The position numbers and the translations under genes were made by a program. Source: Candidatus Gastranaerophilales bacterium (GTDB taxonomy: Bacteria; Cyanobacteriota; Vampirovibrionia; Gastranaerophilales; Gastranaerophilaceae). Taken from it: DNA of 64,000 nucleotides. Numbering within the stretch: position 1 is the stretch's first letter; the number at the start of each line of letters is the position of its first letter. Below are positions 1 through 64,000 of this stretch, piece after piece. The notes beneath the pieces are model-generated. The model was given only the letters and a program-made list of their open reading frames with translations, was not told the origin of the DNA and did no database searches. The stretch is from positions 1 through 64,000 of the forward strand of contig CALUWM010000008.1 of NCBI GenBank assembly GCA_944324485.1, in the 5' to 3' direction.

Positions 1-1
1 G

Positions 2-74
2 TACCCCCAAGCGAATTCGAATCGCTGTCTACACCGTGAAAGGGTGTTGTCCTAGGCCTCTAGACGATGGGGGC
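2..74 (-). tRNA. tRNA-Glu (UUC anticodon)
   Basis: The minus strand folds as a full cloverleaf. The 7-bp acceptor stem starts GCCCCCA and ends TGGGGGT, closing with a G-U pair. The anticodon loop is CTTTCAC (anticodon TTC) and the T-loop is TTCGAAT in a 5-bp stem. The D-arm begins GTCTAG, typical of tRNA-Glu. The discriminator base is A at position 2. Only one base lies beyond it, so it is not visible whether CCA is encoded. The 5' end is 7 bases after the stop codon of the preceding minus-strand gene, so the two may be co-transcribed. Confidence 0.96.
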
Positions 75-81
75 ATGAGAC

Positions 82-681
82 TTATTTCTTTTCGCCATAT
101 ACAAACAAGCCAATAATATCATTCAATTTATTTAATTGTTTTTGATAACTTGCTGCTTGTTTTTCCAATGTGCGAATATTGCTTTTATATTCTTGGATTG
201 TATAATTACAATCTTTTATTGAGCTATTCAAACAATCTCTAACCCTTTGTGCATCTTGAAGAACGGTTTTCATTGGAATACCCAAAGCTTCAATTGTTTG
301 CCTTATTATTTGTGCACCAGTTTGTCTTGGAACACCGGTTGGTAATTGTGAAATTAGTCTTTTTAAAACATTGATGTTGTTTGGCATTTCAAATTCTTCA
401 ACATCTTCTTCGTTTTCAATTGACAATTTCAAATCCGGATTTGGAACAACTTCTTCATCTTTGACCGTAAAGACAGGTTGATAATCTTTTGCACTTCCTC
501 CGAAATCAAAAGAACTTTCAGAAGCAGTATCTTCAAGACCATCAAGTGATAATTCATCATTATCATCAAAGCCGTCCATTGGATTTTCAGAATTTAATTC
601 TGTTGTTTCTTCAAAGTCCTGTTGCTTAAGTGCATCTACTATTTTTTTACCCATATTTTTTGGTAATTCTCTATCTTGCAT
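82..681 (-). CDS. Acidic hypothetical protein with C-terminal coiled coil (199 aa)
   Basis: I do not recognise this protein. The first 75 residues or so are strongly acidic and low in complexity (many D, E, N, S), probably disordered. The middle (about 95-140) looks helical. Residues 150-195 have heptad-like spacing and suggest a coiled coil. There is no signal peptide or membrane segment, so it is probably cytoplasmic. An AAGGAG ribosome site about 8 bases upstream supports the ATG at 681. It lies between tRNA-Gln and tRNA-Glu with another small unknown gene, all on the minus strand. The acidic head plus coiled-coil tail would suit a scaffold or adaptor, but that is a guess. Confidence 0.7.
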   Translation of the reverse strand: MQDRELPKNMGKKIVDALKQQDFEETTELNSENPMDGFDDNDELSLDGLEDTASESSFDFGGSAKDYQPVFTVKDEEVVPNPDLKLSIENEEDVEEFEMPNNINVLKRLISQLPTGVPRQTGAQIIRQTIEALGIPMKTVLQDAQRVRDCLNSSIKDCNYTIQEYKSNIRTLEKQAASYQKQLNKLNDIIGLFVYGEKK

Positions 682-815
682 TTAGCAACTCCTTCTATGT
701 TCACTTCAGAATAACTCTGTAAGTATATATAACCAAAAAAAAATCTGTTTGTCAAACGCATTATTTGGTTTTTCTTAAAAAAAATTAATATCGAGTGTAA
801 TTTATACGATTATAT

Positions 816-1115
816 CTAAATTACATCATCTAAAGACTTAAAATCATCAACTTCAAAATCATCGCCAATTAAATCTATTTCTTCATAAAAGTGCTCTAAA
901 TCAATATTTTCATAAATTAAAGCAATCAAGTTAGGATTTTTATATAATTCGTTTCTCCATTTATGAATTAACTTTGAAGCGTATTTTTTATCAGAACTTT
1001 CTTTATTTAAAATTTCTTTTGCCTTTTTTCCATTAGCATAAGCCAAAAGAGCCCTTCTTTTAAAAGGCTTTGAAAAATGAATTCTTGTATTCTCTTTTAG
1101 GTCAGTTTTATTCAT
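816..1115 (-). CDS. Small hypothetical protein with possible helix-turn-helix (99 aa)
   Basis: A basic N-terminal half is followed by a very acidic C-terminal tail rich in D and E. Residues 15-55 (FKRRALLAYANGKKAKEIL, then a K/W-rich helix containing HKWRNEL) loosely resemble the helix-turn-helix of transposase OrfA or homeodomain-like proteins. No catalytic transposase domain or inverted repeats are present, so it is not an insertion sequence. It starts 16 bases downstream of tRNA-Gln in the same orientation and may be read from the tRNA transcript. The ribosome site is weak, and it ends in TAG. Function is unknown; a DNA-binding role is only suggested by the helix pattern. Confidence 0.6.
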   Translation of the reverse strand: MNKTDLKENTRIHFSKPFKRRALLAYANGKKAKEILNKESSDKKYASKLIHKWRNELYKNPNLIALIYENIDLEHFYEEIDLIGDDFEVDDFKSLDDVI

Positions 1116-1131
1116 TAATTACACCGAAAAA

Positions 1132-1202
1132 CTCCCGAAGATGGATTCGAACCACCGTTAGAAGAGCCAGAATCTTCTGTCCTGCCGCTAGACGATTCGG
1201 GA
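1132..1202 (-). tRNA. tRNA-Gln (CUG anticodon)
   Basis: The minus strand folds with acceptor stem TCCCGAA/TTCGGGA, anticodon stem GAAGA/TCTTC, loop TTCTGGC (anticodon CTG, reading CAG) and T-arm GGTGG-TTCGAAT-CCATC. The discriminator is G and CCA is not encoded. The D-arm (GTCTAG...AGGACA) is of the tRNA-Glu type and nearly identical to that of the tRNA-Glu at 2-74. This suits a tRNA charged first with glutamate and then amidated, but the sequence alone does not prove that route. Confidence 0.92.
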
Positions 1203-1256
1203 TTATTTTATAATTATACAATATTATTTTACAAATTATCAATATGAATTGTCCAA

Positions 1257-1694
1257 TTGTTCAATTTAAAAATCAAAATATTTATAAATAATTACTGTAT
1301 GCTAAATATAAACTATAATTGGTATAATACACTTATCAAATCAAGTCTTACTCCTTCTGGTGGCATCTTTAGGATAGTATGGACAATAATTTATTTAACC
1401 GTTATTGCATCATTTATATTTTTTATATCAGACGGTATAAGAAAAGAAAAAGCTCTTGCGATTTTTGTATTCTTAATTCAAATTTCGCTTAATTTTTTAT
1501 GGACACCAATATTTTTTGTCGCTCACAATGTAAATCTGGCATTCATTATAATATTTTTGTTGACTTTAACATTGATTTTAAATATTTTTCTTTTTTAGAA
1601 ACATTCAAGAATTTCTGCCTATCTTTTAATACCGTACTTAATTTGGGTAATTTTTGCAGGCTATCTAAATTACATAATTATAAAATCAAACTAA
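1257..1694 (+). pseudogene. TspO/MBR family protein, truncated and interrupted by an amber codon
   Basis: The reading frame encodes most of a TspO/tryptophan-rich sensory protein, a small five-helix membrane protein that binds porphyrins and sterols. The typical WYN.L.KSSLTPSG..F..VWTIIY segment is followed by LNFLWTPIFF. The frame then meets TAG at 1596-1598 and continues, still in frame, with a good TspO last helix (SAYLLIPYLIWVIFAGYLNY) to TAA at 1692. The first transmembrane helix is absent upstream in all frames, and no ribosome site is visible. Missing helix 1 plus a nonsense codon point to a decayed gene. TAG is used as a normal stop elsewhere in the window (clpX, flagellin 1), so general recoding is unlikely. 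Confidence 0.8.
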
Positions 1695-1720
1695 AAAGCA
1701 CCGGAAATCCGGTGCTTTTT
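1695..1720. terminator. Bidirectional intrinsic terminator
   Basis: A perfect 8-bp GC-rich stem (AGCACCGG/CCGGTGCT, 1697-1704 and 1709-1716) with a 4-base loop has A-runs before it and T-runs after it. It can terminate both the plus-strand TspO remnant and the convergent minus-strand acetate-CoA ligase gene. Confidence 0.85.
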
Positions 1721-1735
1721 ATAAAACAATATAGT

Positions 1736-3895
1736 CTATTTACAGCATCCAAAACAACCTGAGCAAGTGCATCCACCAAGCTTGTCCATAGCTTCTTCAA
1801 GACGTACCTTAATACGACCGTCAACCGCAATGCCTTCTCCTGTTTTTTCGGAAATTAATAAAGGATTGATATCTAATTCATCTATAAAAGGATAATCAGA
1901 AACCAGTTGAGATAACCTTAACAACGTTTCCTGTATTTGATTCATTTGAGCAGGAGTTGTTCCTCTTGCGCCTTCTAATAATTTATACGCTTTTACAGAT
2001 TTAATCATTTCAGATGCGTCTATGTCTGTTAAAGGTGCAATTCTAAATGTTACATCTTTCATAACTTCAATAAATACACCGCCAAGACCAAACATCATCA
2101 TTGGACCATATTGTGGGTCTGTTGCAATACCGCAAACCATTTCACGATTGCCCTTGACCATTTCTTGAATAATCACGCCTTCAAGTCCGTCAATCAAACC
2201 TTTTTCTGTAAGTTTTGCAATCAAATCATTGTATTCTGCTCTAAGTTGTTCTTCTGATTGAATATTTACTCTTACTCCGCCTACATCTGTTTTATGCGAA
2301 GTAGTTTTAGAAGTCATTTTCATTACAACAGGATAACCGATTGAATTGCCCACTTTTACAACTTCATCAATATTTGTTGCAAAACCTGACTTACAAACCC
2401 TAATACCATAAGCATCCAACACGTCAATAGATTCACGAGTTGTTAATTGAGCTCTACCTTCAGAAATTGATTGTTTTATAATAGCCTCTGCGCGAGCTCT
2501 GTCAACGTTATAATTAGGAATTTTTCCTTCAGGACGATTTTGCCACAATCTCTGTTGATTTAATCTGTGCAATCCTTCTGCAGCTTCTTCAGCATACATA
2601 AAGAATGGCATATTAACCTTCATATCAGACAATTTAGAGAAAAATTCCGATTTTGTCATAAATACGCCAATTATCGGTTTTGTAGGATTCTTAGCTTTAA
2701 TTTCCATCAAAGCTTGCGCTACATCTATATCTTTTAATCCCAAGAAAGGAAGATAAATAGTAATAACCATATCAACATTTTCATCAGCTAAAACAGTTTC
2801 CAATGTTTGTTTATAGTGTTCAATCGGAGCAGAAGCAATCATATCAATAGGATTTTTAACAGAAGCAGCAGAAGGTAAAAAGCTTCTTAATTTTTCTTTT
2901 GTTTCATCTGTTATTTTAGCCATTTGCAAACCATACTCACAAATTGCATCAGTTGCCATAATACCGGGACCACCCGAATTTGTAATTATAGCAACTCTGT
3001 CGCCTTTTGGAATTGGACAAGAAGCAAAAACTTTAGCTGTTGAAAATAAATTCTTTAAAGAATATTCTCTTATAACCCCAGATTGAGCCAATAAAGCATT
3101 AGCAGCCTTATCTGCACCAGCCAATGAACCGGTGTGTGAAGAAGCTGCGGAAGCACCTGCTGCTGAACGACCGGCTTTAAGAGCAAGAATTGGTTTTTTC
3201 TTTGAAATTCTTGAAGCTAATTTTCTAAAATTAGCAGGATTTTGAATTGATTCCATATATAGCAAGATTTGCTCAACATCATCTTCATTTTCCCAATACT
3301 CAAGGGCAGTTTCAGCATTAACATCTGCTTGATTACCGATTGAAATAAATTGAGCAAAGCCTAAATTTAAATCTTTTAAAATGTTTAATATACCGCCACC
3401 TAGGGCACCTGATTGAGAAACAAAACCTATATTTCCGCGTTCAGGCAATGACTCTGCAAAACATCCATCCATTCTAATTTCAGGGTGAGTATTTACTACG
3501 CCAAGACAATTAGGACCAACGCATCTCATGCCGTATTCTCTGATTTTTGAAAGTAATTCACTTTCAAGCTTAGCACCTTCTGCACCTGTTTCTTTAAATC
3601 CGGCAGTAATTATACATAAGCCTTTTATTCCTTTTTGGTGGCATTGATCAACAGTAGATAAAACAAATTTAGCATTTACAACAATAATAGCCAAATCAAT
3701 TTCATCAGGAATTTCAAGAACACTTGTGTATGCTTGCAAACCTTCAATAATTCCACCTTTTGGATTAACCGGATAAATTTTTCCGTTAAATTTATACTCT
3801 TGAAGTCTTTTCATAATATCGGAACCAATTGTATGTTCCTTTGTAGATGCACCGATAACAGCAATGGTTTTCGGTTTCATAATTTTGTTTAACAT
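1736..3895 (-). CDS. Acetate-CoA ligase (ADP-forming), fused alpha-beta subunits
   Basis: This 719-residue NDP-forming acyl-CoA synthetase converts acetyl-CoA, ADP and phosphate to acetate, CoA and ATP, which yields energy in fermenters. Residues 1-130 are the CoA-binding Rossmann domain (IAVIGAS near the start). The ligase domain follows, with GPNCLG near 128 and the phospho-histidine loop SHTGSLAG near 258. An ATP-grasp domain covers about 480-700 (GYPVVMKM, DINPLL). An AAAGGAT ribosome site favours the ATG at 3895. The last 11 residues (CTCSGCFGCCK) hold five cysteines, which I do not recall for this family. Substrate could be another acyl-CoA. It precedes a radical SAM gene going the opposite way in operon order and ends at a shared terminator. 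Confidence 0.93.
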   Translation of the reverse strand: MLNKIMKPKTIAVIGASTKEHTIGSDIMKRLQEYKFNGKIYPVNPKGGIIEGLQAYTSVLEIPDEIDLAIIVVNAKFVLSTVDQCHQKGIKGLCIITAGFKETGAEGAKLESELLSKIREYGMRCVGPNCLGVVNTHPEIRMDGCFAESLPERGNIGFVSQSGALGGGILNILKDLNLGFAQFISIGNQADVNAETALEYWENEDDVEQILLYMESIQNPANFRKLASRISKKKPILALKAGRSAAGASAASSHTGSLAGADKAANALLAQSGVIREYSLKNLFSTAKVFASCPIPKGDRVAIITNSGGPGIMATDAICEYGLQMAKITDETKEKLRSFLPSAASVKNPIDMIASAPIEHYKQTLETVLADENVDMVITIYLPFLGLKDIDVAQALMEIKAKNPTKPIIGVFMTKSEFFSKLSDMKVNMPFFMYAEEAAEGLHRLNQQRLWQNRPEGKIPNYNVDRARAEAIIKQSISEGRAQLTTRESIDVLDAYGIRVCKSGFATNIDEVVKVGNSIGYPVVMKMTSKTTSHKTDVGGVRVNIQSEEQLRAEYNDLIAKLTEKGLIDGLEGVIIQEMVKGNREMVCGIATDPQYGPMMMFGLGGVFIEVMKDVTFRIAPLTDIDASEMIKSVKAYKLLEGARGTTPAQMNQIQETLLRLSQLVSDYPFIDELDINPLLISEKTGEGIAVDGRIKVRLEEAMDKLGGCTCSGCFGCCK

Positions 3896-3919
3896 TTTTT
3901 ATCCTTTCATCTTTTATTT

Positions 3920-4555
3920 TTAATATCCACTTGGAATAAAATCTCTTGCTCTAAACTTTGCACCCAAAGACTTTGCTATAACTTCACATCGTTCTTTATC
4001 AACCGGATAATTCGGTACGTTTACAACTATTGAAGCTATGGTATGTATTTTTTCTTCTACGCAAGCTCTTATAAAACGCTTTACTTCTTCATAAGCATTT
4101 TCAATTTTAGGATTTGAGATTTTATTGTAAACTTCTTCATTTTGAGCATTTAAACTAACAGAAATAGTATCTACATAAGGAGCAAGCTCAAGCACCACAT
4201 TTCTTTTATGAATAGCATTAGCATGCCCGTTTGTATTTATCCTTATTTTTAAATTTAAAAAATTTTCTTTAAGATACCTTGATATTTTTACTACTTCATC
4301 AACTCTAATTAAGGGCTCACCATAACCACAAAAGACTATTTCACCACTTTTTTGGACTTTATCTTTTTTAAGTTCGATTTGATTAATAACACTTTCTGCC
4401 GTTATATTATCCTTATCAAGCCAAAGTTTAGCACCTTGTACGTCTTCTTTTTGATCTCTGACGCAAAAAACACATGCGTTTGTGCATGCGTTTGTCATAT
4501 TTATATATGGCTTGTCATCCAAAAAATATAAAAGATTTTCATTTACTTCTACCAT
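3920..4555 (-). CDS. Radical SAM protein, TatD-associated type (211 aa)
   Basis: The 4Fe-4S/SAM motif CTNACVFC (CxxxCxxC) lies at about residues 23-30, followed by FCGYGEPLIR, the SAM-binding GGE-like strand. Length and N-terminus resemble the small TatD-linked radical SAM family, whose substrate is not known to me. No TatD gene lies in this window. It is 24 bases upstream of the acetate-CoA ligase gene on the same strand, so the two are probably co-transcribed. Cytoplasmic. An anaerobic activase-like role is possible but unsupported; no glycyl-radical activase signature beyond the cluster motif is evident. Confidence 0.85.
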   Translation of the reverse strand: MVEVNENLLYFLDDKPYINMTNACTNACVFCVRDQKEDVQGAKLWLDKDNITAESVINQIELKKDKVQKSGEIVFCGYGEPLIRVDEVVKISRYLKENFLNLKIRINTNGHANAIHKRNVVLELAPYVDTISVSLNAQNEEVYNKISNPKIENAYEEVKRFIRACVEEKIHTIASIVVNVPNYPVDKERCEVIAKSLGAKFRARDFIPSGY

Positions 4556-4598
4556 AATTTTATTCTAACTCAACAATAATCTAAAACAAGAATTAAAA

Positions 4599-4895
4599 TT
4601 AAAAAACAGGTAACATCATAGAATTATTTGGTCTTGTAACATAATCAAGGGCTCTTTGATGATTAATCTCCCTTGTGTCCAGCTTCACTTTAGGCTTTTG
4701 GTTTTTATCAGCTTCCATAAGAGCTTTTTCAACTTTTTCAGTTTTTTTCATTTTAGATGTATTAATTAAATTACTATTATCCTCAACATAATTAATCGAA
4801 GTTATAGGCGTATCAAGCAAAAGGGGGGTTTCTTCTCTTGCAAAGACATTTTGTAAAAATAAAAAGAAAGATAAAAAAACTAAAATCTTTTTCAT
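4599..4895 (-). CDS. Small secreted hypothetical protein (98 aa)
   Basis: The N-terminus MKKILVFLSFFLFLQNVFA is a clear Sec signal peptide, cleaved near residue 19. The mature part, about 79 residues, is polar and lysine-rich with no recognised domain. I place the start at the ATG at 4895, with AGG 8 bases upstream, instead of the GTG three codons earlier that overlaps that ribosome site. It sits between the radical SAM gene and tsaC, all on the minus strand with short gaps. Function unknown. Confidence 0.7.
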   Translation of the reverse strand: MKKILVFLSFFLFLQNVFAREETPLLLDTPITSINYVEDNSNLINTSKMKKTEKVEKALMEADKNQKPKVKLDTREINHQRALDYVTRPNNSMMLPVF

Positions 4896-4915
4896 AAATA
4901 ACACCTATTTTATTG

Positions 4916-5473
4916 CTATATACTTATTTTAACTGCACCATTTCTTAAAATCTTATATTCTTTTTCTTCACATAAAATGACAGTTGAAGGGATATTGTCA
5001 TTTTCAAAATCATCATTTGGTTTAATAATTGTTGCCACAGATGAAAATTTTACCTTTGCCTCGTTATAATTTCTAACAGGAGGTTCTGATGAAATATTAC
5101 AAGATGTTGTTGCTAAAACCCCGCCTTTAATTTTTTTTGTTAAGTCAATAAAATCTGCATCATTTGGAATTCTTATACCAACTGTTTCAAGAGGTGTAAC
5201 CAAGTCTGAACATAAATCTGATTTTTTAAAAATTAACGTTAAACCACCGGGCAAATATTTCTCAATTAATTCATAAGCATAATGAGGCACATCTTTAATA
5301 TAACCTTTTAAAGGCTCAAAACCGTAGCTCATTAAAATTAATGGTTTTTTTGTATCTCTTTTTTTAATTTCATATATTTTTCTAATTGCATTATCATCAT
5401 CCGGCAAAGCACCAAAACCCCAGACTGTATCGGTTTTAAAAGCAATAACTTCGCCATTTTTGATATTTAACAT
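4916..5473 (-). CDS. tsaC: L-threonylcarbamoyladenylate synthase (Sua5/YrdC family)
   Basis: This YrdC-domain protein of 185 residues has the family start: a lysine-threonine-aspartate signature FKTDTVWGFGA near residue 12, then KKRDTKKPLILM. It makes threonylcarbamoyl-AMP from threonine, bicarbonate and ATP for the t6A37 modification of ANN-decoding tRNAs. It is the single-domain form, without the extra Sua5 C-terminal domain. Its start overlaps the end of murJ by 7 bases, so the two are translationally coupled. Cytoplasmic. Confidence 0.93.
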   Translation of the reverse strand: MLNIKNGEVIAFKTDTVWGFGALPDDDNAIRKIYEIKKRDTKKPLILMSYGFEPLKGYIKDVPHYAYELIEKYLPGGLTLIFKKSDLCSDLVTPLETVGIRIPNDADFIDLTKKIKGGVLATTSCNISSEPPVRNYNEAKVKFSSVATIIKPNDDFENDNIPSTVILCEEKEYKILRNGAVKISI

Positions 5474-7077
5474 TTCTTACCTTTCAAAAACTTTGCTTTT
5501 AATTTATCTTTTAAGTCCTCTAAATATTCAACTCTTAATATATGAGCAAATGTAGCATAAATTCCTGCCATTACAAAAAATACAAAAATTACCCTAATGA
5601 TTTTAGTTATAAAATTCAAAGATATTATTTTTCCAATACCAAAATTAACCAAAAATCCAACACAAAAAGCAATAAAAGCACATAAAAGAATTTTTAAAAT
5701 CTGTTTTAAAAAGGCTCTATACCCGATTGAAATTTTCTTCCTTATCAAAAAAGCAAGAAGTGTTCCATTTATCAATGTTATAATTGCAGTCGAAAGAGCT
5801 ATACCATTTATTCCAAGCGGTCCGACCAAAAGAGAGTTAAAAATTAATTTTAAAGCTATTGAACCTATTGCAATATAAAAAGGTGTTTTTGAATCGTTAA
5901 ACGAATAATATAGTCGCGTAATTGAATCACGAAACATATAAGGAATTATAGATAAAGAAATAAAGAATAAAACCTCTGTTACCATTAAAGTTGCACTATG
6001 AGAAAAGGCACCTCTTTCAAGAGCAATAGAAATTAAGTCTTGACCTGAAACAAAAATAAAAATCATCATAAAAGTACCGGCCAAAATCAAAGATCCAACA
6101 CCTTTATTAAAATAATATCTAACCTCGTCAAATTTCTTTTGAGCAACAAGTCTTGAAAATAAAGGAAACAAAGGAACCAAAAGTGCCGATAACATCAATC
6201 CAACCGGAAATTGAAAAATACGATTGGCATACCCATATGCAGTCCATTGACCTGCCTGCAAACCGGAAGCAAAGAAAATATCAACATATATACCAATTTG
6301 CCCTATTGTAGAAGACAAAAAAGCCGGCATTAAAAGCTCTAAAATTTCATTAAAATTTTTATTTTTAAAAAAATCAAAAGCAGGTCTAAAAGTATATCCC
6401 AATTTAATAACAACAGGAGTTTGCATCAACAACTGTAATATAGCCCCTATTGTTGTTCCAATCGCCAAATAAAATCCCGTGTCATCGCCTTTTGAAAATA
6501 TTAAAGTTAAAATAATTCCAAAAGAAAGCATTGATGGCGCAATATTAGGAAGTAAAAATTTATTATATGTAACTAATATGCCGTAATATAAACCCAAAAG
6601 CGCTCCGACAACAATAACCGGAGACATAATTTTAAGATGATATGCAGCTAAATTCATTAATTCTGGTGTTGCTTGAGAAATTATAACGTTCATTACCTGT
6701 TTTGGAAAGAAAAAACAAATGGTAGCAATTGAACCAAAAATCAATATTGAAAATGTTTCAAAAGTATTGAATAATCTTTTAATTTCTGCATCTGGTTTTT
6801 GATTAAAATTTTTAATTATTTTTGAAAAAACACTAACTGTTGCACTATGAAAAGGACCACCCATACCACCTAAAATAACAATAGCCAAAGCAGGAATTTG
6901 ATAAGCATAAAAATAAGCATCTGAAACTATGCTTGCACCATAATAATTTGCAACAATCACGTCTCTTAAAAATCCTGCTATTTTAGATAATAAAATTACA
7001 ACAACAATAAGCCCTGCACTTTTTAAAAGCCCTGTTGAATTTGCCGAATCATGGGTTATATGTTCACCTTCTTGCAT
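5467..7077 (-). CDS. murJ: Lipid II flippase MurJ (MviN family)
   Basis: A polytopic membrane protein of 536 residues with about 14 hydrophobic helices and the MviN/MurJ start (SAGLIVVVILLSKIAGFLRDVIVANYYG). It moves lipid II across the cytoplasmic membrane for peptidoglycan synthesis; in some phyla relatives move other polyprenyl-linked precursors. Its ATG shares one base with the stop codon of the spoIID-like gene (TAATG), and its end overlaps tsaC, so all three form one operon. The SpoIID neighbour supports a cell-wall role. Confidence 0.93.
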   Translation of the reverse strand: MQEGEHITHDSANSTGLLKSAGLIVVVILLSKIAGFLRDVIVANYYGASIVSDAYFYAYQIPALAIVILGGMGGPFHSATVSVFSKIIKNFNQKPDAEIKRLFNTFETFSILIFGSIATICFFFPKQVMNVIISQATPELMNLAAYHLKIMSPVIVVGALLGLYYGILVTYNKFLLPNIAPSMLSFGIILTLIFSKGDDTGFYLAIGTTIGAILQLLMQTPVVIKLGYTFRPAFDFFKNKNFNEILELLMPAFLSSTIGQIGIYVDIFFASGLQAGQWTAYGYANRIFQFPVGLMLSALLVPLFPLFSRLVAQKKFDEVRYYFNKGVGSLILAGTFMMIFIFVSGQDLISIALERGAFSHSATLMVTEVLFFISLSIIPYMFRDSITRLYYSFNDSKTPFYIAIGSIALKLIFNSLLVGPLGINGIALSTAIITLINGTLLAFLIRKKISIGYRAFLKQILKILLCAFIAFCVGFLVNFGIGKIISLNFITKIIRVIFVFFVMAGIYATFAHILRVEYLEDLKDKLKAKFLKGKKC

Positions 7078-8759
7078 TAATTAAATTCCACTCTATAAAT
7101 TACATATTTACCTTTATTTTCACGAGTCAAGGGAGCAAAATTAATAGTATTAATACCGTCTTTTAAATATTGAGTTATATTGATTTTAACAACCTTATTT
7201 CCCGCAATTTCACGTGTTTCACTAAAATCTAAATCATTAATCTTAAAAGGAAATTCGCTCACGCCCTTATGATTATTAACGTACAAATATGCATTTTTAA
7301 AAGAATTTCTATCAAAATAAAATTCTGTTTTATACCACACATTATATTCATTATATAAAACAGTTAAAGGATGGGTTGATATGTTTATATCAGTATAATA
7401 ATGCTTTAAAATTTCTGGATACCTTTTACCTGCTTTTGCAAGATTATAAGCACCAAATTGGCTCATTCCAACACCATGCCCAAACCCACCACCAATAAAT
7501 TTAAAGGTTTGAGGATATTTCTCGTCATCAAATGAACCAAAAATACCAATCAATCCTGTTTCTTTTTCTAAATTACCCGCTTTTGTTTCACCGCTGGTTT
7601 CAACAAAAAAGTTTGCACTGGGAAGCATTGCATTGTTTTTCTTTAAAACTCTTCTAATTCCAAGTTCTTTTTTAACTCGATAAGTTCCTGTTTTTGAAAC
7701 TATTTCAAGTTCGGTAATTTTTCCTGATTGAGTTCTTTTTATCGGCTTGATTTCCTTTAAACCTTCTATTTTTATGTCTCCATCATAAGTTGGACTTACA
7801 AGTCCGGCTTTTGACTGTTGTTGAAGTGTTGTATGTAATATATTTTCAAGCTCCTCACGAGTAAATTCAAAATTCCAACGATATTTTGGAGAATTTACAT
7901 CAATACCACCTTCAAGAGAAGAATAAAATCTTCTAACATCCTCTTCTGTTTTTAAAGGCTTTTGTCCTTGTTTATCATATCTTGCTTTTAAATAAGGATG
8001 ATTATTTGAAGGCGTACCATTTCCAAAAACATCATCCCAATCATCAGTTATACCGGCGGACGTTGAAAAATACTGAGCCATAATGGGATGTTCCTGATAA
8101 AGAGCATATATACCAGCAGTCTCATAAACTGCTTTATCCGAAATATCTCTATATGAATTCACTCCGTAATATACCTGAGCGGCAGTAGAATCAACCAAAT
8201 CATAATTAGCGCTCATATTAGCATTAGTTGCATAATTTCTTGCAGCAACCGCTTGAGCTTTAAGAGCTTCCAATCCAAAAGAAACTGGCATTTCATTAGA
8301 AACTACGCCTCTAAGATAATTTTGCATGTCGATTACATTTATCAAATTAAAAGAAAGATTATTTTTAGAATTTTTAATTTCAATCATCCCTTTATATTTT
8401 GCAGGTGTACCTTTTTTATTTAAATCCAAAACTTCAATTTCAGAATTTGAACTAAATAACAAAGGCTCTGTTAATTTTTCATATTTCAAATCACCGTCTA
8501 CATATATATTATATAAAGAGTCTTTTATTCTAATTTCAATAACTTTCTGCGCTTCAACCGTTCCTATTTGAGCATTGGAGCCAATCTGAGACATGCTTAT
8601 TATAGAAATGGGACTTTCAGATAAAATTCTTACATTTGTATATTCAAAGCTGCTTTTATTAGAAAGCGCAACCCTTATTACCTTTTTTTCGGATGCCGAA
8701 AAAACAGGATTGATAAAAAATAAACTTAAAATCAATAAAAATAAAAACTTAATTCTCAT
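7077..8759 (-). CDS. SpoIID/LytB domain protein (peptidoglycan amidase-enhancer family)
   Basis: About 560 residues. The chosen start at 8759 gives the signal peptide MRIKFLFLLILSLFFINPVFS; a longer frame upstream adds only unlikely residues overlapping the divergent MFS gene. The SpoIID core includes NYLRGVVSNEMP near 145, LKAQAVAARNYA near 165 and FVGHGVGMSQFGA-like GFGHGVGMSQFGAY near 430. SpoIID proteins are lytic enzymes acting on denuded glycan or enhancers of amidases. This organism shows no other sporulation genes here, so a general wall-remodelling role is likelier. C-terminal residues 470-560 are a beta-rich unknown region. Confidence 0.88.
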   Translation of the reverse strand: MRIKFLFLLILSLFFINPVFSASEKKVIRVALSNKSSFEYTNVRILSESPISIISMSQIGSNAQIGTVEAQKVIEIRIKDSLYNIYVDGDLKYEKLTEPLLFSSNSEIEVLDLNKKGTPAKYKGMIEIKNSKNNLSFNLINVIDMQNYLRGVVSNEMPVSFGLEALKAQAVAARNYATNANMSANYDLVDSTAAQVYYGVNSYRDISDKAVYETAGIYALYQEHPIMAQYFSTSAGITDDWDDVFGNGTPSNNHPYLKARYDKQGQKPLKTEEDVRRFYSSLEGGIDVNSPKYRWNFEFTREELENILHTTLQQQSKAGLVSPTYDGDIKIEGLKEIKPIKRTQSGKITELEIVSKTGTYRVKKELGIRRVLKKNNAMLPSANFFVETSGETKAGNLEKETGLIGIFGSFDDEKYPQTFKFIGGGFGHGVGMSQFGAYNLAKAGKRYPEILKHYYTDINISTHPLTVLYNEYNVWYKTEFYFDRNSFKNAYLYVNNHKGVSEFPFKINDLDFSETREIAGNKVVKINITQYLKDGINTINFAPLTRENKGKYVIYRVEFN

Positions 8760-8828
8760 ATTTACAATTTTACAATTAAAAATTATTAATGTAAAATAAT
8801 TGTGTTTATGACTTTGAGGAGAAACAAG

Positions 8829-10217
8829 ATGGCTTGTGAAGATAATCTTAGAAAATTCAGCCCCATTCAACTTTTAAATTTTTGTATTGGTTTTTTTGGT
8901 CTGCAATTTGCTTGGCAAATGAGAATAATTTTATCCGGACCTTTAACAGAATCTCTGGGTGCAAGTCCATTATTATATGGTTTAATTTGGCTTGCAGGAC
9001 CAGTAACAGGAATTGTAGTACAGCCAATAATAGGAGCTCTTTCAGATAACACATTTACTCGCTTCGGAAGAAGATTACCGTATCTGTTTTTTGGAGCACT
9101 ATTTGGTGCAATAGGATTAATATTACTTCCAAAAAGTGAAATTTTAAGCAATCTTTTCGGACAAAATCATCCTGAATTTTTAGCTCTTTTCATAGCGGCA
9201 ATTTTCATATGGGTAATAGACGCATGTGTTAACGCTGCGCAAGGTCCATACAGAGCTTTAATTCCTGATAATATTCAAAAAAATCAACACGCCATTGCAA
9301 ATTCATATCTTAGCTTTGCAATAGGCTTAGGCTCAGTTATTGCAGCAGGAACTGCACCATTTCTAAAATGGGCATTCAATTATCAAATGTCAGTGGATGC
9401 TCAATTTACAATGGCAGGCTTAGCATTTATTTTAGGAATGTTATGGACTTGCATAACTTTTAGAGAAAATAAAGTAAGCAAAGAATGCCTTGTTGAAAAA
9501 AAACTTGAAGCAAAGAAAACTGTTTCAAAACCTTTTATTGAAAATGTTAGAGAATTTTTATCCGCTTCACCTGAGGTTGGAAAAATTTGCATGGTTCAAT
9601 TTTTTGCTTGGATTGGCATAATGAGCCTTATGATATTTTTCACACAATATGTTGTCCATATATTATATGGCATACCAAACACAACAGAATTAGCAGATAA
9701 TATAGTTGATTCATTCGGTCTAAAGCAAACTGAAGCACAGAATTTTGCATCTGTATGTTTTGCATTTTTCAACTTAATTTGTTTTATTATAGCAATTCCA
9801 ATAGCTAAAATGGCAGAAATAAGAGGCAATAAAAGAGTTCATGCTGGCTCCTTATTCCTAATGGCTCTAGCTTATATTTTGATGGCATTTATGCCAAACA
9901 AAGTTACAATATTTGCAGCAATGGGACTTGCAGGAATTGGTTGGGCTTCAACCCTTTCTCTTCCTTTTGCAATGCTATCAAAACATATAAAAGAAGGTAC
10001 TGAAGGTTCTGCAATGGGCATATTTAACATATTTATATCAGCCCCTCAAGTTCTTGTTTGTACTCTTTTAGCTTGGTTTATCAATATTTCGACATATAAA
10101 AATGCAAGCGGATATGAAAATAACCATTGGGATTATGCTTTTATGTTTGGTGCAATAATGTTAATAATAGCAGCAGTAGTTACCCTTTCAGTTAAAGAAG
10201 CAGAAGATATAGAATAA
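8829..10217 (+). CDS. MFS transporter, SLC45/sucrose-type sugar symporter family
   Basis: About 462 residues and 12 membrane helices. The N-terminal pattern GLQFAWQMRIILSGPLTESLGA followed by GALSDNTFTRFGRRLP (the MFS loop 2-3 motif) is typical of SLC45-like and GPH-related sugar/proton symporters. A GAGGAG ribosome site precedes the ATG at 8829; the earlier in-frame ATGs lack one. It diverges from spoIID with only 69 bases between them, so promoters for both must lie there. Substrate is probably a disaccharide, but it cannot be read from sequence. A strong terminator follows the stop. Confidence 0.88.
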   Translation: MACEDNLRKFSPIQLLNFCIGFFGLQFAWQMRIILSGPLTESLGASPLLYGLIWLAGPVTGIVVQPIIGALSDNTFTRFGRRLPYLFFGALFGAIGLILLPKSEILSNLFGQNHPEFLALFIAAIFIWVIDACVNAAQGPYRALIPDNIQKNQHAIANSYLSFAIGLGSVIAAGTAPFLKWAFNYQMSVDAQFTMAGLAFILGMLWTCITFRENKVSKECLVEKKLEAKKTVSKPFIENVREFLSASPEVGKICMVQFFAWIGIMSLMIFFTQYVVHILYGIPNTTELADNIVDSFGLKQTEAQNFASVCFAFFNLICFIIAIPIAKMAEIRGNKRVHAGSLFLMALAYILMAFMPNKVTIFAAMGLAGIGWASTLSLPFAMLSKHIKEGTEGSAMGIFNIFISAPQVLVCTLLAWFINISTYKNASGYENNHWDYAFMFGAIMLIIAAVVTLSVKEAEDIE

Positions 10218-10243
10218 AAAAAGCCCGCCAAGCGGGCTTTTTA
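10216..10243. terminator. Bidirectional intrinsic terminator
   Basis: An 8-bp stem AAGCCCGC/GCGGGCTT with a CAA loop, flanked by A-run and T-run, immediately follows the MFS stop codon. It also touches the last codons of the convergent minus-strand CaCA gene, which ends at 10241, so it can serve both genes. Confidence 0.88.
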
Positions 10244-11266
10244 ATTTATAAGATAAAATAAATAACAAAGATAAAATGCGCCACACAAAAGCAAAGAAAA
10301 CATATTAACTTTTTTATTTAAAATTATATTAAACATAAACAGTAATACACAAAAAATCACCAAAAAAGCATTTACCAAAATCAAAGAACTTGGTTTCCAA
10401 CTTGTAAACATAATTCCAATCGAAGCAGTAATTGTAGCTTGAAAAATAGTCCCGCCCAATATATTAGAAATTGCAAGATCATCTTTAGAAGAATTTACCC
10501 AAATTATACTATTTACACATTCCGGTAATTCAGTTGCAAAAGGAGTAATTATTAAGCTCAAAATCAATGGACTTATATTTAAAGCATTTGAAAAGGTTTC
10601 AATTTCTCTAACAAAAAAGTGAGAAAATACAACAAGAGCTATAAGAGAAAGAAAAATCTGCAATAAAATTGCAAACATAGTTACTTTTTTAAATAGAAAA
10701 GATAATTTTAAAATAATTAATTTCTCCAATTCTTGCACTGTATAATTTTGTTTAGATTTTATAATTGTTCTGTAAACAAAAACAAAATAAAGAATTAAAA
10801 GATAAAAAACCACAAGATGTTTAAAACTATCATTTAAAAAAACACATAAAATTGCAGGTAAATATCCTAAAATAAAATATCTGCAATCCCTTAATATATT
10901 CTTATAGTCGAGATTTAGGGAAGTTAATTCTCTTCTTTTAAATATTTTTAAAAATAAAATACTAAAACCCAAAACAAATAAAGCAAATGTATTTAACATA
11001 AAAGGAGAACCAATTATTGCACCTGTTGCAACATTTTGACCAATATCAACATTTGTTTTAAATATTAATGCACCAAATATTGCAACTAAAGGAACAATTG
11101 TCTCCGGCAATGACGTACCAACAACAGCCAAAATTGAACCTACGGCGCCATTTGAAAATTTCAGTTTAGCCCCTAAATGTTCTATTGCATTCGTAAAAAA
11201 CTTGCAAGTATATATTATACCAATTATATAAAATAAAGCTAAAAAACTATGTAACAAAAAAAACAT
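10241..11266 (-). CDS. CaCA family Na+/Ca2+ exchanger-like membrane protein
   Basis: A 341-residue membrane protein with about 10-11 helices and the two inverted alpha repeats of cation/calcium exchangers: GSILAVVGTSLPET near residue 44 and SLIITPFATELPE near 239. The acidic residues in GTSLPE and ATELPE are the usual ion ligands. It exports Ca2+ or another cation against Na+ or H+. The middle loop (about 95-185) is basic and unusual. It is divergent from the nrnA operon, 19 bases apart between start codons, so promoter elements must overlap coding sequence. Confidence 0.88.
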   Translation of the reverse strand: MFFLLHSFLALFYIIGIIYTCKFFTNAIEHLGAKLKFSNGAVGSILAVVGTSLPETIVPLVAIFGALIFKTNVDIGQNVATGAIIGSPFMLNTFALFVLGFSILFLKIFKRRELTSLNLDYKNILRDCRYFILGYLPAILCVFLNDSFKHLVVFYLLILYFVFVYRTIIKSKQNYTVQELEKLIILKLSFLFKKVTMFAILLQIFLSLIALVVFSHFFVREIETFSNALNISPLILSLIITPFATELPECVNSIIWVNSSKDDLAISNILGGTIFQATITASIGIMFTSWKPSSLILVNAFLVIFCVLLFMFNIILNKKVNMFSLLLCGAFYLCYLFYLIN

Positions 11267-11285
11267 TTATTTTCCTTTTATTTTT

Positions 11286-12260
11286 ATGATATCCTATATG
11301 CAAATGGAAAAAGAAATTTTAAATTTAATCAAAACCTCTTTACGGATATTAATCATAACACATGTTAACCCTGATGGCGATACTTTAGGTACAGCAAGTG
11401 CACTAAAATCATATATAGGGGAAAAAGCTGATATACTTATTCAAGTTAATGACAAATCCTTATACCCAAAAATGTACGAATTCTTGCCTCATATTAATTC
11501 TGCTCTTAACTTTTCAAACGTAAAAAACGAATATGATTTAGCAATCGCAGTTGATGTTGCATCAATAGACAGAATGATAGGAAATGCAAGAAAAATCTTT
11601 GAAAATGCTAAAAATACAATAGTAATCGACCACCACAAAACAAACAAAGGATATGGTAAAATAAACTACATAAAAGGCAGTCTTTCATCAGCATCAGAAG
11701 TTTTATACGACCTTTTTTACCAAGAAAAAAAAGAAATCACGGAAGAAATGGCAAAAGGTCTATATTGCGGGATATTAACCGATACAGGATGTTTTAAATA
11801 CGAAAACACTACTCCAAAAACCTTTAAAATAGCATCTGAACTTGCAAATTGCAACATAAATACATCAGAAATCGCAGATTTTTGCTATTCGAACAAACCA
11901 AAAAATCTAATACTTTTTCAAAATTACCTTGTTTCAAATGCTAAATTTCGCTTAAATGACAAAATAGCATATACTTTAATCACTAAAGAAATAATTTCTA
12001 AATTTCAAGCAACTGATGAATTCACAGAAGGTATTTGCGAAACACTACGTTCAATAGCAGGAGTCGAAATTGCTTTTGTTTTAAAAGAAACAGATTTAGG
12101 AATAAAAGTTTCAATCAGATCAAAAAATCTTGATGCTACAAAGATTACAGATAAATTCAACGGCGGAGGACACAGACGTGCAGCAGGCTGCACAATCAAA
12201 CTCAAAAATATAAATGAAGCGCTTGAAAAACTTATAAAACAAGCAGAAACACTGTTATGA
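11286..12260 (+). CDS. nrnA: DHH/DHHA1 phosphoesterase, NrnA-like oligoribonuclease/pAp phosphatase
   Basis: 324 residues. Domain DHH: THVNPDGDTLGTASAL near residue 23, AVDVASIDR near 95 and the metal motif VIDHHKT near 117. Domain DHHA1 at the C-terminus has the substrate motif GGGHRRAAG near 295. The family degrades short RNA oligomers (nanoRNA), pAp or cyclic-dinucleotide products such as pApA; which one is not fixed by sequence. Three nearby ATGs (11286, 11298, 11304) are possible and none has a strong ribosome site. Its last codons overlap yihY by 4 bases. First gene of a long plus-strand operon. Confidence 0.9.
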   Translation: MISYMQMEKEILNLIKTSLRILIITHVNPDGDTLGTASALKSYIGEKADILIQVNDKSLYPKMYEFLPHINSALNFSNVKNEYDLAIAVDVASIDRMIGNARKIFENAKNTIVIDHHKTNKGYGKINYIKGSLSSASEVLYDLFYQEKKEITEEMAKGLYCGILTDTGCFKYENTTPKTFKIASELANCNINTSEIADFCYSNKPKNLILFQNYLVSNAKFRLNDKIAYTLITKEIISKFQATDEFTEGICETLRSIAGVEIAFVLKETDLGIKVSIRSKNLDATKITDKFNGGGHRRAAGCTIKLKNINEALEKLIKQAETLL

Positions 12261-13144
12261 TTAAGAAAATATACGAAATACTCAAAGAATATTTGCAAAA
12301 CCTTATAAAATCTATAATAAGGGATGATTACGCAAATGCTGCGGGCGAAATGGCATATATGACAGCATTGGGAATATTCCCTTTTATGTTATTTACAATG
12401 GCGGTTTTTGGTTGGCTTGGAAAAAAAATTTTTATTAATAAAATTATTTTCGGACTTTCAACAATAGCCCCACAAGGTGTAATCGACCTAATAAACAACG
12501 TTTTAGCAGAAGTTGTCCTTTTTCAAAGTGGCAAAATAATGGCAATAGTTGGATTTTTTATGACGCTATTTTTAACATCAAACGCAATAGCAGTAATCAT
12601 AAAAGGCTTAAACAGGGCAAATAATGTTACAGAAAACAGAAGTTTTATAAAAGTAAGAGCTTTAGCCGTTTTAATGGTTTTTGTTAATACTTTTTTTCTT
12701 TTTATAAGCATTAATTTAATTGTCTTAGGCAAAGTTATTTTAAATTTTATAGGAATTTATCTCTCTATCCCTCAGCACATTATAGATACAATACTAATAA
12801 CACGTTGGCCTATTGCGTTTTTAATGTTATTCTTACTTTCGTCAATTAACTACTATGTCCTTCCTGCAAGAGATTTCAGTGCAAAAAGAAAAAGTGTTAT
12901 ACCGGGAGCGCTTTTCTTCTGTGTATTTTGGTTGCTTGGTTCTTGGGCATTTTCACTATACGTCAACGCTTTAGGTACATACAACAAAGTATATGGAACC
13001 ATAGGAACATTTGCAATTTTAATGGTTTGGCTATATTATTCATCAATTATCCTATTAATAGGAGGACAAGTTAATAACCAAACTTTAAGAAAACTAATAA
13101 TTTTAGATAAGAAAAAACAAAAAAATGAAAAAACTTCTGGTTAA
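12257..13144 (+). CDS. YihY/virulence factor BrkB family membrane protein
   Basis: 295 residues with about six membrane helices. The family features ANAAGEMAYMTALGIFPFMLF near residue 27 and a C-terminal GTIGTFAILMVWLYYSSIILLIGGQVN helix pair are clear. Members are predicted inner-membrane transport proteins; the old name ribonuclease BN was an error. The start overlaps nrnA by 4 bases (ATGA) and its end overlaps the GH3 gene by 20 bases, indicating coupled translation. The basic tail after residue 280 is cytoplasmic. Confidence 0.88.
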   Translation: MIKKIYEILKEYLQNLIKSIIRDDYANAAGEMAYMTALGIFPFMLFTMAVFGWLGKKIFINKIIFGLSTIAPQGVIDLINNVLAEVVLFQSGKIMAIVGFFMTLFLTSNAIAVIIKGLNRANNVTENRSFIKVRALAVLMVFVNTFFLFISINLIVLGKVILNFIGIYLSIPQHIIDTILITRWPIAFLMLFLLSSINYYVLPARDFSAKRKSVIPGALFFCVFWLLGSWAFSLYVNALGTYNKVYGTIGTFAILMVWLYYSSIILLIGGQVNNQTLRKLIILDKKKQKNEKTSG

Positions 13145-14189
13145 TTTTCTAATATTTGCATATATTTGCTGTATTTTTAGCTATACAAGCCATGCTCAAA
13201 CTCTTGATGAAAAAATAGGGCAGATGATTATTGTAGGCTTCAAAGGAAATAGCATAAATTCATCAGGCTTTAAAAAAATTGAAAAACAAATTAAAAACAA
13301 AGAAATCTCAGGTGTCATTTTATTCTCAAAAAACATTAAAACTAAAAATGATTTAATTCTAATGATAGAAAAATTACAATCACTCTCTGAGCTTCCTGTA
13401 TTCATTTCTATTGACAATGAAGGCGGTCAAATTCAAAGATTTGATTTTATCAATTTTAAATCAGCAAAAGAAATTTCAAATCTATCAGAAAATGATGCAA
13501 GAAAAGAATATTCAAAAATGGCAGATGTTTTAAAAAAAATTGGAATTAATTTCAATTTTGCTCCTTGTGTTGATTTGGCTATAAACCCTAATTCAATAAT
13601 TGAAAAAAAAGAAAGAAGCTACGGAGCTGACACAAAAAATGTTACAAAATATGCTTCAATAATGATAGAAGAACATAACAAAAAAAACATAATAACCTCT
13701 ATTAAACATTTTCCAGGACACGGAAGTGCATCCAAAGATACTCATAAAGGTATCGTAGATAATACAAATTACTTTGACAAAAAAGAGCTTGAGCCATATA
13801 AAAATTTAAAAAAATATGACAACTTAAACACAGTAATGGTTTCACATATTTTCAATTCTGATATAGATGAAAATTATCCTGCAAGTTTGTCTGAAAAAAC
13901 AATTAATTTATTAAAAAATGATATAGGTTTTAAAGGAATTATAGTTTCAGATGATTATGATATGGGCGCAATTAGAAAAAACTACACTCTTAGGGAAATT
14001 GTTATAAATTCAATAAATTCAGGAATAGATATAATGCTCTTTTCAAATAACATAGAAAAAAACGATTCCTCAACAGCAAAAAAAATTCATAAAATCATTA
14101 AAGAAGAAATCAAAAAAGGTAACATTAAAGAGGAAAATATCAACAATTCATATAAAAAAATAATCGAATTAAAAAGAAAATTAAAATAA
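13125..14189 (+). CDS. Glycoside hydrolase family 3, NagZ-like beta-N-acetylhexosaminidase
   Basis: 354 residues with a probable signal or lipid-type N-terminus (KKLLVNFLIFAYICCIFSY). GH3 motifs: SIDNEGGQIQRF near residue 97, the NagZ-type catalytic loop KHFPGHGSASKDTHKG near 190 and nucleophile strand IVSDDYDMGA near 273. NagZ enzymes remove GlcNAc from muropeptides. The single-domain length and KH(F/S)xxxG(H)G loop fit NagZ better than two-domain beta-glucosidases. Export suggests it acts outside the membrane, as in Gram-positive NagZ. It overlaps yihY by 20 bases. Confidence 0.88.
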   Translation: MKKLLVNFLIFAYICCIFSYTSHAQTLDEKIGQMIIVGFKGNSINSSGFKKIEKQIKNKEISGVILFSKNIKTKNDLILMIEKLQSLSELPVFISIDNEGGQIQRFDFINFKSAKEISNLSENDARKEYSKMADVLKKIGINFNFAPCVDLAINPNSIIEKKERSYGADTKNVTKYASIMIEEHNKKNIITSIKHFPGHGSASKDTHKGIVDNTNYFDKKELEPYKNLKKYDNLNTVMVSHIFNSDIDENYPASLSEKTINLLKNDIGFKGIIVSDDYDMGAIRKNYTLREIVINSINSGIDIMLFSNNIEKNDSSTAKKIHKIIKEEIKKGNIKEENINNSYKKIIELKRKLK

Positions 14190-14228
14190 AGTATGGTGCT
14201 ATTTTTCAACTTGTAGTAAAATTGTCAT

Positions 14229-15065
14229 ATGTTAGATAAAAATGCAAAATATGAAATATTGTCATTTTCCATTGGGGATACAAAAGCCGGCACCAAAATG
14301 GGTAAAATGCAAATAAAAAATCTTTCCGACTCATCAATACTAAATTGCGTACTTTGGGAAGAAACACTAAATAGAACTCCTGATATTGCAACAAGAACAG
14401 GGAACATTATAAAAATAATTACAGCAAGCTACAATGAAAAATACAATAATTGTCTTTTAAATAATTTTGAAGTTCTTGAAACCGCAAGTTTAGGAATAGA
14501 TGAAGAAAAACGAGAAGAACTATACAATAAAATTATAGAATTTGTAAATTCATTTAAAAAAGAAGACTTAAAAGATTTCATTTTAACATTTCTGAATGAA
14601 AACAAAGAAAAATTCATAGTAGCACCTGCTGCAAAGCAAATGCACCATAATTACATAGGTGGACTTGTAGTTCATACCTTGGAATGTCTTGAATTTGCTC
14701 AAGTTGTTCTTTCAAAAGTAAAAAAATATATTAATCGTGATGAAGTCCTTGCAGCATGCATATTACATGATATAGGTAAAATTTACGAATATGAAATCAA
14801 TCTTGAATCAGGCATAATTGAATATAACGAGCAATTTAAAAAAGATTGGATAACTCATTCTCAATTCGGATTTTCTCTTTGCATGTCCAAAGGATATTTA
14901 AATATAGCCAAAATGATAGCTGCACACCATGGAAGAGCTGAATGGGGAGCTATGATTGACTTAAACGAAAGAGATTTAGAACCTTTTTATTATATAATTC
15001 ATCATATTGATGATTTAAGTGCTAAATTCGGTGCAACAAACGTCAGTGAAATAAATAAATTATAA
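14229..15065 (+). CDS. yhaM: 3'-5' exoribonuclease YhaM family (OB-fold plus HD domain)
   Basis: 278 residues. Residues 1-90 form an OB-fold nucleic-acid binding domain. The HD phosphohydrolase domain from about 130 has HHNYIGGLVVHTLECLEFA and the metal pair ILHDIGKIYEYE near 180, then IAAHHGRAEWG near 237 and the late histidines YYIIHHIDDLSAKFG. YhaM degrades short single-stranded RNA. Together with the NrnA-like gene earlier in the cluster it could form an RNA end-degradation pair. A TAAAAT box at 14217 lies too close to be the promoter for this ATG unless the message is almost leaderless. Confidence 0.88.
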   Translation: MLDKNAKYEILSFSIGDTKAGTKMGKMQIKNLSDSSILNCVLWEETLNRTPDIATRTGNIIKIITASYNEKYNNCLLNNFEVLETASLGIDEEKREELYNKIIEFVNSFKKEDLKDFILTFLNENKEKFIVAPAAKQMHHNYIGGLVVHTLECLEFAQVVLSKVKKYINRDEVLAACILHDIGKIYEYEINLESGIIEYNEQFKKDWITHSQFGFSLCMSKGYLNIAKMIAAHHGRAEWGAMIDLNERDLEPFYYIIHHIDDLSAKFGATNVSEINKL

Positions 15066-15080
15066 ATAAGGATAGGAATT

Positions 15081-15770
15081 ATGAAATTTTTTCAAATTTT
15101 GTTTTTGAGCATATGTTTATTATTTTCCTTAAAGGCAAATGCTGCTCATCAACTTTATGCAGATATAGATGGCATTAAAATTCCATATGGCACAAAATTA
15201 GAACTTTCTATGGCCGAAAACTTAACAACCAAAGAAATAGTACAAGGAGATATGTTCCAAGCATATTTAACAAAAGACATATATGTAAACAACAAGCTTA
15301 TACTTCCTTCGAGAACAGTTTTTAGAGGCCGAGTAACAGATATTAAATATTCAAAATGCTTGTCTCGACCTGCATCTTTATATTTAAACTTAGACCATCT
15401 TGTAACAAAAACAGGTGCTCAGCTTCCTATAAACTCTGGCATTGCAAGTCATTTTGAATATATATTAAAACCTGACGGAGCACTCACTACTAACGGTAAT
15501 TATTTTAAAGCTGTTGGCAAAGATGCCAAAAAAGCAGCACAAATTGTCCCAAAAACAATAAAATGGGGTGCAACAGCAGGAGATGACCTTTTTAAGGGAG
15601 CAAAGATAATTTTTGTACCTGTTGCAGCAACAGGCGGAGTTGTTGCATGTGCATGCTCTACTGTATATAATACAATAGCTAATTTATTCAGACATGGAGA
15701 TGAGATAGTTATTAAAAAAGGTACAAATTTTGACATAATTCTTTTATCAACATTGGAAATACCTTCATAA
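15081..15770 (+). CDS. Secreted hypothetical protein sharing the C-terminal domain of the SLH surface protein
   Basis: 229 residues with signal peptide MKFFQILFLSICLLFSLKANA. The mature protein lines up with the C-terminal part of the SLH protein at 55304: LELSM, then GDMFQAYL, an I.VN....P..T.FRGRVTDI strand pair, L.L..L.....AQLP, a small-residue helical stretch (about 135-200), then GDEI and a final hydrophobic strand. The function of this domain is unknown to me. It is followed with a 1-base gap by pncC and preceded 15 bases away by yhaM, so it is part of the operon. A beta-sandwich surface or periplasmic protein is a fair guess. Confidence 0.75.
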   Translation: MKFFQILFLSICLLFSLKANAAHQLYADIDGIKIPYGTKLELSMAENLTTKEIVQGDMFQAYLTKDIYVNNKLILPSRTVFRGRVTDIKYSKCLSRPASLYLNLDHLVTKTGAQLPINSGIASHFEYILKPDGALTTNGNYFKAVGKDAKKAAQIVPKTIKWGATAGDDLFKGAKIIFVPVAATGGVVACACSTVYNTIANLFRHGDEIVIKKGTNFDIILLSTLEIPS

Positions 15771-15771
15771 T

Positions 15772-16266
15772 ATGAAAAAATATGAGCTTCTAGAAAAAAT
15801 CAAAAAAATCTTAACCGAAAATCATCTGTCTCTATCTTCAGCAGAAAGCTGCACAGGTGGGCTTATAAGTTCATATTTAACAGATATCTCAGGAGCAAGC
15901 GAGTTTATATTTCAAAATTTTGTAACATATTCAAATGATGCTAAAACTAAATTTTTAAATGTCAAAAAAGAAACACTTGAAACATTTGGCGCAGTTAGTG
16001 AACAAACAGCTTATGAAATGTCTGTTGGTCTTTTAAATTATGCTGATTGTTCTATCGCAACAACAGGTATTTTAGGTCCAACCGGAGGAAATGAAGAAAA
16101 ACCAATAGGGCTTGTCTATATATCCTTTGGCTATAAAGACAAAATAAAAGTAATAAAATACATTTCAAAAAAAGCATTCACCAAAGATAGACATAAAATA
16201 AAGAAAGACATAGTCAAATTTGCTTTAAATGAACTTTTTTTATTTTTAAAAAATACTCTTAATTAA
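15772..16266 (+). CDS. pncC: CinA family nicotinamide-nucleotide amidohydrolase
   Basis: 164 residues, the stand-alone CinA C-terminal domain. It has the catalytic SAESCTGGLISSYLTD signature at about 24-39 with the active serine in AESCTGG, then GASEFI, NDAKTKFLNV, GAVSEQTAYEMS and the TTGILGPTGG...KPIGLVYI loop. It removes ammonia from nicotinamide mononucleotide, giving nicotinate mononucleotide for NAD recycling. The N-terminal MoCF domain of full-length CinA is absent. Cytoplasmic; one base after the preceding stop. Confidence 0.92.
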   Translation: MKKYELLEKIKKILTENHLSLSSAESCTGGLISSYLTDISGASEFIFQNFVTYSNDAKTKFLNVKKETLETFGAVSEQTAYEMSVGLLNYADCSIATTGILGPTGGNEEKPIGLVYISFGYKDKIKVIKYISKKAFTKDRHKIKKDIVKFALNELFLFLKNTLN

Positions 16267-16319
16267 GTATATATATTATTTTGCATATTAAATATAATGA
16301 AAACGGGCAAGGAGTCGAT

Positions 16320-17507
16320 ATGCTTAACGTTATTATTATAGACAAAAATAAAAATAGTAAAGATTTTCTTGAGAATTTTTTAAATAAATATGAAAATACT
16401 CAAATTAAAAATTCTTTTGACAATTTAAATTCGATAGAAATAACTAAAGAAAACTTAGATGATATTGATTTAATTATATTTGACATAGACTCAAACAACG
16501 CAGATGAATCATTGAAATCAATTAAAAAAATTAAAGATAAATTTAAAAATATCAGCTTTATTGCCCTTTCTTATGAAATAAATTCAGAACTTGTTACAAA
16601 AACACTAAAGGAAGGTATTAGAGATTTTTTATTAAAACCTTTGATACCAGCAATTTTTGAAGCAACAATTAAAAAAATTGAAAATGAAAAAAATGACATC
16701 AAAGAAGCAAATTCTACAATAATAAATATCTTTTCTCAAAAAGGTGGGGTAGGAAAAACTTCATTAGCAATCAACTTGGCATATCAAATATCAACAAAAA
16801 CTTCACAAAAAGTATGTATTTTAGATTTTAGCTTTAATTCTGAAGATATTTGTACTTTCTTAAACATAAAACCAAAATTTAACATTGATTTTATAGTAAA
16901 CAACATTGAAACTTCTGATGAAAAACTTTTACTTTCATTAATGGACAAATACCAAAATACTAATTTATACGTATTTTCTCCTCAAAAAGATATTAATATA
17001 GGCTATAAATACACTCCTCAAAAAATAATTAAAATTATTAACTCTCTAAAAAATATATTTCCATATATTGTTATCGATTCACCAAATATAATAGACGAAA
17101 CAACAATGGCAATTTTAAATAATTCAAATGTAACATTATTAATTGGCATGCTAAATATGGCTTCTGTCAGAAATTTACAAAAATGCTATGAATTATTTGA
17201 CAATATAGGCTATAAAAATGATAAAATAAAGCTAATTATAAACAGATACATTGAAAAATCCGATATAACAATAAAAGATTTAGAAGACACAATTAAAAAA
17301 AAGGTATATTTCAAAATTCCAAACAACTATCTGACACTAATTGATGCAATAAATCTTGGAAAACCCGTAGAAGAAACAAATCCACAATCAAACATAGCAA
17401 AAGCATACGGTTTGTTGTCACAAGAACTTATTAATACAGATTTTTCAAATACGGAGAAATTATATAATCATGGAGTGTTTAACCTACTTAGAAGGATGGG
17501 GGAATAA
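16320..17507 (+). CDS. CpaE/TadZ-like receiver plus MinD/ParA-type ATPase
   Basis: 395 residues. An AAGGAG site 5 bases upstream supports the ATG at 16320 over an earlier one at 16281. Residues 1-125 are a response-regulator-like receiver (VIIIDKNKNS, Asp55 in LIIFDID, Lys107 in LLKPL). From about 133 follows a ParA/MinD ATPase with deviant Walker A KGGVGKTS at 141-148. In Tad pili, CpaE/TadZ places the secretion machine at a cell pole. The next gene is CpaF-like, as in tad loci, but no pilin, prepilin peptidase, TadB/C or secretin gene lies in the window. Confidence 0.85.
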   Translation: MLNVIIIDKNKNSKDFLENFLNKYENTQIKNSFDNLNSIEITKENLDDIDLIIFDIDSNNADESLKSIKKIKDKFKNISFIALSYEINSELVTKTLKEGIRDFLLKPLIPAIFEATIKKIENEKNDIKEANSTIINIFSQKGGVGKTSLAINLAYQISTKTSQKVCILDFSFNSEDICTFLNIKPKFNIDFIVNNIETSDEKLLLSLMDKYQNTNLYVFSPQKDINIGYKYTPQKIIKIINSLKNIFPYIVIDSPNIIDETTMAILNNSNVTLLIGMLNMASVRNLQKCYELFDNIGYKNDKIKLIINRYIEKSDITIKDLEDTIKKKVYFKIPNNYLTLIDAINLGKPVEETNPQSNIAKAYGLLSQELINTDFSNTEKLYNHGVFNLLRRMGE

Positions 17508-17509
17508 AA

Positions 17510-18886
17510 TTGTCATTAAAAGATAGATTAAATACAATTAAAACAAAAAGTGAAAACTTAACCAAAAAAGAAAATCAGCTGCCGAAATACTATGAATCAA
17601 GCGAAATAGCAAATATTGAAACACTTGGTATTTTAGAAAATTTATTTGTTGACGATGACTTAAATTCAATCTATGTTAACGGAGCAAAAAACGTATATAT
17701 AGAAAAAAATGGTAAACATTCTAAAAGCACTTTATCATTCAGAGATAATGTGCAGCTTGAAAATTTAATAAGAAAAAATGCTCAAAATGTAGGAATTGAA
17801 ATTGATGAAATTAATCCTTTTATAAAATTCAATCACAAAAAAGGTATCAATGTGCAAGCTACTCTGCCACCTTTAAGCAATCCTGCAAATATTTTTATAA
17901 AATGCTACAAAGATAAACACGCAAGTATTAAAACATTGTCAGAAAACCAAAGTGTTTCAAAAGAAATGGCACTTATATTAGAAGCCGTTGCTACCATAAA
18001 AAACAATATAATCATTGCAGGTGAGAGAAATACTCTTAAAACAACAGTTCTAAGCTCTCTTTTAAAATTACTTCCAAACAACAACAGAGGAGCATTAATC
18101 GATTTAATTAATGAAATTGAAACTAATTCAAAAAATTATTCGAATTTTGACTTTTCAAATATTGATAAAAATAAAAATGAAATCCTAAACTCTATAATCA
18201 ATTCAAGTCCGGATATGTTAGGAATTAACGATCCGGATGATGAAATAATAGCTCACATCATAAAGAAAATAAAAGAAGGATTAAAAGGAGCTATTATTAC
18301 AATTTGTGCAAAAAATAAAGAAGAAGCAATGGAAAAAATTGCACTTGCAATTTTAAAAGAAAATCCTAATTTGGATTACAAAAAAGCAAAATTAATTTCT
18401 TATCAAGCATTTAACTTAATGATTTTCTGTAAAAAGGATGAAACCGGCAAAAGAAGAATATCCTCTATTTCACAAATTGATACAGATGAAAATGATAACT
18501 ATATAATCAACGATATATTCTTTTTAAATCACATACTAGAACACGAGTCAACGGGGTTCATTCCTGATTTTTACGAAACCTCAAAAATAAATTCACTGCC
18601 TATAAATCCAAATATTTTTGAAAAAACATACAAACACACATATTATAAAAATGTTCAAAATGACGCAATGGAGCAATTTGTAAAAAGAAGCTCCAATCAA
18701 GACATTTTAAAACGCTTTAAAAAAGAACTCCCAACTCAAGAAATACCTGAGGAAGAAGCAATAAAAAAAGTCCAAGAAAAATTTGAAGAAATGAAAAGAA
18801 ATGCTAAAAACGAAGAAGACAAAATAAATTTACCGGAAGAAGCTCCATCCGAAATAATCGAACAAAATGAACAAAACAATATATGA
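17510..18886 (+). CDS. CpaF/TadA-like secretion ATPase homologue with degenerate P-loop
   Basis: 458 residues, TTG start with AAGGATGGGGG upstream. The N-terminal domain is plainly CpaF-like (LGILENLFVDDDLNSIYVNG near 39, then FRDN, INPFIKF, INVQATLPPLS). The Walker A position reads AGERNTLKTT at 170-179 where GGTGSGKTT is usual: Lys177 and Thr178 remain, but the glycine before the lysine is leucine. The Walker B/Asp-box region reads SPDMLGINDPDD, without the usual GEVRG, and the TTIHAN block reads ITICAKN. The last 80 residues are acidic and lysine-rich. Catalysis is probably weak or lost. It overlaps ribD by 20 bases. Confidence 0.78.
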   Translation: MSLKDRLNTIKTKSENLTKKENQLPKYYESSEIANIETLGILENLFVDDDLNSIYVNGAKNVYIEKNGKHSKSTLSFRDNVQLENLIRKNAQNVGIEIDEINPFIKFNHKKGINVQATLPPLSNPANIFIKCYKDKHASIKTLSENQSVSKEMALILEAVATIKNNIIIAGERNTLKTTVLSSLLKLLPNNNRGALIDLINEIETNSKNYSNFDFSNIDKNKNEILNSIINSSPDMLGINDPDDEIIAHIIKKIKEGLKGAIITICAKNKEEAMEKIALAILKENPNLDYKKAKLISYQAFNLMIFCKKDETGKRRISSISQIDTDENDNYIINDIFFLNHILEHESTGFIPDFYETSKINSLPINPNIFEKTYKHTYYKNVQNDAMEQFVKRSSNQDILKRFKKELPTQEIPEEEAIKKVQEKFEEMKRNAKNEEDKINLPEEAPSEIIEQNEQNNI

Positions 18887-19937
18887 AAAATTAATGAAAA
18901 AATGTATTTTACTCGCTAAAAAAGGAATAGGTAAAACAGAACCTAATCCTTATGTTGGAGCCATTATATATGACGAAGAAAAAAAAGAAATTTTATCTTT
19001 TGGCTATCATCAAAAATATGGCGAAGCACACGCAGAAGTCAATGCAATAAAAAATTTAAAAGAAAGCCCTAAAAACAAAACTTTAATTGTAAATCTGGAA
19101 CCTTGTTCGCATTGGGGAAAAACTCCGCCATGTGCTGATTTAATTATAAAATCCGGAATTAAAAGAGTTGTTATAGGCATGACAGACCCCAACCCAATTG
19201 TCAAAAACAATGGAATTAAAAAACTGAAAGATGCAAATATAGAAGTTATTAACGGAGTATTAGAAAACGAATGCAAAAAGCTAAACAAAGTTTTTATAAA
19301 GAATATGCTCCATAAAAAACCATACATAATGCTAAAAACCGCAACAACCCTTGATGGCAAAATTGCAACACCAAATCTAAACTCAAAATGGATAACAAAT
19401 GAAATTTCAAGGAAAGAAGTTCAGAAATTAAGAAGTGAGTATTGTGCCATTATGACTGGTTCAAATACAATACTAAAAGACAATCCAAGATTAAATGTCA
19501 GAATTAAAAACAAAAAAAATCCAATAAGAATAATATTTGATCCAAACAATAAAATCCCCTTAAACGAAGAAATTAATGTTTTTAAAAATGACAAAACAAA
19601 AATTATTCTAATTAACAATTCAAAAATAAAAACAAAAGAAAATATTGAACAAATTAATTTTACTAACTTTAATGATTTATTTAAAGAGCTATACAATAAA
19701 GGTATATACTCAATTATGGTTGAATCAGGAGCAGGGCTCAATTCGATATTATTAAAAGAAAATGAAATTGATGAAATAAATCAATTTATTGCACCAAAAA
19801 TTTTTGGATGCGGGCTTGATTTTGTGAAAAATTTTGATATTAAAAATGTTAATGAATGTGTTAAACTTAAAGATATTAATATAAAACGTTTTAATGATGA
19901 TATTTTAATTAATGCATTTGTAGAAAAGGATTTATAA
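18867..19937 (+). CDS. ribD: Bifunctional riboflavin deaminase/reductase RibD
   Basis: 356 residues. Residues 1-145 are the zinc deaminase domain with HAEVNAIKN near 51 and LEPCSHWGKTPPC near 74. The reductase domain from about 150 starts KPYIMLKTATTLDGKIA and ends in the VESGAGLNSILL and PKIFG segments. It catalyses the second and third steps of riboflavin synthesis. No other rib genes are in the window. It overlaps the CpaF-like gene by 20 bases and shares one base with aroQ, so expression is coupled in the operon. Confidence 0.94.
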   Translation: MNKTIYEKLMKKCILLAKKGIGKTEPNPYVGAIIYDEEKKEILSFGYHQKYGEAHAEVNAIKNLKESPKNKTLIVNLEPCSHWGKTPPCADLIIKSGIKRVVIGMTDPNPIVKNNGIKKLKDANIEVINGVLENECKKLNKVFIKNMLHKKPYIMLKTATTLDGKIATPNLNSKWITNEISRKEVQKLRSEYCAIMTGSNTILKDNPRLNVRIKNKKNPIRIIFDPNNKIPLNEEINVFKNDKTKIILINNSKIKTKENIEQINFTNFNDLFKELYNKGIYSIMVESGAGLNSILLKENEIDEINQFIAPKIFGCGLDFVKNFDIKNVNECVKLKDINIKRFNDDILINAFVEKDL

Positions 19938-20383
19938 TGAAAATTTTAATTTTAAACGGCCCAAATCTTAATATGTTAGGGACAAGAGAACCAAAAATAT
20001 ACGGAAACGAAACACTTGATAAAATAAACAGCGAAATTATTGAATTTAAAAATAAACAAAATTTAGACATCGAACTTGATTTTTTTCAAACTAATCACGA
20101 GGGCGAAATAGTTGATAAAATTCAAGAAGCGAATGAAATATATGATGGAATTATATTAAATCCGGCTGCATATACACACACAAGTATTGCAATCGCTGAT
20201 GCCATAAAAGCTATAACAATACCTGTCGTAGAAGTACATTTATCAAACATTTATGCAAGAGAAAATTACAGAAATTTCTCACACAGTGCAAATGCTTGCA
20301 TTGCACAAATTGCAGGCTTCTCCAAAAACAGCTACAAATTAGCTCTTTTAGGTTTATATGAATATTTAAATAATAATGAATAA
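19937..20383 (+). CDS. aroQ: 3-dehydroquinate dehydratase, type II
   Basis: 148 residues with the type II signature ILNGPNLNMLGTREPKIYG at residues 4-22 including the catalytic tyrosine, then FFQTNHEGEIVD, NPAAYTHTSIAIADAI and VEVHLSNIYARENYR. It dehydrates 3-dehydroquinate in the shikimate pathway as a dodecamer. Its ATG overlaps the ribD stop by one base and its end overlaps thiL by 8 bases. Cytoplasmic. Length is exactly usual. Confidence 0.95.
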   Translation: MKILILNGPNLNMLGTREPKIYGNETLDKINSEIIEFKNKQNLDIELDFFQTNHEGEIVDKIQEANEIYDGIILNPAAYTHTSIAIADAIKAITIPVVEVHLSNIYARENYRNFSHSANACIAQIAGFSKNSYKLALLGLYEYLNNNE

Positions 20384-21248
20384 AGAATTTGAATTTTTAA
20401 ATATTATAAACAAAACACTCGATAACTCCGACTTTATCGGAGATGATTGTGCATACCTTAAACAACTAAATATTACAATAAGCACAGATGCACTAATTGA
20501 AGATGTGCATTTTTCAAGACGTTATATGACAGATGAAGAAATCGGAAAAAAAGCCTTGCTTGCTAATATATCAGACATATTAGCGTCAGGAGCAAAACCA
20601 AAGTATGCACTCATTACTTTAAGCGGAAAATTAGAAACTGATTTTATTAAAAATTTCTATACGGGGATAAATGATGTTGCAAAAAAATACAGAATAAAAA
20701 TAATAGGAGGAGATTTAACATACGCAGAAAAAATATCTATTGCTATAACAGTAATCGGCGATTCTAGAAAAAGAAAAATATCCTCCAGAAAAAATGCAAA
20801 AAAAGGTTATATCATTGCAACAGCAGGCGAATTTGGCTCAAGCGCAATGGGGTTAAAATGTTTACAAGAAAACATTAAAAATGAATATTTTATAAAATTA
20901 CATAAAAGCCCAAAACTTTACCCTAAAATATCAGAAACCATTGCAAAAAAAACAACAAACCCCTATGCAATGATGGACTCATCGGATGGTCTTATCGATT
21001 GTCTTTATCAAATTTCAAAACAAAGCAATGTTAAAATAAACATTGAATATAATAAAATTCCTAAAAAAACAACAGAAAGAGATTTTGTTCTGTACGGTGG
21101 TGAAGATTATTGCCTTGTTGTTGCATTATCTGAAAAAGACTTTAAAAAAATCAAAGGCATAAAAAAAATAGGCTATTGCTCAGAGGGGCAAGGGATATTT
21201 ATAGATAACAAAATAGCTAAATATAAAGGATATGAACATTTTGAATAA
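20376..21248 (+). CDS. thiL: Thiamine-monophosphate kinase
   Basis: 290 residues. Motifs: IGDDCAYL near 22, TDALIEDVHF near 36, KALLANISDILASGAKPKYALI near 58, GGDLTYAEKISIAITVIG near 112, MDSSDGLIDCL near 202 and GGEDYCLVV near 240. It phosphorylates thiamine monophosphate to the diphosphate cofactor. Slightly shorter than average at the C-terminus. The start lies inside the end of aroQ and the end overlaps ispD by 17 bases. No other thiamine genes are here. Confidence 0.93.
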   Translation: MNKEFEFLNIINKTLDNSDFIGDDCAYLKQLNITISTDALIEDVHFSRRYMTDEEIGKKALLANISDILASGAKPKYALITLSGKLETDFIKNFYTGINDVAKKYRIKIIGGDLTYAEKISIAITVIGDSRKRKISSRKNAKKGYIIATAGEFGSSAMGLKCLQENIKNEYFIKLHKSPKLYPKISETIAKKTTNPYAMMDSSDGLIDCLYQISKQSNVKINIEYNKIPKKTTERDFVLYGGEDYCLVVALSEKDFKKIKGIKKIGYCSEGQGIFIDNKIAKYKGYEHFE

Positions 21249-21882
21249 TAATATTGAAACATCAGCAATAATAACAGCAGGCGGCAATTCATCCAGATTT
21301 GGAAGCAATAAACTACTTGAAAAACTGGAAAATTTAACCGTAATAGAAACAACTATTTCAAAATTTATTAATATAGTTGATGAAATTATAATACCGGCAC
21401 AAGATGAAACAAAGAATTTCATCATAAATTCTTCAATTTATTCCGATAAAATCAAATTCGCACAAGCAGGAACAACACGTCAAAAAAGCGTATATAACGG
21501 TCTTTTACGTTGCTCTAATCCTAAAATTGTACTAATTCACGATGGTGCAAGACCTTTTATTGAAGAGGAAGCAATAAAAAAAATAATTGATTTAACAAAA
21601 AAGGAAAAAGCAGTCATAGCAGGAACCATGGCTATTGACACTATTAAACAGGTGCAAAATGGAAGAATAATAAAAACTCTTGACAGAAAAACAATATTCC
21701 AAGCTCAAACACCACAGTCATTTGATTTTGAATTAATAAAAAAAATTCATGAAAAATATAAAAACGAAGAAATTTTCACAGATGATAGTTCAATGGCTGA
21801 AAAATTTGGCATAGAACCTGTTATTTTTGAAACATCACCAAATAATAAAAAAATAACAACTAAAACTGACTTAATTCGTTAA
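21232..21882 (+). CDS. ispD: 2-C-methyl-D-erythritol 4-phosphate cytidylyltransferase
   Basis: 216 residues, nucleotidyltransferase fold. The N-terminal motif is AIITAGGNSSRFGSNK (usual GxGxRxGxxxPK), followed by GTTRQKSVYNGL, VLIHDGARPFI, and the late TDDSSMAEKFG. It makes CDP-methylerythritol in the non-mevalonate isoprenoid pathway. The start at 21232 lies within thiL. It is the last gene of the 10.6-kb plus-strand cluster that begins with nrnA. No clear terminator follows it. Confidence 0.93.
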   Translation: MNILNNNIETSAIITAGGNSSRFGSNKLLEKLENLTVIETTISKFINIVDEIIIPAQDETKNFIINSSIYSDKIKFAQAGTTRQKSVYNGLLRCSNPKIVLIHDGARPFIEEEAIKKIIDLTKKEKAVIAGTMAIDTIKQVQNGRIIKTLDRKTIFQAQTPQSFDFELIKKIHEKYKNEEIFTDDSSMAEKFGIEPVIFETSPNNKKITTKTDLIR

Positions 21883-21979
21883 TCATAGCTAAAAAGACTA
21901 TTTATATTAATACAATAGTATATTTAAAAACTCGGTTAAATATCTTAGAGTATTAAAAGATATTTGATGAGACTAATTT

Positions 21980-22285
21980 ATGTTGACCGATAAAAAATTT
22001 CAAGATAAACAATATTATTGTATAGAATTTAAAAATGTTTCAAAAGAACTGTTACCTTGGCTTGAAAATCTTGCGTGGGAATACAGATGTAAAATTGAAA
22101 AAAAAGAATGGAAAAGCAAATATAATAACTACGTTATATATGACTATGAACCATTTTGTTCTGATGGTTTTGAAATAAACATAACCTTATCGTCAAGACA
22201 AAGCGAGTATCTAAATTTTGTAAGATACTTATATGACGATAAAATACAAACAATAAACTACTTAAAAAACTGTTTTATTCTTTAA
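21980..22285 (+). CDS. Hypothetical protein (101 aa)
   Basis: I do not recognise this protein. It is aromatic-rich (many Y, F, W) with mixed charge, no signal peptide and no membrane segment. Residues 60-85 (GFEINITLSSRQSEYLNFVRYL) may form a strand-helix unit. The ribosome site is weak (GATGAG about 9 bases upstream). It converges with radA with no gap, stop codons abutting at 22285/22286. Codon use matches the neighbours, so it is probably a real gene. Confidence 0.55.
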   Translation: MLTDKKFQDKQYYCIEFKNVSKELLPWLENLAWEYRCKIEKKEWKSKYNNYVIYDYEPFCSDGFEINITLSSRQSEYLNFVRYLYDDKIQTINYLKNCFIL

Positions 22286-23683
22286 TTAAGCCTGTTTCAA
22301 TCCTTCAATAATTGCATCTGTAATTTTCTTAACCTGTCTTATTTCAAGTCCGATATTGCATATATTTTTATATGCTTTATCATTTAAGACAGGAATTATT
22401 GCCTTTTTAAACCCAAGCTTTTTAGCTTCATTTAACCGCCGTTCAATATTTTCTACATATCTGATTTCACCCAAAAGACCAACCTCGCCTATAATAACAG
22501 TTGCAGGAGAAATTGGAATATCTCTTATTGAACTTATTATTGCAAGTGATAATGCTAAATCATAACTTGGCTCAACAACGTCCAATCCGCCTGCGACATT
22601 AACATATACATCCTGTTTGGATAAATTCAGACCAACCTTTTTTTCTAAAACAGCAATTATTTGCAATAATCTGTTATATTCAAGTCCAACAGCAACTCTC
22701 CTTGGATTTGAATAGTTTGTTGAGCCAACAAGAGCTTGGATTTCATGTAAAAAAACTCGGCTACCCTCAAGAACTGCTACTATTGCACTACCGCATGCAC
22801 CATCCGATTGCTCTATTAAAAAGTTCGAAGGAGTATTGATTTCAACCAATCCGCAATCTTCCATTTTAAAAACTCCAACCTCGGATATTGTTCCAAATCT
22901 GTTTTTAATACAACGCAGAATCCTATATTGTTTGTATTTATCTCCTTCAAAATTTACAACACAATCAACCATATGCTCTAAAACCTTAGGTCCTGCAATA
23001 TTTCCTTCTTTTGTAACATGTCCTATTATTACAGTTGTAATATTTTTTTGCTTTGCAATTCGCATCAAACTATTTGTACATTCACGAATTTGAGACACGC
23101 TACCTGAAGAAGAAGCAATACCATTGCAAAATACACTTTGAATACTGTCTACTATTAAAAAATCGGGTTTTAAAACATCAATTTGATTTATTACTTCATC
23201 TATGCAAGTTTGATTTGTTAAATATAAATTTTCAGGCTCAATCTCAAGTCTCTTAGCTCTCAACTTAACTTGTAAAGGGCTCTCTTCAGCGCAAACATAC
23301 AAAACTTTCAATTTTTTATCATTAATTGTTGTCTCACAAATACTTTTTGTAGTTTGTAAAACCAACGTGGATTTGCCTATTCCGGGATCACCGGCAAGTA
23401 AAACCAATGAACCCTGAACAAAACCGCCTCCAAGAACTCTATCCAATTCATCTATATTTGTTTTAAAACGAATTTTTTCATCAAGCTCTATTTCTTTGAT
23501 TTTTGAAATTTTTATTTCACCGCTGACCGAATTTGAAAGTTTTGCTGAATTATTTTTTTCAAAAGAACTGACAATTTCTTCAACGAAAGTTCCAAATTGC
23601 AAACATTCTGGACACTTTCCCAAATATGAAACAGTCTCATATCCACAATTTTGACATACCCACTTTGATTTTACTTTTGCCAT
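22286..23683 (-). CDS. radA: DNA repair protein RadA
   Basis: 465 residues. An N-terminal zinc finger CQNCGYETVSYLGKCPEC covers residues 10-27. The RecA-like ATPase follows, with Walker A LAGDPGIGKSTL near 92 and the RadA KNRFG motif (CIKNRFGT) near 255. The C-terminal Lon-protease-like domain runs from about 300 (LVGSTNYSNPRRVAVGLEYNRL). RadA is a branch-migration helicase in recombination. An intergenic gap of about 107 bases separates it from the divergent gene at 23791. Confidence 0.95.
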   Translation of the reverse strand: MAKVKSKWVCQNCGYETVSYLGKCPECLQFGTFVEEIVSSFEKNNSAKLSNSVSGEIKISKIKEIELDEKIRFKTNIDELDRVLGGGFVQGSLVLLAGDPGIGKSTLVLQTTKSICETTINDKKLKVLYVCAEESPLQVKLRAKRLEIEPENLYLTNQTCIDEVINQIDVLKPDFLIVDSIQSVFCNGIASSSGSVSQIRECTNSLMRIAKQKNITTVIIGHVTKEGNIAGPKVLEHMVDCVVNFEGDKYKQYRILRCIKNRFGTISEVGVFKMEDCGLVEINTPSNFLIEQSDGACGSAIVAVLEGSRVFLHEIQALVGSTNYSNPRRVAVGLEYNRLLQIIAVLEKKVGLNLSKQDVYVNVAGGLDVVEPSYDLALSLAIISSIRDIPISPATVIIGEVGLLGEIRYVENIERRLNEAKKLGFKKAIIPVLNDKAYKNICNIGLEIRQVKKITDAIIEGLKQA

Positions 23684-23790
23684 AAAAATATTCTATCACA
23701 GCAATTAACAAAAATGAAAAATCAAAATATTTCAATAACAATTTTTAAAATTCATATGTTTTATACAAAACAAAGAAAGGAATTTTAGCC

Positions 23791-24894
23791 ATGGAAGTAA
23801 AGTCAGTTAATAAACAGACAAGAAGCACAAAACAACGCAAAACAAGAAACAAAGGTATTATACGAGCAAATTTTGTACCTACTCTGGTATCTGCTCCCAC
23901 AGGTATAATATCAGCAAAAATTCTAACTTCCATGAAAAATACTTCACAGCTATCAAAAGAAGACTCTATTAAACTTTCAGAAGCAGCACAAAAAGGTTTA
24001 AAAAATTCTGGATTAGATAAAAAAGGCGTAGAAGTATTTAAGATAAAAGAAAACCCAATATTAGACAAAATGTATACAAAATTTAGAAGCATACTAAAAA
24101 ATATAATAAGCAAAAAAGATGGAGAAAATTCCATTGAACAACTAACAGAATTAATTAATGAAGTTTTTAAATATGACGAAAGTGATTCCAATGCAATAAA
24201 TGCAATTATTAAAGAGCTGGGATCAAATAAAAGAACAGCAATGCAAAAACAAAGCCTTCCAATAAATATAGATATCAAAGAGCAAATTGCAAAATTACAA
24301 GCTTTAATATTTAAAGAAGGAAGCAATGCTTGCTATCTTCCAAAAGCAAACAAAATAATAACACCAGATAAATCATTGCAAACATCTGTGTTCCACGAAA
24401 TAGGACATGCACTAAATAACAATGGCGGAATTATATTAAAAACACTTCAAAAAGCACGTCCAATAAGCACAAAAGTTCCGGGTTTAATACTTCTTATATC
24501 ATTATTTAACAAAAGAAAAACAACTGATAAACCTCAAAAAAATGATTCAAAAATCCAAAAGAGTGCTGATTTTGTTAAAAGAAATGCAGGAATTTTAACT
24601 GCAATTTCATTTATGCCAATGGTTTTAGAAGAAGGTATAGCATCAATAAGAGGACAAAAATTAGCAAAAACGCTCGTTAAATCAAAAGATTTATCAAAAG
24701 ATATATTTAAAAAGATTAAAATAACAAATCTTTACGGATTTACAACATATAGCTTGGCAGCTATTGCAGGATACATAGGTGTTAAATTAGCAATCAAAGT
24801 AAAAGACACAATCCAAACAAATTATGAAAATGAGCAAAAAAGCAAATTTATTAAAGAAAATATAAAACCCGATTTAAAAACATATCAAGGATAA
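23791..24894 (+). CDS. Membrane metalloprotease-like protein with HEIGH motif (367 aa)
   Basis: Not a family I can name. Residues 1-35 are basic (KQTRSTKQRKTRNKG). A zinc-protease motif VFHEIGHALNNNG (HExxH) lies near residue 200, preceded by a loop where the signature TPDKSLQTS leads into the helix. Hydrophobic segments near 228-240, 272-290 (with MVLEEGIASIRG, a possible third zinc-ligand glutamate) and 318-336 suggest integral membrane topology. An AAAGGAA ribosome site supports the start. It is flanked by radA (divergent) and flagellin 1 (convergent). Confidence 0.7.
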   Translation: MEVKSVNKQTRSTKQRKTRNKGIIRANFVPTLVSAPTGIISAKILTSMKNTSQLSKEDSIKLSEAAQKGLKNSGLDKKGVEVFKIKENPILDKMYTKFRSILKNIISKKDGENSIEQLTELINEVFKYDESDSNAINAIIKELGSNKRTAMQKQSLPINIDIKEQIAKLQALIFKEGSNACYLPKANKIITPDKSLQTSVFHEIGHALNNNGGIILKTLQKARPISTKVPGLILLISLFNKRKTTDKPQKNDSKIQKSADFVKRNAGILTAISFMPMVLEEGIASIRGQKLAKTLVKSKDLSKDIFKKIKITNLYGFTTYSLAAIAGYIGVKLAIKVKDTIQTNYENEQKSKFIKENIKPDLKTYQG

Positions 24895-24911
24895 AAATTT
24901 AAAAAAAGGTA

Positions 24912-24941
24912 AAAAAAAGGGGTTAAACATTTGTTTAACCC
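24912..24941 (-). terminator. Terminator of flagellin 1
   Basis: A perfect 9-bp stem GGGTTAAAC/GTTTAACCC (24920-24928, 24933-24941) with an ATTT loop is followed on the minus strand by a run of T. It lies 36 bases after the flagellin stop. Between them is a sequence also found after flagellin 2. Confidence 0.85.
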
Positions 24942-24943
24942 AC

Positions 24944-24966
24944 TTGTATTGCCATCACCAGTTAGA
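24944..24966 (-). other. Conserved 3' element after flagellin 1
   Basis: This segment just before the terminator hairpin matches 36268-36288 after flagellin 2 base for base over 21 positions (plus-strand core TTGCCATCACCAG). The hairpin sequences that follow differ entirely between the two genes, and the spacers to the stop codons differ, so the identity is not just recent duplication of the whole tail. It may be an RNA processing or protein-binding site. Confidence 0.6.
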
Positions 24967-24976
24967 TTCTTGTATA

Positions 24977-25825
24977 CTAAACTAAACTTAAAGCTATCGC
25001 CGGAGCTTGATTTGCTTGAGTCAACAATGAAGTTGATACTTGTTGAAGTATCTGTTGCTGAGTAAAAGAAGATGCTTCAGCAGCGATATCTGCGTCTGTA
25101 ATTATTGATTTAGCACTAGATAAATTTTCATACTGAGTTGTTAGAGTATCCAATGCGGATTCAAGACGGTTTTGAGCAGAACCTATTAATGATTTTCTTG
25201 ATGTAACATTATCGATACCTGTATCCAAGTTTTCAACAGCAGTTTTAAACGTAGCTGCACTCATGGTAGTTAAATCAAAATCAGCAACTCCTGTTAATTC
25301 TTGAAACTTGACACTTTCAAATACAGTGTTTGCAACAGATATTGTATTATCATCATCCGCATTCGCACCAACCTGGAACGTTACACCATTTGCTTGCAAA
25401 TCAGCGTCTTCAAATAAATTTAATTGAGAATATTTTGAAGAAGTGGAAACACGGTCAATTTCAGCTATACGTTGAGCTACTTCATCTTGCATAGCTTGAA
25501 TTTCTTCAGATGAATAAGTACCGTTTTTTGCTTGTAGAGTCAGATCACGAATTCTAGATAAGTTATCTTGAATAACATCCAAGTTACCTTCAGCGGTAGA
25601 TAACATAGCATTACCATTTTGAACATTCTTTTGAGCGATTTCATTACCATTTAACTGAACTTGCATACGAGCTGAAATAACAGTACCTGCAGCATCATCT
25701 TTTGCTGAATTTACCTTTAAACCCGTTGACATTCTCTCCATTGCTTTAGACAAAGCACTAGTCGAATCCGACAAAATGTTTTGGACTTTAATAGAATCCA
25801 TGTTTGTGTTAATAATAACAGCCAT
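24977..25825 (-). CDS. Flagellin 1 (282 aa)
   Basis: It has the conserved flagellin ends. The N-terminal D0/D1 helices read AVIINTNMDSIKVQNILSDSTSALSKAMERMSTGLKVNSAKDDAAG, and the C-terminal D1/D0 reads ...ITDADIAAEASSFTQQQILQQVSTSLLTQANQAPAIALSLV. The central variable part is short (about 140-200), so the filament surface domain is minimal. It is exported through the flagellar system and polymerises with its paralogue at 36300, with which it shares most D0/D1 residues. An AAAGGAGTATT ribosome site precedes the ATG. It stands alone, without other flagellar genes beside it. Ends in TAG. Confidence 0.95.
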   Translation of the reverse strand: MAVIINTNMDSIKVQNILSDSTSALSKAMERMSTGLKVNSAKDDAAGTVISARMQVQLNGNEIAQKNVQNGNAMLSTAEGNLDVIQDNLSRIRDLTLQAKNGTYSSEEIQAMQDEVAQRIAEIDRVSTSSKYSQLNLFEDADLQANGVTFQVGANADDDNTISVANTVFESVKFQELTGVADFDLTTMSAATFKTAVENLDTGIDNVTSRKSLIGSAQNRLESALDTLTTQYENLSSAKSIITDADIAAEASSFTQQQILQQVSTSLLTQANQAPAIALSLV

Positions 25826-25849
25826 TTTAATACTCCTTTATTACTTGTA

Positions 25850-25899
25850 AACCGCAAAACCAAGGCGGGGAAAAGCCAAGATTTGTCATCCTTGCGGTT
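25850..25899 (-). promoter_or_regulatory. Stem-loop in the flagellin 1 leader
   Basis: A perfect 8-bp inverted repeat (AACCGCAA at 25850-25857, TTGCGGTT at 25892-25899) encloses 34 bases, 25-75 bases upstream of the flagellin start. Read as RNA it places an AAGGA motif at the 5' side of the stem, and a second AAGGA is the ribosome site itself. Such pairs resemble CsrA targets in flagellin leaders of other bacteria. No csrA or fliW gene is in the window, so this is a suggestion only. Confidence 0.45.
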
Positions 25900-25981
25900 A
25901 ATATCCTTATTACATTACCAATATATATTTTTTTATAGAGTATTAAAATTAAAAAAAAGTATAAAATTTCTTATACTAAAG

Positions 25982-26029
25982 TTGCATAGTAAAAAAGCTC
26001 CGTATTACCGGAGCTTTTTTACTATGCAA
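25982..26029 (-). terminator. Long terminator hairpin overlapping the clpX stop
   Basis: Two 21-base arms (25982-26002 and 26009-26029) are perfect inverted repeats around a 6-base loop. The GC core is GCTCCG/CGGAGC, flanked by A6/T6 runs that make it a terminator in both orientations. The outer 9 bp include the clpX stop codon and its preceding codons. The extension beyond the T run is unusual. Confidence 0.85.
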
Positions 26030-27320
26030 TTTCTTCTCGATGCTTAGTTGGGAGCTTTACAACTTCACCTTGAGCACCCTGCTGCTTTTTTTCAACCATA
26101 TCCTTCGTAACAACAAATTCCTTAATATCTTCTTTTGATGGAACTTCGTACATGATATCAAGCATAATTTCCTCTACAATTGAACGAAGAGCTCTCGCAC
26201 CGGTTTTTCTCTTTAAAGCCTCTTTTGCAATGAGCTCTATTGCATCATCTTCAAACTTCAATTCAACTCCATCCATGCCCATTAAACAAGCATATTGTTT
26301 AACAATAGCATTTTTTGGCTTGGTTAAAATCATTTTTAAAGTTTCTTCATCAAGCGGGTCTAAAACGGTATACACAGGAATTCTTCCTATAAACTCAGGA
26401 ATTAGACCAAATTTTAACAAATCATCCGGCTGAAGTTTCTTTAAAATTTTAGCACTTTCTCTTTCTTTTTCTTCAGCGGTCATCGAAGCAGAACCAAAAC
26501 CAACACTAGATGTAGTTCCTGCGCGTCTTTCAACAATTTTCTCTAAACCAACAAATGCCCCTCCGACAATAAACAAGATATTATTAGTATTTATTTGTAT
26601 AAATTCTTGGTGAGGGTGTTTTCTTCCACCTTGAGGCGGAACATTCGCAATAGTACCTTCAATCATTTTTAAAAGTGCTTGTTGCACGCCTTCGCCCGAA
26701 ACATCTCTTGTAATTGAAGGGTTTTCTGATTTTCTTGCGATTTTATCAATTTCATCAATATAAATTATACCGCGTTCAGCCTTTTTAACATCATAATCAG
26801 CACTTTGATATAATCTTAATAAAATATTTTCAACATCGTCTCCGACATAACCAGCCTCAGTTAGCGTTGTTGCATCTGCAACAGCAAAAGGAACATTTAA
26901 CATTTTAGCCAACGTCTGAGCTAAAAGCGTCTTACCTGAACCGGTAGGCCCTACTAACAAAATATTACTTTTTTGAATTTCAATTTCAGACTCCGACTGC
27001 TCCATATTATGTGCAATTCGTTTGTAATGATTATAAACAGCAACAGAAAGAACCTTTTTAGCATCGTCTTGTCCAACGATATGTTGATCCAGATATGCTT
27101 TTATTTCATGAGGTTTTGGAATAGCTTCCATAGAAACTTCTTGCTGTTCTTCTTTTTCATCTTGCTTAAAATTAAATAGTTCTTCATCTAATATTTCATT
27201 GCACAGTTCAATACATTCATCGCATATGCAAACATCAGGACCGGCAATTAATTTCTTTACCTGATCTTGAGTTTTACCGCAAAAAGAACATTTTAAATTA
27301 GGATCTGTCGGTTTAGCCAT
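26022..27320 (-). CDS. clpX: ATP-dependent Clp protease ATP-binding subunit ClpX
   Basis: 432 residues. The N-terminal zinc-binding domain uses [11 protein letters not shown] and [10 protein letters not shown] (residues 11-38). The AAA+ module has Walker [15 protein letters not shown] near 119, Walker [12 protein letters not shown] near 184, pore loop YVGDDVE, sensor segments and C-terminal [14 protein letters not shown]. The loop IGF motif for ClpP binding appears as VGFG near 265. It unfolds tagged proteins and feeds ClpP, encoded 14 bases upstream. Operon order tig-clpP-clpX is a conserved arrangement. Ends in TAG inside a long hairpin. Confidence 0.97.
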
Positions 27321-27334
27321 TTGTGCTGCCCTTC

Positions 27335-27925
27335 TTATTTATTATCTTCCAAGGTAATCACTTTATCAATCATTCCATACTCAACCGCCTCTTGAGCAGT
27401 CATGATATAGTCTCTATCTGTATCTTTTTCAATTTTCTTTAACGGTTGTCCTGTATTTGAAGCAAGAATCGAATTCAAAGACTTTTTAATTCTTATAATT
27501 TCATTTGCCTGAATTTCAATATCAGTTGCTTGACCTTGAGCACCACCTAAAGGTTGATGAATCAATACTCTAGAGTGAGGAAGTGCCAAACGTTTTCCCT
27601 TAGCACCACTAGATAGCAAAAATGCACCCATAGAAGCAGCTTGCCCTAAACAAATAGTGGAAACATCAGCTCTTATATGTTGCATAGTATCATATATCGC
27701 AAAACCTGCAGTTACAGAACCACCCGGGGAATTTATATACAACATAATGTCTTTTTCAGAATTTTCACTATCTAAAAGTAACATTTGTGCGACAATCAAA
27801 TTTGCAACCATATCATCAATCGGAGTTCCCAAAAAGATAATTCTTTCCCTTAAAAGTCTTGAAAATATATCAAATGACCTTTCACCTCTTGAAGATTGTT
27901 CTATAACTACTGGTACGAAACTCAT
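27335..27925 (-). CDS. clpP: ATP-dependent Clp protease proteolytic subunit ClpP
   Basis: 196 residues, usual length. The catalytic serine lies in [14 protein letters not shown] near 97, the histidine in [17 protein letters not shown] near 122, and the aspartate in the [13 protein letters not shown] segment near 171. It forms a barrel of two heptameric rings and cleaves unfolded substrates delivered by ClpX. The N-terminus [25 protein letters not shown] is canonical. A 14-base gap to clpX and 23 bases after tig support one transcript. Confidence 0.97.
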
Positions 27926-27948
27926 CTAATTTTATCCTTTCAATTAAT

Positions 27949-29244
27949 TTATTTAGCTATAAATTTATTATTTTCAAGTAAGAATTGATTAACTTTGTTT
28001 GCAGTAATCTGTTGAGAAATTGCAGCAAACGCATTAGGATTTTTTCTCAATTCTTCAAACAACTGAACCGGAGCCATTCCATACATTGCTGCCATTTGAT
28101 TAATATGCTCCATTATATCTTTTTGTTCAATTTTTAACTGTTCATCTGTTGCTATTTTTTCAACAATCAAAGAATTTTTAATTCTTTTTTCAGCTTCTTC
28201 ACGAAAACGTTTTTCAACATTTTCTTTTCCTTCCGATTCAACAAGTTTATCAAAATTCTGACCTTGTTGGCTAGCTTGGTGTCTAGCTTCATCCATAATA
28301 GCTTGATACTCTCTATCTAGCATAGTGTCTTGAATATCTATTTTTGTATCAGATAAAACCTTTTCAAAAATTGCATCTGATTTAATTCTGTCATTTTGAT
28401 TTTTTGACATAGTATCTAAATATTTTTTGATATCTTCTTTTAAGGCTTCAAGACTTTCTTTTCCTGCTTTTTTTGCTAATTCATCATCTAAATCCGGCAA
28501 AATTCTTTGTTTTACTTCATGCAGATTAATTTTAAATTGCGCAGGAGCACCTTTTAATTTTTCTTCATGATAATCATCAGGGAATTTAACATCAATGACA
28601 AATTCCTCACCTGCGCTATGTCCCACTAAACCTTCTGCAAAACCGGGAATAAAATTTGAATTAGATAAATCGAGTGAGTAATTTTTAGCATCTCCATGCT
28701 CAATTTTTTCTTCACCAACTTTTCCGATATATCCTTCAAAATCAAATACAACGGTATCTTTGTCTGTTGATTTTCTTTCCACTTTTTCTAATTTTGAAAA
28801 TCTTTTTTGAGTCATCTCAAGTTCTTTATCCATTGCATCATCAGGATTTTTAAACTCTGAATATTCTACTTCAACATCTTTATATTTACCAATTTTAACT
28901 TCAGGTTTTAATTCGACAGTTGCCTTAACCTTTAAATCTGAACCAAGTTCAAAATCAACACTTTCAATAGTCGGACGAAAAGCAATATTTAATTTATTTT
29001 CATCAACAACTTTCTGAAATTCAGAAGGAAACAATCTGTCAACAACTTCTGCTTTAATTCTCTCTTTTCCAACATACTTTTCAACAACATTACCGGGTGC
29101 TTTTCCTTTTCTAAACCCAGCTATGTTAACATTTTCGCCATAAGCCTTTAAAGTTCTTTCGTAAGTTTCTTTTGCAATGGCTGATTCTATTGTCATATCT
29201 ATTGTAGCAATATTTTTATCATCAATTTTAACTGTATTTGTCAT
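27949..29244 (-). CDS. tig: Trigger factor, ribosome-associated chaperone
   Basis: 431 residues. The ATG at 29244 with GAGAGGTG upstream is preferred over a TTG four codons earlier that overlaps that ribosome site. The N-terminal ribosome-binding domain holds the signature GFRKGKAPGNVVEKYVG (usual GFRxGKxP). The FKBP-type prolyl isomerase domain (about 145-245) contains FEGYIGKV and the chaperone C-terminal domain is helical. It binds nascent chains at the tunnel exit. It heads the clpP-clpX operon. Confidence 0.96.
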   Translation of the reverse strand: MTNTVKIDDKNIATIDMTIESAIAKETYERTLKAYGENVNIAGFRKGKAPGNVVEKYVGKERIKAEVVDRLFPSEFQKVVDENKLNIAFRPTIESVDFELGSDLKVKATVELKPEVKIGKYKDVEVEYSEFKNPDDAMDKELEMTQKRFSKLEKVERKSTDKDTVVFDFEGYIGKVGEEKIEHGDAKNYSLDLSNSNFIPGFAEGLVGHSAGEEFVIDVKFPDDYHEEKLKGAPAQFKINLHEVKQRILPDLDDELAKKAGKESLEALKEDIKKYLDTMSKNQNDRIKSDAIFEKVLSDTKIDIQDTMLDREYQAIMDEARHQASQQGQNFDKLVESEGKENVEKRFREEAEKRIKNSLIVEKIATDEQLKIEQKDIMEHINQMAAMYGMAPVQLFEELRKNPNAFAAISQQITANKVNQFLLENNKFIAK

Positions 29245-29355
29245 GGCACCTCTCAATTATAATATTTTACGTATAATATAGTATAAATCAAAAATAAAAA
29301 TCATGGTCAATATAGAGTATATTTATTTTGTTTTTTGTCAAAAAATTAATATTTC

Positions 29356-30024
29356 TTATAAAGAAATTTTTAATACAAACTTATTTTTTTTATAATTTAT
29401 GAGGCCCTCTGATTTTAATTTAGATAATTCAAACGACATTGCCGAACGATCAATATTAAGATAATCCGCAAGCTCTTGCCTATTGAATTGAATCTCAAAA
29501 ACATTTGTTCTATGTTTTTGACTCTCATTTGAAAGATAAGTCAATAACTTATCTCTAATGGTTTTTTGAGAAATATTTTCAATTTTTTCAATCAATTCAA
29601 TATTTTCTTTTGACAAAATTTTAAATAAATTACTTATTAAAACACTATGGTGATTACAAGCATTCTTGCACATTGTTGAACATTTATCATAATTTAAAAC
29701 CAAAACAAGAGCATGTCCAACGCAAAGTGCATTAATATTCGCCTCAATATTTTTTGAAGCAACAAGCGCTAAACCTATATTATTGTTAGCATATAATTTC
29801 TGTATAATTATACGCCTTCCCCAATAAGTTTCTTTTTCAACATTAACTTCACCATCTAAAATTAAATATATTTTAGAAATTGTTTCGCCTTGGCGGATAA
29901 TCATATCACCATCTTCATATTTTTTAATATATCCTCCAAAACATTTTAGCATTCTAGTCAATTCTTCATCAGTAATTCCGCAAAAAAGAGGAGAATTTTT
30001 AATTTTAGAATAATATTTTTCCAT
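29356..30024 (-). CDS. Crp/Fnr family transcriptional regulator
   Basis: 222 residues from the ATG at 30024; a longer frame upstream would run through the divergent promoter and is rejected. Residues 12-110 are the cyclic-nucleotide-binding-type beta barrel (GEVNVEKE near 58). A Cys cluster CSTMCKNACNHH covers 115-126 and resembles the CxxACxxH motif I associate with anaerobe Crp/Fnr proteins. The C-terminal HTH carries FNRQELADYLNIDRSAMSFELSKLKSEGLI near 175-205. The N-terminal CxxC cluster of E. coli FNR is missing, so the sensed signal (redox, NO, heme or metal) is open. It is divergent from rubredoxin-grcA, with a palindrome between them, and probably regulates both. Confidence 0.9.
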   Translation of the reverse strand: MEKYYSKIKNSPLFCGITDEELTRMLKCFGGYIKKYEDGDMIIRQGETISKIYLILDGEVNVEKETYWGRRIIIQKLYANNNIGLALVASKNIEANINALCVGHALVLVLNYDKCSTMCKNACNHHSVLISNLFKILSKENIELIEKIENISQKTIRDKLLTYLSNESQKHRTNVFEIQFNRQELADYLNIDRSAMSFELSKLKSEGLINYKKNKFVLKISL

Positions 30025-30036
30025 ATTTTTTCCTTT

Positions 30037-30052
30037 TGTTGTAATTACAACA
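30037..30052. promoter_or_regulatory. 16-bp palindromic operator, candidate Crp/Fnr site
   Basis: TGTTGTAATTACAACA is a perfect palindrome in the short gap between the Crp/Fnr gene (start 30024) and rubredoxin (start 30108). Its centre (30044.5) is 41.5 bases upstream of the start point predicted from the TATACT box at 30074-30079. That is the class II activator position of CRP and FNR. It also lies 13 bases from the regulator's own start codon, suited to autorepression. Confidence 0.7.
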
Positions 30053-30073
30053 GAAATGTTGTTAAAACTAGTG

Positions 30074-30079
30074 TATACT
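30074..30079 (+). promoter_or_regulatory. Predicted -10 box of the rubredoxin-grcA promoter
   Basis: TATACT differs by one base from TATAAT. Seventeen bases upstream the -35 position reads CAGAAA, a poor match, which fits a promoter that needs an activator bound at the adjacent palindrome. Predicted start point is near 30086, leaving a leader of about 22 bases with the AAAAGGAG ribosome site. Confidence 0.55.
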
Positions 30080-30107
30080 AAAACTATAAAATTGAAAAGG
30101 AGAAAAT

Positions 30108-30266
30108 ATGGCAAAATATATTTGTAACGTATGCGGCTACATATATGATGAAGACCTAGGTGATGAAGAAAATAATATAAAAGCAAACACAAAATTTGAG
30201 GATTTACCGGCTGATTGGGTTTGCCCTCTATGCTCAGTCGGAAAAGACGAATTCAGTAAAGAATAA
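30108..30266 (+). CDS. Rubredoxin (52 aa)
   Basis: A complete small redox protein. Cys6 and Cys9 (CNVCGYIYD) and Cys39 and Cys42 (WVCPLCSVGKDEF) bind one iron atom. Length 52 is standard for rubredoxin. AAAAGGAG lies 5 bases upstream of the ATG. It passes electrons to rubrerythrin, superoxide reductase or flavodiiron proteins when anaerobes meet oxygen; none of those partners is in this window. It is followed 18 bases later by grcA, so it looks like a two-gene oxidative-damage operon next to a Crp/Fnr regulator. Confidence 0.95.
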   Translation: MAKYICNVCGYIYDEDLGDEENNIKANTKFEDLPADWVCPLCSVGKDEFSKE

Positions 30267-30284
30267 TTAACAGGAGATAACATT

Positions 30285-30527
30285 ATGACAACACAACAAG
30301 AAGAAAACCTAATTAATCTTTTAGATGGTTATGTTGAAAAAGGCGGACATCATTTAAACGTAAATGTTTTTAATCGTGAAACATTACTTGATGCTCAAGC
30401 TCATCCTGAAAAATATCCTCAATTAACAGTTAGAGTTTCAGGATATGCGGTTAATTTTATTAAATTAACTAAAGAACAACAAGATGATGTTATTTCAAGA
30501 ACATTCCATTCTCAATTAGGTGCTTAA
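30285..30527 (+). CDS. grcA: Autonomous glycyl radical cofactor (GrcA/YfiD-like), minimal form
   Basis: 80 residues that match the C-terminal glycyl-radical domain of pyruvate formate-lyase. The radical loop RVSGYAVNF holds Gly53, followed by [15 protein letters not shown]. In E. coli, GrcA (127 aa) replaces the glycyl domain of oxygen-cleaved pyruvate formate-lyase. This one lacks the roughly 45-residue N-terminal extension and is nearly the bare domain. AACAGGAG upstream supports the start. No pflB or activase gene is in the window. It shares an operon with rubredoxin, which supports an oxygen-repair role. Confidence 0.9.
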
Positions 30528-30558
30528 GAAATATTTAACTGGCATAAATGCGTTTATT

Positions 30559-30592
30559 AATATCAAAGATATTTATTATCTTTGATATTTTT
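30559..30592 (+). terminator. Terminator of the rubredoxin-grcA operon
   Basis: A perfect 13-bp AT-rich stem (30559-30571 with 30577-30589) is followed by TTTTAT. It lies 32 bases after the grcA stop. The stem is long but has little GC, so efficiency is uncertain. Confidence 0.65.
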
Positions 30593-30634
30593 ATATGATT
30601 TTATGATATATGAGTTAATAATTTCAACTTAATT

Positions 30635-30643
30635 TGTTAAAAT
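30635..30643 (+). promoter_or_regulatory. Predicted extended -10 box upstream of lemA
   Basis: TGTTAAAAT, 30 bases before the lemA ATG. The same TGnTAAAAT word precedes ahcY, dnaB and pyk at 19-32 bases. No good -35 box is needed for an extended -10 promoter. Confidence 0.5.
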
Positions 30644-30672
30644 TTTTTTAAGTAGATTATAAGGAGTTAAAT

Positions 30673-31236
30673 ATGACAACATTAATTGGAATTCTTGTAG
30701 CAATAATTGCTTTTTTATTTATTTGTATTATTGCCGTAGCTTCAATATACAACAAGCTTGTAGCATTAAAAAATTATGTAAAAGAAGCTTTTTCTACCAT
30801 GGATGTATACCTTAAAAAACGTTGGGACTTAATTCCAAACTTAATTGAAACAGCAAAAGGCTACATGGCTCATGAAAAAGAAACACTTGAAAAGATTACA
30901 GCCCTAAGGAATTTAAACTATGAAATGTTAAAAAATAAGCAAAAAATGGATGTAAATAAAGAACTATCACTTGGTTTATCAACTTTAATTGCAACTGCAG
31001 AAAATTATCCTGAATTAAAAGCAAATGAACATTTTACAAATCTAATGAATGAACTATCCAAAATAGAAGACGAAATTGCAAATTCAAGAAAATATTATAA
31101 CGGCACAGTAAGAGAATATAATACCTTCATACAAATGTTTCCAACTTGTATATTTGCAGCAATGTTTAACTTTACACAAGAAGAAATGTTTGAAGCAGGT
31201 GAAATTGAAAGACAAAACGTGAAAGTACAATTCTAA
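30673..31236 (+). CDS. lemA: LemA family membrane protein
   Basis: 187 residues. One N-terminal membrane helix (ILVAIIAFLFICIIAVASIYNKL) is followed by a long helical cytoplasmic or exported domain. It has the LemA signature LKNYVKEAFSTMDVYLKKRWDLIPNLIETAKGYM, the RREYN-like VREYNTFIQMFPT segment near 155 and the final F.ageiERQNVKVQF. Function of LemA is unclear; it often occurs beside DUF2207 or TPM_phosphatase proteins. The next gene shares a base with its stop, so the pair is coupled. Confidence 0.93.
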   Translation: MTTLIGILVAIIAFLFICIIAVASIYNKLVALKNYVKEAFSTMDVYLKKRWDLIPNLIETAKGYMAHEKETLEKITALRNLNYEMLKNKQKMDVNKELSLGLSTLIATAENYPELKANEHFTNLMNELSKIEDEIANSRKYYNGTVREYNTFIQMFPTCIFAAMFNFTQEEMFEAGEIERQNVKVQF

Positions 31237-33047
31237 TGAAAAAAATAATATTATTCTTAATTTTTACATTGTTTTTAATAAATCCAACTTTTGCAGAAAA
31301 CTTCTATATTGACCAATATAATGTCAAAATAAATGTTTCACCAACTAACACCATGGATATTGAAGAGCAGATAAAAGTTGTCTTCAAGGGAGGTGCGCAT
31401 GGTATTTTTAGAACAATTCCTCTTGTAAACCATGTTAGAAGACAAGACGGAACAAGCTATAAAAACAAAGCAAGAGTTGAAAACGTTAGAGTAAACGACA
31501 ACTTTAGAAACATAAGAGAAGGAGACAATCTCAAGATTCAAATTGGCACCAGAGGAAAATATGTTTATGGAAGCAAAATGTATATAATTAAATACAAATA
31601 TATATTAAGCCAAAATGCCAAAAATCAAGATGAGTTCTATTTTAATATAATCGGAAACGATTGGAATGTTAGAATAAATAATGCAAACTTTAACGTTATA
31701 ATGCCCAAAGAATTTGATAACAACAAAGTAGGTATTTCAATCGGAAGACGAGGGACAGCCGGTTTTACAAACAGGGCAAGATTCGGTATAAAGGATAAAT
31801 TAATCTTTGGAAGCACAACAGAACCACTTATGCCAAGAGAAGGAATAACAATGAGAGTTGAACTTCCAAAAAATTATTTTCAATATAGTGTTTCTAAATC
31901 AAAAGCCGGAAGTATATTTTTAACAATAATATTAACTTTATTATCTATAATAATATGGTCAGTGCTTGGAAAAGACACGCTAACAATCCCTGTTGTCAAC
32001 TTCGCACCGCCAAAAGGCCTTGATGCACCAAAAACAGGTGCTATATTTAAAGAACTGGTTGACGATGAAATAATATCTGTACTAATGTTACATCTTGCAA
32101 GCAAGGGATATATAAAAATAGAAGAAGAAAAAAGTCTTGTTTCATTTTATAAAAATTACACAATATACAAATTAAAAGATTACGACAAAAAGGACAAAGA
32201 AATAATTGATATATTTAATGAAATGTTTAGCTATTCAAACTACATATCAACAAGGGACTTAGCTAAATCAAAAACTTTTCCTATGTTAATAAGAAACTAC
32301 AAAAATTCTGTTAATAAATTTAAGGACAGAATATATGAACAAGATTCCATAAGCATAAAAAACAGATTTTTTCCTTTTGTTTCAATGATTATTCTATTAA
32401 TAAATACCATATATGTTGCGTTTGATTACGATAAATCACTGGTATTTACCCAAACATCATTATTACTTGGATTATCATTAGTGATATTTGCAATAGTGCT
32501 TACCAGAATACATAAAATTCCGACACTACCCAAAAAAATAGCTGCAATATTCGGGGGAATAGTATTTAGTGGAATTTTTGCATATCTATTCTTTTTAAGA
32601 ACAGATTTTTCTCCAATTAGCGATATTGGTACGTTTATTTTTGCAATAGTGGGATTTATTATTACATTTATCTGTTTTAAAGAAATGCCTAAAAAAAGTC
32701 AGGAAGGTCAAAAAATCTTAGGACACATTCTAGGTTTTAGAAAATTTCTTGAAACAGTTGAAAAACACAAGCTTGAATTAATAATGAAACAAAAACCAAA
32801 CTATTGTTATAGCGTCATACCCTACGCTTTTGCCCTAGACATTGGAGGAGATTGGATTAAAAAAATACAACCTCTCGCAAAATGTCCGGCTTGGTTTGTG
32901 GGCGAATATAACGAAAATAACTTAAAAAATTTCAACAGATCTTTTTCTTGCTCAATAATTGCAACAGGAGGAAATGTTACTTCAAGCTCCGGAGGCGGAG
33001 GATTTTCCGGAGGAGGCTCCGGCGGAGGCGGCGGAGGCTCTTGGTAA
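31236..33047 (+). CDS. DUF2207 membrane protein (603 aa)
   Basis: Signal peptide MKKIILFLIFTLFLINPTFA, then the DUF2207 extracytoplasmic beta domain (residues 20-215, HGIFRTIPL near 55). A membrane helix follows near 226-242, then a cytoplasmic region about 255-380 (APPKGLDAPKTGAIF) and helices near 385-475. The tail is a glycine-rich run ending GGGGGGSW, common in this family. The biochemical role is unknown. The LemA plus DUF2207 pairing is conserved in many phyla and suggests the two proteins act together in the membrane. Confidence 0.92.
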   Translation: MKKIILFLIFTLFLINPTFAENFYIDQYNVKINVSPTNTMDIEEQIKVVFKGGAHGIFRTIPLVNHVRRQDGTSYKNKARVENVRVNDNFRNIREGDNLKIQIGTRGKYVYGSKMYIIKYKYILSQNAKNQDEFYFNIIGNDWNVRINNANFNVIMPKEFDNNKVGISIGRRGTAGFTNRARFGIKDKLIFGSTTEPLMPREGITMRVELPKNYFQYSVSKSKAGSIFLTIILTLLSIIIWSVLGKDTLTIPVVNFAPPKGLDAPKTGAIFKELVDDEIISVLMLHLASKGYIKIEEEKSLVSFYKNYTIYKLKDYDKKDKEIIDIFNEMFSYSNYISTRDLAKSKTFPMLIRNYKNSVNKFKDRIYEQDSISIKNRFFPFVSMIILLINTIYVAFDYDKSLVFTQTSLLLGLSLVIFAIVLTRIHKIPTLPKKIAAIFGGIVFSGIFAYLFFLRTDFSPISDIGTFIFAIVGFIITFICFKEMPKKSQEGQKILGHILGFRKFLETVEKHKLELIMKQKPNYCYSVIPYAFALDIGGDWIKKIQPLAKCPAWFVGEYNENNLKNFNRSFSCSIIATGGNVTSSSGGGGFSGGGSGGGGGGSW

Positions 33048-33060
33048 AAAACATATAAAA

Positions 33061-33092
33061 AAATAACGCTAAACATAAGTTTAGCGTTATTT
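33061..33092. terminator. Bidirectional terminator between DUF2207 gene and pckA
   Basis: A perfect 14-bp inverted repeat (33061-33074 with 33079-33092, core AACGCTAAAC) around ATAA, with A and T runs on the two sides, lies between convergent stop codons. Confidence 0.85.
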
Positions 33093-33108
33093 TTATACTT
33101 TATTGATT

Positions 33109-34767
33109 TTAAACGTTTGCAGTTTCAGTTTGTCTTACAACGTTTTCAAGAGCTTCTAAAGCGTCAGCAGGAAGTTTATCCAAACCAGCTTTTTCAGTTT
33201 CTCTAGATTTAACAAAATCAATTCTATCTTGCATACGAGCTTTGAATTGTTGAGCATATTCTTTATTGCTGAATGAAGCATCAAAACCTTCGATATCCAT
33301 AATTTCGATATCTGAGAAGTTTTCCCATTTATGGAATTTAGCTTCACCTGATACAATTGCTTCAATAATACCAAGAGTATGTGCAGGTTTAACTTTTGTT
33401 CCCATAAATTCGCCTGTATTCAAGATGTAACAATCAACGCCATCTTCAATAAGTTGTTTAAATCTTTCATAATCCATTGCAAGGGGATATACTCTGAATG
33501 GGTTTGCATAAGGTTCAACAACTAAAGCATTAGGATCAACACCCTTAGCAAGTCTTTCTGCTGAAGAACGTTTTGTAGCTAGAGTAGCACCCATTGCAGA
33601 ACCTAATGAAGCTCCTGACAATTTCAACACAGGAGGAATTGTAGGATCTTTCATCAACCAGAATATAGCGTTAATCGGTTGATCAATTCTATCAACTCTG
33701 TTTGGAGACCAAAGTTTTGATTTAACAGCTCTTCCGTTACCGTTTCTGATATCTTCAGTAACTGAAACAACTTTACCGTCAGCTAATTGAATAGCGCCTG
33801 CATTTTGTTGAGTTAAGATATATTTGTTATCTTCACATCCGATAGGATAATCGGCAGTCTTATCAAAATAAGCCGGTTCAAGTGCAATTGTATATTTATC
33901 ATGAACATTAATAATAAATGCGTCATCATGAAGAACTGTTATATCATATTTTCCACCGTGTTTAGCGTGTGTAATTGTTGATTTACCTGAACCTGATAAA
34001 CCAAATACAGCTACTTGGAAAGACTCGTTATTTGCAAGATTATAACGTTTCATACCGCCATGGCAAGAAGCATAACCGTTTCTTGCTGCAGCACCCCACG
34101 CAAGAGTCAATGTACCTTTTTTATGTTCTCCGAAATATCTCATACCCAATATTGCAGCACAGTTATGAACAGGATCAAAGAATGTTAAACCGTATGGGAA
34201 ATCAGGATGTGACCAGTCAGGATCAGAGAATACATATATATCGCCTTCATTAATTTTTCTTGAGTTGTCATACATTTTTGCGTATTCTTCATTAATATAT
34301 TGGAAGTTCAACATCCAAGAATACATAATGTTTTCAAAACCAGCTGGAATCATTAAATGAGCTTTAATCATAAAGTCTTCTTCAAGACCAACAACTGCTT
34401 CTGTTTTATACATTAATTTATCACGTGTACCGTAAATAGCTTCACGAATAATAGGTAATAAATATGCTAAATCACAATTTGGTTCACCTACAATTTTTCT
34501 TGCAGCGGCACAACGTCCAACAACTGTACCATCGTTAAATAATAATTGATTTGCACCTTTTGGTAAACCTACTTTTTCAGGTTCGTAAACAGGCATTCCT
34601 GTTAATTCAATTGTTCCTGATGAATCTTTAGCAAGCTTGTATGCTTCAGACACCGTTTTTACTTCTTCAACATTGTTTCCAAAAAACGGTGCGGTGATGG
34701 TAGCACGAGCTGCTGACATCAATGTTTTTAATTCTTCCGAATTAGTAAAATACTCTACTGTTGACAT
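33109..34767 (-). CDS. pckA: Phosphoenolpyruvate carboxykinase (ATP)
   Basis: 552 residues from the ATG at 34767, which has AAAGGAG upstream; an earlier in-frame ATG precedes that site. The nucleotide P-loop FGLSGSGKSTITH lies near 258, the metal/kinase motif LHDDAFIIN near 285, and the substrate region RNGYASCHGGMKRYN near 225. It interconverts oxaloacetate plus ATP with PEP, CO2 and ADP; in fermenters it may run towards oxaloacetate. The sequence is a divergent member, with an N-terminus unlike E. coli PckA, so the exact subfamily is less sure. Confidence 0.88.
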   Translation of the reverse strand: MSTVEYFTNSEELKTLMSAARATITAPFFGNNVEEVKTVSEAYKLAKDSSGTIELTGMPVYEPEKVGLPKGANQLLFNDGTVVGRCAAARKIVGEPNCDLAYLLPIIREAIYGTRDKLMYKTEAVVGLEEDFMIKAHLMIPAGFENIMYSWMLNFQYINEEYAKMYDNSRKINEGDIYVFSDPDWSHPDFPYGLTFFDPVHNCAAILGMRYFGEHKKGTLTLAWGAAARNGYASCHGGMKRYNLANNESFQVAVFGLSGSGKSTITHAKHGGKYDITVLHDDAFIINVHDKYTIALEPAYFDKTADYPIGCEDNKYILTQQNAGAIQLADGKVVSVTEDIRNGNGRAVKSKLWSPNRVDRIDQPINAIFWLMKDPTIPPVLKLSGASLGSAMGATLATKRSSAERLAKGVDPNALVVEPYANPFRVYPLAMDYERFKQLIEDGVDCYILNTGEFMGTKVKPAHTLGIIEAIVSGEAKFHKWENFSDIEIMDIEGFDASFSNKEYAQQFKARMQDRIDFVKSRETEKAGLDKLPADALEALENVVRQTETANV

Positions 34768-34805
34768 AATTAATACTCCTTTTGTTGTCAAGCTTAATCA
34801 AAGTT

Positions 34806-34834
34806 ATTTTATACCAAAAAAATGACTGTTACAA
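34806..34834 (-). promoter_or_regulatory. Predicted promoter of pckA
   Basis: On the minus strand TTGTAA (34829-34834) and TAAAAT (34806-34811) are separated by exactly 17 bases, a sigma-70-type arrangement. Predicted start point is near 34800, giving a 32-base leader containing AAAGGAG. Confidence 0.6.
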
Positions 34835-34868
34835 GTATTTATAATTTATTATTTTTATACAAACTTCA

Positions 34869-34877
34869 TGATAAAAT
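34869..34877 (+). promoter_or_regulatory. Predicted extended -10 box upstream of ahcY
   Basis: TGATAAAAT ends 27 bases before the ahcY ATG and matches the TGnTAAAAT word seen before lemA, dnaB and pyk. The ribosome site AAGAAGGAG follows it. Confidence 0.5.
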
Positions 34878-34886
34878 TTTTATTAA

Positions 34887-36173
<1,287 letters not shown>

Positions 36174-36188
36174 AAGTTATCCACAATA

Positions 36189-36224
36189 AAAAATACCAAG
36201 GTCAAACGACCTCGGTATTTTTTT
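36189..36224 (+). terminator. Terminator of ahcY
   Basis: A 13-bp stem with one mismatch (36191-36203 with 36208-36220, core AAGGTC/GACCTC) around AAAC is followed by a run of T. Confidence 0.85.
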
Positions 36225-36236
36225 ATCTAAACATGA

Positions 36237-36264
36237 AAAAAAGGGTCGATACAATTATCGACCC
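36237..36264 (-). terminator. Terminator of flagellin 2
   Basis: A perfect 8-bp stem GGGTCGAT/ATCGACCC (36243-36250 with 36257-36264) is followed on the minus strand by a T-rich tract. Its sequence is unrelated to the flagellin 1 terminator, yet the same conserved element lies just before it. Confidence 0.85.
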
Positions 36265-36267
36265 ACT

Positions 36268-36288
36268 GTATTGCCATCACCAGTTAGA
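36268..36288 (-). other. Conserved 3' element after flagellin 2
   Basis: These 21 bases recur after flagellin 1 (24946-24966) at the same place relative to the terminator stem, three to five bases away. Only the immediate hairpin and the spacer to the stop codon differ. Likely an RNA-level element shared by the two flagellin messages. Confidence 0.6.
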
Positions 36289-36299
36289 TATTTTTCCTA

Positions 36300-37148
36300 C
36301 TATACTAAACTTAGTGCAATTGATGGCGCTTGGTTTGCTTGTGCTAATAATGATGTTGATACTTGTTGAAGTATTTGCTGTTGTGTAAAGCTTGAAGCTT
36401 CAGAAGCAATATCGGCATCTGTGATAATTGACTTAGCACTTGATAAGTTTTCGTATTGAGTAGTTAAAGTAGATAATGCTGAATCTAGTCGATTTTGTGC
36501 AGAACCAATTATTGATTTTCTGCTTGTTATATTGTCTAAACCATCATCTAGGTTGTTAAGTGCAGTAACCATATCAGCCGCACTCATAGCAGTTAAATCA
36601 AAATCTGCCATAGTAGTTAATTCTTGAAACTCTACACTTTGGAATAATGTTTGATCTGCGGCAATTGTATTATCCTCAGTTGAATTAGCACCTACTTGGA
36701 AAGTAACACCGTTTGCCTGCAAATTAACATCATCGAACAAGAATAAAGATGAATACTTAGAAGATGATGAAATTCTATCTATTTCTTCTATCAATTGAGC
36801 AGCTTCATCTTGCATTGCTTGAATTTCTTCAGCAGAATACGTACCATTTTTTGCTTGCAGAGTCAAATCACGAATTCTTGACAAGTTGTCTTGTACAACG
36901 TCTAAGTGTCCTTCAGCTGTCGCCAACATAGCATTACCGTTTTGAACGTTATTTTGTGCAATTTTATTACCGTCTAATTGCACTTGCATACGAGCTGAAA
37001 TTACAGTACCTGCTGCATCATCTTTTGCTGTCAACACTTTTAAACCCGTAGACATTCTTTGCATAGCTGTTGACAAAGAATTTGTTGCTTTTGTTAGATT
37101 GCTTTGAATCTTAATTGAATCAACATTTGTGTTAATTACTACTGCCAT
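36300..37148 (-). CDS. Flagellin 2 (282 aa)
   Basis: A paralogue of the protein at 24977 and exactly the same length. It starts AVVINTNVDSIKIQSNLTKATNSLSTAMQRMSTGLKVLTAKDDAAG and ends ITDADIASEASSFTQQQILQQVSTSLLAQANQAPSIALSLV. Differences cluster in the middle (about 125-205). There is no large D2/D3 domain. The ATG follows AAAAAGGAGTATT, nearly the same ribosome site as flagellin 1. The two genes lie 10 kb apart, so both are probably expressed singly. A two-flagellin filament is the simplest reading. Confidence 0.95.
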   Translation of the reverse strand: MAVVINTNVDSIKIQSNLTKATNSLSTAMQRMSTGLKVLTAKDDAAGTVISARMQVQLDGNKIAQNNVQNGNAMLATAEGHLDVVQDNLSRIRDLTLQAKNGTYSAEEIQAMQDEAAQLIEEIDRISSSSKYSSLFLFDDVNLQANGVTFQVGANSTEDNTIAADQTLFQSVEFQELTTMADFDLTAMSAADMVTALNNLDDGLDNITSRKSIIGSAQNRLDSALSTLTTQYENLSSAKSIITDADIASEASSFTQQQILQQVSTSLLAQANQAPSIALSLV

Positions 37149-37351
37149 GACAATACTCCTTTTTCTCTTTTTATTTAATTTATCTATCCGTAGAATCTTT
37201 ATAAAACCGGTGGTTAAAAAATAAATGGCAATTTTATTATCTAACCATTGTCAAAGATTTATTCCTCTCTGACATTGTTATATTAGCGTTTTTCGGGGTC
37301 TTAAAGAATTATAAAAAAGTTAGAAATTTCTACACCCAAAGTATAAATTTG

Positions 37352-37360
37352 TGTTAAAAT
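37352..37360 (+). promoter_or_regulatory. Predicted extended -10 box upstream of dnaB
   Basis: TGTTAAAAT ends 31 bases before the dnaB ATG. It belongs to the TGnTAAAAT set found before lemA, ahcY and pyk. Confidence 0.5.
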
Positions 37361-37391
37361 TAAATTTAAATATAAAAGATTGGAATGATTT

Positions 37392-38756
37392 ATGGCATTT
37401 AAAGCACCCACCAAAACAACAACCCCTATAAAACATGTGCCGCCGCACAACCTTGAAGCAGAGGCTGCTGTTTTAGGATCAATTTTAATAAATCCTGAAA
37501 GTATGAATAGGGTTGTCGAAATTTTAGATACTGAATATTTTTACTCACCACAAAATAAACTTATTTATGAAGCAATTTTTAACTTATATAACCAAAACAA
37601 ACCCATTGACGGACTTTCCCTTGCTGAATATTTCCGCTCAAGAAATAAGCTAGATGACATTGGTGGGGTCGAATACTTAGGTGAGCTTGGTTTAGATACT
37701 GTTCTATCTTCAAATATAGAATATTACGCTGAAATCATAAAAGAAAATGCTCTAAAAAGAAGATTAATTAATGCAGGAACGATAATCATAGAAGAAGTTT
37801 TTAAAAACCCTGAAGCAAATGTTAGTCTTGAAGTAGCAGAAAAAACAATTTTTGAAATCGCTCAACAAAAAACTTCACAAGATGTTCAATTAATTTCAAA
37901 TCTTTTGATGGAAACAGTTGAACAACTTGAATACAGATACAATAATAAAGGTTCATACACCGGTGTTCCCAGTGGATATTATGACCTTGATGCAATGCTA
38001 GCAGGATTTCAAAAATCAGATTTAATAATTCTTGCTGCCCGCCCTTCAATGGGAAAAACAGCCTTTGCTCTCAATGTTGCACAAAACATTGGTATTATAC
38101 AAAAAGTTCCCGTATTAATCTTTTCTCTTGAAATGTCAGCAGCTCAACTTACCCAACGTATATTATGTTCAGAGGCAGAAATTGACGCTCAAAGAGCAAG
38201 AACCGGAGAATTAAACGGAAACGAATGGGAAAAAATAGCAGATGTCATGAATAAACTCCATGAAGCGCCAATTTTAATTGACGACTCATCAGGGGTTACA
38301 CTATCAGATATAAGAGCTAAAGCAAGACGTATTAAAACAAAATATCCCGATTTAGGTTTAATTATAATTGATTATCTTCAGTTGATTGAAGATAAAACAA
38401 TAATAGATAGAAACCAAGCTATTTCAGGCATCTCAAGAGGGTTAAAATCATTAGCTCGTGAATTAAACGTTCCTATAATTTCTTTATCACAATTATCCCG
38501 TAAAGTTGAAGACAGAACTGATAAACGCCCAATGCTATCAGATTTAAGAGAATCGGGCGCTATTGAACAAGATGCTGATGTAGTTATGTTTGTTCACAGA
38601 GAAGAATACTATGACAAAGAAAACCCCGAACTCAAAAATAAAGCATCAATCATTGTTGCTAAACAACGTAACGGTCCAACCGGCAGTGTTGACTTATTAT
38701 TCTTCGGGGCAACAACTAAATTTAAAAACAAAATGAAACCTGTTGTTGAAATGTAA
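37392..38756 (+). CDS. dnaB: Replicative DNA helicase
   Basis: 454 residues. The N-terminal helical domain (HNLEAEAAVLGSILINPE near 19) is followed by the RecA-like helicase with Walker A AARPSMGKTAFALN near 217, Walker B LIIIDYLQLIE near 321, and the DnaB motif LRESGAIEQDADVVMFVHREEYY near 388. No intein is present. It unwinds DNA at replication forks. Its stop lies two bases from the end of convergent recR, with no visible terminator between them. Confidence 0.97.
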   Translation: MAFKAPTKTTTPIKHVPPHNLEAEAAVLGSILINPESMNRVVEILDTEYFYSPQNKLIYEAIFNLYNQNKPIDGLSLAEYFRSRNKLDDIGGVEYLGELGLDTVLSSNIEYYAEIIKENALKRRLINAGTIIIEEVFKNPEANVSLEVAEKTIFEIAQQKTSQDVQLISNLLMETVEQLEYRYNNKGSYTGVPSGYYDLDAMLAGFQKSDLIILAARPSMGKTAFALNVAQNIGIIQKVPVLIFSLEMSAAQLTQRILCSEAEIDAQRARTGELNGNEWEKIADVMNKLHEAPILIDDSSGVTLSDIRAKARRIKTKYPDLGLIIIDYLQLIEDKTIIDRNQAISGISRGLKSLARELNVPIISLSQLSRKVEDRTDKRPMLSDLRESGAIEQDADVVMFVHREEYYDKENPELKNKASIIVAKQRNGPTGSVDLLFFGATTKFKNKMKPVVEM

Positions 38757-38757
38757 A

Positions 38758-39354
38758 TTACAATTCAATTCTACCTTCTAATGCTTTTAGAAGCGTCATT
38801 TCATCCGCATATTCAAGTTCAGAACCCATTGGAAGCCCAAATGCAATTCTTGAAATTTTAATATTAAAGGGTTTCAAAAGTTTTGTTAAATATAGACTTG
38901 TTGCTTCTCCTTCAACAGAAGGATTAAGAGCAAGAATTATCTCTGATACATTGTTTTGGTTAACTCTAAACAAAAGTTCCTTAATTCTTATATCATCTGG
39001 ACCTATCCCATCAATAGGAGAAATTAGACCCTGAAGAACGTGATAAACACCAAAATATTCATTGGTTTTTTCAATAGCAATTAAATCTTTTGTCTCGGCA
39101 ACAACACAAATTATATTCTTGTTACGAGAAGAATTAGAACAAATTTCACAAGGATTAGTTGAAGACATATTAAAACAAACATCGCAATAAGATATTGTTG
39201 TCTTTGCTTCAATTAAGGCTTGAGCAAAGTTTTTTACTTCATTTTCTGACATTTTTACAACATGCAAAGCCAACCTTTGAGCAGTCTTTGGACCAATCGA
39301 AGGAAGTTTTTGGAAATATTCTATAAGCTTTGCTAAAGGTTTTGTATATTCCAT
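38758..39354 (-). CDS. recR: Recombination protein RecR
   Basis: 198 residues, standard length. It has the HhH-type N-terminus ([17 protein letters not shown] near 15), a four-cysteine zinc finger ([16 protein letters not shown] at 57-72), the TOPRIM domain ([16 protein letters not shown] near 80, GEATSLYL near 148) and the Walker-like C-terminus [19 protein letters not shown]. With RecF and RecO it loads RecA at gaps. It is co-transcribed with ybaB, 9 bases upstream, a conserved pair. Confidence 0.96.
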
Positions 39355-39363
39355 TTTTAAAGT

Positions 39364-39699
39364 CTAGAAAAGTCCCGGTATAGAAATTCCACCTGTTATA
39401 GATTTCATTTTAGCTTCCATTTGACTGTTAGCCTTACTTGTAGCATCTGACATAGCTTCAGTAATTAAATCTTCAAGCATTTCAATAGTGTCGGAATCAA
39501 CACTTGAAGGATTTGCAGGATTAATTGCCTCAGCAGTTAATTTAATTGATTTAAATTTGCCTTGCCCGTTTAACACAGCAGTAACAGCACCATTACCGGA
39601 TTTTGAAATAACTTCTGTATTTTCCAACTCGCTTTGAGTTTCTTTAAATTTCTTTTGCATCTTTTGAGCTTGTTGCATAACTTGCATCATATTCATCAT
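39364..39699 (-). CDS. ybaB: YbaB/EbfC family nucleoid-associated protein
   Basis: 111 residues, with the helical N-terminus MMQVMQQAQKMQKKFKETQSEL and the sheet VSKSGNGAVTAVLNGQGKFKSIKL (usual V.g.sGgG.V.v..nG...v). It dimerises and binds DNA or associates with the nucleoid. The usual location next to recR is kept. The N-terminal run of methionines leaves the exact start uncertain by three codons; a GGGAG site lies about 11 bases before 39699. Confidence 0.92.
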   Translation of the reverse strand: MMNMMQVMQQAQKMQKKFKETQSELENTEVISKSGNGAVTAVLNGQGKFKSIKLTAEAINPANPSSVDSDTIEMLEDLITEAMSDATSKANSQMEAKMKSITGGISIPGLF

Positions 39700-39762
39700 A
39701 ATAATTATTTCTCCCTAAAAAGTCTGTTCTTTAAGTATTATTATATGCTATTATATTTTTAT

Positions 39763-40533
39763 ATGCAAACTATTACTTATTTAAGCGATTGTTTTAATAA
39801 AGGTAAATTGTCCAGATGGGCAGATAATTTTATGCCGCTAAAAGTTTATATAGGCAAATTTAACTGGTATAAATCAAAAGGCAATGCAAATGACGAATAC
39901 AAATATACTCAAATGATAATTGATGCCTTTAATTTATGGGAAACTCTTTCAAAAGGATTGGTTTCATTTGAAAGAACAATGAATTTATATGATTCAAACA
40001 TAAATATTGATTGGAAAAGAGTAGACAGAAAATCACTAGGTTCATGCACTTTTAATTTTGATAAACTTGGCAGATATTATTCAGCAGAGCTTTCAATTGG
40101 TCTATCGGATGGAATTATTCACCACCAATATATGGATGAAAACGAAGTATTCCACACTATTTTGCACGAAATAGGTCATGCAGTAGGTCTTGGACATTCA
40201 AAAACCAAAGGGGACATAATGTATGTACCACACGAATACGGAGTGGTAAATATTTCACAAAACGACTTAAAAACTCTTCAATGGCTATATAAACTACCCA
40301 TAGGAAAAACGGAAGAAGAAATACTAGCCCTTTATCCAAAATATGGTGCTACTAATATAGATGATTTAGTTAAAAAAATGTCTAAAGAAAAATCAGAATT
40401 TGAAAAAACAAAAGACAATCTTTTAGTAGAGACCCCGAAAAAAGATTTATTGCAAGAAAATGAAAACATAGGACATATAAAAAAATACTTAATGCAATTA
40501 AATAATATAAAAATCAACTATAAATCGAAATAA
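39763..40533 (+). CDS. Matrixin-like metalloprotease without obvious export signal (256 aa)
   Basis: The zinc motif HEIGHAVGLGHS (HExxHxxGxxH) near residue 139 and Met-turn DIMYVPHEY near 155 mark the metzincin/M10 fold. The region from YSAELSIGLSDGIIHHQYMDENE leads into it as in matrixins. No signal peptide or pro-domain Cys switch is visible from the ATG at 39763; earlier ATGs (39745, 39634) add a weakly hydrophobic piece that overlaps divergent ybaB. C-terminal residues 190-256 are a lysine-rich helix. It could be cytoplasmic or exported by another route. Confidence 0.78.
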   Translation: MQTITYLSDCFNKGKLSRWADNFMPLKVYIGKFNWYKSKGNANDEYKYTQMIIDAFNLWETLSKGLVSFERTMNLYDSNINIDWKRVDRKSLGSCTFNFDKLGRYYSAELSIGLSDGIIHHQYMDENEVFHTILHEIGHAVGLGHSKTKGDIMYVPHEYGVVNISQNDLKTLQWLYKLPIGKTEEEILALYPKYGATNIDDLVKKMSKEKSEFEKTKDNLLVETPKKDLLQENENIGHIKKYLMQLNNIKINYKSK

Positions 40534-40537
40534 TACT

Positions 40538-41104
40538 TTAATTTAAACCTGCATAAGCAGGGTTTGTTGCAATAAGTTTTTGTACTCCCATAACACCACC
40601 CTTAGCTCTTATTTTTGCAATATAATTTTCCCTTTTAGCTAAAGGCTCATTTGAAAGTGCTAAAGTTTTATTTCTTTTAACAAATTCATTCCAAGCTTGA
40701 CTTTCAGATATCCAAGCCCTTAATTCTTCTTGCCTTGAATTAGTAAATGTATGGTGTTGAGACTCATGAGCTATTAAACAAGCAATACATTCAGGACTTG
40801 CGCCTTTATGCTCAGAACTTATATATATTACAAGACCATTACTCTTAGTTTTTACGGTTAAAGCCTCGCAATCCTGATAACCATATATCGCCAAATCTCT
40901 AAACATAACTCTGATTGGTCTTCTTGTTGCATTATGTCCATTTAAAATCGCTATAACATCTTTTCTGTTTATACTTTCAAGGGCAGCAAGAGCAGATACT
41001 ATTTTTTGATTACCCGAAATTTTTGAATAATCTATCGCAAATGAATCTTGTATCCCAAAAATCAAACTAAATGTTATGCAAAAAGCTATTAAAATCTTTT
41101 TCAT
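40538..41104 (-). CDS. Secreted HExxH-containing hypothetical protein (188 aa)
   Basis: Signal peptide MKKILIAFCITFSLIFGIQDSFA. A putative zinc site CLIAHESQHHTFTN (HExxH) lies near residue 89, with a nearby QEELRAWISESQAW helix offering a possible third glutamate ligand. Two cysteines precede the motif (CEALTVK, CIACL). The size fits a small periplasmic peptidase, but no family is recognised. It converges with the matrixin-like gene, with 4 bases between stops. Fair chance of being a real protease; substrate unknown. Confidence 0.7.
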   Translation of the reverse strand: MKKILIAFCITFSLIFGIQDSFAIDYSKISGNQKIVSALAALESINRKDVIAILNGHNATRRPIRVMFRDLAIYGYQDCEALTVKTKSNGLVIYISSEHKGASPECIACLIAHESQHHTFTNSRQEELRAWISESQAWNEFVKRNKTLALSNEPLAKRENYIAKIRAKGGVMGVQKLIATNPAYAGLN

Positions 41105-41309
41105 ACCACACCGAAATTTATTCTATTGTCCTTTGTAATAATATATTTAGGTTTACGACACATGGCACGTATACTTTAAAAAAATTTTGAAATTTAAATT
41201 ATTTTTTTACAAAAGTTAATATTACACTTATTTTTTAAATGAAAGATTAATATCAAATTCAATTAAAAACGCTATATTGCAATATAAAACAATAAAGCTG
41301 TAATTAAAA

Positions 41310-41855
41310 ATGATTAAACATATAAAATTTCAAATAATATATTGCATTATTTATGCAATAATTTTTTATTTAATCTTTCTTCCACTTGCAAGTTATTGCT
41401 ATGAACCTGTACAAACAGTTACGATAACTAAAGAAGATATAATGAACGCAAAACCTGTTTCACCATATAAGGTAAATTTTTCTCCGAAAGATTTAAAAGC
41501 AATAGAAGTAATGGAAAGAAGGCACTTCCCAAGAACGTACCCTGAATTTAGCGATAGTGAAAGATTAAAAAATTTAGAATATGAATTAATGGGCAGAGTA
41601 TGGGAGTTTAGCCCACAAGATGAACGCATAAGAAGGTTAAAAATTGCTTCATCTAACACAGCAATAATTGGAACTGCGCTACCTGCCTCAATAAGTTCTA
41701 AAAGAAATGCTAAAAGAATGCGAAACGATATGATTGAATTAAGAGAACGTGATAACGTGGGGCTTATTGACGGCTTTTTAAGACTTGTCAGTCCTGAAAA
41801 ATATGAAAAATACAGAAAATATAGCGATGAAATGTATTATAAATATGAATATTAA
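41310..41855 (+). CDS. Hypothetical membrane-anchored or secreted protein (181 aa)
   Basis: An uncleaved anchor or signal (IIYCIIYAIIFYLIFLPLASYCY, residues 9-31) precedes a charged region with MERRHFPRTYPEFSDSERL, LEYELMGRVWEFSPQDERI and RRLKIASSN. This resembles the short leucine/glutamate-rich repeats (LE..LFG.....RL..LE) I associate with surface proteins of cyanobacterial relatives, but I cannot name a family. There is no good ribosome site. The 205 bases upstream are AT-rich and contain no gene. Confidence 0.6.
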   Translation: MIKHIKFQIIYCIIYAIIFYLIFLPLASYCYEPVQTVTITKEDIMNAKPVSPYKVNFSPKDLKAIEVMERRHFPRTYPEFSDSERLKNLEYELMGRVWEFSPQDERIRRLKIASSNTAIIGTALPASISSKRNAKRMRNDMIELRERDNVGLIDGFLRLVSPEKYEKYRKYSDEMYYKYEY

Positions 41856-41908
41856 TCCTCTTGCATGTAAAATCATCTCATTGTAATATAAAATTATAGG
41901 AGATAATT

Positions 41909-42154
41909 ATGAGTCAAATTACAAAAATTGCATGGGATTTAAATGAAAAAGCCCCTAACAGATATCAACTGGTATATGAACTGATTGAACTTGCAAAAAG
42001 ACTGGTTGATGAATCTCAAATGAAAAAACCAAGAGATGATTTCGGTTTTGATGTAGAAATCCCTTTTGATTCTAATGTTAAAAAAGAAAAACCCGTGCAA
42101 CATGCTATAATGGTTAAAGCATCAGAATCTGATGACGATGGTTTAGTCGGTTAA
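41909..42154 (+). CDS. rpoZ: DNA-directed RNA polymerase omega subunit-like protein (81 aa)
   Basis: The segment NEKAPNRYQLVYELIELAKRLVDE and the later KKEKPVQHAIMVKAS match the omega/RPB6 pattern NRYELV..A..RA..L with K/KPv..A..E. Omega helps assemble and stabilise RNA polymerase around the beta' tail. The stretch between (about residues 40-60) is acidic and less conserved. An ATAGGAG site lies 7 bases upstream. It lies 16 bases before the purine nucleoside phosphorylase gene. Confidence 0.72.
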   Translation: MSQITKIAWDLNEKAPNRYQLVYELIELAKRLVDESQMKKPRDDFGFDVEIPFDSNVKKEKPVQHAIMVKASESDDDGLVG

Positions 42155-42170
42155 TCATTAAATAAAATCA

Positions 42171-42980
42171 ATGGAAAAAATTAAAGAAACACTCAATTAC
42201 CTTAATGCCAAAATAGACAATTTCAATCCAGAAATTGCAATTATACTTGGTTCAGGTTTGAGTGTTTTTTGTGATAATTTAAAAGGTAAATCCATAAAAT
42301 ACAATGATATCCCTAATTTTCCTCATTCAAGTGTTTCGGGACACAAAGGAGAATTACTGTACTGCAATATTGAAGGCAAAAATTGTGCAATTATGCAAGG
42401 TCGCTTCCATTATTATGAAGGATATTCTTTGCAAGATTGCACTTTTGCAATTAAAGTTCTTAAAATGGCAGGTATTAAAACACTTATAATAACAAATGCA
42501 GCAGGAGGGATTAATAAAAACTATAATATTGGAGATATTATTTTAATAAAAGATCATATTAATTTTATGGGTACAAATCCTCTAATAGGTAAAAATAATG
42601 AGAGTCTGGGTGAACGCTTCCCTGATATGAGCAATGTTTACAGTTTAAAGCTCAGAGAAACAGCAAAAAAATGCGCCAGTGAGATAAACATGAACTTAAA
42701 AGAAGGTGTTTATCTTGCAACAACAGGGCCAAGCTATGAGACAGCAGCAGAAATAAAAGCTTTTTCAATACTTGGAGCAGATGTTGTTGGCATGTCAAGT
42801 GTACCTGAGGCAATAGTTTCTAACTATTTAAAAATGGACACTCTGGCATTCAGCATAGTTACAAATCATGCAACAGGAATATCTGAAAATAAACTTTCGC
42901 ATAAAGAAGTTCTTGAAACAGGCAAAAAAGCGAGCCTAAAATTAAGCTCGCTTATAAACAAAATAATTAAAAATATTTAA
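42171..42980 (+). CDS. punA: Purine nucleoside phosphorylase, family 2 (trimeric type)
   Basis: 269 residues. The family 2 (NP-II) signature appears as IAIILGSGLSVF near 22, NFPHSSVSGHKGELL near 47, AIMQGRFHYYEGY near 73, ITNAAGGINKNYNIGDIILIKDHINFMGTNPL near 105-135, and TGPSYETAAEI...GADVVGMSSVPE near 180-210. It cleaves guanosine or inosine with phosphate. The terminator of the opposing ferritin gene lies inside its last 60 coding bases. Confidence 0.93.
   Translation: MEKIKETLNYLNAKIDNFNPEIAIILGSGLSVFCDNLKGKSIKYNDIPNFPHSSVSGHKGELLYCNIEGKNCAIMQGRFHYYEGYSLQDCTFAIKVLKMAGIKTLIITNAAGGINKNYNIGDIILIKDHINFMGTNPLIGKNNESLGERFPDMSNVYSLKLRETAKKCASEINMNLKEGVYLATTGPSYETAAEIKAFSILGADVVGMSSVPEAIVSNYLKMDTLAFSIVTNHATGISENKLSHKEVLETGKKASLKLSSLINKIIKNI
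42922..42953 (-). terminator. Ferritin terminator inside the punA coding end
   Basis: On the minus strand an 8-bp stem AAGCGAGC/GCTCGCTT (42928-42935 with 42946-42953) is followed by TTTTTT. The T-run orientation fits only the ferritin gene (minus strand); the hairpin is within codons of punA. Confidence 0.7.
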
Positions 42981-42981
42981 A

Positions 42982-43491
42982 CTAACCGATAACCGGTGCA
43001 ACAAAAGTTCTAGTTGCAAGCTCTTTATCAAGAGCTAAAAGACCGTTTTTATCTTCTCCAATCATTTCTAATTGTGCTAAAACCCCGCTTACATTAGCTT
43101 CTTCTTCAACCTGTTCCTTAAGATACCAATTTAGAAAAGCTAGGGCGGCTCTGTCTTTTGTTTCTTCAGCAACGTCCATAAGAGCATTAATTCTTGAAGT
43201 AATATATTCTTCGTGTTTTAAAACAGCCCTAAATACATCCAAAGGACTATTCCAACCACTTTCAGGCTTATCAATTTTTTCTAATACAACTTTTCCGCCA
43301 CGTTCAAGTAAATAATCGAACATACCCATAGCATGAGCTCTTTCTTCCTGAACCTGAACGTCCATCCAATTAACGAATCCTGTTAAATTCAAATTTGCAA
43401 AATAAGCTTTCATTGACAAATATAAATATTCAGAAAATAACTCTGCGTTTATTTGTTCTAGAAAAGCTTTTTCCATTTTTTCGTTTATCAT
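42982..43491 (-). CDS. ftn: Ferritin, bacterial non-heme type
   Basis: 169 residues. The four-helix ferroxidase ligands are present: EQINAELFSEYLYLSMKAYF (Glu near 17), VQEERAHAMGMFDYLLERGG (EExxH near 48-52), and YLKEQVEEEANV near 127. The ATG at 43491 follows GAAAGGAA; an in-frame ATG seven codons earlier precedes that site. It stores iron as a 24-mer shell. A TTGTAT...TAAAAT pair upstream with 18-base spacing may be its promoter. Not visibly heme-binding. Confidence 0.95.
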   Translation of the reverse strand: MINEKMEKAFLEQINAELFSEYLYLSMKAYFANLNLTGFVNWMDVQVQEERAHAMGMFDYLLERGGKVVLEKIDKPESGWNSPLDVFRAVLKHEEYITSRINALMDVAEETKDRAALAFLNWYLKEQVEEEANVSGVLAQLEMIGEDKNGLLALDKELATRTFVAPVIG

Positions 43492-43579
43492 AATTTTTCC
43501 TTTCGCTTTCAACTCCTATTTTAAATCATACAACCAAAAAAATACAATTACATATATTATATAAACTAAAGAATAAAAA

Positions 43580-43609
43580 ATTATATGTTAAAATATTATA
43601 TGTTAAAAT
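43580..43609 (+). promoter_or_regulatory. Tandem duplication of an extended -10 box before pyk
   Basis: Two identical 15-base units (ATTATATGTTAAAAT at 43580-43594 and 43595-43609) each hold TGTTAAAAT. The second ends 18 bases before the pyk ATG. Either could start transcription; the first gives a longer leader. Confidence 0.55.
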
Positions 43610-43627
43610 AAATAAAAGAGGTATTTT

Positions 43628-45055
43628 ATGAATTCAAAATTTAAAAAAAGAACAAAAATAATTGCAACAATAGGTCCCTCTGTTGATTCTGAAGGTAAAA
43701 TCAAAAAACTGCTTGAAGCAGGGGTCAATGTCTTTAGATTAAACACATCCCATGGAACAATGCAAGACCATCTTGAAAAATTTAAAACAATTAGAAAAGT
43801 ATGCAAAGAAAATGACTACAATGCAGCGATTATAATCGACCTTCAAGGTCCAAAGATTAGGGTTGGCAGTTTAGAAAAAGATATCGAACTTCGAACCGGT
43901 GAAAAAGCTATTTTTGCTCATAATTCAACAGAAAAAAACGTAATACCTGTTGATTATGAAGGAATTGCAAATGATGTAGTTAAAGGAAGTAAAATTCTTC
44001 TTGATGATGGAAAAATACAAGCATTAGTTGAAGATGTCAAAAATGACAAAGTATATGTAAAAATAACAAACGGAGGGATGTTAAAATCCAGAAAAGGACT
44101 CAATATTCCAGGCACAACAAACAGTCTAAGTGCCGTTACTAAAAAAGATATTGATTTTATAAAATTTGCAGTTGAAAATAAAGCAGACTATATTGCTCTT
44201 TCTTTTGTAAGACAAAAAGAAGATGTACTACTTGCAAAAAAATACATAAATGACTTAAAAGCAGATATACCTGTTATTTCAAAACTTGAAAAACCTCAAG
44301 CAATCGAAAACCTTGAAAGCATTGTATCTGTTTCAGACTGCATAATGGTAGCAAGAGGCGACCTTGGTATAGAACTCTCTCCTGTCGAGGTTCCAATCTG
44401 CCAAAAGAAAATAATCGAAGAGTGCAATAAACAAAAAAAGCCAGTAATAGTAGCAACTCAAATGCTTGAATCAATGATTAACGAACCAATACCCACAAGA
44501 GCAGAAAGTTCAGATGTCGCAAATGCTATATTAGATGGTGCAGATGCCGTTATGTTGAGCGGGGAAACATCGGTTGGAAAATTCGCAATCCAAGCAGTTG
44601 AAACAATGGCAAAAATAGCAAAAACCGTAGAAAACAGTAAATTTTATAAATTTGATAATGATTTTAAAATTTCTGAAGAAATGGCAATAACCAGACAAGC
44701 AATAGCATTTGGTGCTGATAAAATGTTAAAATACGTCAATGCCAAAGCACTTTTAAGTTTTTCTCATTTTGGATATTCTACTCGTCTTATGTCAAAATTA
44801 AAACCTTCAGTACCAATCATTATGATAAGCGATCTTAAAGAAACTTGCAGAAAAATGGCTCTTTGTTGGGGCGTGTATAGTTTTTATAAAATGTGGGATG
44901 ATGTATTAAAAGCAGAATTATTAATCAACATTGATAATTTCTTAATTAATGAAATTGGTCTTAAAAAAGGTGATTACGTAATTATTACAGGTTCAGCACC
45001 GAAACTAATTTCAGGCAGAACTAATTTTATCAGAGTTCATAAAATAGGAACATAA
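43628..45055 (+). CDS. pyk: Pyruvate kinase
   Basis: 475 residues. Motifs: KIIATIGPSVDS near 9, VFRLNTSHG near 37, IIIDLQGPKIRVG near 68, ISKLEKPQAIENL near 217, MVARGDLGIEL near 240, ATQMLESMINEPIPTRAE near 275 and MLSGETSVGKF near 308. The C-terminal domain runs from about 345. It makes pyruvate and ATP from PEP. N replaces the usual M in FRLN(M/T)SHG, a minor change. Its stop is one base from the end of the convergent TerC-like gene. Confidence 0.96.
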   Translation: MNSKFKKRTKIIATIGPSVDSEGKIKKLLEAGVNVFRLNTSHGTMQDHLEKFKTIRKVCKENDYNAAIIIDLQGPKIRVGSLEKDIELRTGEKAIFAHNSTEKNVIPVDYEGIANDVVKGSKILLDDGKIQALVEDVKNDKVYVKITNGGMLKSRKGLNIPGTTNSLSAVTKKDIDFIKFAVENKADYIALSFVRQKEDVLLAKKYINDLKADIPVISKLEKPQAIENLESIVSVSDCIMVARGDLGIELSPVEVPICQKKIIEECNKQKKPVIVATQMLESMINEPIPTRAESSDVANAILDGADAVMLSGETSVGKFAIQAVETMAKIAKTVENSKFYKFDNDFKISEEMAITRQAIAFGADKMLKYVNAKALLSFSHFGYSTRLMSKLKPSVPIIMISDLKETCRKMALCWGVYSFYKMWDDVLKAELLINIDNFLINEIGLKKGDYVIITGSAPKLISGRTNFIRVHKIGT

Positions 45056-45056
45056 T

Positions 45057-46094
45057 TTATGCTTCTTTTTTGTTTTCCCTTAAAGAAGAAATAAAGGCAA
45101 GAGTTATAAATACAAGCCCAATTAAACCCGTTACTATTTCACTTACCTCATGAACAGCCGATATAAACATAATAGCAGCAAGCGCCCCTATTGCCCAATG
45201 TGCGCCATGTTCTAAATATTTATACTGTTTTAAAGTTTTCTTTTCAACAAGCATTATAGTTAAAGATCTTACAAACATTGCACCGATTGAAAGACCTATG
45301 GTAATAATAACAATATCCTTACTCAAAGCAAATGCCCCCAAGACGCCATCTAAAGAAAAGGAAGCATCAATTAATTCAAGATATAAAAAATTAATAAAAC
45401 AAGAATTTTTTAAACTAAAACCTGTTGAACAAGCATCCCCTTCAATTTTATGATGCTCAAGCATATGACTAAATCCATCAATCACAAGATATGTAACTAT
45501 TCCGGAAATACCGGCTATCAAAATCTCATATTTATCATCTGCATGAGCAAAATGTTGTGTTAAATAAATTAAAATAAGTGTTATTGTAATACCGATACTT
45601 TTAAAATGACCCAAAAATGCCATTTTTTCTTCAATGGATTTTATCCAATGAGTTTCTTTCTGATGATTGAAGAAATATGAAAAAAATAACATAATTAAAA
45701 ATGCACCACCAAAAGTAATAATTGGAGGATGAGAAACATGTAAATAATGTGCATATTTATCGGCATTATTTAAAGCCATATCTATAACATTTAAAAAACC
45801 AACTTTAGCAAAAATAGAAACTATACATATCGGAAACAAAAATCTCATACCAAAAACAGCAATCAAAATCCCCCAAGTTAAAAATCTATGTTGCCATTTA
45901 GGAGACATTTTTTCAAGCTTTCCTGCATTTATTACAGCATTATCAAATGAAAGACTAACTTCTAATATACTTAAAACAAAAACAATAAACAAAGAGGCAA
46001 AACCGCTTCCGCTGTGCATATGTTCAGCCCATAAATATGCAAGGATAAAACCCGCTAAAGTAAAAATATATGACCCTGTAAAATATTTAAGCAT
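45057..46094 (-). CDS. TerC-superfamily membrane protein (DUF475)
   Basis: 345 residues and about nine membrane helices. SLSFDNAVINAGKL near 50 and the mirrored SFSLDGVLGAFALS near 245 are the acidic intramembrane motifs of the TerC family, thought to handle metal ions such as manganese. GIAVF..R-like GMRFLFPI and AVHEVSEIVTGLIGL support it. Histidine-rich loops near 25-30, 125-165 and 215 may also bind metal. TerC homologues supply manganese to exported enzymes in other bacteria. It lies downstream of hsp20 on the same strand. Confidence 0.88.
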   Translation of the reverse strand: MLKYFTGSYIFTLAGFILAYLWAEHMHSGSGFASLFIVFVLSILEVSLSFDNAVINAGKLEKMSPKWQHRFLTWGILIAVFGMRFLFPICIVSIFAKVGFLNVIDMALNNADKYAHYLHVSHPPIITFGGAFLIMLFFSYFFNHQKETHWIKSIEEKMAFLGHFKSIGITITLILIYLTQHFAHADDKYEILIAGISGIVTYLVIDGFSHMLEHHKIEGDACSTGFSLKNSCFINFLYLELIDASFSLDGVLGAFALSKDIVIITIGLSIGAMFVRSLTIMLVEKKTLKQYKYLEHGAHWAIGALAAIMFISAVHEVSEIVTGLIGLVFITLAFISSLRENKKEA

Positions 46095-46161
46095 TTATTT
46101 ATTCTCCTAAAACATAAACATTTTAACAGAGATAACTATATTTTTATTCATCCTTTTAAAG

Positions 46162-46188
46162 TAAAACAGGGCAAATTGCCCTGTTTTA
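46162..46188 (-). terminator. Terminator of hsp20
   Basis: A perfect 12-bp stem (46162-46173 with 46177-46188, core CAGGGCA/TGCCCTG) ends three bases before the hsp20 stop codon. A-rich sequence before it gives a U tract on the minus strand. Confidence 0.8.
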
Positions 46189-46191
46189 AAA

Positions 46192-46650
46192 TTATTTAAC
46201 TGTTAATTTTTTCTTATTCTCGCTTTCTACAACCTTTTTTGGTGCCTCTATTTTTAAAATACCATGTTCTAATTTTGCTTCCGTTTTGTCGACATCAATT
46301 TCCTCAGGAAAATATACTGTTCTAGAAAATTCACCATATCTAAATTCAGATTTAGTATAGGTTTTATCTTTATGTTCCTTTTCTTCAGCCTTTTTGGCGT
46401 TTATTACAACATAATTTGAATCAATATCAATATCTAAATCTTCTTTTTTAACGCCCGGTAACTCAGCTTTCAATTCATAATTTTCACCTTTATCAGAAAT
46501 TTCAACAGGCATAGAATATTTTGTTTCAATATTTTCCCAATAACTTGCTTCCGGAAAATAACTGTCAAAATGTCTGTTTAACAAAGAGCTGATTTCATCA
46601 TTCACAGTTCTAATAAAATTTTCCGGTGCTTTTCTAACTAAGAACTTCAT
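46192..46650 (-). CDS. hsp20: Small heat-shock protein Hsp20 (alpha-crystallin domain)
   Basis: 152 residues. The alpha-crystallin domain spans about 48-150: PVEISDKGENYELKAELPGVKKEDLDID, then FSRTVYFPEEIDVDKTEAKLEHGILKIEAPK, the conserved A.l..GvL.i. motif. It holds unfolding proteins as oligomers. AAAGGAG precedes the ATG. Upstream the leader is AT-rich with a T-rich tract; no CIRCE-type inverted repeat (TTAGCACTC) is seen. Confidence 0.94.
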   Translation of the reverse strand: MKFLVRKAPENFIRTVNDEISSLLNRHFDSYFPEASYWENIETKYSMPVEISDKGENYELKAELPGVKKEDLDIDIDSNYVVINAKKAEEKEHKDKTYTKSEFRYGEFSRTVYFPEEIDVDKTEAKLEHGILKIEAPKKVVESENKKKLTVK

Positions 46651-46742
46651 AAGACTGCTCCTTTCAATTTTTATTTACTGTTCATTTCTTACAGTCTTAT
46701 TATCGCTCTTTTTTTAAAAAAACCGCTTTTTTTAATTAAAAC

Positions 46743-47150
46743 TTAATTATTGAATTCTATATAACTTTCGGAACTTGAATTCGAATTTTCGGAAGAAACT
46801 TTACAATGCTGATATTGGCTTGTCATATTATCTTTCTCTTTTTTCATTGTTACAGTGTAACAATTTGCATTTTTTGAAACTTCATATTTATAATTTAAAC
46901 CTTTTTTTACTTTGACATTTTCAACTTTTTCAGGATATTTGCCATTTTTTATTTGATACTCTTCAACATAATTAATAATTGGCTGTATATCTTTAATTTT
47001 AGGACTTTTATTTCCAATTGTATTTATGTCAGCTTTTGCAAAACTTGAAAAACCTATAAAAGCTCCTGCAACAAGCAATAATTGCATTAAAAATAAAACA
47101 CCTAAAATTATAAAAAACCATTTTATAACGTTTAAAAATCTTTCTTTCAT
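46743..47150 (-). CDS. Membrane-anchored hypothetical protein, pilin-like fold possible (135 aa)
   Basis: One N-terminal membrane helix (VIKWFFIILGVLFLMQLLLVAGAFIGFS, residues 9-36). The extracytoplasmic part contains INYVEEYQIKNGKYPEKVEN near 63-82, a helix-then-kyP pattern often found after the long helix in type II pseudopilin-like proteins. One cysteine pair (NC, HC) could form a disulfide. It lacks the pre-pilin glycine-glutamate peptidase site. Serine-rich tail. It sits between hsp20 and the endonuclease IV-like gene on the same strand. Confidence 0.6.
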   Translation of the reverse strand: MKERFLNVIKWFFIILGVLFLMQLLLVAGAFIGFSSFAKADINTIGNKSPKIKDIQPIINYVEEYQIKNGKYPEKVENVKVKKGLNYKYEVSKNANCYTVTMKKEKDNMTSQYQHCKVSSENSNSSSESYIEFNN

Positions 47151-47218
47151 ATTTAAATCCTTTTACAACTTTTAAACCATTATACATTTTTTTAAAAAAA
47201 CTTCAATTACTAAAGAGA

Positions 47219-48034
47219 TTATAAACTTTGGTAATATTCCTTTAAGATTTTTGTATCAATTTCTATATTTGGACTTTCACATACAATAGCGCCTTTTATA
47301 TCAAATTTTTTAAACGCTTTAAGTAAATCCTTATAATTAAAATCGCTTTCTTGAAAGATTAAATGTTTTTTTTCACCTTTTGCACCATACTCAATTCCTG
47401 CCACATGACCATGGAAATTATTTAATGCAGTTTCTCCAAGATTATTACCTATCTTTTCTAAAATATAACAAAATTCATCATAAGTATTAAATGCACCATT
47501 TTCCCTTGCATGAATATGAGCAAAATCAACACAAGGCAAAATATTTTTAAACTTTTTAGAAACTTCAATAATTTCATCCAATGTACCCCATTGGCTCTTC
47601 TTACCGGTAGTTTCAGGTCTTATCCAGGCTTTTAGCCCTTCTTTTTCAACCACATCTACTATTTTACTGTGCAAATCAATCATTTTTTTTGTTACAGTAT
47701 CCGAATCTTCACCCAGATAAAATGCGGCATGATAAGTTATAGAATAGGCACCAAGATCATTTGCAGCCCTTATTGTGTCCAAAACTCTTTTTATACTTGC
47801 TTCTTTTTTATCGGCTTCTTTGGCATTTAAATTAATATAATAAGGTCCATGATGAGTAATTAATAAATTGCCTCTATTCAATATTGCTTCTCTTGTTTTT
47901 TCGCTATATCTCACTCCATGCACAAATTCAACTTCAAGACCATCTAAATTTAAATCTCTCAAAACATCAAAAGCATTGGTATAATCGGTAGCTTGTGCTG
48001 GTATTCCAGCTGTTAAAAAATGTAATTTATCCAT
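47219..48034 (-). CDS. Endonuclease IV-like TIM-barrel protein (AP endonuclease 2 family)
   Basis: 271 residues with the xylose-isomerase-like barrel. Metal-ligand segments fit the EndoIV plan: LITHHGPYYINLNAKE near 58, SITYHAAFYL near 98, WIRPETTGKKSQWGTLDEI near 136, CVDFAHIHARENGAFN near 166, NFHGHVAGIEYG near 205 and CESPNIE near 255. Endonuclease IV cuts apurinic sites in DNA. The DTCHAFAAGYD box of classical Nfo is replaced by DFAHIHARENG, so it is a divergent member or a sugar isomerase relative. Ffh-Trk cluster downstream. Confidence 0.75.
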   Translation of the reverse strand: MDKLHFLTAGIPAQATDYTNAFDVLRDLNLDGLEVEFVHGVRYSEKTREAILNRGNLLITHHGPYYINLNAKEADKKEASIKRVLDTIRAANDLGAYSITYHAAFYLGEDSDTVTKKMIDLHSKIVDVVEKEGLKAWIRPETTGKKSQWGTLDEIIEVSKKFKNILPCVDFAHIHARENGAFNTYDEFCYILEKIGNNLGETALNNFHGHVAGIEYGAKGEKKHLIFQESDFNYKDLLKAFKKFDIKGAIVCESPNIEIDTKILKEYYQSL

Positions 48035-48045
48035 TTTTATTTTCC

Positions 48046-48987
48046 TTAAATTAAATATTCACCTATTTTTGGACTAAAAGTACAGTAAAATTCTTTTGGA
48101 GTAAAATAACCCCAGGTTCCTACCTGCATAACTTCTACTGCAAGAGCACCCTCCTTTGCAGCAACAATTAAACATTTTTTGTCTGCTTTGATAATTTTTC
48201 CAAGTTCAAAATTATGTTTTGCTTCAATTGCAGATGCCTTAATTACTTTTAAACAAACACCTCTAAAATCTGTTAAAACATTATAAAAAGGATTTGATGC
48301 CCTTATCAATCTTTCAATTTCAAATACGGTCGAGGTTTTCCATCTTATTCTAAAATTTCCATCAACTTTTGGAGCCTTATTAAAATTCCCTTTCTCTTGG
48401 GGAATTCTTTTAATGTTGCCATTTTTTTGAATTTCATTTAAAACTTCTATTAAAGCATCTGCAATCATATAAGTCGTTCTATTAAACAAAGTACCCATCG
48501 TTTCATAAGATAAAAGCTCAAATTCCTTTTGATAAATTATATCTCCCGTATCAAAAGTTTCATCCATAAAATGCAATGTAATACCAGATTTTTTCTCTCC
48601 ATTATTTATAATATTAAAATAAGGATTTGCTCCCCTATACTCAGGCAAAAGCGAAGGGTGAGAATTTATATAACCCATTTTTGTAGTTTCTAAAAATTCC
48701 CTTGTTAAAAGATTATTATAAGAACAAACAACCCCAATATCAGCATCTAGCGCTCTAATTTTTTCTAAGCAATCAATATCATTAGGATTTTTTTCAAATT
48801 CAATAAAATTTAACCCCTTATCTAAAACAAATTGTTTAAAAAAACTAAAAGCTTCATGACTTTTTTTAGGCGGAACTACGCCTACAATATTAAATTTTGC
48901 TGCCAAAAGATTGTTCAGACAAACAATAGCCATATCAGGAATGCCGACAAAAACTACTTTTATTTTCCCATTTTTCAATTTTTCCAT
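48046..48987 (-). CDS. Formyltransferase family protein (Fmt-like)
   Basis: 313 residues. The catalytic triad of the formyl-transferase fold is present: Asn-His in YINSHPSLLPEYRGANPYF near 105, and Asp in LHFMDETFDTGDIIYQ near 138. The C-terminal domain resembles that of Fmt (WKTSTVFEIERLIRASNPFYN). Compared with canonical methionyl-tRNA formyltransferase, the S-L-L-P loop has HPSLLPEYRG where HASLLPRWRG is usual. It may act on methionyl-tRNA or a nucleotide sugar. It overlaps trkH by 13 bases. Confidence 0.75.
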   Translation of the reverse strand: MEKLKNGKIKVVFVGIPDMAIVCLNNLLAAKFNIVGVVPPKKSHEAFSFFKQFVLDKGLNFIEFEKNPNDIDCLEKIRALDADIGVVCSYNNLLTREFLETTKMGYINSHPSLLPEYRGANPYFNIINNGEKKSGITLHFMDETFDTGDIIYQKEFELLSYETMGTLFNRTTYMIADALIEVLNEIQKNGNIKRIPQEKGNFNKAPKVDGNFRIRWKTSTVFEIERLIRASNPFYNVLTDFRGVCLKVIKASAIEAKHNFELGKIIKADKKCLIVAAKEGALAVEVMQVGTWGYFTPKEFYCTFSPKIGEYLI

Positions 48988-50426
48988 AAATCCTTATTTA
49001 AAATTGCAAGAAAAGGTATAATTTCAAGACGACCAATTAACATTAAAAAAATCAAAATCCACTTTGTAGCTGACTGCAAAGGAAAAAAGCTATCCATAGG
49101 ACCGATTGTACCATATGCTGAACCGACATTACCTATTGCAGTAGCAGAAGCACTAATAGCAAGGATTGAATTTTTCTCAATTAACGCAATTAAAAGAGCA
49201 CCAAATGCAAATATTGCAAAATAAAATGCAATAAAAGCTATCATTTGAGTAACGATATCAGCATTTACAACACTATTTTCAAGTTTTATAGGATAAACTC
49301 CTTTCGGGTGCAATATTTTATTCAATTCTCTTTTTAAATATTTTGCTATAAAAACCCATCTTATAATTTTCACGCCGCCTGATGTTGAAGTAGCACAACC
49401 ACCGGTGAAAAAAGCTAAAAATAAGATGACTTTTGAAGCCGTATCCCAATTTATATAATTATCAATAGCAAAACCTGTTGTTGTCATTGTTGTAACAATT
49501 TCAAAAGAAGAATTTAAAAGTGCAGTTTTAAATTCATAATTAGAATTCAAACATAAACTTAAAGTCAAACAAAAGCTCAATATAAGAATTAAACCGGTAT
49601 AAACTTTAAATTCTTCGCTTCTAAATAACGACTTAAAACTTCTATTTTTGATAGTCCTATATATTAAAATATAATTTATGCCTGCAATATACATAAAAAT
49701 AAGCACACAAATGCTGACAGCTGTACTATTATAACCGAGTATGCTATTTGATAATGGCGAAAAGCCGCCTGTTGCAATAGTGGATAAAGAAATAACGATA
49801 GCATTATAAAAGTCTAAACCTAAAAACTTTAACGCAAATATTTCTAAAACTGTAAACGTTAAATATAATCCCCACAGCCAACTTGCAGTATAGCGAATTC
49901 TTGGAGTTGCCTTATCTTCAGTGGGTACAGGTGCTTCTGCATAAAACATTTGTCTTCCGGCAACCGAAATTTTTGGGAGTACAGCTATAAAAAGTACAAC
50001 TATCCCCATACCACCAATCCACTGAGTTAAAGAACGATAAAAATAAAAAGTTTTGGGATATAAGCTATAATCTTGTATAACGCTTCCGCCTGTTGATGTA
50101 ACTCCTGAAACTGCTTCAAAACAAGCATTTGTAAAATTAAAACCATAAAACAAATACGGAATAGAGCAAATCAAACTAAACAAAAGCCAAGCAAAAAGGA
50201 CAGTCGCTAATGATTCTGTTTTTTTAATATTATCTATATCTTTTTTATCCGCATTATTTATTGAAAAAATTAAACCGATTAAAATTGAAATAAAGGCAGT
50301 AATTATAAAAGGTAAAACTTCTTTATTTTCATGTAACAACAAAGCCGCAACAACAGGCATTAAAAACAAAACACCTATATATTTTAAAGTCATTGAAAGA
50401 ATATTAAAAATAAGATTATACCGCAT
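48975..50426 (-). CDS. trkH: TrkH potassium transporter subunit
   Basis: 483 residues, about ten membrane helices plus pore loops. Four selectivity-filter repeats: GVTSTGGSVI near 106, STIATGGFSPL near 215, TTTGFAID near 314 and ATAIGNVGSAYGTIG near 440. LTQWIGGMGIVVL is the usual Trk/Ktr signature. It takes up K+ together with the TrkA protein encoded immediately upstream; the genes overlap by 11 bases. Regulation by NAD and nucleotides occurs through TrkA. Confidence 0.95.
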   Translation of the reverse strand: MRYNLIFNILSMTLKYIGVLFLMPVVAALLLHENKEVLPFIITAFISILIGLIFSINNADKKDIDNIKKTESLATVLFAWLLFSLICSIPYLFYGFNFTNACFEAVSGVTSTGGSVIQDYSLYPKTFYFYRSLTQWIGGMGIVVLFIAVLPKISVAGRQMFYAEAPVPTEDKATPRIRYTASWLWGLYLTFTVLEIFALKFLGLDFYNAIVISLSTIATGGFSPLSNSILGYNSTAVSICVLIFMYIAGINYILIYRTIKNRSFKSLFRSEEFKVYTGLILILSFCLTLSLCLNSNYEFKTALLNSSFEIVTTMTTTGFAIDNYINWDTASKVILFLAFFTGGCATSTSGGVKIIRWVFIAKYLKRELNKILHPKGVYPIKLENSVVNADIVTQMIAFIAFYFAIFAFGALLIALIEKNSILAISASATAIGNVGSAYGTIGPMDSFFPLQSATKWILIFLMLIGRLEIIPFLAILNKDLWKN

Positions 50427-51762
50427 TACTTAAATATTCCTTAACTTTGATAATATCATCTGTTTTTGTAAAAATAAGAAGAATATCCCCGCCTTTAACA
50501 ACTGTTTGTCCCTTTGGAATAATCACCTTTGAGCCACGTCTTATTATTGCAATAACGCAAGGAACAGGCATTTTAATTTCAGCAAGTGTTTTTGATTCAA
50601 AATTTTTATTCAACTGAATTTCAAGAATCTCACCTTGTCCTCTTTCAACTGTTGCAATTATTCCTTCTCGAGACTCAATAATTCTATTTTTAATTTCATT
50701 TACACAAGCCTCTCTTTGTGAAATTGCAACATCAACCCCAACACGTTCAAACAAATTCGCGGTAATTCCCTGAGAAACCCTTGTTATAACTTTTTTTGCA
50801 CCTAATTGTTTAGTAAGCAAAGAACAAAGAAGATTTTTCTCATCATTATTTGTAATTGCAATTACAACATCAGACTTTCCAATTTCTTCCTGTTCCAACA
50901 ATTCCAGACTTGTTCCGGACTCATTTAAAATAAGTGTTTTCTTTAAATTTTGCGAAAGCATTTCACATCTTTCGTAATCATTTTCAACTAATTTTAAATT
51001 CATTGCCGTTTTTTCTAAAGCTGAAGCCAATTCAAAACCTACCGAACCGCCACCAATTATTGCAATTTTTTTAACACTTCCTTTTGATTCAAAAAGTTCA
51101 CTTGCAGCAATATCAAGTCCAATAGGTGTACCCATTAAAATAGCTTTATCATTTAATAAAAATTCGCTATTGCCGTTTGGAATAAAAAGCTCATCATTTC
51201 TAACAATTCCGACTACCAAAACTTCAGAATTAAAATAACAATCTTTTAATTTTTTATTTAACAATTCTGAATCCTCTTTGATTCTATACTCAAACAGCCT
51301 AGCTCGACCATGAGCAAAATTTTCAACATCTACCGCATTAGGTACAGCAATTATTTTAAAAATTTCTTGCGCCAAAAGCCCCTGAGGCCATATCACATTA
51401 TCTATGCAATTAGCATAAGATGACTTATACTCATCCTTTAAAGAATTTACAGACTCCATGGATTCTTTTTTACTTACAAAACAAATAGTTTGAGCATCCG
51501 AAACTTGTTTTGCCATAAGACAAGCAATAATATTAATTTCATCATCTTCCGTTAAAGCAACGAAAGCATCTGTACTTTCTATATCCGCATCTTTTAATGT
51601 ATTTATATTTAAAGCATCCGCACAAATAAGCCCAATATCCAATCTTGAAAAGCTATCTAATTTTTTCTGACAAGGATCTATTATAATAACATCGTGGTCT
51701 TCAAATAAATCTGCAGCTATTGCAGAAGCCATTTCATTTGCACCGTATATTACAATCTTCAT
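50416..51762 (-). CDS. trkA: TrkA, potassium uptake regulator (two RCK units)
   Basis: 448 residues. Two RCK repeats: an N-terminal Rossmann fold (VIYGANEMASAIAADL near 3) with a C-domain near 145-215, then AIIGGGSVGFELASAL near 232 and a second C-domain from about 370. The first repeat has GANEMA where GxGxxG is usual, so its nucleotide binding may be weak; the second has GGGSVG. It gates TrkH. It is 15 bases downstream of ffh and overlaps trkH, so all are one transcript. Confidence 0.93.
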   Translation of the reverse strand: MKIVIYGANEMASAIAADLFEDHDVIIIDPCQKKLDSFSRLDIGLICADALNINTLKDADIESTDAFVALTEDDEINIIACLMAKQVSDAQTICFVSKKESMESVNSLKDEYKSSYANCIDNVIWPQGLLAQEIFKIIAVPNAVDVENFAHGRARLFEYRIKEDSELLNKKLKDCYFNSEVLVVGIVRNDELFIPNGNSEFLLNDKAILMGTPIGLDIAASELFESKGSVKKIAIIGGGSVGFELASALEKTAMNLKLVENDYERCEMLSQNLKKTLILNESGTSLELLEQEEIGKSDVVIAITNNDEKNLLCSLLTKQLGAKKVITRVSQGITANLFERVGVDVAISQREACVNEIKNRIIESREGIIATVERGQGEILEIQLNKNFESKTLAEIKMPVPCVIAIIRRGSKVIIPKGQTVVKGGDILLIFTKTDDIIKVKEYLSNAV

Positions 51763-51777
51763 ATAATTCTTTCCTTC

Positions 51778-53133
51778 TTAAAACGGAAACTTAGGAGGCA
51801 TGAAAGGCATTTTACCCTTTTTACCCTTTAATGAGTTTTTTAAACCGCCAAGCCCCTTCATCATTTTTCGCATTGTCTCAAATTGAGCTATAAAATTATT
51901 AAGCTCATTTATGTCCATGCCAGAACCCGCTGCAATTCTTTTTTTACGTGACGCATTTAAAATATTTGGGTTTCTGCGTTCTTCGGGTGTCATTGACTGA
52001 ATAAAAACTTCAATTTTTTTAAATTGCTTTTCACCTTCATGGGAAATTTTTTCAGTGTCATTTTTTGAAATTCCCAAAGGCAACATAGATAAAATTCCGC
52101 CAAAAGAACCAAGCGCTTTAATTTGTTTTTGAATTTTTAAAAAATCATCAAAACTAAATTCAGCCTTTAGCATTTTACTTTCAAGTTCTTTTGCTTCTTT
52201 TATATCAATGTTTTTCTGAGCCTTTTCAACAAGAGAAACAATATCTCCCATTCCAAGAATTCTATTTGCCATTCTATCGGGGTAAAAATCTTCCAACGGT
52301 TCAATTTTTTCACCCATACCTATAAGTTTTATAGGTTTATTTAAAGAATACACTATGCTTAATGCACAGCCGCCCTTTGTATCGCCGTCTAATTTTGTTA
52401 AAATGACGCCATCAATACCTAATTGTTCATTAAAATTCAAGGCAACTTCAACTGCTGCTTGACCTATCATTGAATCTACAACCAATAATTTCTCATTTAT
52501 ATCAAAACTATGCACTAATAACATCAATTCTGCCATCATCTCTGAGTCTATCTCAAGACGCCCTGCAGTATCAAAAATTAAAACCGTATTATTATTTTCT
52601 TTTGCATAGTTTAAAGATTCTTTTGCTATCTTAACAACATCTTTTTCTCCCTCGACAGAAAAAAAGTTAATATTATTTTCGTCTGCCAAAGTCTTTAATT
52701 GTAATATTGCAGCCGGACGATAAACATCAAGTGCCACTAAAAGAGGTTTTTTGCCTTCTTTTTTTAACTTTAAAGCAAGCTTAGCAGCACTGGTTGTTTT
52801 ACCTGAACCTTGCAATCCAAGCATCAAAATAATTGAAGGATTAGAATCTAACTTTAGTGGAGCTTGTTTTTCGCCTAAAAGTTTTGTTAACTCATCATTT
52901 ACAATTTTAATCAGAGTTTGCGAGGGATTAGTTGATTGAACTACATTTTCACCCGTTGCTTTATCTTTAATTGATGAAATAAATGATTTAACAACATTCA
53001 AAGAGACATCAGCCCCTAATAAAGCACGTCTTATCTCTCTTAGTGCATCTTGCATATTTTCATCTGTCAAAGTTGCATTTGCACTAGTTTTTCTTATTAT
53101 TTCTTGTAATCTTTCAGATAAATTATCAAACAT
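51778..53133 (-). CDS. ffh: Signal recognition particle protein Ffh
   Basis: 451 residues. The N domain is followed by the G domain: GLQGSGKTTSAAKLA near 107, the DVYRPAA box near 138, DTAGRLEID near 188 and TKLDGDTKGG near 245. The methionine-rich M domain from about 325 carries the RNA-binding RKKRIAAGSGM segment near 400 and the MRKMMKGLG helix. The C-terminus PFMPPKFPF is short and hydrophobic. It targets membrane proteins with 4.5S RNA, which is not visible in this window. Confidence 0.96.
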   Translation of the reverse strand: MFDNLSERLQEIIRKTSANATLTDENMQDALREIRRALLGADVSLNVVKSFISSIKDKATGENVVQSTNPSQTLIKIVNDELTKLLGEKQAPLKLDSNPSIILMLGLQGSGKTTSAAKLALKLKKEGKKPLLVALDVYRPAAILQLKTLADENNINFFSVEGEKDVVKIAKESLNYAKENNNTVLIFDTAGRLEIDSEMMAELMLLVHSFDINEKLLVVDSMIGQAAVEVALNFNEQLGIDGVILTKLDGDTKGGCALSIVYSLNKPIKLIGMGEKIEPLEDFYPDRMANRILGMGDIVSLVEKAQKNIDIKEAKELESKMLKAEFSFDDFLKIQKQIKALGSFGGILSMLPLGISKNDTEKISHEGEKQFKKIEVFIQSMTPEERRNPNILNASRKKRIAAGSGMDINELNNFIAQFETMRKMMKGLGGLKNSLKGKKGKMPFMPPKFPF

Positions 53134-53221
53134 AAAATAATTTTACTACAAATTTTTTATTTAAAAAGTTAAAACGCAAAAATATTTATTTACAACACTT
53201 GTAAAAACAAAAGAGGGAAGT

Positions 53222-54727
53222 ATGACAATAGGAAAAATAATAGCTTTTAATACCGCAAAAAATAAACAAATTAAAAATGAACCGACAAATATAAGCAATA
53301 ATACAATCAGCCTGCCTGATAAACCGGCAGAGATTATACCCATTCAAGCTTTACAACTTAAAAGCATGCCTTTTAATCTTGAATTAGATACAAAAGAAAT
53401 GATTGACTTTTGCAGTGAAAATGGAATAAGAGCAAATCAAAATCAAATTCAACAAAGCATTTTAGATTATTACCATGATGCAAAACAACTCAAAAACGTT
53501 CCAAATGAAGCTTTAAAAATTGCAAAATCCTTTGAAGATGATTTAAACTCAGTTGATTTCGGAACTCTAAAAAATATCAGAAATTTTTACCATGATGGAT
53601 TAATTGATGAAAAGATAGTAATAAAGCAATTTTACTCTGAAAACTCCGCTTTTTTTGATACAGACTTTGAAAAATCAAGAGAAACAATGACACCTCTGGT
53701 AAAAGCATTTGCACAATGTATTAAAAAACAATTACCCGAATATAAAATCGCTATTAATAGCACCATTAATCAAAACAACAAAAAAATATGCGAATACATA
53801 GATATAAACAAAGGGGATTGCTCAATATCTTTTTCACCTCAAGATTTTCTATACTCAATTTTAAACAAAAAACTAACCGGTGATTATGCAATAACAATGA
53901 CTGCTGGAAATGGCTACGAATATTCTTACACAGCACAAAGCGGTACAATCCAAAAATATGAAATCGGAAACGATGAAATAAAAGGAAGTACTCTTGAAAA
54001 TTTTTACGATACAAATGGAAATCCCATATTTTTTATAGATAGAAATTCAATGTTTGGTCCAACATTTTATCTTTCACAAATTCTTAATTCCGACTTACAT
54101 GCACTGCGATGCAATGAAAACACAATCAGATATATTGAAAATTCGGATGAAGAAACCCTTAACATGCTCGCAAAACTTATAGAAAATGATAAAGAAGTAA
54201 ACGAATTATTAAAAAAAGGTTTTCCGCTTGAAATGGCACTAAATTGTGTAAGAAACGGTGTTTTTAATATGAATGTAGCAGAAGCAATAGCATACATTAT
54301 TGAGCAGACAGAAAGCTGGACTTATGAAATTCCTGATAATGAATATATAAACAATATAATCAATTTAATAGACACTGAAGATCATTATTTTGAAGAAGAT
54401 ATGCTTAATTTAGTTCGTCTTTTAATTCAAAAAGAGCATGACTATTTTGAAGATAAACACGAAAAAATATATGAAATTTTAAGCTATGTTCAAACAAATT
54501 ATAATGAAAAAAATTTAAAAGTAATTGAAAACATAGCAAGTATTCGCTTTATATCTTTCGATGAAATGGAAAAATTATTTGATGCTTTAATATTATTTAA
54601 TGAAAACAAAAAACCTGAAGCAATGGAAAAAATCAATGAAACTATTGAAGAATATAAAGATAAATACAAAGGAAAAGAAGGAGCTCAAAAAAGATATTTG
54701 CAATTATTCAAACCATATTTAAAATAA
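53222..54727 (+). CDS. Hypothetical protein (501 aa)
   Basis: Unrecognised. Residues 1-45 are low complexity with an N-rich stretch. About 110-290 is mixed alpha/beta with GNGYEYSYTAQSGTIQKYEIG near 230 resembling a beta-repeat strand. From 300 to the end it is highly charged and mostly helical (DEETLNMLAKLIENDKEVNELLKKG), with regular helix breaks like an alpha-solenoid. No signal peptide or membrane segment. AAAGAGGGAAG upstream supports the ATG. Divergent from ffh. A scaffold or effector-like role is possible but unsupported. Confidence 0.65.
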   Translation: MTIGKIIAFNTAKNKQIKNEPTNISNNTISLPDKPAEIIPIQALQLKSMPFNLELDTKEMIDFCSENGIRANQNQIQQSILDYYHDAKQLKNVPNEALKIAKSFEDDLNSVDFGTLKNIRNFYHDGLIDEKIVIKQFYSENSAFFDTDFEKSRETMTPLVKAFAQCIKKQLPEYKIAINSTINQNNKKICEYIDINKGDCSISFSPQDFLYSILNKKLTGDYAITMTAGNGYEYSYTAQSGTIQKYEIGNDEIKGSTLENFYDTNGNPIFFIDRNSMFGPTFYLSQILNSDLHALRCNENTIRYIENSDEETLNMLAKLIENDKEVNELLKKGFPLEMALNCVRNGVFNMNVAEAIAYIIEQTESWTYEIPDNEYINNIINLIDTEDHYFEEDMLNLVRLLIQKEHDYFEDKHEKIYEILSYVQTNYNEKNLKVIENIASIRFISFDEMEKLFDALILFNENKKPEAMEKINETIEEYKDKYKGKEGAQKRYLQLFKPYLK

Positions 54728-54824
54728 TTTTTTAAATTGATATAAAGATTGTATAAGGAAATCCAAAAAAAGATTTTTTATCTTGTATACTTTAATAAGC
54801 AAATAGGAAAATTGAGGAAAGATA

Positions 54825-55130
54825 ATGCAAGCGGTTATTGATTCTAATGTAAAAGTTAAACAAGATAATATCTCCGAAAAATTAGATTTTTTACTATCAG
54901 ATGTTGATTCAACAACAAAAAATGATGTAGAAAATTCAATTGTTGCAATGGGTGCGCGTGCAGTTAATGCTCTTATTGAAAAATTAATAACTTTAACCGG
55001 TATTCAAAGAGGAATTGTAGCAATGAGTTTAATCAGAATCGGAGAAAGTGCCGTTGTTCCTCTTAAAGCACTTGCTACTGAAAACAGTGAATATCAATGG
55101 ATGGCTGATTATCTATTATCTGAAATATAA
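54825..55130 (+). CDS. Small HEAT-repeat protein (101 aa)
   Basis: Residues 36-100 read as two HEAT-type helical repeats (ENSIVAMGARAVNALIEKLITLTGIQRGIVAMSLIRIGESAVVPLKAL), the A...G..A...L pattern with glycine turns. Such proteins mediate protein-protein contacts; in cyanobacteria relatives act in phycobilisome maintenance, but this one is too short for that comparison. GAGGAAAG upstream supports the start. A large hairpin follows it. Confidence 0.75.
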   Translation: MQAVIDSNVKVKQDNISEKLDFLLSDVDSTTKNDVENSIVAMGARAVNALIEKLITLTGIQRGIVAMSLIRIGESAVVPLKALATENSEYQWMADYLLSEI

Positions 55131-55176
55131 TAAATTAGCAATTTAGATAACCTTTTATGGTAATGAATACAAACTT

Positions 55177-55217
55177 AATAAAACGCATAATTTTAGAATA
55201 AAATTGTGCGTTTTATT
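55177..55217 (+). terminator. Terminator-like hairpin after the HEAT gene
   Basis: An 11-bp outer stem AATAAAACGCA/TGCGTTTTATT plus an inner 6-bp AATTTT/AAAATT stem with one mismatch encloses a 5-base loop; TT follows. The GC content is low, so termination efficiency is uncertain. It is also the upstream boundary of the SLH gene leader. Confidence 0.6.
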
Positions 55218-55224
55218 TTGCTTA

Positions 55225-55281
55225 TTTTACAAACAAAATATTACCCGCAAAAACTTGTTAAAGCATAGTCTGTTTGTAAAA
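55225..55281 (+). promoter_or_regulatory. Long-range stem in the SLH gene leader
   Basis: An 11-base perfect inverted repeat (TTTTACAAACA at 55225-55235, TGTTTGTAAAA at 55271-55281) brackets 35 bases and ends 22 bases before the ATG, just upstream of the AAAAGGAGG ribosome site. It may stabilise a highly expressed surface-protein message. Confidence 0.5.
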
Positions 55282-55303
55282 CAAGAACATAAAAGGAGGA
55301 AAA

Positions 55304-57193
55304 ATGACTATCAAAAGAAAACTATTAAAAGGCGCTACAATAAGCTTATGCGCATTAGCTTTAACGGTCCCCATGACTTTTGCTGCATGTCCGGTTTCTC
55401 AAGACTGCAACAATAACAACTCAGAAATTGTTACTCCGGACAATGCAACTTGTTCAAAGTGTAAAAAAGCAGATTGCGATTGCAAAAAGAAAAAAAGCAA
55501 ATGCGATCCTTGCGAAACAAAAAAATCTGATTGCGGATGTGAAGAACAAAAATCAGATTGCGGATGTCCAACAGGCGGAGCTGCACCTTGCGTAGAATGC
55601 AAGCCAATGAATCAACAAACATACGCATATCCTAATGCAATTTATTCTAACTCCAACCAAACACAAGTCGGAGAAAGCAATAACAATGCTCAAATTAATG
55701 ATTCATTATTAAAACCTTGCTACAAAGGTGTTCCTGTTGATTGCGGATGTCCAACAGGCGGAGCTGCACCTGTTATTGATGCAGATGCTATGCCAAAATA
55801 TGACTGCGATGCAGCGCCAAATGTACATTCCACAACTACTATGGATATTATCAAGAAAACAACGGAACCATGCGCTTGTCTTGGTTTTACAGGAGCAGCA
55901 GCAGACATTACAGCACAACAATATCCTGATGTATTTGATAGCTACTGGGCAAGTTCTGACATTAATCGTTTAACTGAAGCATGCGTACTTGAAGGATATC
56001 CTGACGGATTATTCAAACCAAACAGAAAAGTATCAAGAGCCGAAATGGCAACAATGGTTGTCAAAGGTTATAATCTTGATATGACATCCGGATGCGATAA
56101 TTTAACATTCAAAGATGTACCTCAAAACCACTGGGCACACAGCTACATCTCCAAAGGCGTATCTGAAAATATGATAGCAGGTAAAGGCAACGATATGTTC
56201 AAACCAAATGAAAACATATCAAGAACAGAAGCCCTTACAATAATGTCAAAAGGCCTAAGCTGTCCTATGGATGAAACAAAAGCAAATGAAATATTGTCAA
56301 AATATAAAGATGGTTCTCAAGTACCTTGCTGGGCTAGAGAATGCGTTGCCAAAGCTATTGACAATGGCGCACTTAAAAATGAAAGAAATCAAGACTATAT
56401 CCGTCCAAACGATAAAACTACTCGTGCAGAAGCAAGTGCTATGTTACAAAACATAAGAGTTGCAGGCGGATATGATAAATCAACAAAAACAGCATCACAA
56501 GACCTTGGCGGAAAAACATTTATGGAAAGAGAAACAAGAGTAACAATTCCTACACTTGAACTATCCATGAATGATATAATTAACGCAAAACATGCAAACG
56601 TTGGAGAACAATTCAGCGCAACAACATTAAATGAAATTACAATAAATGGTCAAACCTTCCCTTGCGGTTCAACCGTAAGAGGTAAAGTAACAGAAGTTAC
56701 TCGTCCATCTAAAAATGAACAAGGTTCGCTTAAACTTTCATTTAATGAAATTATCAACTGCGATGGCTGCAAAGCACAACTACCACAACAAATTTTAACA
56801 GCACGTGTTGAAAGACAAAAAGAAATCAACGGATTGTTAAGATTAGTTCAAATGCCATTCACTTGGACAGGTTCTCTAATTGGTACAGCAGGTAGAACAA
56901 TAGGTGGTGCTGCAATTGGTATTTCAAACGCTGCCGAAGCATTGCTTGATCAAACCGGCGTTGGTACATCTGAACTTCTTTCGGGTAAATTCAAAGCCGC
57001 AGGAAGAAGCTACCAAGATGGTTTAAAAACTGTTGTCAAAGCTCCTGTTGACTTAACAAGAACAGCCTTGTCAGGAACAATGGGCTTATTCCAAACAACA
57101 GGTGATGAAATAGCTTATCTTGTTGATCCAACCGGAAATCCTATTTCAAAAGTTAACCCAAAAGAAAAAGTTACAATTGCTTTTGGTCAATAA
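55304..57193 (+). CDS. Secreted SLH-domain surface protein with Cys-rich head
   Basis: 629 residues. Signal peptide 1-27 (LLKGATISLCALALTVPMTFA). Residues 28-100 are metallothionein-like, with about eighteen cysteines (CSKCKKADCDCKKKKSKCDPC, DCGCEEQKSDCGCPTGGAAP) and a second copy of DCGCPTGGAAP near 145. Three SLH domains cover about 207-260, 267-318 and 330-385. They bind the cell wall and carry Y/W-rich start and RAEMA-type ends. The C-terminal domain (420-629) matches the secreted protein at 15081. It is probably an abundant cell-surface protein. Strong AAAAGGAGG ribosome site. Confidence 0.92.
   Translation: MTIKRKLLKGATISLCALALTVPMTFAACPVSQDCNNNNSEIVTPDNATCSKCKKADCDCKKKKSKCDPCETKKSDCGCEEQKSDCGCPTGGAAPCVECKPMNQQTYAYPNAIYSNSNQTQVGESNNNAQINDSLLKPCYKGVPVDCGCPTGGAAPVIDADAMPKYDCDAAPNVHSTTTMDIIKKTTEPCACLGFTGAAADITAQQYPDVFDSYWASSDINRLTEACVLEGYPDGLFKPNRKVSRAEMATMVVKGYNLDMTSGCDNLTFKDVPQNHWAHSYISKGVSENMIAGKGNDMFKPNENISRTEALTIMSKGLSCPMDETKANEILSKYKDGSQVPCWARECVAKAIDNGALKNERNQDYIRPNDKTTRAEASAMLQNIRVAGGYDKSTKTASQDLGGKTFMERETRVTIPTLELSMNDIINAKHANVGEQFSATTLNEITINGQTFPCGSTVRGKVTEVTRPSKNEQGSLKLSFNEIINCDGCKAQLPQQILTARVERQKEINGLLRLVQMPFTWTGSLIGTAGRTIGGAAIGISNAAEALLDQTGVGTSELLSGKFKAAGRSYQDGLKTVVKAPVDLTRTALSGTMGLFQTTGDEIAYLVDPTGNPISKVNPKEKVTIAFGQ
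55556..55588 (+). repeat. 33-base exact direct repeat, copy 1
   Basis: Identical to 55739-55771, 183 bases later and in the same reading frame, encoding DCGCPTGGAAP. The exactness at synonymous positions suggests recent duplication or gene conversion inside the Cys-rich head. Confidence 0.85.
55739..55771 (+). repeat. 33-base exact direct repeat, copy 2
   Basis: Second copy of the DCGCPTGGAAP-coding unit, identical in DNA to 55556-55588. Confidence 0.85.
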
Positions 57194-57215
57194 TTAAAAA
57201 ATCATTTTGATTTTT

Positions 57216-57245
57216 AGCTGCAAACAGGAAGTTTGCAGCTTTTTT
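57216..57245 (+). terminator. Terminator of the SLH protein gene
   Basis: A 10-bp perfect stem AGCTGCAAAC/GTTTGCAGCT (57216-57225 with 57231-57240) with an AGGAA loop, followed by TTTTT. It lies 22 bases after the stop codon. Confidence 0.88.
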
Positions 57246-57253
57246 AATATTTG

Positions 57254-57430
57254 TTAAATTAAATTTAATTTCTCCAAAAAACCTGCATCTAACAACTTTC
57301 TTTTTTTAAGCATCTTATAAATACTTTTTTCGCTGCATTCAATCATTTTCATATAGTTAATAATGTAGAGCAACTTTTCTTTATCTATACAATATTTCTT
57401 ATTTTTAAAAAATATATTTACTGTTTCCAT
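57254..57430 (-). CDS. Possible 58-residue protein
   Basis: A lysine-rich frame (METVNIFFKNKKYCIDK... to ...LLDAGFLEKLNLI) runs from ATG at 57430 to TAA at 57254. Its helical, basic content could be DNA-binding, but AAGGA directly abuts the ATG with no spacer, and there is no homologue I recognise. It falls in the 469-base gap between the SLH gene and the NfnA-like gene. The rest of that gap (57431-57660) is very AT-rich and shows no other gene. Confidence 0.3.
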   Translation of the reverse strand: METVNIFFKNKKYCIDKEKLLYIINYMKMIECSEKSIYKMLKKRKLLDAGFLEKLNLI

Positions 57431-57617
57431 TCCTTAAATATAACACACTAATTTTTTAAATACGCTATATAACATATATTAAAATACATATAATATTTTA
57501 ATATTTATACATATATTACATTATTTTAAAATAAAAAAGTTCGCTTAAATATTTCATGAAAAAAATTATAATTTGAACAAAAATAATAAAATTAAAAAAA
57601 TGACAAAGAGCAATTTT

Positions 57618-57631
57618 TGCTATATTATAAT
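57618..57631 (+). promoter_or_regulatory. Predicted promoter of the NfnA-leuC-dacB operon
   Basis: TG, one base, then TATATT overlapping TATAAT (57621-57631) make an extended -10-like region about 32 bases before the ATG at 57663. The -35 region is poor (ATGACA at 57600 is too far). GGAGGAAAG follows as the ribosome site. Confidence 0.4.
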
Positions 57632-57662
57632 ATTTATAAAGTAATTAACCGGAGGAAAGATA

Positions 57663-58523
57663 ATGGGATATGAAATTTTATATAAAAAAGAATTATGCAA
57701 AAATCAATATGAAATAAGAGTAAAAGCACCATTTATAACAAAAAATGCCAAAGCAGGACAGTTTATAATCTTAAGAACAGACAAAAATTCTGAACGCATA
57801 CCTTTAACAATAGCGGACTACGACAGAGAAAATGAAATATTAACGATAGTATATATGGCAGTTGGATACACTACAAAAAAACTTGCTTCCCTTGAAGTTG
57901 GAGACTGCATAGAAGACATAGTAGGACCTTTGGGAGTACCTACTCACATTGAAAAATACGGAACAGTAATTTGTGTTGCCGGAGGTTACGGAGCTGCTCC
58001 CTGCTATTTAATTGCAAAAGCATTTAAAGAAGCGGGAAACAAGGTTCACATGGTAATGGGTGCAAGAACAAAAGATCTAATATTCTGGGAAGACAAAATG
58101 AAAAACGCAGTAAGCGAACTTCATATTACAACTGATGACGGAAGTTATGGAATTAAAGGCTTTACAACAAATGTTGCAAAAGAAATAATAGATTCTGAAA
58201 AAGTAGACTATGTAATTGCTGTTGGCCCAATGCCAATGATGAGAGCTGTTGCAGAACTTACACGCCCATACAAAATTAAAACCGAAGCTTCAATGAATCC
58301 TATTATGGTAGACGGCACAGGAATGTGTGGAGCATGCAGAGTTACAGTAGGAGGAAAAGTTAAATTTGCATGTGTAGATGGTCCTGATTTTGATGCTCAT
58401 TTAATTGATTTTGATGAAGTTATAAACAGAACAAAAATATATAAAGAAGAAGAAAAACATTGCGATGAAACAAAGTGTAATTTAATTAAAAAAGGTATAG
58501 AATTAGAAAAAACGAGGGTTTAA
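57663..58523 (+). CDS. NfnA/PyrK-type FAD and 2Fe-2S subunit (ferredoxin-NADP reductase family)
   Basis: 286 residues. An FAD-binding domain (GQFIILRTDKNSERIPLTIADYD near 37-59) is followed by a NAD-binding domain (CVAGGYGAAPCYLIAKAF near 106) and a C-terminal 2Fe-2S site MCGACRVTVGGKVKFACVDG near 220-240. This fold occurs in NfnA (NADH-dependent reduced ferredoxin:NADP+ oxidoreductase, electron bifurcating), sulfide dehydrogenase B and PyrK. The Nfn large subunit gene, or PyrD, is not adjacent. Extra cysteines in the tail (HCDETKCN) are unusual. First gene of a four-gene cluster. Confidence 0.83.
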   Translation: MGYEILYKKELCKNQYEIRVKAPFITKNAKAGQFIILRTDKNSERIPLTIADYDRENEILTIVYMAVGYTTKKLASLEVGDCIEDIVGPLGVPTHIEKYGTVICVAGGYGAAPCYLIAKAFKEAGNKVHMVMGARTKDLIFWEDKMKNAVSELHITTDDGSYGIKGFTTNVAKEIIDSEKVDYVIAVGPMPMMRAVAELTRPYKIKTEASMNPIMVDGTGMCGACRVTVGGKVKFACVDGPDFDAHLIDFDEVINRTKIYKEEEKHCDETKCNLIKKGIELEKTRV

Positions 58524-58524
58524 T

Positions 58525-58710
58525 ATGGTTGAAATAAACACACCAAAAAAGAAAATACCATTTTGTCCTTTACTTTCAGCAGGGAACAATGATTACAGAA
58601 TTTGTTTACAAGAAAATTGTGCTTGGTATATTTCAAGCACAAAAACTTGTGTAGCATATGTAATAGGGCATAACAGTGTTTTAGATATAAAATCAAAACA
58701 AGGAAAATAA
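58525..58710 (+). CDS. Small Cys-containing protein (61 aa)
   Basis: Four cysteines are spaced CPLL...CLQENCAWY...CVAY, which could bind a metal or iron-sulfur cluster. Length is 61. It begins one base after the NfnA-like stop and lies three bases before leuC. The pattern CP-x-C-x4-CAWY...C recurs in small uncharacterised proteins from anaerobes in my memory, but I cannot name a family. Since it is bound to both neighbours, a role with the flavoprotein is plausible but untested. Confidence 0.7.
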   Translation: MVEINTPKKKIPFCPLLSAGNNDYRICLQENCAWYISSTKTCVAYVIGHNSVLDIKSKQGK

Positions 58711-58713
58711 ACA

Positions 58714-60003
58714 ATGCAAAATAATCACCCTATGACTATAACTGAAAAAATTTTTGCGCTCCATTCAGGCAAAAGTTGTGTTAAAGCGGGTGATTTAATT
58801 GAAGCAAAAATAGACATTGCCTTGGCTAACGACATCACAGGACCTATTGCAATAGATGTGTTTAATAAAATCGGCACAAAAGATGTTTTTAATAAATCAG
58901 GAGTGGTTCTTGTTCCGGATCATTTTGTACCAAATAAAGACATTAAATCTGCACAACAAGCAAAAAAACTCAGAGATTTTGTAAATGAAAAAAAACTTAC
59001 ACATAAATTTGATGTAGGGACAATGGGAATAGAACACGCACTATTACCTGAAAAAGGCATAGTAACAGCAGGGGACTTAATTATTGGTGCGGATTCTCAT
59101 ACGTGCACTTATGGAGCATTAGGTGCTTTTTCAACAGGGGTAGGCTCAACTGACCTTGGTTGTGCTATGGCATCAGGTTCTACTTGGTTTAAAGTACCGC
59201 AAACAATAAAAGTAATATTTAACGGAAAATTAAATAAATATACAACCGCAAAAGACCTAATTCTTCATTTAATCGGAGATATAGGCGTAGATGGAGCACT
59301 ATATAAAACTCTTGAATTTTGCGGTGATGCTATTAAATCTATGGATATGGACGGACGCTTTACTATATGCAATATGGCAATCGAGGCCGGAGCAAAAAAT
59401 GGCATAATAGAAGCTGATGATACAACCCTGAATTACATTAAAAACCATTTTAAGCAAGAATATTCAAGAAAACCAATTATCATAAAAAGTGACGAAAATG
59501 CAAACTATGAAAAAGTAATAGAATACGATGTTTCTAAAATAGAGCCTGTTGTTGCGTATCCTCATTTGCCCGAAAATACCCATACTATAACAGAAACCAT
59601 AAAAAATAACATAAAAATAAATCAAGCAGTAATAGGAAGCTGCACAAACGGAAGACTGGAAGATATAAAAGCAGCAGCAGAAATTCTAAAAAACAAAAAA
59701 GTTCATCCTGATGTTCGCTTAATTATTTTTCCGGCAACACAAGATATTATTCTAAAGTCAATAGAACTTGGATATTATCAAACATTAATTAAAGCAGGAG
59801 CTGCAATTTCCACACCCACCTGCGGACCTTGCTTAGGGGGACATTGTGGAATTTTAGCTGAAGGTGAAGTTTGTATATCAACAACCAATAGAAATTTTGT
59901 TGGCAGAATGGGACATATAGATTCAAAAATTTACCTTGCAAGCCCATATATAGCTGCCGCAAGTGCTGTCTTAGGAAGAATAGGAAGTCCCGAGGAGTTA
60001 TAA
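58714..60003 (+). CDS. leuC: 3-isopropylmalate dehydratase large subunit, LeuC/HacA short type
   Basis: 429 residues of the aconitase superfamily. ALLPEKGIVTAGDLIIGADSHTCTYGALGAF near 110-140, then the iron-sulfur cysteines in AVIGSCTNGR near 308 and STPTCGPCLGGHCGIL near 368. The short single-chain form suits isopropylmalate dehydratase, homoaconitase or citramalate-type dehydratase; the partner leuD gene is not adjacent. It isomerises 2-isopropylmalate in leucine synthesis if that assignment is right. Stop codon one base from dacB. Confidence 0.88.
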   Translation: MQNNHPMTITEKIFALHSGKSCVKAGDLIEAKIDIALANDITGPIAIDVFNKIGTKDVFNKSGVVLVPDHFVPNKDIKSAQQAKKLRDFVNEKKLTHKFDVGTMGIEHALLPEKGIVTAGDLIIGADSHTCTYGALGAFSTGVGSTDLGCAMASGSTWFKVPQTIKVIFNGKLNKYTTAKDLILHLIGDIGVDGALYKTLEFCGDAIKSMDMDGRFTICNMAIEAGAKNGIIEADDTTLNYIKNHFKQEYSRKPIIIKSDENANYEKVIEYDVSKIEPVVAYPHLPENTHTITETIKNNIKINQAVIGSCTNGRLEDIKAAAEILKNKKVHPDVRLIIFPATQDIILKSIELGYYQTLIKAGAAISTPTCGPCLGGHCGILAEGEVCISTTNRNFVGRMGHIDSKIYLASPYIAAASAVLGRIGSPEEL

Positions 60004-60004
60004 A

Positions 60005-61357
60005 TTGAAAAAAATCATACTATCGACAATAATCATGCTTTTTGTAAGCACACCTATCTTGGCAAACGAAATACAAAAGCACATAAAACAATCAGGTTTT
60101 GGAGTATCATCAACAGTTGGAATATATTTGACCGAAAAAAACAGCGATAAAGTTTTATATAAAAGAAACGAAACAAAACTCCTAAATCCTGCAAGCACAA
60201 TGAAGGTTTTAACTTTTGGAGCAAGTTATCTTGAATTAGGAAAAGATTACAAATTTGAAACTGCAATTTATAAAGATTCAAAAAATCATATATACTTAAA
60301 ACTTGGAGCCGATCCTCTGCTCAGTCAAAATGATTTAGATAAACTTATCAAAGAAGCAAAATCAAAAATTGACACATCTAAAATTCAAGGCATATATATA
60401 GATGATACAATTATCGATAAAACGCCATACCCTGATGGTTGGATGTCAGGCGACATGTGGCCAAACTCAAGACCTCATAGTCCTTATATAATAGATAAGA
60501 ACTATGTTAACATTGCTATAAATCGCTCAAGCCTAGCAACAAAAGTAGATATAATTCAAAATGACGACTACAAGCTGCCAATTATAAATGAATTACAGCT
60601 TGCAGCAAATGATTCAAATATTCAAGAAATTAAAGTCAAAAAACTATATGGCGAAAATTCATCAGTAATAAACTTTCAAGGCACAATTTCAAAAGATGAA
60701 ATATTCAAACTTCCTGTGCCTGATCCTGAACTAAACTTTAATATAAAACTTTTAAAATCAATTTCAAAAAACGGAATTGTATATGATAAAAAAATAAAAA
60801 GAAAAAAATTACCAAAAGATTCAATAGAAAAAATAGCCAGTGTTTCACACACAATTGAAGAAATTTCAAAAGATGTTTTACTTCAATCTGACAATTTTAC
60901 ATCCGAAACTATTTTCAAAGTTGCAGCAGCAAAATATATAAATTACAAACATCCTGCAACACTGGATGATGCCACAGACATGTTTAAAGAAAAATTTGAA
61001 AAATTCTACACAGATGGAATAACAATCAAAGACGGTAGTGGTGTATCAAGATACAACCTTGTAAATCCTGAATTTTGTGCAAAAGTTCTAAAAGAACTTT
61101 GTAAAGATGAAAACTTTAAAAACCTCATGGCGACACCAAAAAAAGGAACATTGAAAAACAGGCTTCTATTTCTTGAAAATAATTTAAGAGCAAAAACAGG
61201 AACTCTTTCGCAAATTTCTTGCATAACAGGAACTATGAAAACAAAAAAGAAAAGAGAAGTAGTCTTTTCAATAATGATACAAAATTCTCCTAAAAGAATG
61301 GCTGTTATAAAGAACTTTGAGAACGGACTTATTGGAATAATTTACAAAAATTATTAA
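60005..61357 (+). CDS. dacB: D-alanyl-D-alanine carboxypeptidase, PBP4/DacB type (S13)
   Basis: 450 residues. TTG start with GAGGAG 6 bases upstream. Signal peptide KKIILSTIIMLFVSTPILA. Active-site motifs: STMK near 65 (LNPASTMKVLT), SDN near 300 (LLQSDNFTSE), SGVSRYN near 347 and KTG near 397 (LRAKTGTLSQIS). PBP4 enzymes trim or hydrolyse peptidoglycan cross-links. It is in an operon with NfnA-like and leuC genes, an unexpected partnership. It overlaps the convergent patatin gene by four bases. Confidence 0.93.
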   Translation: MKKIILSTIIMLFVSTPILANEIQKHIKQSGFGVSSTVGIYLTEKNSDKVLYKRNETKLLNPASTMKVLTFGASYLELGKDYKFETAIYKDSKNHIYLKLGADPLLSQNDLDKLIKEAKSKIDTSKIQGIYIDDTIIDKTPYPDGWMSGDMWPNSRPHSPYIIDKNYVNIAINRSSLATKVDIIQNDDYKLPIINELQLAANDSNIQEIKVKKLYGENSSVINFQGTISKDEIFKLPVPDPELNFNIKLLKSISKNGIVYDKKIKRKKLPKDSIEKIASVSHTIEEISKDVLLQSDNFTSETIFKVAAAKYINYKHPATLDDATDMFKEKFEKFYTDGITIKDGSGVSRYNLVNPEFCAKVLKELCKDENFKNLMATPKKGTLKNRLLFLENNLRAKTGTLSQISCITGTMKTKKKREVVFSIMIQNSPKRMAVIKNFENGLIGIIYKNY

Positions 61358-62535
61358 CTCAATTCAGATATTTTCTGAGCTGTTATCTTAATAATTTCAA
61401 GAATATCTCCTGACATTTTCTCTTTATTTACAGTAAGCGCAGTTTTAAAACCAAAGAAATTTAAAGTTCTATAATTTTTCATAAATTCATTTTTAAAATC
61501 CGAAATCATTTGAAAAATTCTTGAATCAAGAAACTGCTTTTCTTCACACAAAAAAACAAATAGTTCACAAAGTTTCAAATAAGAATTAATTATATTTTTC
61601 TTATTAAATTCTTTTTGGAATTTATTTAAATACTTGAGTAATCTTTCATATTTATCAAGAAGCTTTTTCTTCTTTTGCGGGAAAAAAGTTTTAAAATAAT
61701 CGTTTGTTATATTATACCCTGTTTCAAAAAGCTCTTTTTTCTTTTCTTTTGGTATTAAAAAATCAACAACAGAAACATCTTGTGTATTTATTTTTATATA
61801 ATCAAATTTGTCTTTTTCCTTATACAAATCAACAATATAATCTGTCGCAAAACCACAAATTGCATTATATACTCTATTTAAATATTCTATGGAATTTGAA
61901 ATTTTCTTAGGAGTTTCGTTATCTTCCAATCTAAATTCCAAAATTCTTTCCTCTAAATTTTTAATAGAATTTGTTACTCTCCACAAAGGCATTGATTTTA
62001 ATAAATCACCATCGACTATTAAATTTCCATCATACTCAAACGGCACAAATAGCCCCGGCATTGAAACACTTGCCCTCACTGCAGAAGCAATTTCAAAATC
62101 AGGAGTTTTTTCTTTTGAAAATTCAAAAAATTTTAAATTTGTTAAATCAACAGAATAAATAATAAGGTTTGAAGAAATATCACAAAATCTAACAGGAGAC
62201 ATTTTCCCTTTTTGATAGTCTTCACGATAAAATTTTCTTTCAATTTTTTCTCTCATCCAATCAAGAAAAATTTTTCCCTTAGACAAAGCTAATTCTTTTT
62301 TAAAATCAATGTTTAAATCTATAAACATCTCAAATCCTGTATTAGATAAAATATCATATATTTCATCATAAGAATAATCTACTGCAAGCAAACTTGCAAA
62401 AACAGCACCAATTGAACTTCCCGCAAAACCTGTTAAGCTTATATTATTTTCAGCTAGTGCCTTATATGCACCACAATAAGCTATTCCTCGGATACCACCG
62501 CCACCAAAAACTGCAAAATAACTATTTTTTGTCAT
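61354..62535 (-). CDS. Patatin-like phospholipase
   Basis: 393 residues. The oxyanion hole GGGGIRGIAYCGAY starts near residue 10, the nucleophile serine lies in GSSIGAVFAS near 39, and the dyad aspartate in VDGDLLKS near 173. The rest from about 240 is helical and lysine-rich. Patatin proteins release fatty acids from lipids; some act as secreted toxins. No signal peptide is seen. Its start overlaps motB by 14 bases, so it is expressed with the flagellar stator genes, which is odd. Confidence 0.9.
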   Translation of the reverse strand: MTKNSYFAVFGGGGIRGIAYCGAYKALAENNISLTGFAGSSIGAVFASLLAVDYSYDEIYDILSNTGFEMFIDLNIDFKKELALSKGKIFLDWMREKIERKFYREDYQKGKMSPVRFCDISSNLIIYSVDLTNLKFFEFSKEKTPDFEIASAVRASVSMPGLFVPFEYDGNLIVDGDLLKSMPLWRVTNSIKNLEERILEFRLEDNETPKKISNSIEYLNRVYNAICGFATDYIVDLYKEKDKFDYIKINTQDVSVVDFLIPKEKKKELFETGYNITNDYFKTFFPQKKKKLLDKYERLLKYLNKFQKEFNKKNIINSYLKLCELFVFLCEEKQFLDSRIFQMISDFKNEFMKNYRTLNFFGFKTALTVNKEKMSGDILEIIKITAQKISELS

Positions 62536-63514
62536 TATTCTGCTCCATAAATTCAGGTTTCACACCATCGTGCATATAATCATTTTTATTTATCGAATCC
62601 AATCTTTTATCTTCATTTTCGTATTGATCAGTTAGATCAATGACATTTTGCAAAAGCTCTTTGTCATTTCCGATTAAACCTTCAATAGCCTTAGAGGGCT
62701 GTTTTTGAATTCTTGCTTTCTTTTGATCAATTTGAACTTCTTTTATTATTTCTTGCATGTTTTTCTTTGATAAATGTTTATTTTTGTTCCTCAAAATAAT
62801 GATTTCAACACGTCTGTTTTTAGCTTTATTTTGTACAGTTGTATTAGGCACAATTGGAATAGTATCAGCAAGACCGGTAGCTATAAATAATTTAGGATTA
62901 AAACCTTGTGAATTAATCAAATATCTAACAACTCTTGAAGCCCTTGCGCTTGATAATTCCCAATTTGAAGGATACTTAGGATTTGAAATCGGATCTGAAT
63001 CAGTATGACCCTCAACTTGTATATAATGAATTGAGAACTTTTCTTTTATAATTTTTGCAACAGCATTCAAAATATCATAAGATTTTTGAGATAAATCAGC
63101 ACCGCCGGCTGCAAATTGAATAGCATGACTGTTTAAGCGTATTACAAGACCTCTGTCATCAATTTCTGCACTAACTCCATCTTGTTTTAAGTTTTCAATT
63201 TCATCTTTTATTTCATCATAAGAACTCTGTTCATACTTAGTGCTCATATATTCAAGCATCAAAGGATTCATAGCTCCTTGATTGCCTTCTAAAATAGAAT
63301 CTTGGCCATCCATTATATTTGTATTATCACTAAATATACTTTGACTAAACGCTTTTCTTAAGGCTTCCTCTATTCCCTTAAAAGAATTAACATCCGATTG
63401 AGCTAACGCATACAAAACAACAAACGTTGCAAAAAGTAACGTCATAAAGTCAGCGTAAGAAACCAGCCAACGCTCTAGATTTTCATGCTCTTCTGCCGGT
63501 TTTTTCTTAGCCAT
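62522..63514 (-). CDS. motB: Flagellar motor protein MotB (OmpA-like)
   Basis: 330 residues. The single membrane helix with the proton-path aspartate lies in WLVSYADFMTLLFATFVVLYA (residues 16-36, Asp in SYADF). The OmpA peptidoglycan-binding domain covers about 125-245 with IQVEGHTDSDPISNPKYPSNWELSSARASRVVRYL. The C-terminal extension is charged and repeated in K. With MotA it forms the stator. It overlaps the motA stop by one base. Confidence 0.94.
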   Translation of the reverse strand: MAKKKPAEEHENLERWLVSYADFMTLLFATFVVLYALAQSDVNSFKGIEEALRKAFSQSIFSDNTNIMDGQDSILEGNQGAMNPLMLEYMSTKYEQSSYDEIKDEIENLKQDGVSAEIDDRGLVIRLNSHAIQFAAGGADLSQKSYDILNAVAKIIKEKFSIHYIQVEGHTDSDPISNPKYPSNWELSSARASRVVRYLINSQGFNPKLFIATGLADTIPIVPNTTVQNKAKNRRVEIIILRNKNKHLSKKNMQEIIKEVQIDQKKARIQKQPSKAIEGLIGNDKELLQNVIDLTDQYENEDKRLDSINKNDYMHDGVKPEFMEQNNDKK

Positions 63515-64000
63515 TAAGCATCATTTCCTTTTTTAGATTTACCTTCAACTATATAACATTCGAGCTTTCTTTCAATCAAAGCAGGAGATTCACCAGCTTG
63601 AATTGATAAAATGCCTTCTATCATAAGCTCCATAGAAGTAAATATTCTTGCATATTTTCTTTTTGTTCTTGTTGAATATGGAATTGTAATCAAGTTTGCA
63701 ACAACAAGCCCGTATATTGTCGCAACGAAAGCAACAGCGATACCGGCACCTAGTTTTGACGGATCCGATAAATTCTGCATAACTTGAATAAGACCCAAAA
63801 CAGCACCAATAATACCCAATGTAGGAGAATAACCACCGGCAGATTCCAAAACCTTCGCTCCTGCTGCAATTTTTTCTTGTAATTGCGATAACTGTGTTTC
63901 CATCATATCTTTAACTAAAGTAGGATCAGCACCATCCGCAACAGCCTCTAAACCCAACTTTAAAAGCGGATGCGAAGCATTTTTTGCTTCTTTTTCAAGA
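63514..64000 (-). CDS. motA: Flagellar motor protein MotA, partial (5' end outside window)
   Basis: At least 162 residues. The frame stays open to the window edge on the minus strand, and the visible protein begins inside MotA (LEKEAKNASHPLLKLGLEAVADGADPTLVKDMMETQL). It includes the last two helices (SPTLGIIGAVLGLIQVMQNL, GIAVAFVATIYGLVVANLITIP) and the conserved prolines in that pair. The start codon and first two helices are missing here. It conducts ions through the stator with MotB. Confidence 0.92.
   Translation of the reverse strand, partial: LEKEAKNASHPLLKLGLEAVADGADPTLVKDMMETQLSQLQEKIAAGAKVLESAGGYSPTLGIIGAVLGLIQVMQNLSDPSKLGAGIAVAFVATIYGLVVANLITIPYSTRTKRKYARIFTSMELMIEGILSIQAGESPALIERKLECYIVEGKSKKGNDA

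Follow-up and report, generated by a model that had tools for sequence, protein, structure and literature searches.

The window, a 64,000-nucleotide stretch of DNA from an uncultured gut bacterium that we assigned to Candidatus Gastranaerophilales from named close relatives, carries a gene for a Crp/Fnr-type regulator that diverges from genes for rubredoxin and the glycyl radical protein GrcA3. The space between them contains the perfectly symmetric 16-bp sequence TGTTGTAATTACAACA, which lies 12 nt from the ATG of the regulator at 30024 and adjoins the ribosome site of that gene (Table 1). The assignment of GrcA3 follows from a score of 163.2 bits against the NF038360 cut-off of 158. Two similar genes for 282-aa flagellin-like proteins, about 11 kb apart (24977-25825 and 36300-37148), flank the region.

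Table 1. Features of the regulator-rubredoxin-grcA3 locus, in window coordinates.
Feature	Position	Strand	Basis or remark
HcpR-like Crp/Fnr regulator, 222 aa	29356..30024	-	PF00027, HTH_Crp_2, relatives beside frdX/hcp, fold match
Recognition-helix codons R193, S194 ... F198	29431..29448	-	Equivalents of CRP R180, E181, R185
Codons of C119, C123, H126 (CxxxCxxH)	29647..29670	-	Invariant in alignments; start of dimerisation helix
Codon of C28, fourth invariant residue	29941-29943	-	Invariant in alignments
Operator palindrome TGTTGTAATTACAACA (putative)	30037..30052	.	Centre 30044.5; conservation
Degenerate -35 CAGAAA, overlapping operator	30051..30056	+	Conserved part G-33, A-32 (base frequencies)
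TGTTGT, -29 to -24	30057..30062	+	Direct repeat of left half-site, 20 bp downstream
-10 hexamer TATACT, rubredoxin-grcA3 promoter	30074..30079	+	21 nt from palindrome
Inferred transcription start	30086..30086 (about)	+	7 bases past -10 hexamer
Rubredoxin, 52 aa	30108..30266	+	Pfam PF00301, E 1.4e-23; Shine-Dalgarno AAGGAG 30097-30102
grcA3, 80 aa	30285..30527	+	NF038360; C-terminal half of the glycyl radical domain, Gly_radical positions 51-106

Promoter architecture at the divergent locus

A first-pass annotation of this DNA had described the palindrome as exactly symmetric and as centred 41.5 bp upstream of the start point deduced from TATACT, and both descriptions hold on the sequence, with the centre at 30044.5 and +1 at about 30086. 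The poor -35 element that it reported is likewise apparent in CAGAAA, and a sigma-70 consensus scan did not list the rubredoxin-grcA3 promoter. An operator at -41.5 that overlaps a weak -35 is the hallmark of class II activation, with the start point here taken from the -10 hexamer, and the class II activator position at this promoter is well supported by the genome comparisons described below. The same layout of a palindrome at -41.5, a poor -35 and control of anaerobic genes characterizes E. coli class II activators of the FNR type, whereas the sites differ, being TGTTGTn4ACAACA here and TTGATn4ATCAA for E. coli FNR. Downstream of the palindrome, most grcA-type promoters and a single Mailhella promoter keep the repeated TGTTGT, and TGTT recurs at this position in several promoters of other phyla; the repeat is possibly a second regulator contact or a promoter element. 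No convincing candidate was seen for the regulator's own promoter.

Conservation of the site and search for a regulon

A bare palindrome is unremarkable in such AT-rich DNA: the 64-kb window holds four perfect 16-bp palindromes, and 20 Markov simulations gave between 0 and 8 with a mean of about 3.3. Because the bare palindrome is within chance expectation, the case rests on comparison across genomes. The regulator was sought in all 288 genomes of the family set and found in 80, and 29 genomes with a regulator identity of 62% or more made up the close-regulator group. The extended site TGTTGTnnnnACAACnGnnnTGTTGT occurs exactly in 24 of the 288 genomes, all 24 of them within the close-regulator group, and the remaining 259 genomes lack it; a near match is present in another four of the 29 (G145, G243, G039 and G187). 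In the window's genus the site is present in 16/16 genomes with the regulator versus 0/4 without it, and in genus g24 in 11/12 versus 0/5. Shared ancestry inflates these co-occurrence counts, while the contrasts within genera argue for co-loss or co-gain of site and regulator. One genome, G024, has the regulator and neither the site nor a second grcA, and three congeners without the regulator retain a grcA that lacks the site. In G279 a single grcA lies just upstream of the trigger-factor gene (L179, 2968-3344), where the window has the regulator, and the regulator, rubredoxin and palindrome are all absent from that locus. About three bare 16-bp palindromes are expected per window, and the other exact genomic copy falls in a coding sequence. 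A chance palindrome is still refuted by the site's conservation in different genera and its co-occurrence with the regulator, and we rejected it as having a negligible probability.

The conserved unit extends from the palindrome to the -10 hexamer. Upstream regions of close relatives keep this whole block (TGTTGTAATTACAACAGAAATGTTGTTAAAACTAGTGTATACT), and 41 of its 43 columns are conserved at a level of at least 80% in 15 relatives, versus 12 of the next 25 columns. All grcA-type promoters with the site have 21 nt between palindrome and -10, and in the g24 genomes with the site, grcA stands alone downstream in an operon without rubredoxin. Three genomes (G188, G234 and G108) have an unlinked regulator and the site upstream of a second grcA; the distance to TATAAT, read in G234 and G108, is identical. 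Where regulator and grcA are separated in this way, no such site was seen upstream of the regulator. As the site stays with grcA when the regulator moves, it is chiefly a control element of grcA and not of the regulator. Overall, the comparisons show that the site is real, that it follows the grcA promoter and that its exact form is confined to genomes with the regulator. The earlier proposal of a class II operator that serves the adjacent Crp/Fnr-type protein is thereby supported by three lines of comparison, namely co-occurrence, the loci in which regulator and site are separated, and the conserved spacing.

The same data bear on two other functions for the palindrome. It could be chiefly an autoregulatory or repressor element of the regulator gene, given its position 12 nt ahead of the start codon and by the ribosome site, and the conserved TGTTGT 20 bp downstream (-29 to -24), acting as a third half-site, might let a second dimer block polymerase. 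We consider this unlikely as the main role, since the site remains with grcA at separated loci and stands at a variable interval from the regulator start (about 13-80 nt) but at a constant one from the grcA -10; autoregulation may occur as a side effect. Alternatively, the palindrome could form an RNA hairpin in the presumed leader of the regulator gene, just upstream of its Shine-Dalgarno sequence, and mask the ribosome site. This is highly improbable, because the site is kept upstream of unlinked grcA genes, where there is no regulator leader, and because the conserved feature is the spacing to the opposite promoter.

Within the 1.72 Mb genome, TGTTGTAATTACAACA has two exact copies, the second of which (C3:52195) lies within the coding sequence of a 190-aa protein. 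A scan for the same 16-mer upstream of anaerobic stress genes, as suggested in the first-pass annotation, came out negative. Nine other matches to TTGTTGn6CAACA all fall within open reading frames, and the exact, extended and TTGTTGn6CAACA searches of the genome returned, outside open reading frames, solely the site itself. Allowing two mismatches gave 10 matches, barely above the 7 of a reversed control, and a search for the architecture of site plus -10 gave 36 versus 13 in the reversed control. The sole plausible intergenic location among the architecture loci that we checked precedes a leuD-like gene and has a poor right half. This degenerate sequence, GTTGTAATTCCAATT, lies at C15:16589 (about position 1500 of L294) with TATAAT downstream, and may be a chance match. 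Pattern searches of this genome found no wider regulon, and the regulator appears to have one strong genomic site.

Two further observations concern the distribution of site and regulator. The sequence TGTTGTACTAACAACAGAAATGATGT, near-identical and site-like, recurs in genera without a close regulator (G281:C36:4405-4430, G076:C3:206057-206082, G172:C6:21204-21229 and G194:C5:1282-1307). Regulator copies without an adjacent site were also seen (L043, L210, L212, L215 and others), several of which adjoin a gene starting MIYLDAGTTYSK.

Relatives, DNA readout and candidate sensor residues of the regulator

The regulator belongs to the Crp/Fnr superfamily by its PF00027 (1.4e-9) and PF13545 (2.8e-9) domains and is the only PF00027 protein found in the genome; NCBIfam gave it no specific name. 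Its relatives point to the HcpR type. Twenty of 23 relatives from other phyla (L249-L271, 37-47% identity; Bacillota, Actinomycetota, Thermodesulfobacteriota and others) adjoin an frdX-like gene and/or hcp and have similar palindromes, where neighbour genes were judged from N-terminal sequences and a ferredoxin-like gene was read as frdX. More distant relatives within the family (27-44%) are often divergent from hcp, with palindromes of the TGTTGG or TGTTGC type. A consensus TATAAT lies 21 nt past the palindrome in about 20 promoters of other phyla, with 19 and 21 nt both possible in the TGTTGG group, and this shared spacing in distant relatives makes the -41.5 geometry a property of the regulator family. 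Fold comparison ranks P. gingivalis HcpR (9day) first, which says little by itself as many Crp-fold proteins score almost equally.

HcpR and HcpR2 control hcp and frdX, and HcpR controls frdX-hcp in Clostridia (PMC1274295, Rodionov and colleagues); in a C. difficile hcpR mutant the expression of hcp and frdX is lowered (PMC12915319). The protein studied here resembles the HcpR and HcpR2 regulators of frdX-hcp in Clostridia, Bacteroidetes and Desulfovibrio in its Crp/Fnr family membership, its few or single local targets and its divergent arrangement. It differs in its target: hcp or frdX-hcp lies beside the relatives and not beside the regulator in this genome, and the sole strong intergenic site found is that of rubredoxin-grcA3, not of hcp. 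The genome's own hcp gene is unlinked to the regulator and its upstream region has no such palindrome; the nitrosative link therefore rests on the relatives. With neighbours of the frdX and/or hcp type in most of these relatives, the regulator is best described as HcpR-like. In other bacteria HcpR normally activates the genes for hybrid cluster protein and turns on defence against nitric oxide. The retargeting of the present regulator from hcp genes to rubredoxin-grcA3 is part of an overall explanation that we regard as probable. In the tree, the grcA-type regulators form a clade with 100% SH-aLRT support, near a Mailhella regulator (88%) and a Bacillota group and apart from other family members, hinting at a horizontal origin with moderate tree support. 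Our literature search found no paper on regulators of this order.

The recognition helix is consistent with this assignment. R193 is present in 103/103 homologues and S194 in 99/103, at the places of CRP 180 and 181, where HcpR and HcpR2 also have R and S; serine at CRP 181 occurs in HcpR2 from both C. difficile and C. thermocellum, whose motifs deviate (PMC1274295). Residue 198, equivalent to CRP 185, is phenylalanine together with a TGTTGT half-site in nearly all grcA types, alanine, valine or threonine with TGTTGG or mixed sites, and arginine or lysine with TGTTGC. Cytosine at half-site base 6 accompanies arginine or lysine at residue 198 in 17/18 cases, versus 1/62 with other residues. The covariation is suggestive, as it comprises only 3-5 independent contrasts and falls below significance on the tree.

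Four residues stand out as candidate sensors. All 49 aligned sequences and 101/103 homologues share C28, C119, C123 and H126, and the two exceptions (L077 and L085), sister sequences of genus g17, lack the whole set. In a structure model (mean pLDDT 86.7) the second helix ends with C28, and C119, C123 and H126 lie about where the dimerisation helix begins; a four-ligand metal or Fe-S site formed by these residues is a reasonable inference from alignment and model. Of the CxxACxxH-like cluster announced in the first-pass annotation, the Cys/His cluster stands and the exact motif does not, the spacing being C119-x3-C123-x2-H126.

The arrangement matches neither of two known sensors. E. coli FNR has three N-terminal ligands plus a central cysteine, while the regulator has one residue near the N-terminus and CxxxCxxH before the long helix. 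In P. gingivalis HcpR, NO binds a heme held by Met68 (PMC12750200), whose role as ligand is established in that species alone. The profile alignment sets Met68 opposite Lys64, so the ligand is not conserved, and CxxxCxxH, like the Cys3His residues as a set, is absent from the P. gingivalis protein. Its signal can therefore not simply be carried over to the present regulator.

A split pyruvate formate-lyase and the proposed switch

The second gene of the operon belongs with pyruvate formate-lyase (PFL). In relatives, grcA3 directly follows a PFL gene that stops early (e.g., L181:2374-4725), and the Pfam Gly_radical domain is divided between the two, with positions 2-49 ending the PFL body and 51-106 lying in GrcA3; other genera of the family have one fused PFL frame of 740-790 aa. 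In the genome studied, contig C14 carries the PFL body, and fragments of another grcA3 stand at the termini of C14 and C37, where the assembly presumably broke because of the likeness of the two copies. The grcA3 of the window thus duplicates the radical half and shares the operator with rubredoxin. On these gene structures, PFL is naturally split, with grcA3 as its radical half, duplicated under the site. The description of this gene as a spare glycyl-radical domain was right in that it is an extra copy, and fell short in that it is not merely spare: it duplicates the radical half that the split PFL requires as a separate protein. Like E. coli GrcA/YfiD, GrcA3 is a small protein carrying a glycyl radical for PFL; unlike in E. 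coli, the PFL gene lacks its radical half, and a half domain (51-106) is encoded both beside the PFL body and in a second, regulated copy. We found no paper on a split PFL.

Binding, the direction of control, the signal and repair through exchange of subunits are our inferences. The regulator dimer would be activated by stress, probably in the form of reactive nitrogen species, and would bind at -41.5. There, as a class II activator, it would recruit RNA polymerase and so compensate for the missing -35. Rubredoxin, an electron carrier, could feed NO- and O2-removing enzymes, and fresh GrcA3 would replace stress-destroyed radical subunits of the split PFL. NO probably damages glycyl radical enzymes such as PFL, and reactive nitrogen species are the most likely signal by the family precedent of HcpR; sensing would take place at the Cys3His site and not through the heme ligand of P. 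gingivalis HcpR.

The same operator and regulator could instead answer to oxygen or redox state, as the first-pass annotation suggested, with C28, C119, C123 and H126 holding an O2-labile Fe-S cluster and the output repairing O2-cleaved PFL. Both products suit oxygen damage, E. coli is known to rescue O2-cut PFL through GrcA (PMC8683613), and the four ligand-type residues are otherwise invariant and missing as a set from the two sister homologues. The residue layout is unlike that of FNR, relatives adjoin frdX/hcp and characterised HcpR proteins respond to NO or nitrite, all of which count against an oxygen signal and leave it a possibility that we take seriously without favouring it.

Taken together, the palindrome is very probably where an HcpR-like regulator switches on rubredoxin and a replacement PFL radical subunit. 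HcpR-like class II activation of rubredoxin-grcA3 by a nitrosative signal, with Cys3His sensing and subunit replacement, is the joint explanation that we hold with reasonable confidence. More tentatively, the system may represent a regulator of the HcpR type that senses through a non-heme Cys3His metal or Fe-S site and has been rewired from hcp to subunit-exchange repair of a naturally split PFL. This PFL would have two genes for its radical half, one with the enzyme and the other under a stress operator with rubredoxin. Since there appears to be one strong genomic site, a single DNA fragment and a single protein would suffice to test binding and signal. If true, the finding would reveal how a damage-prone radical enzyme is protected in a non-photosynthetic gut bacterium related to cyanobacteria, through a single regulator that serves a single operon. 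HcpR control would then reach beyond NO removal to the repair of an enzyme, and the system would provide a natural case of a PFL that works with a separate, replaceable radical subunit.
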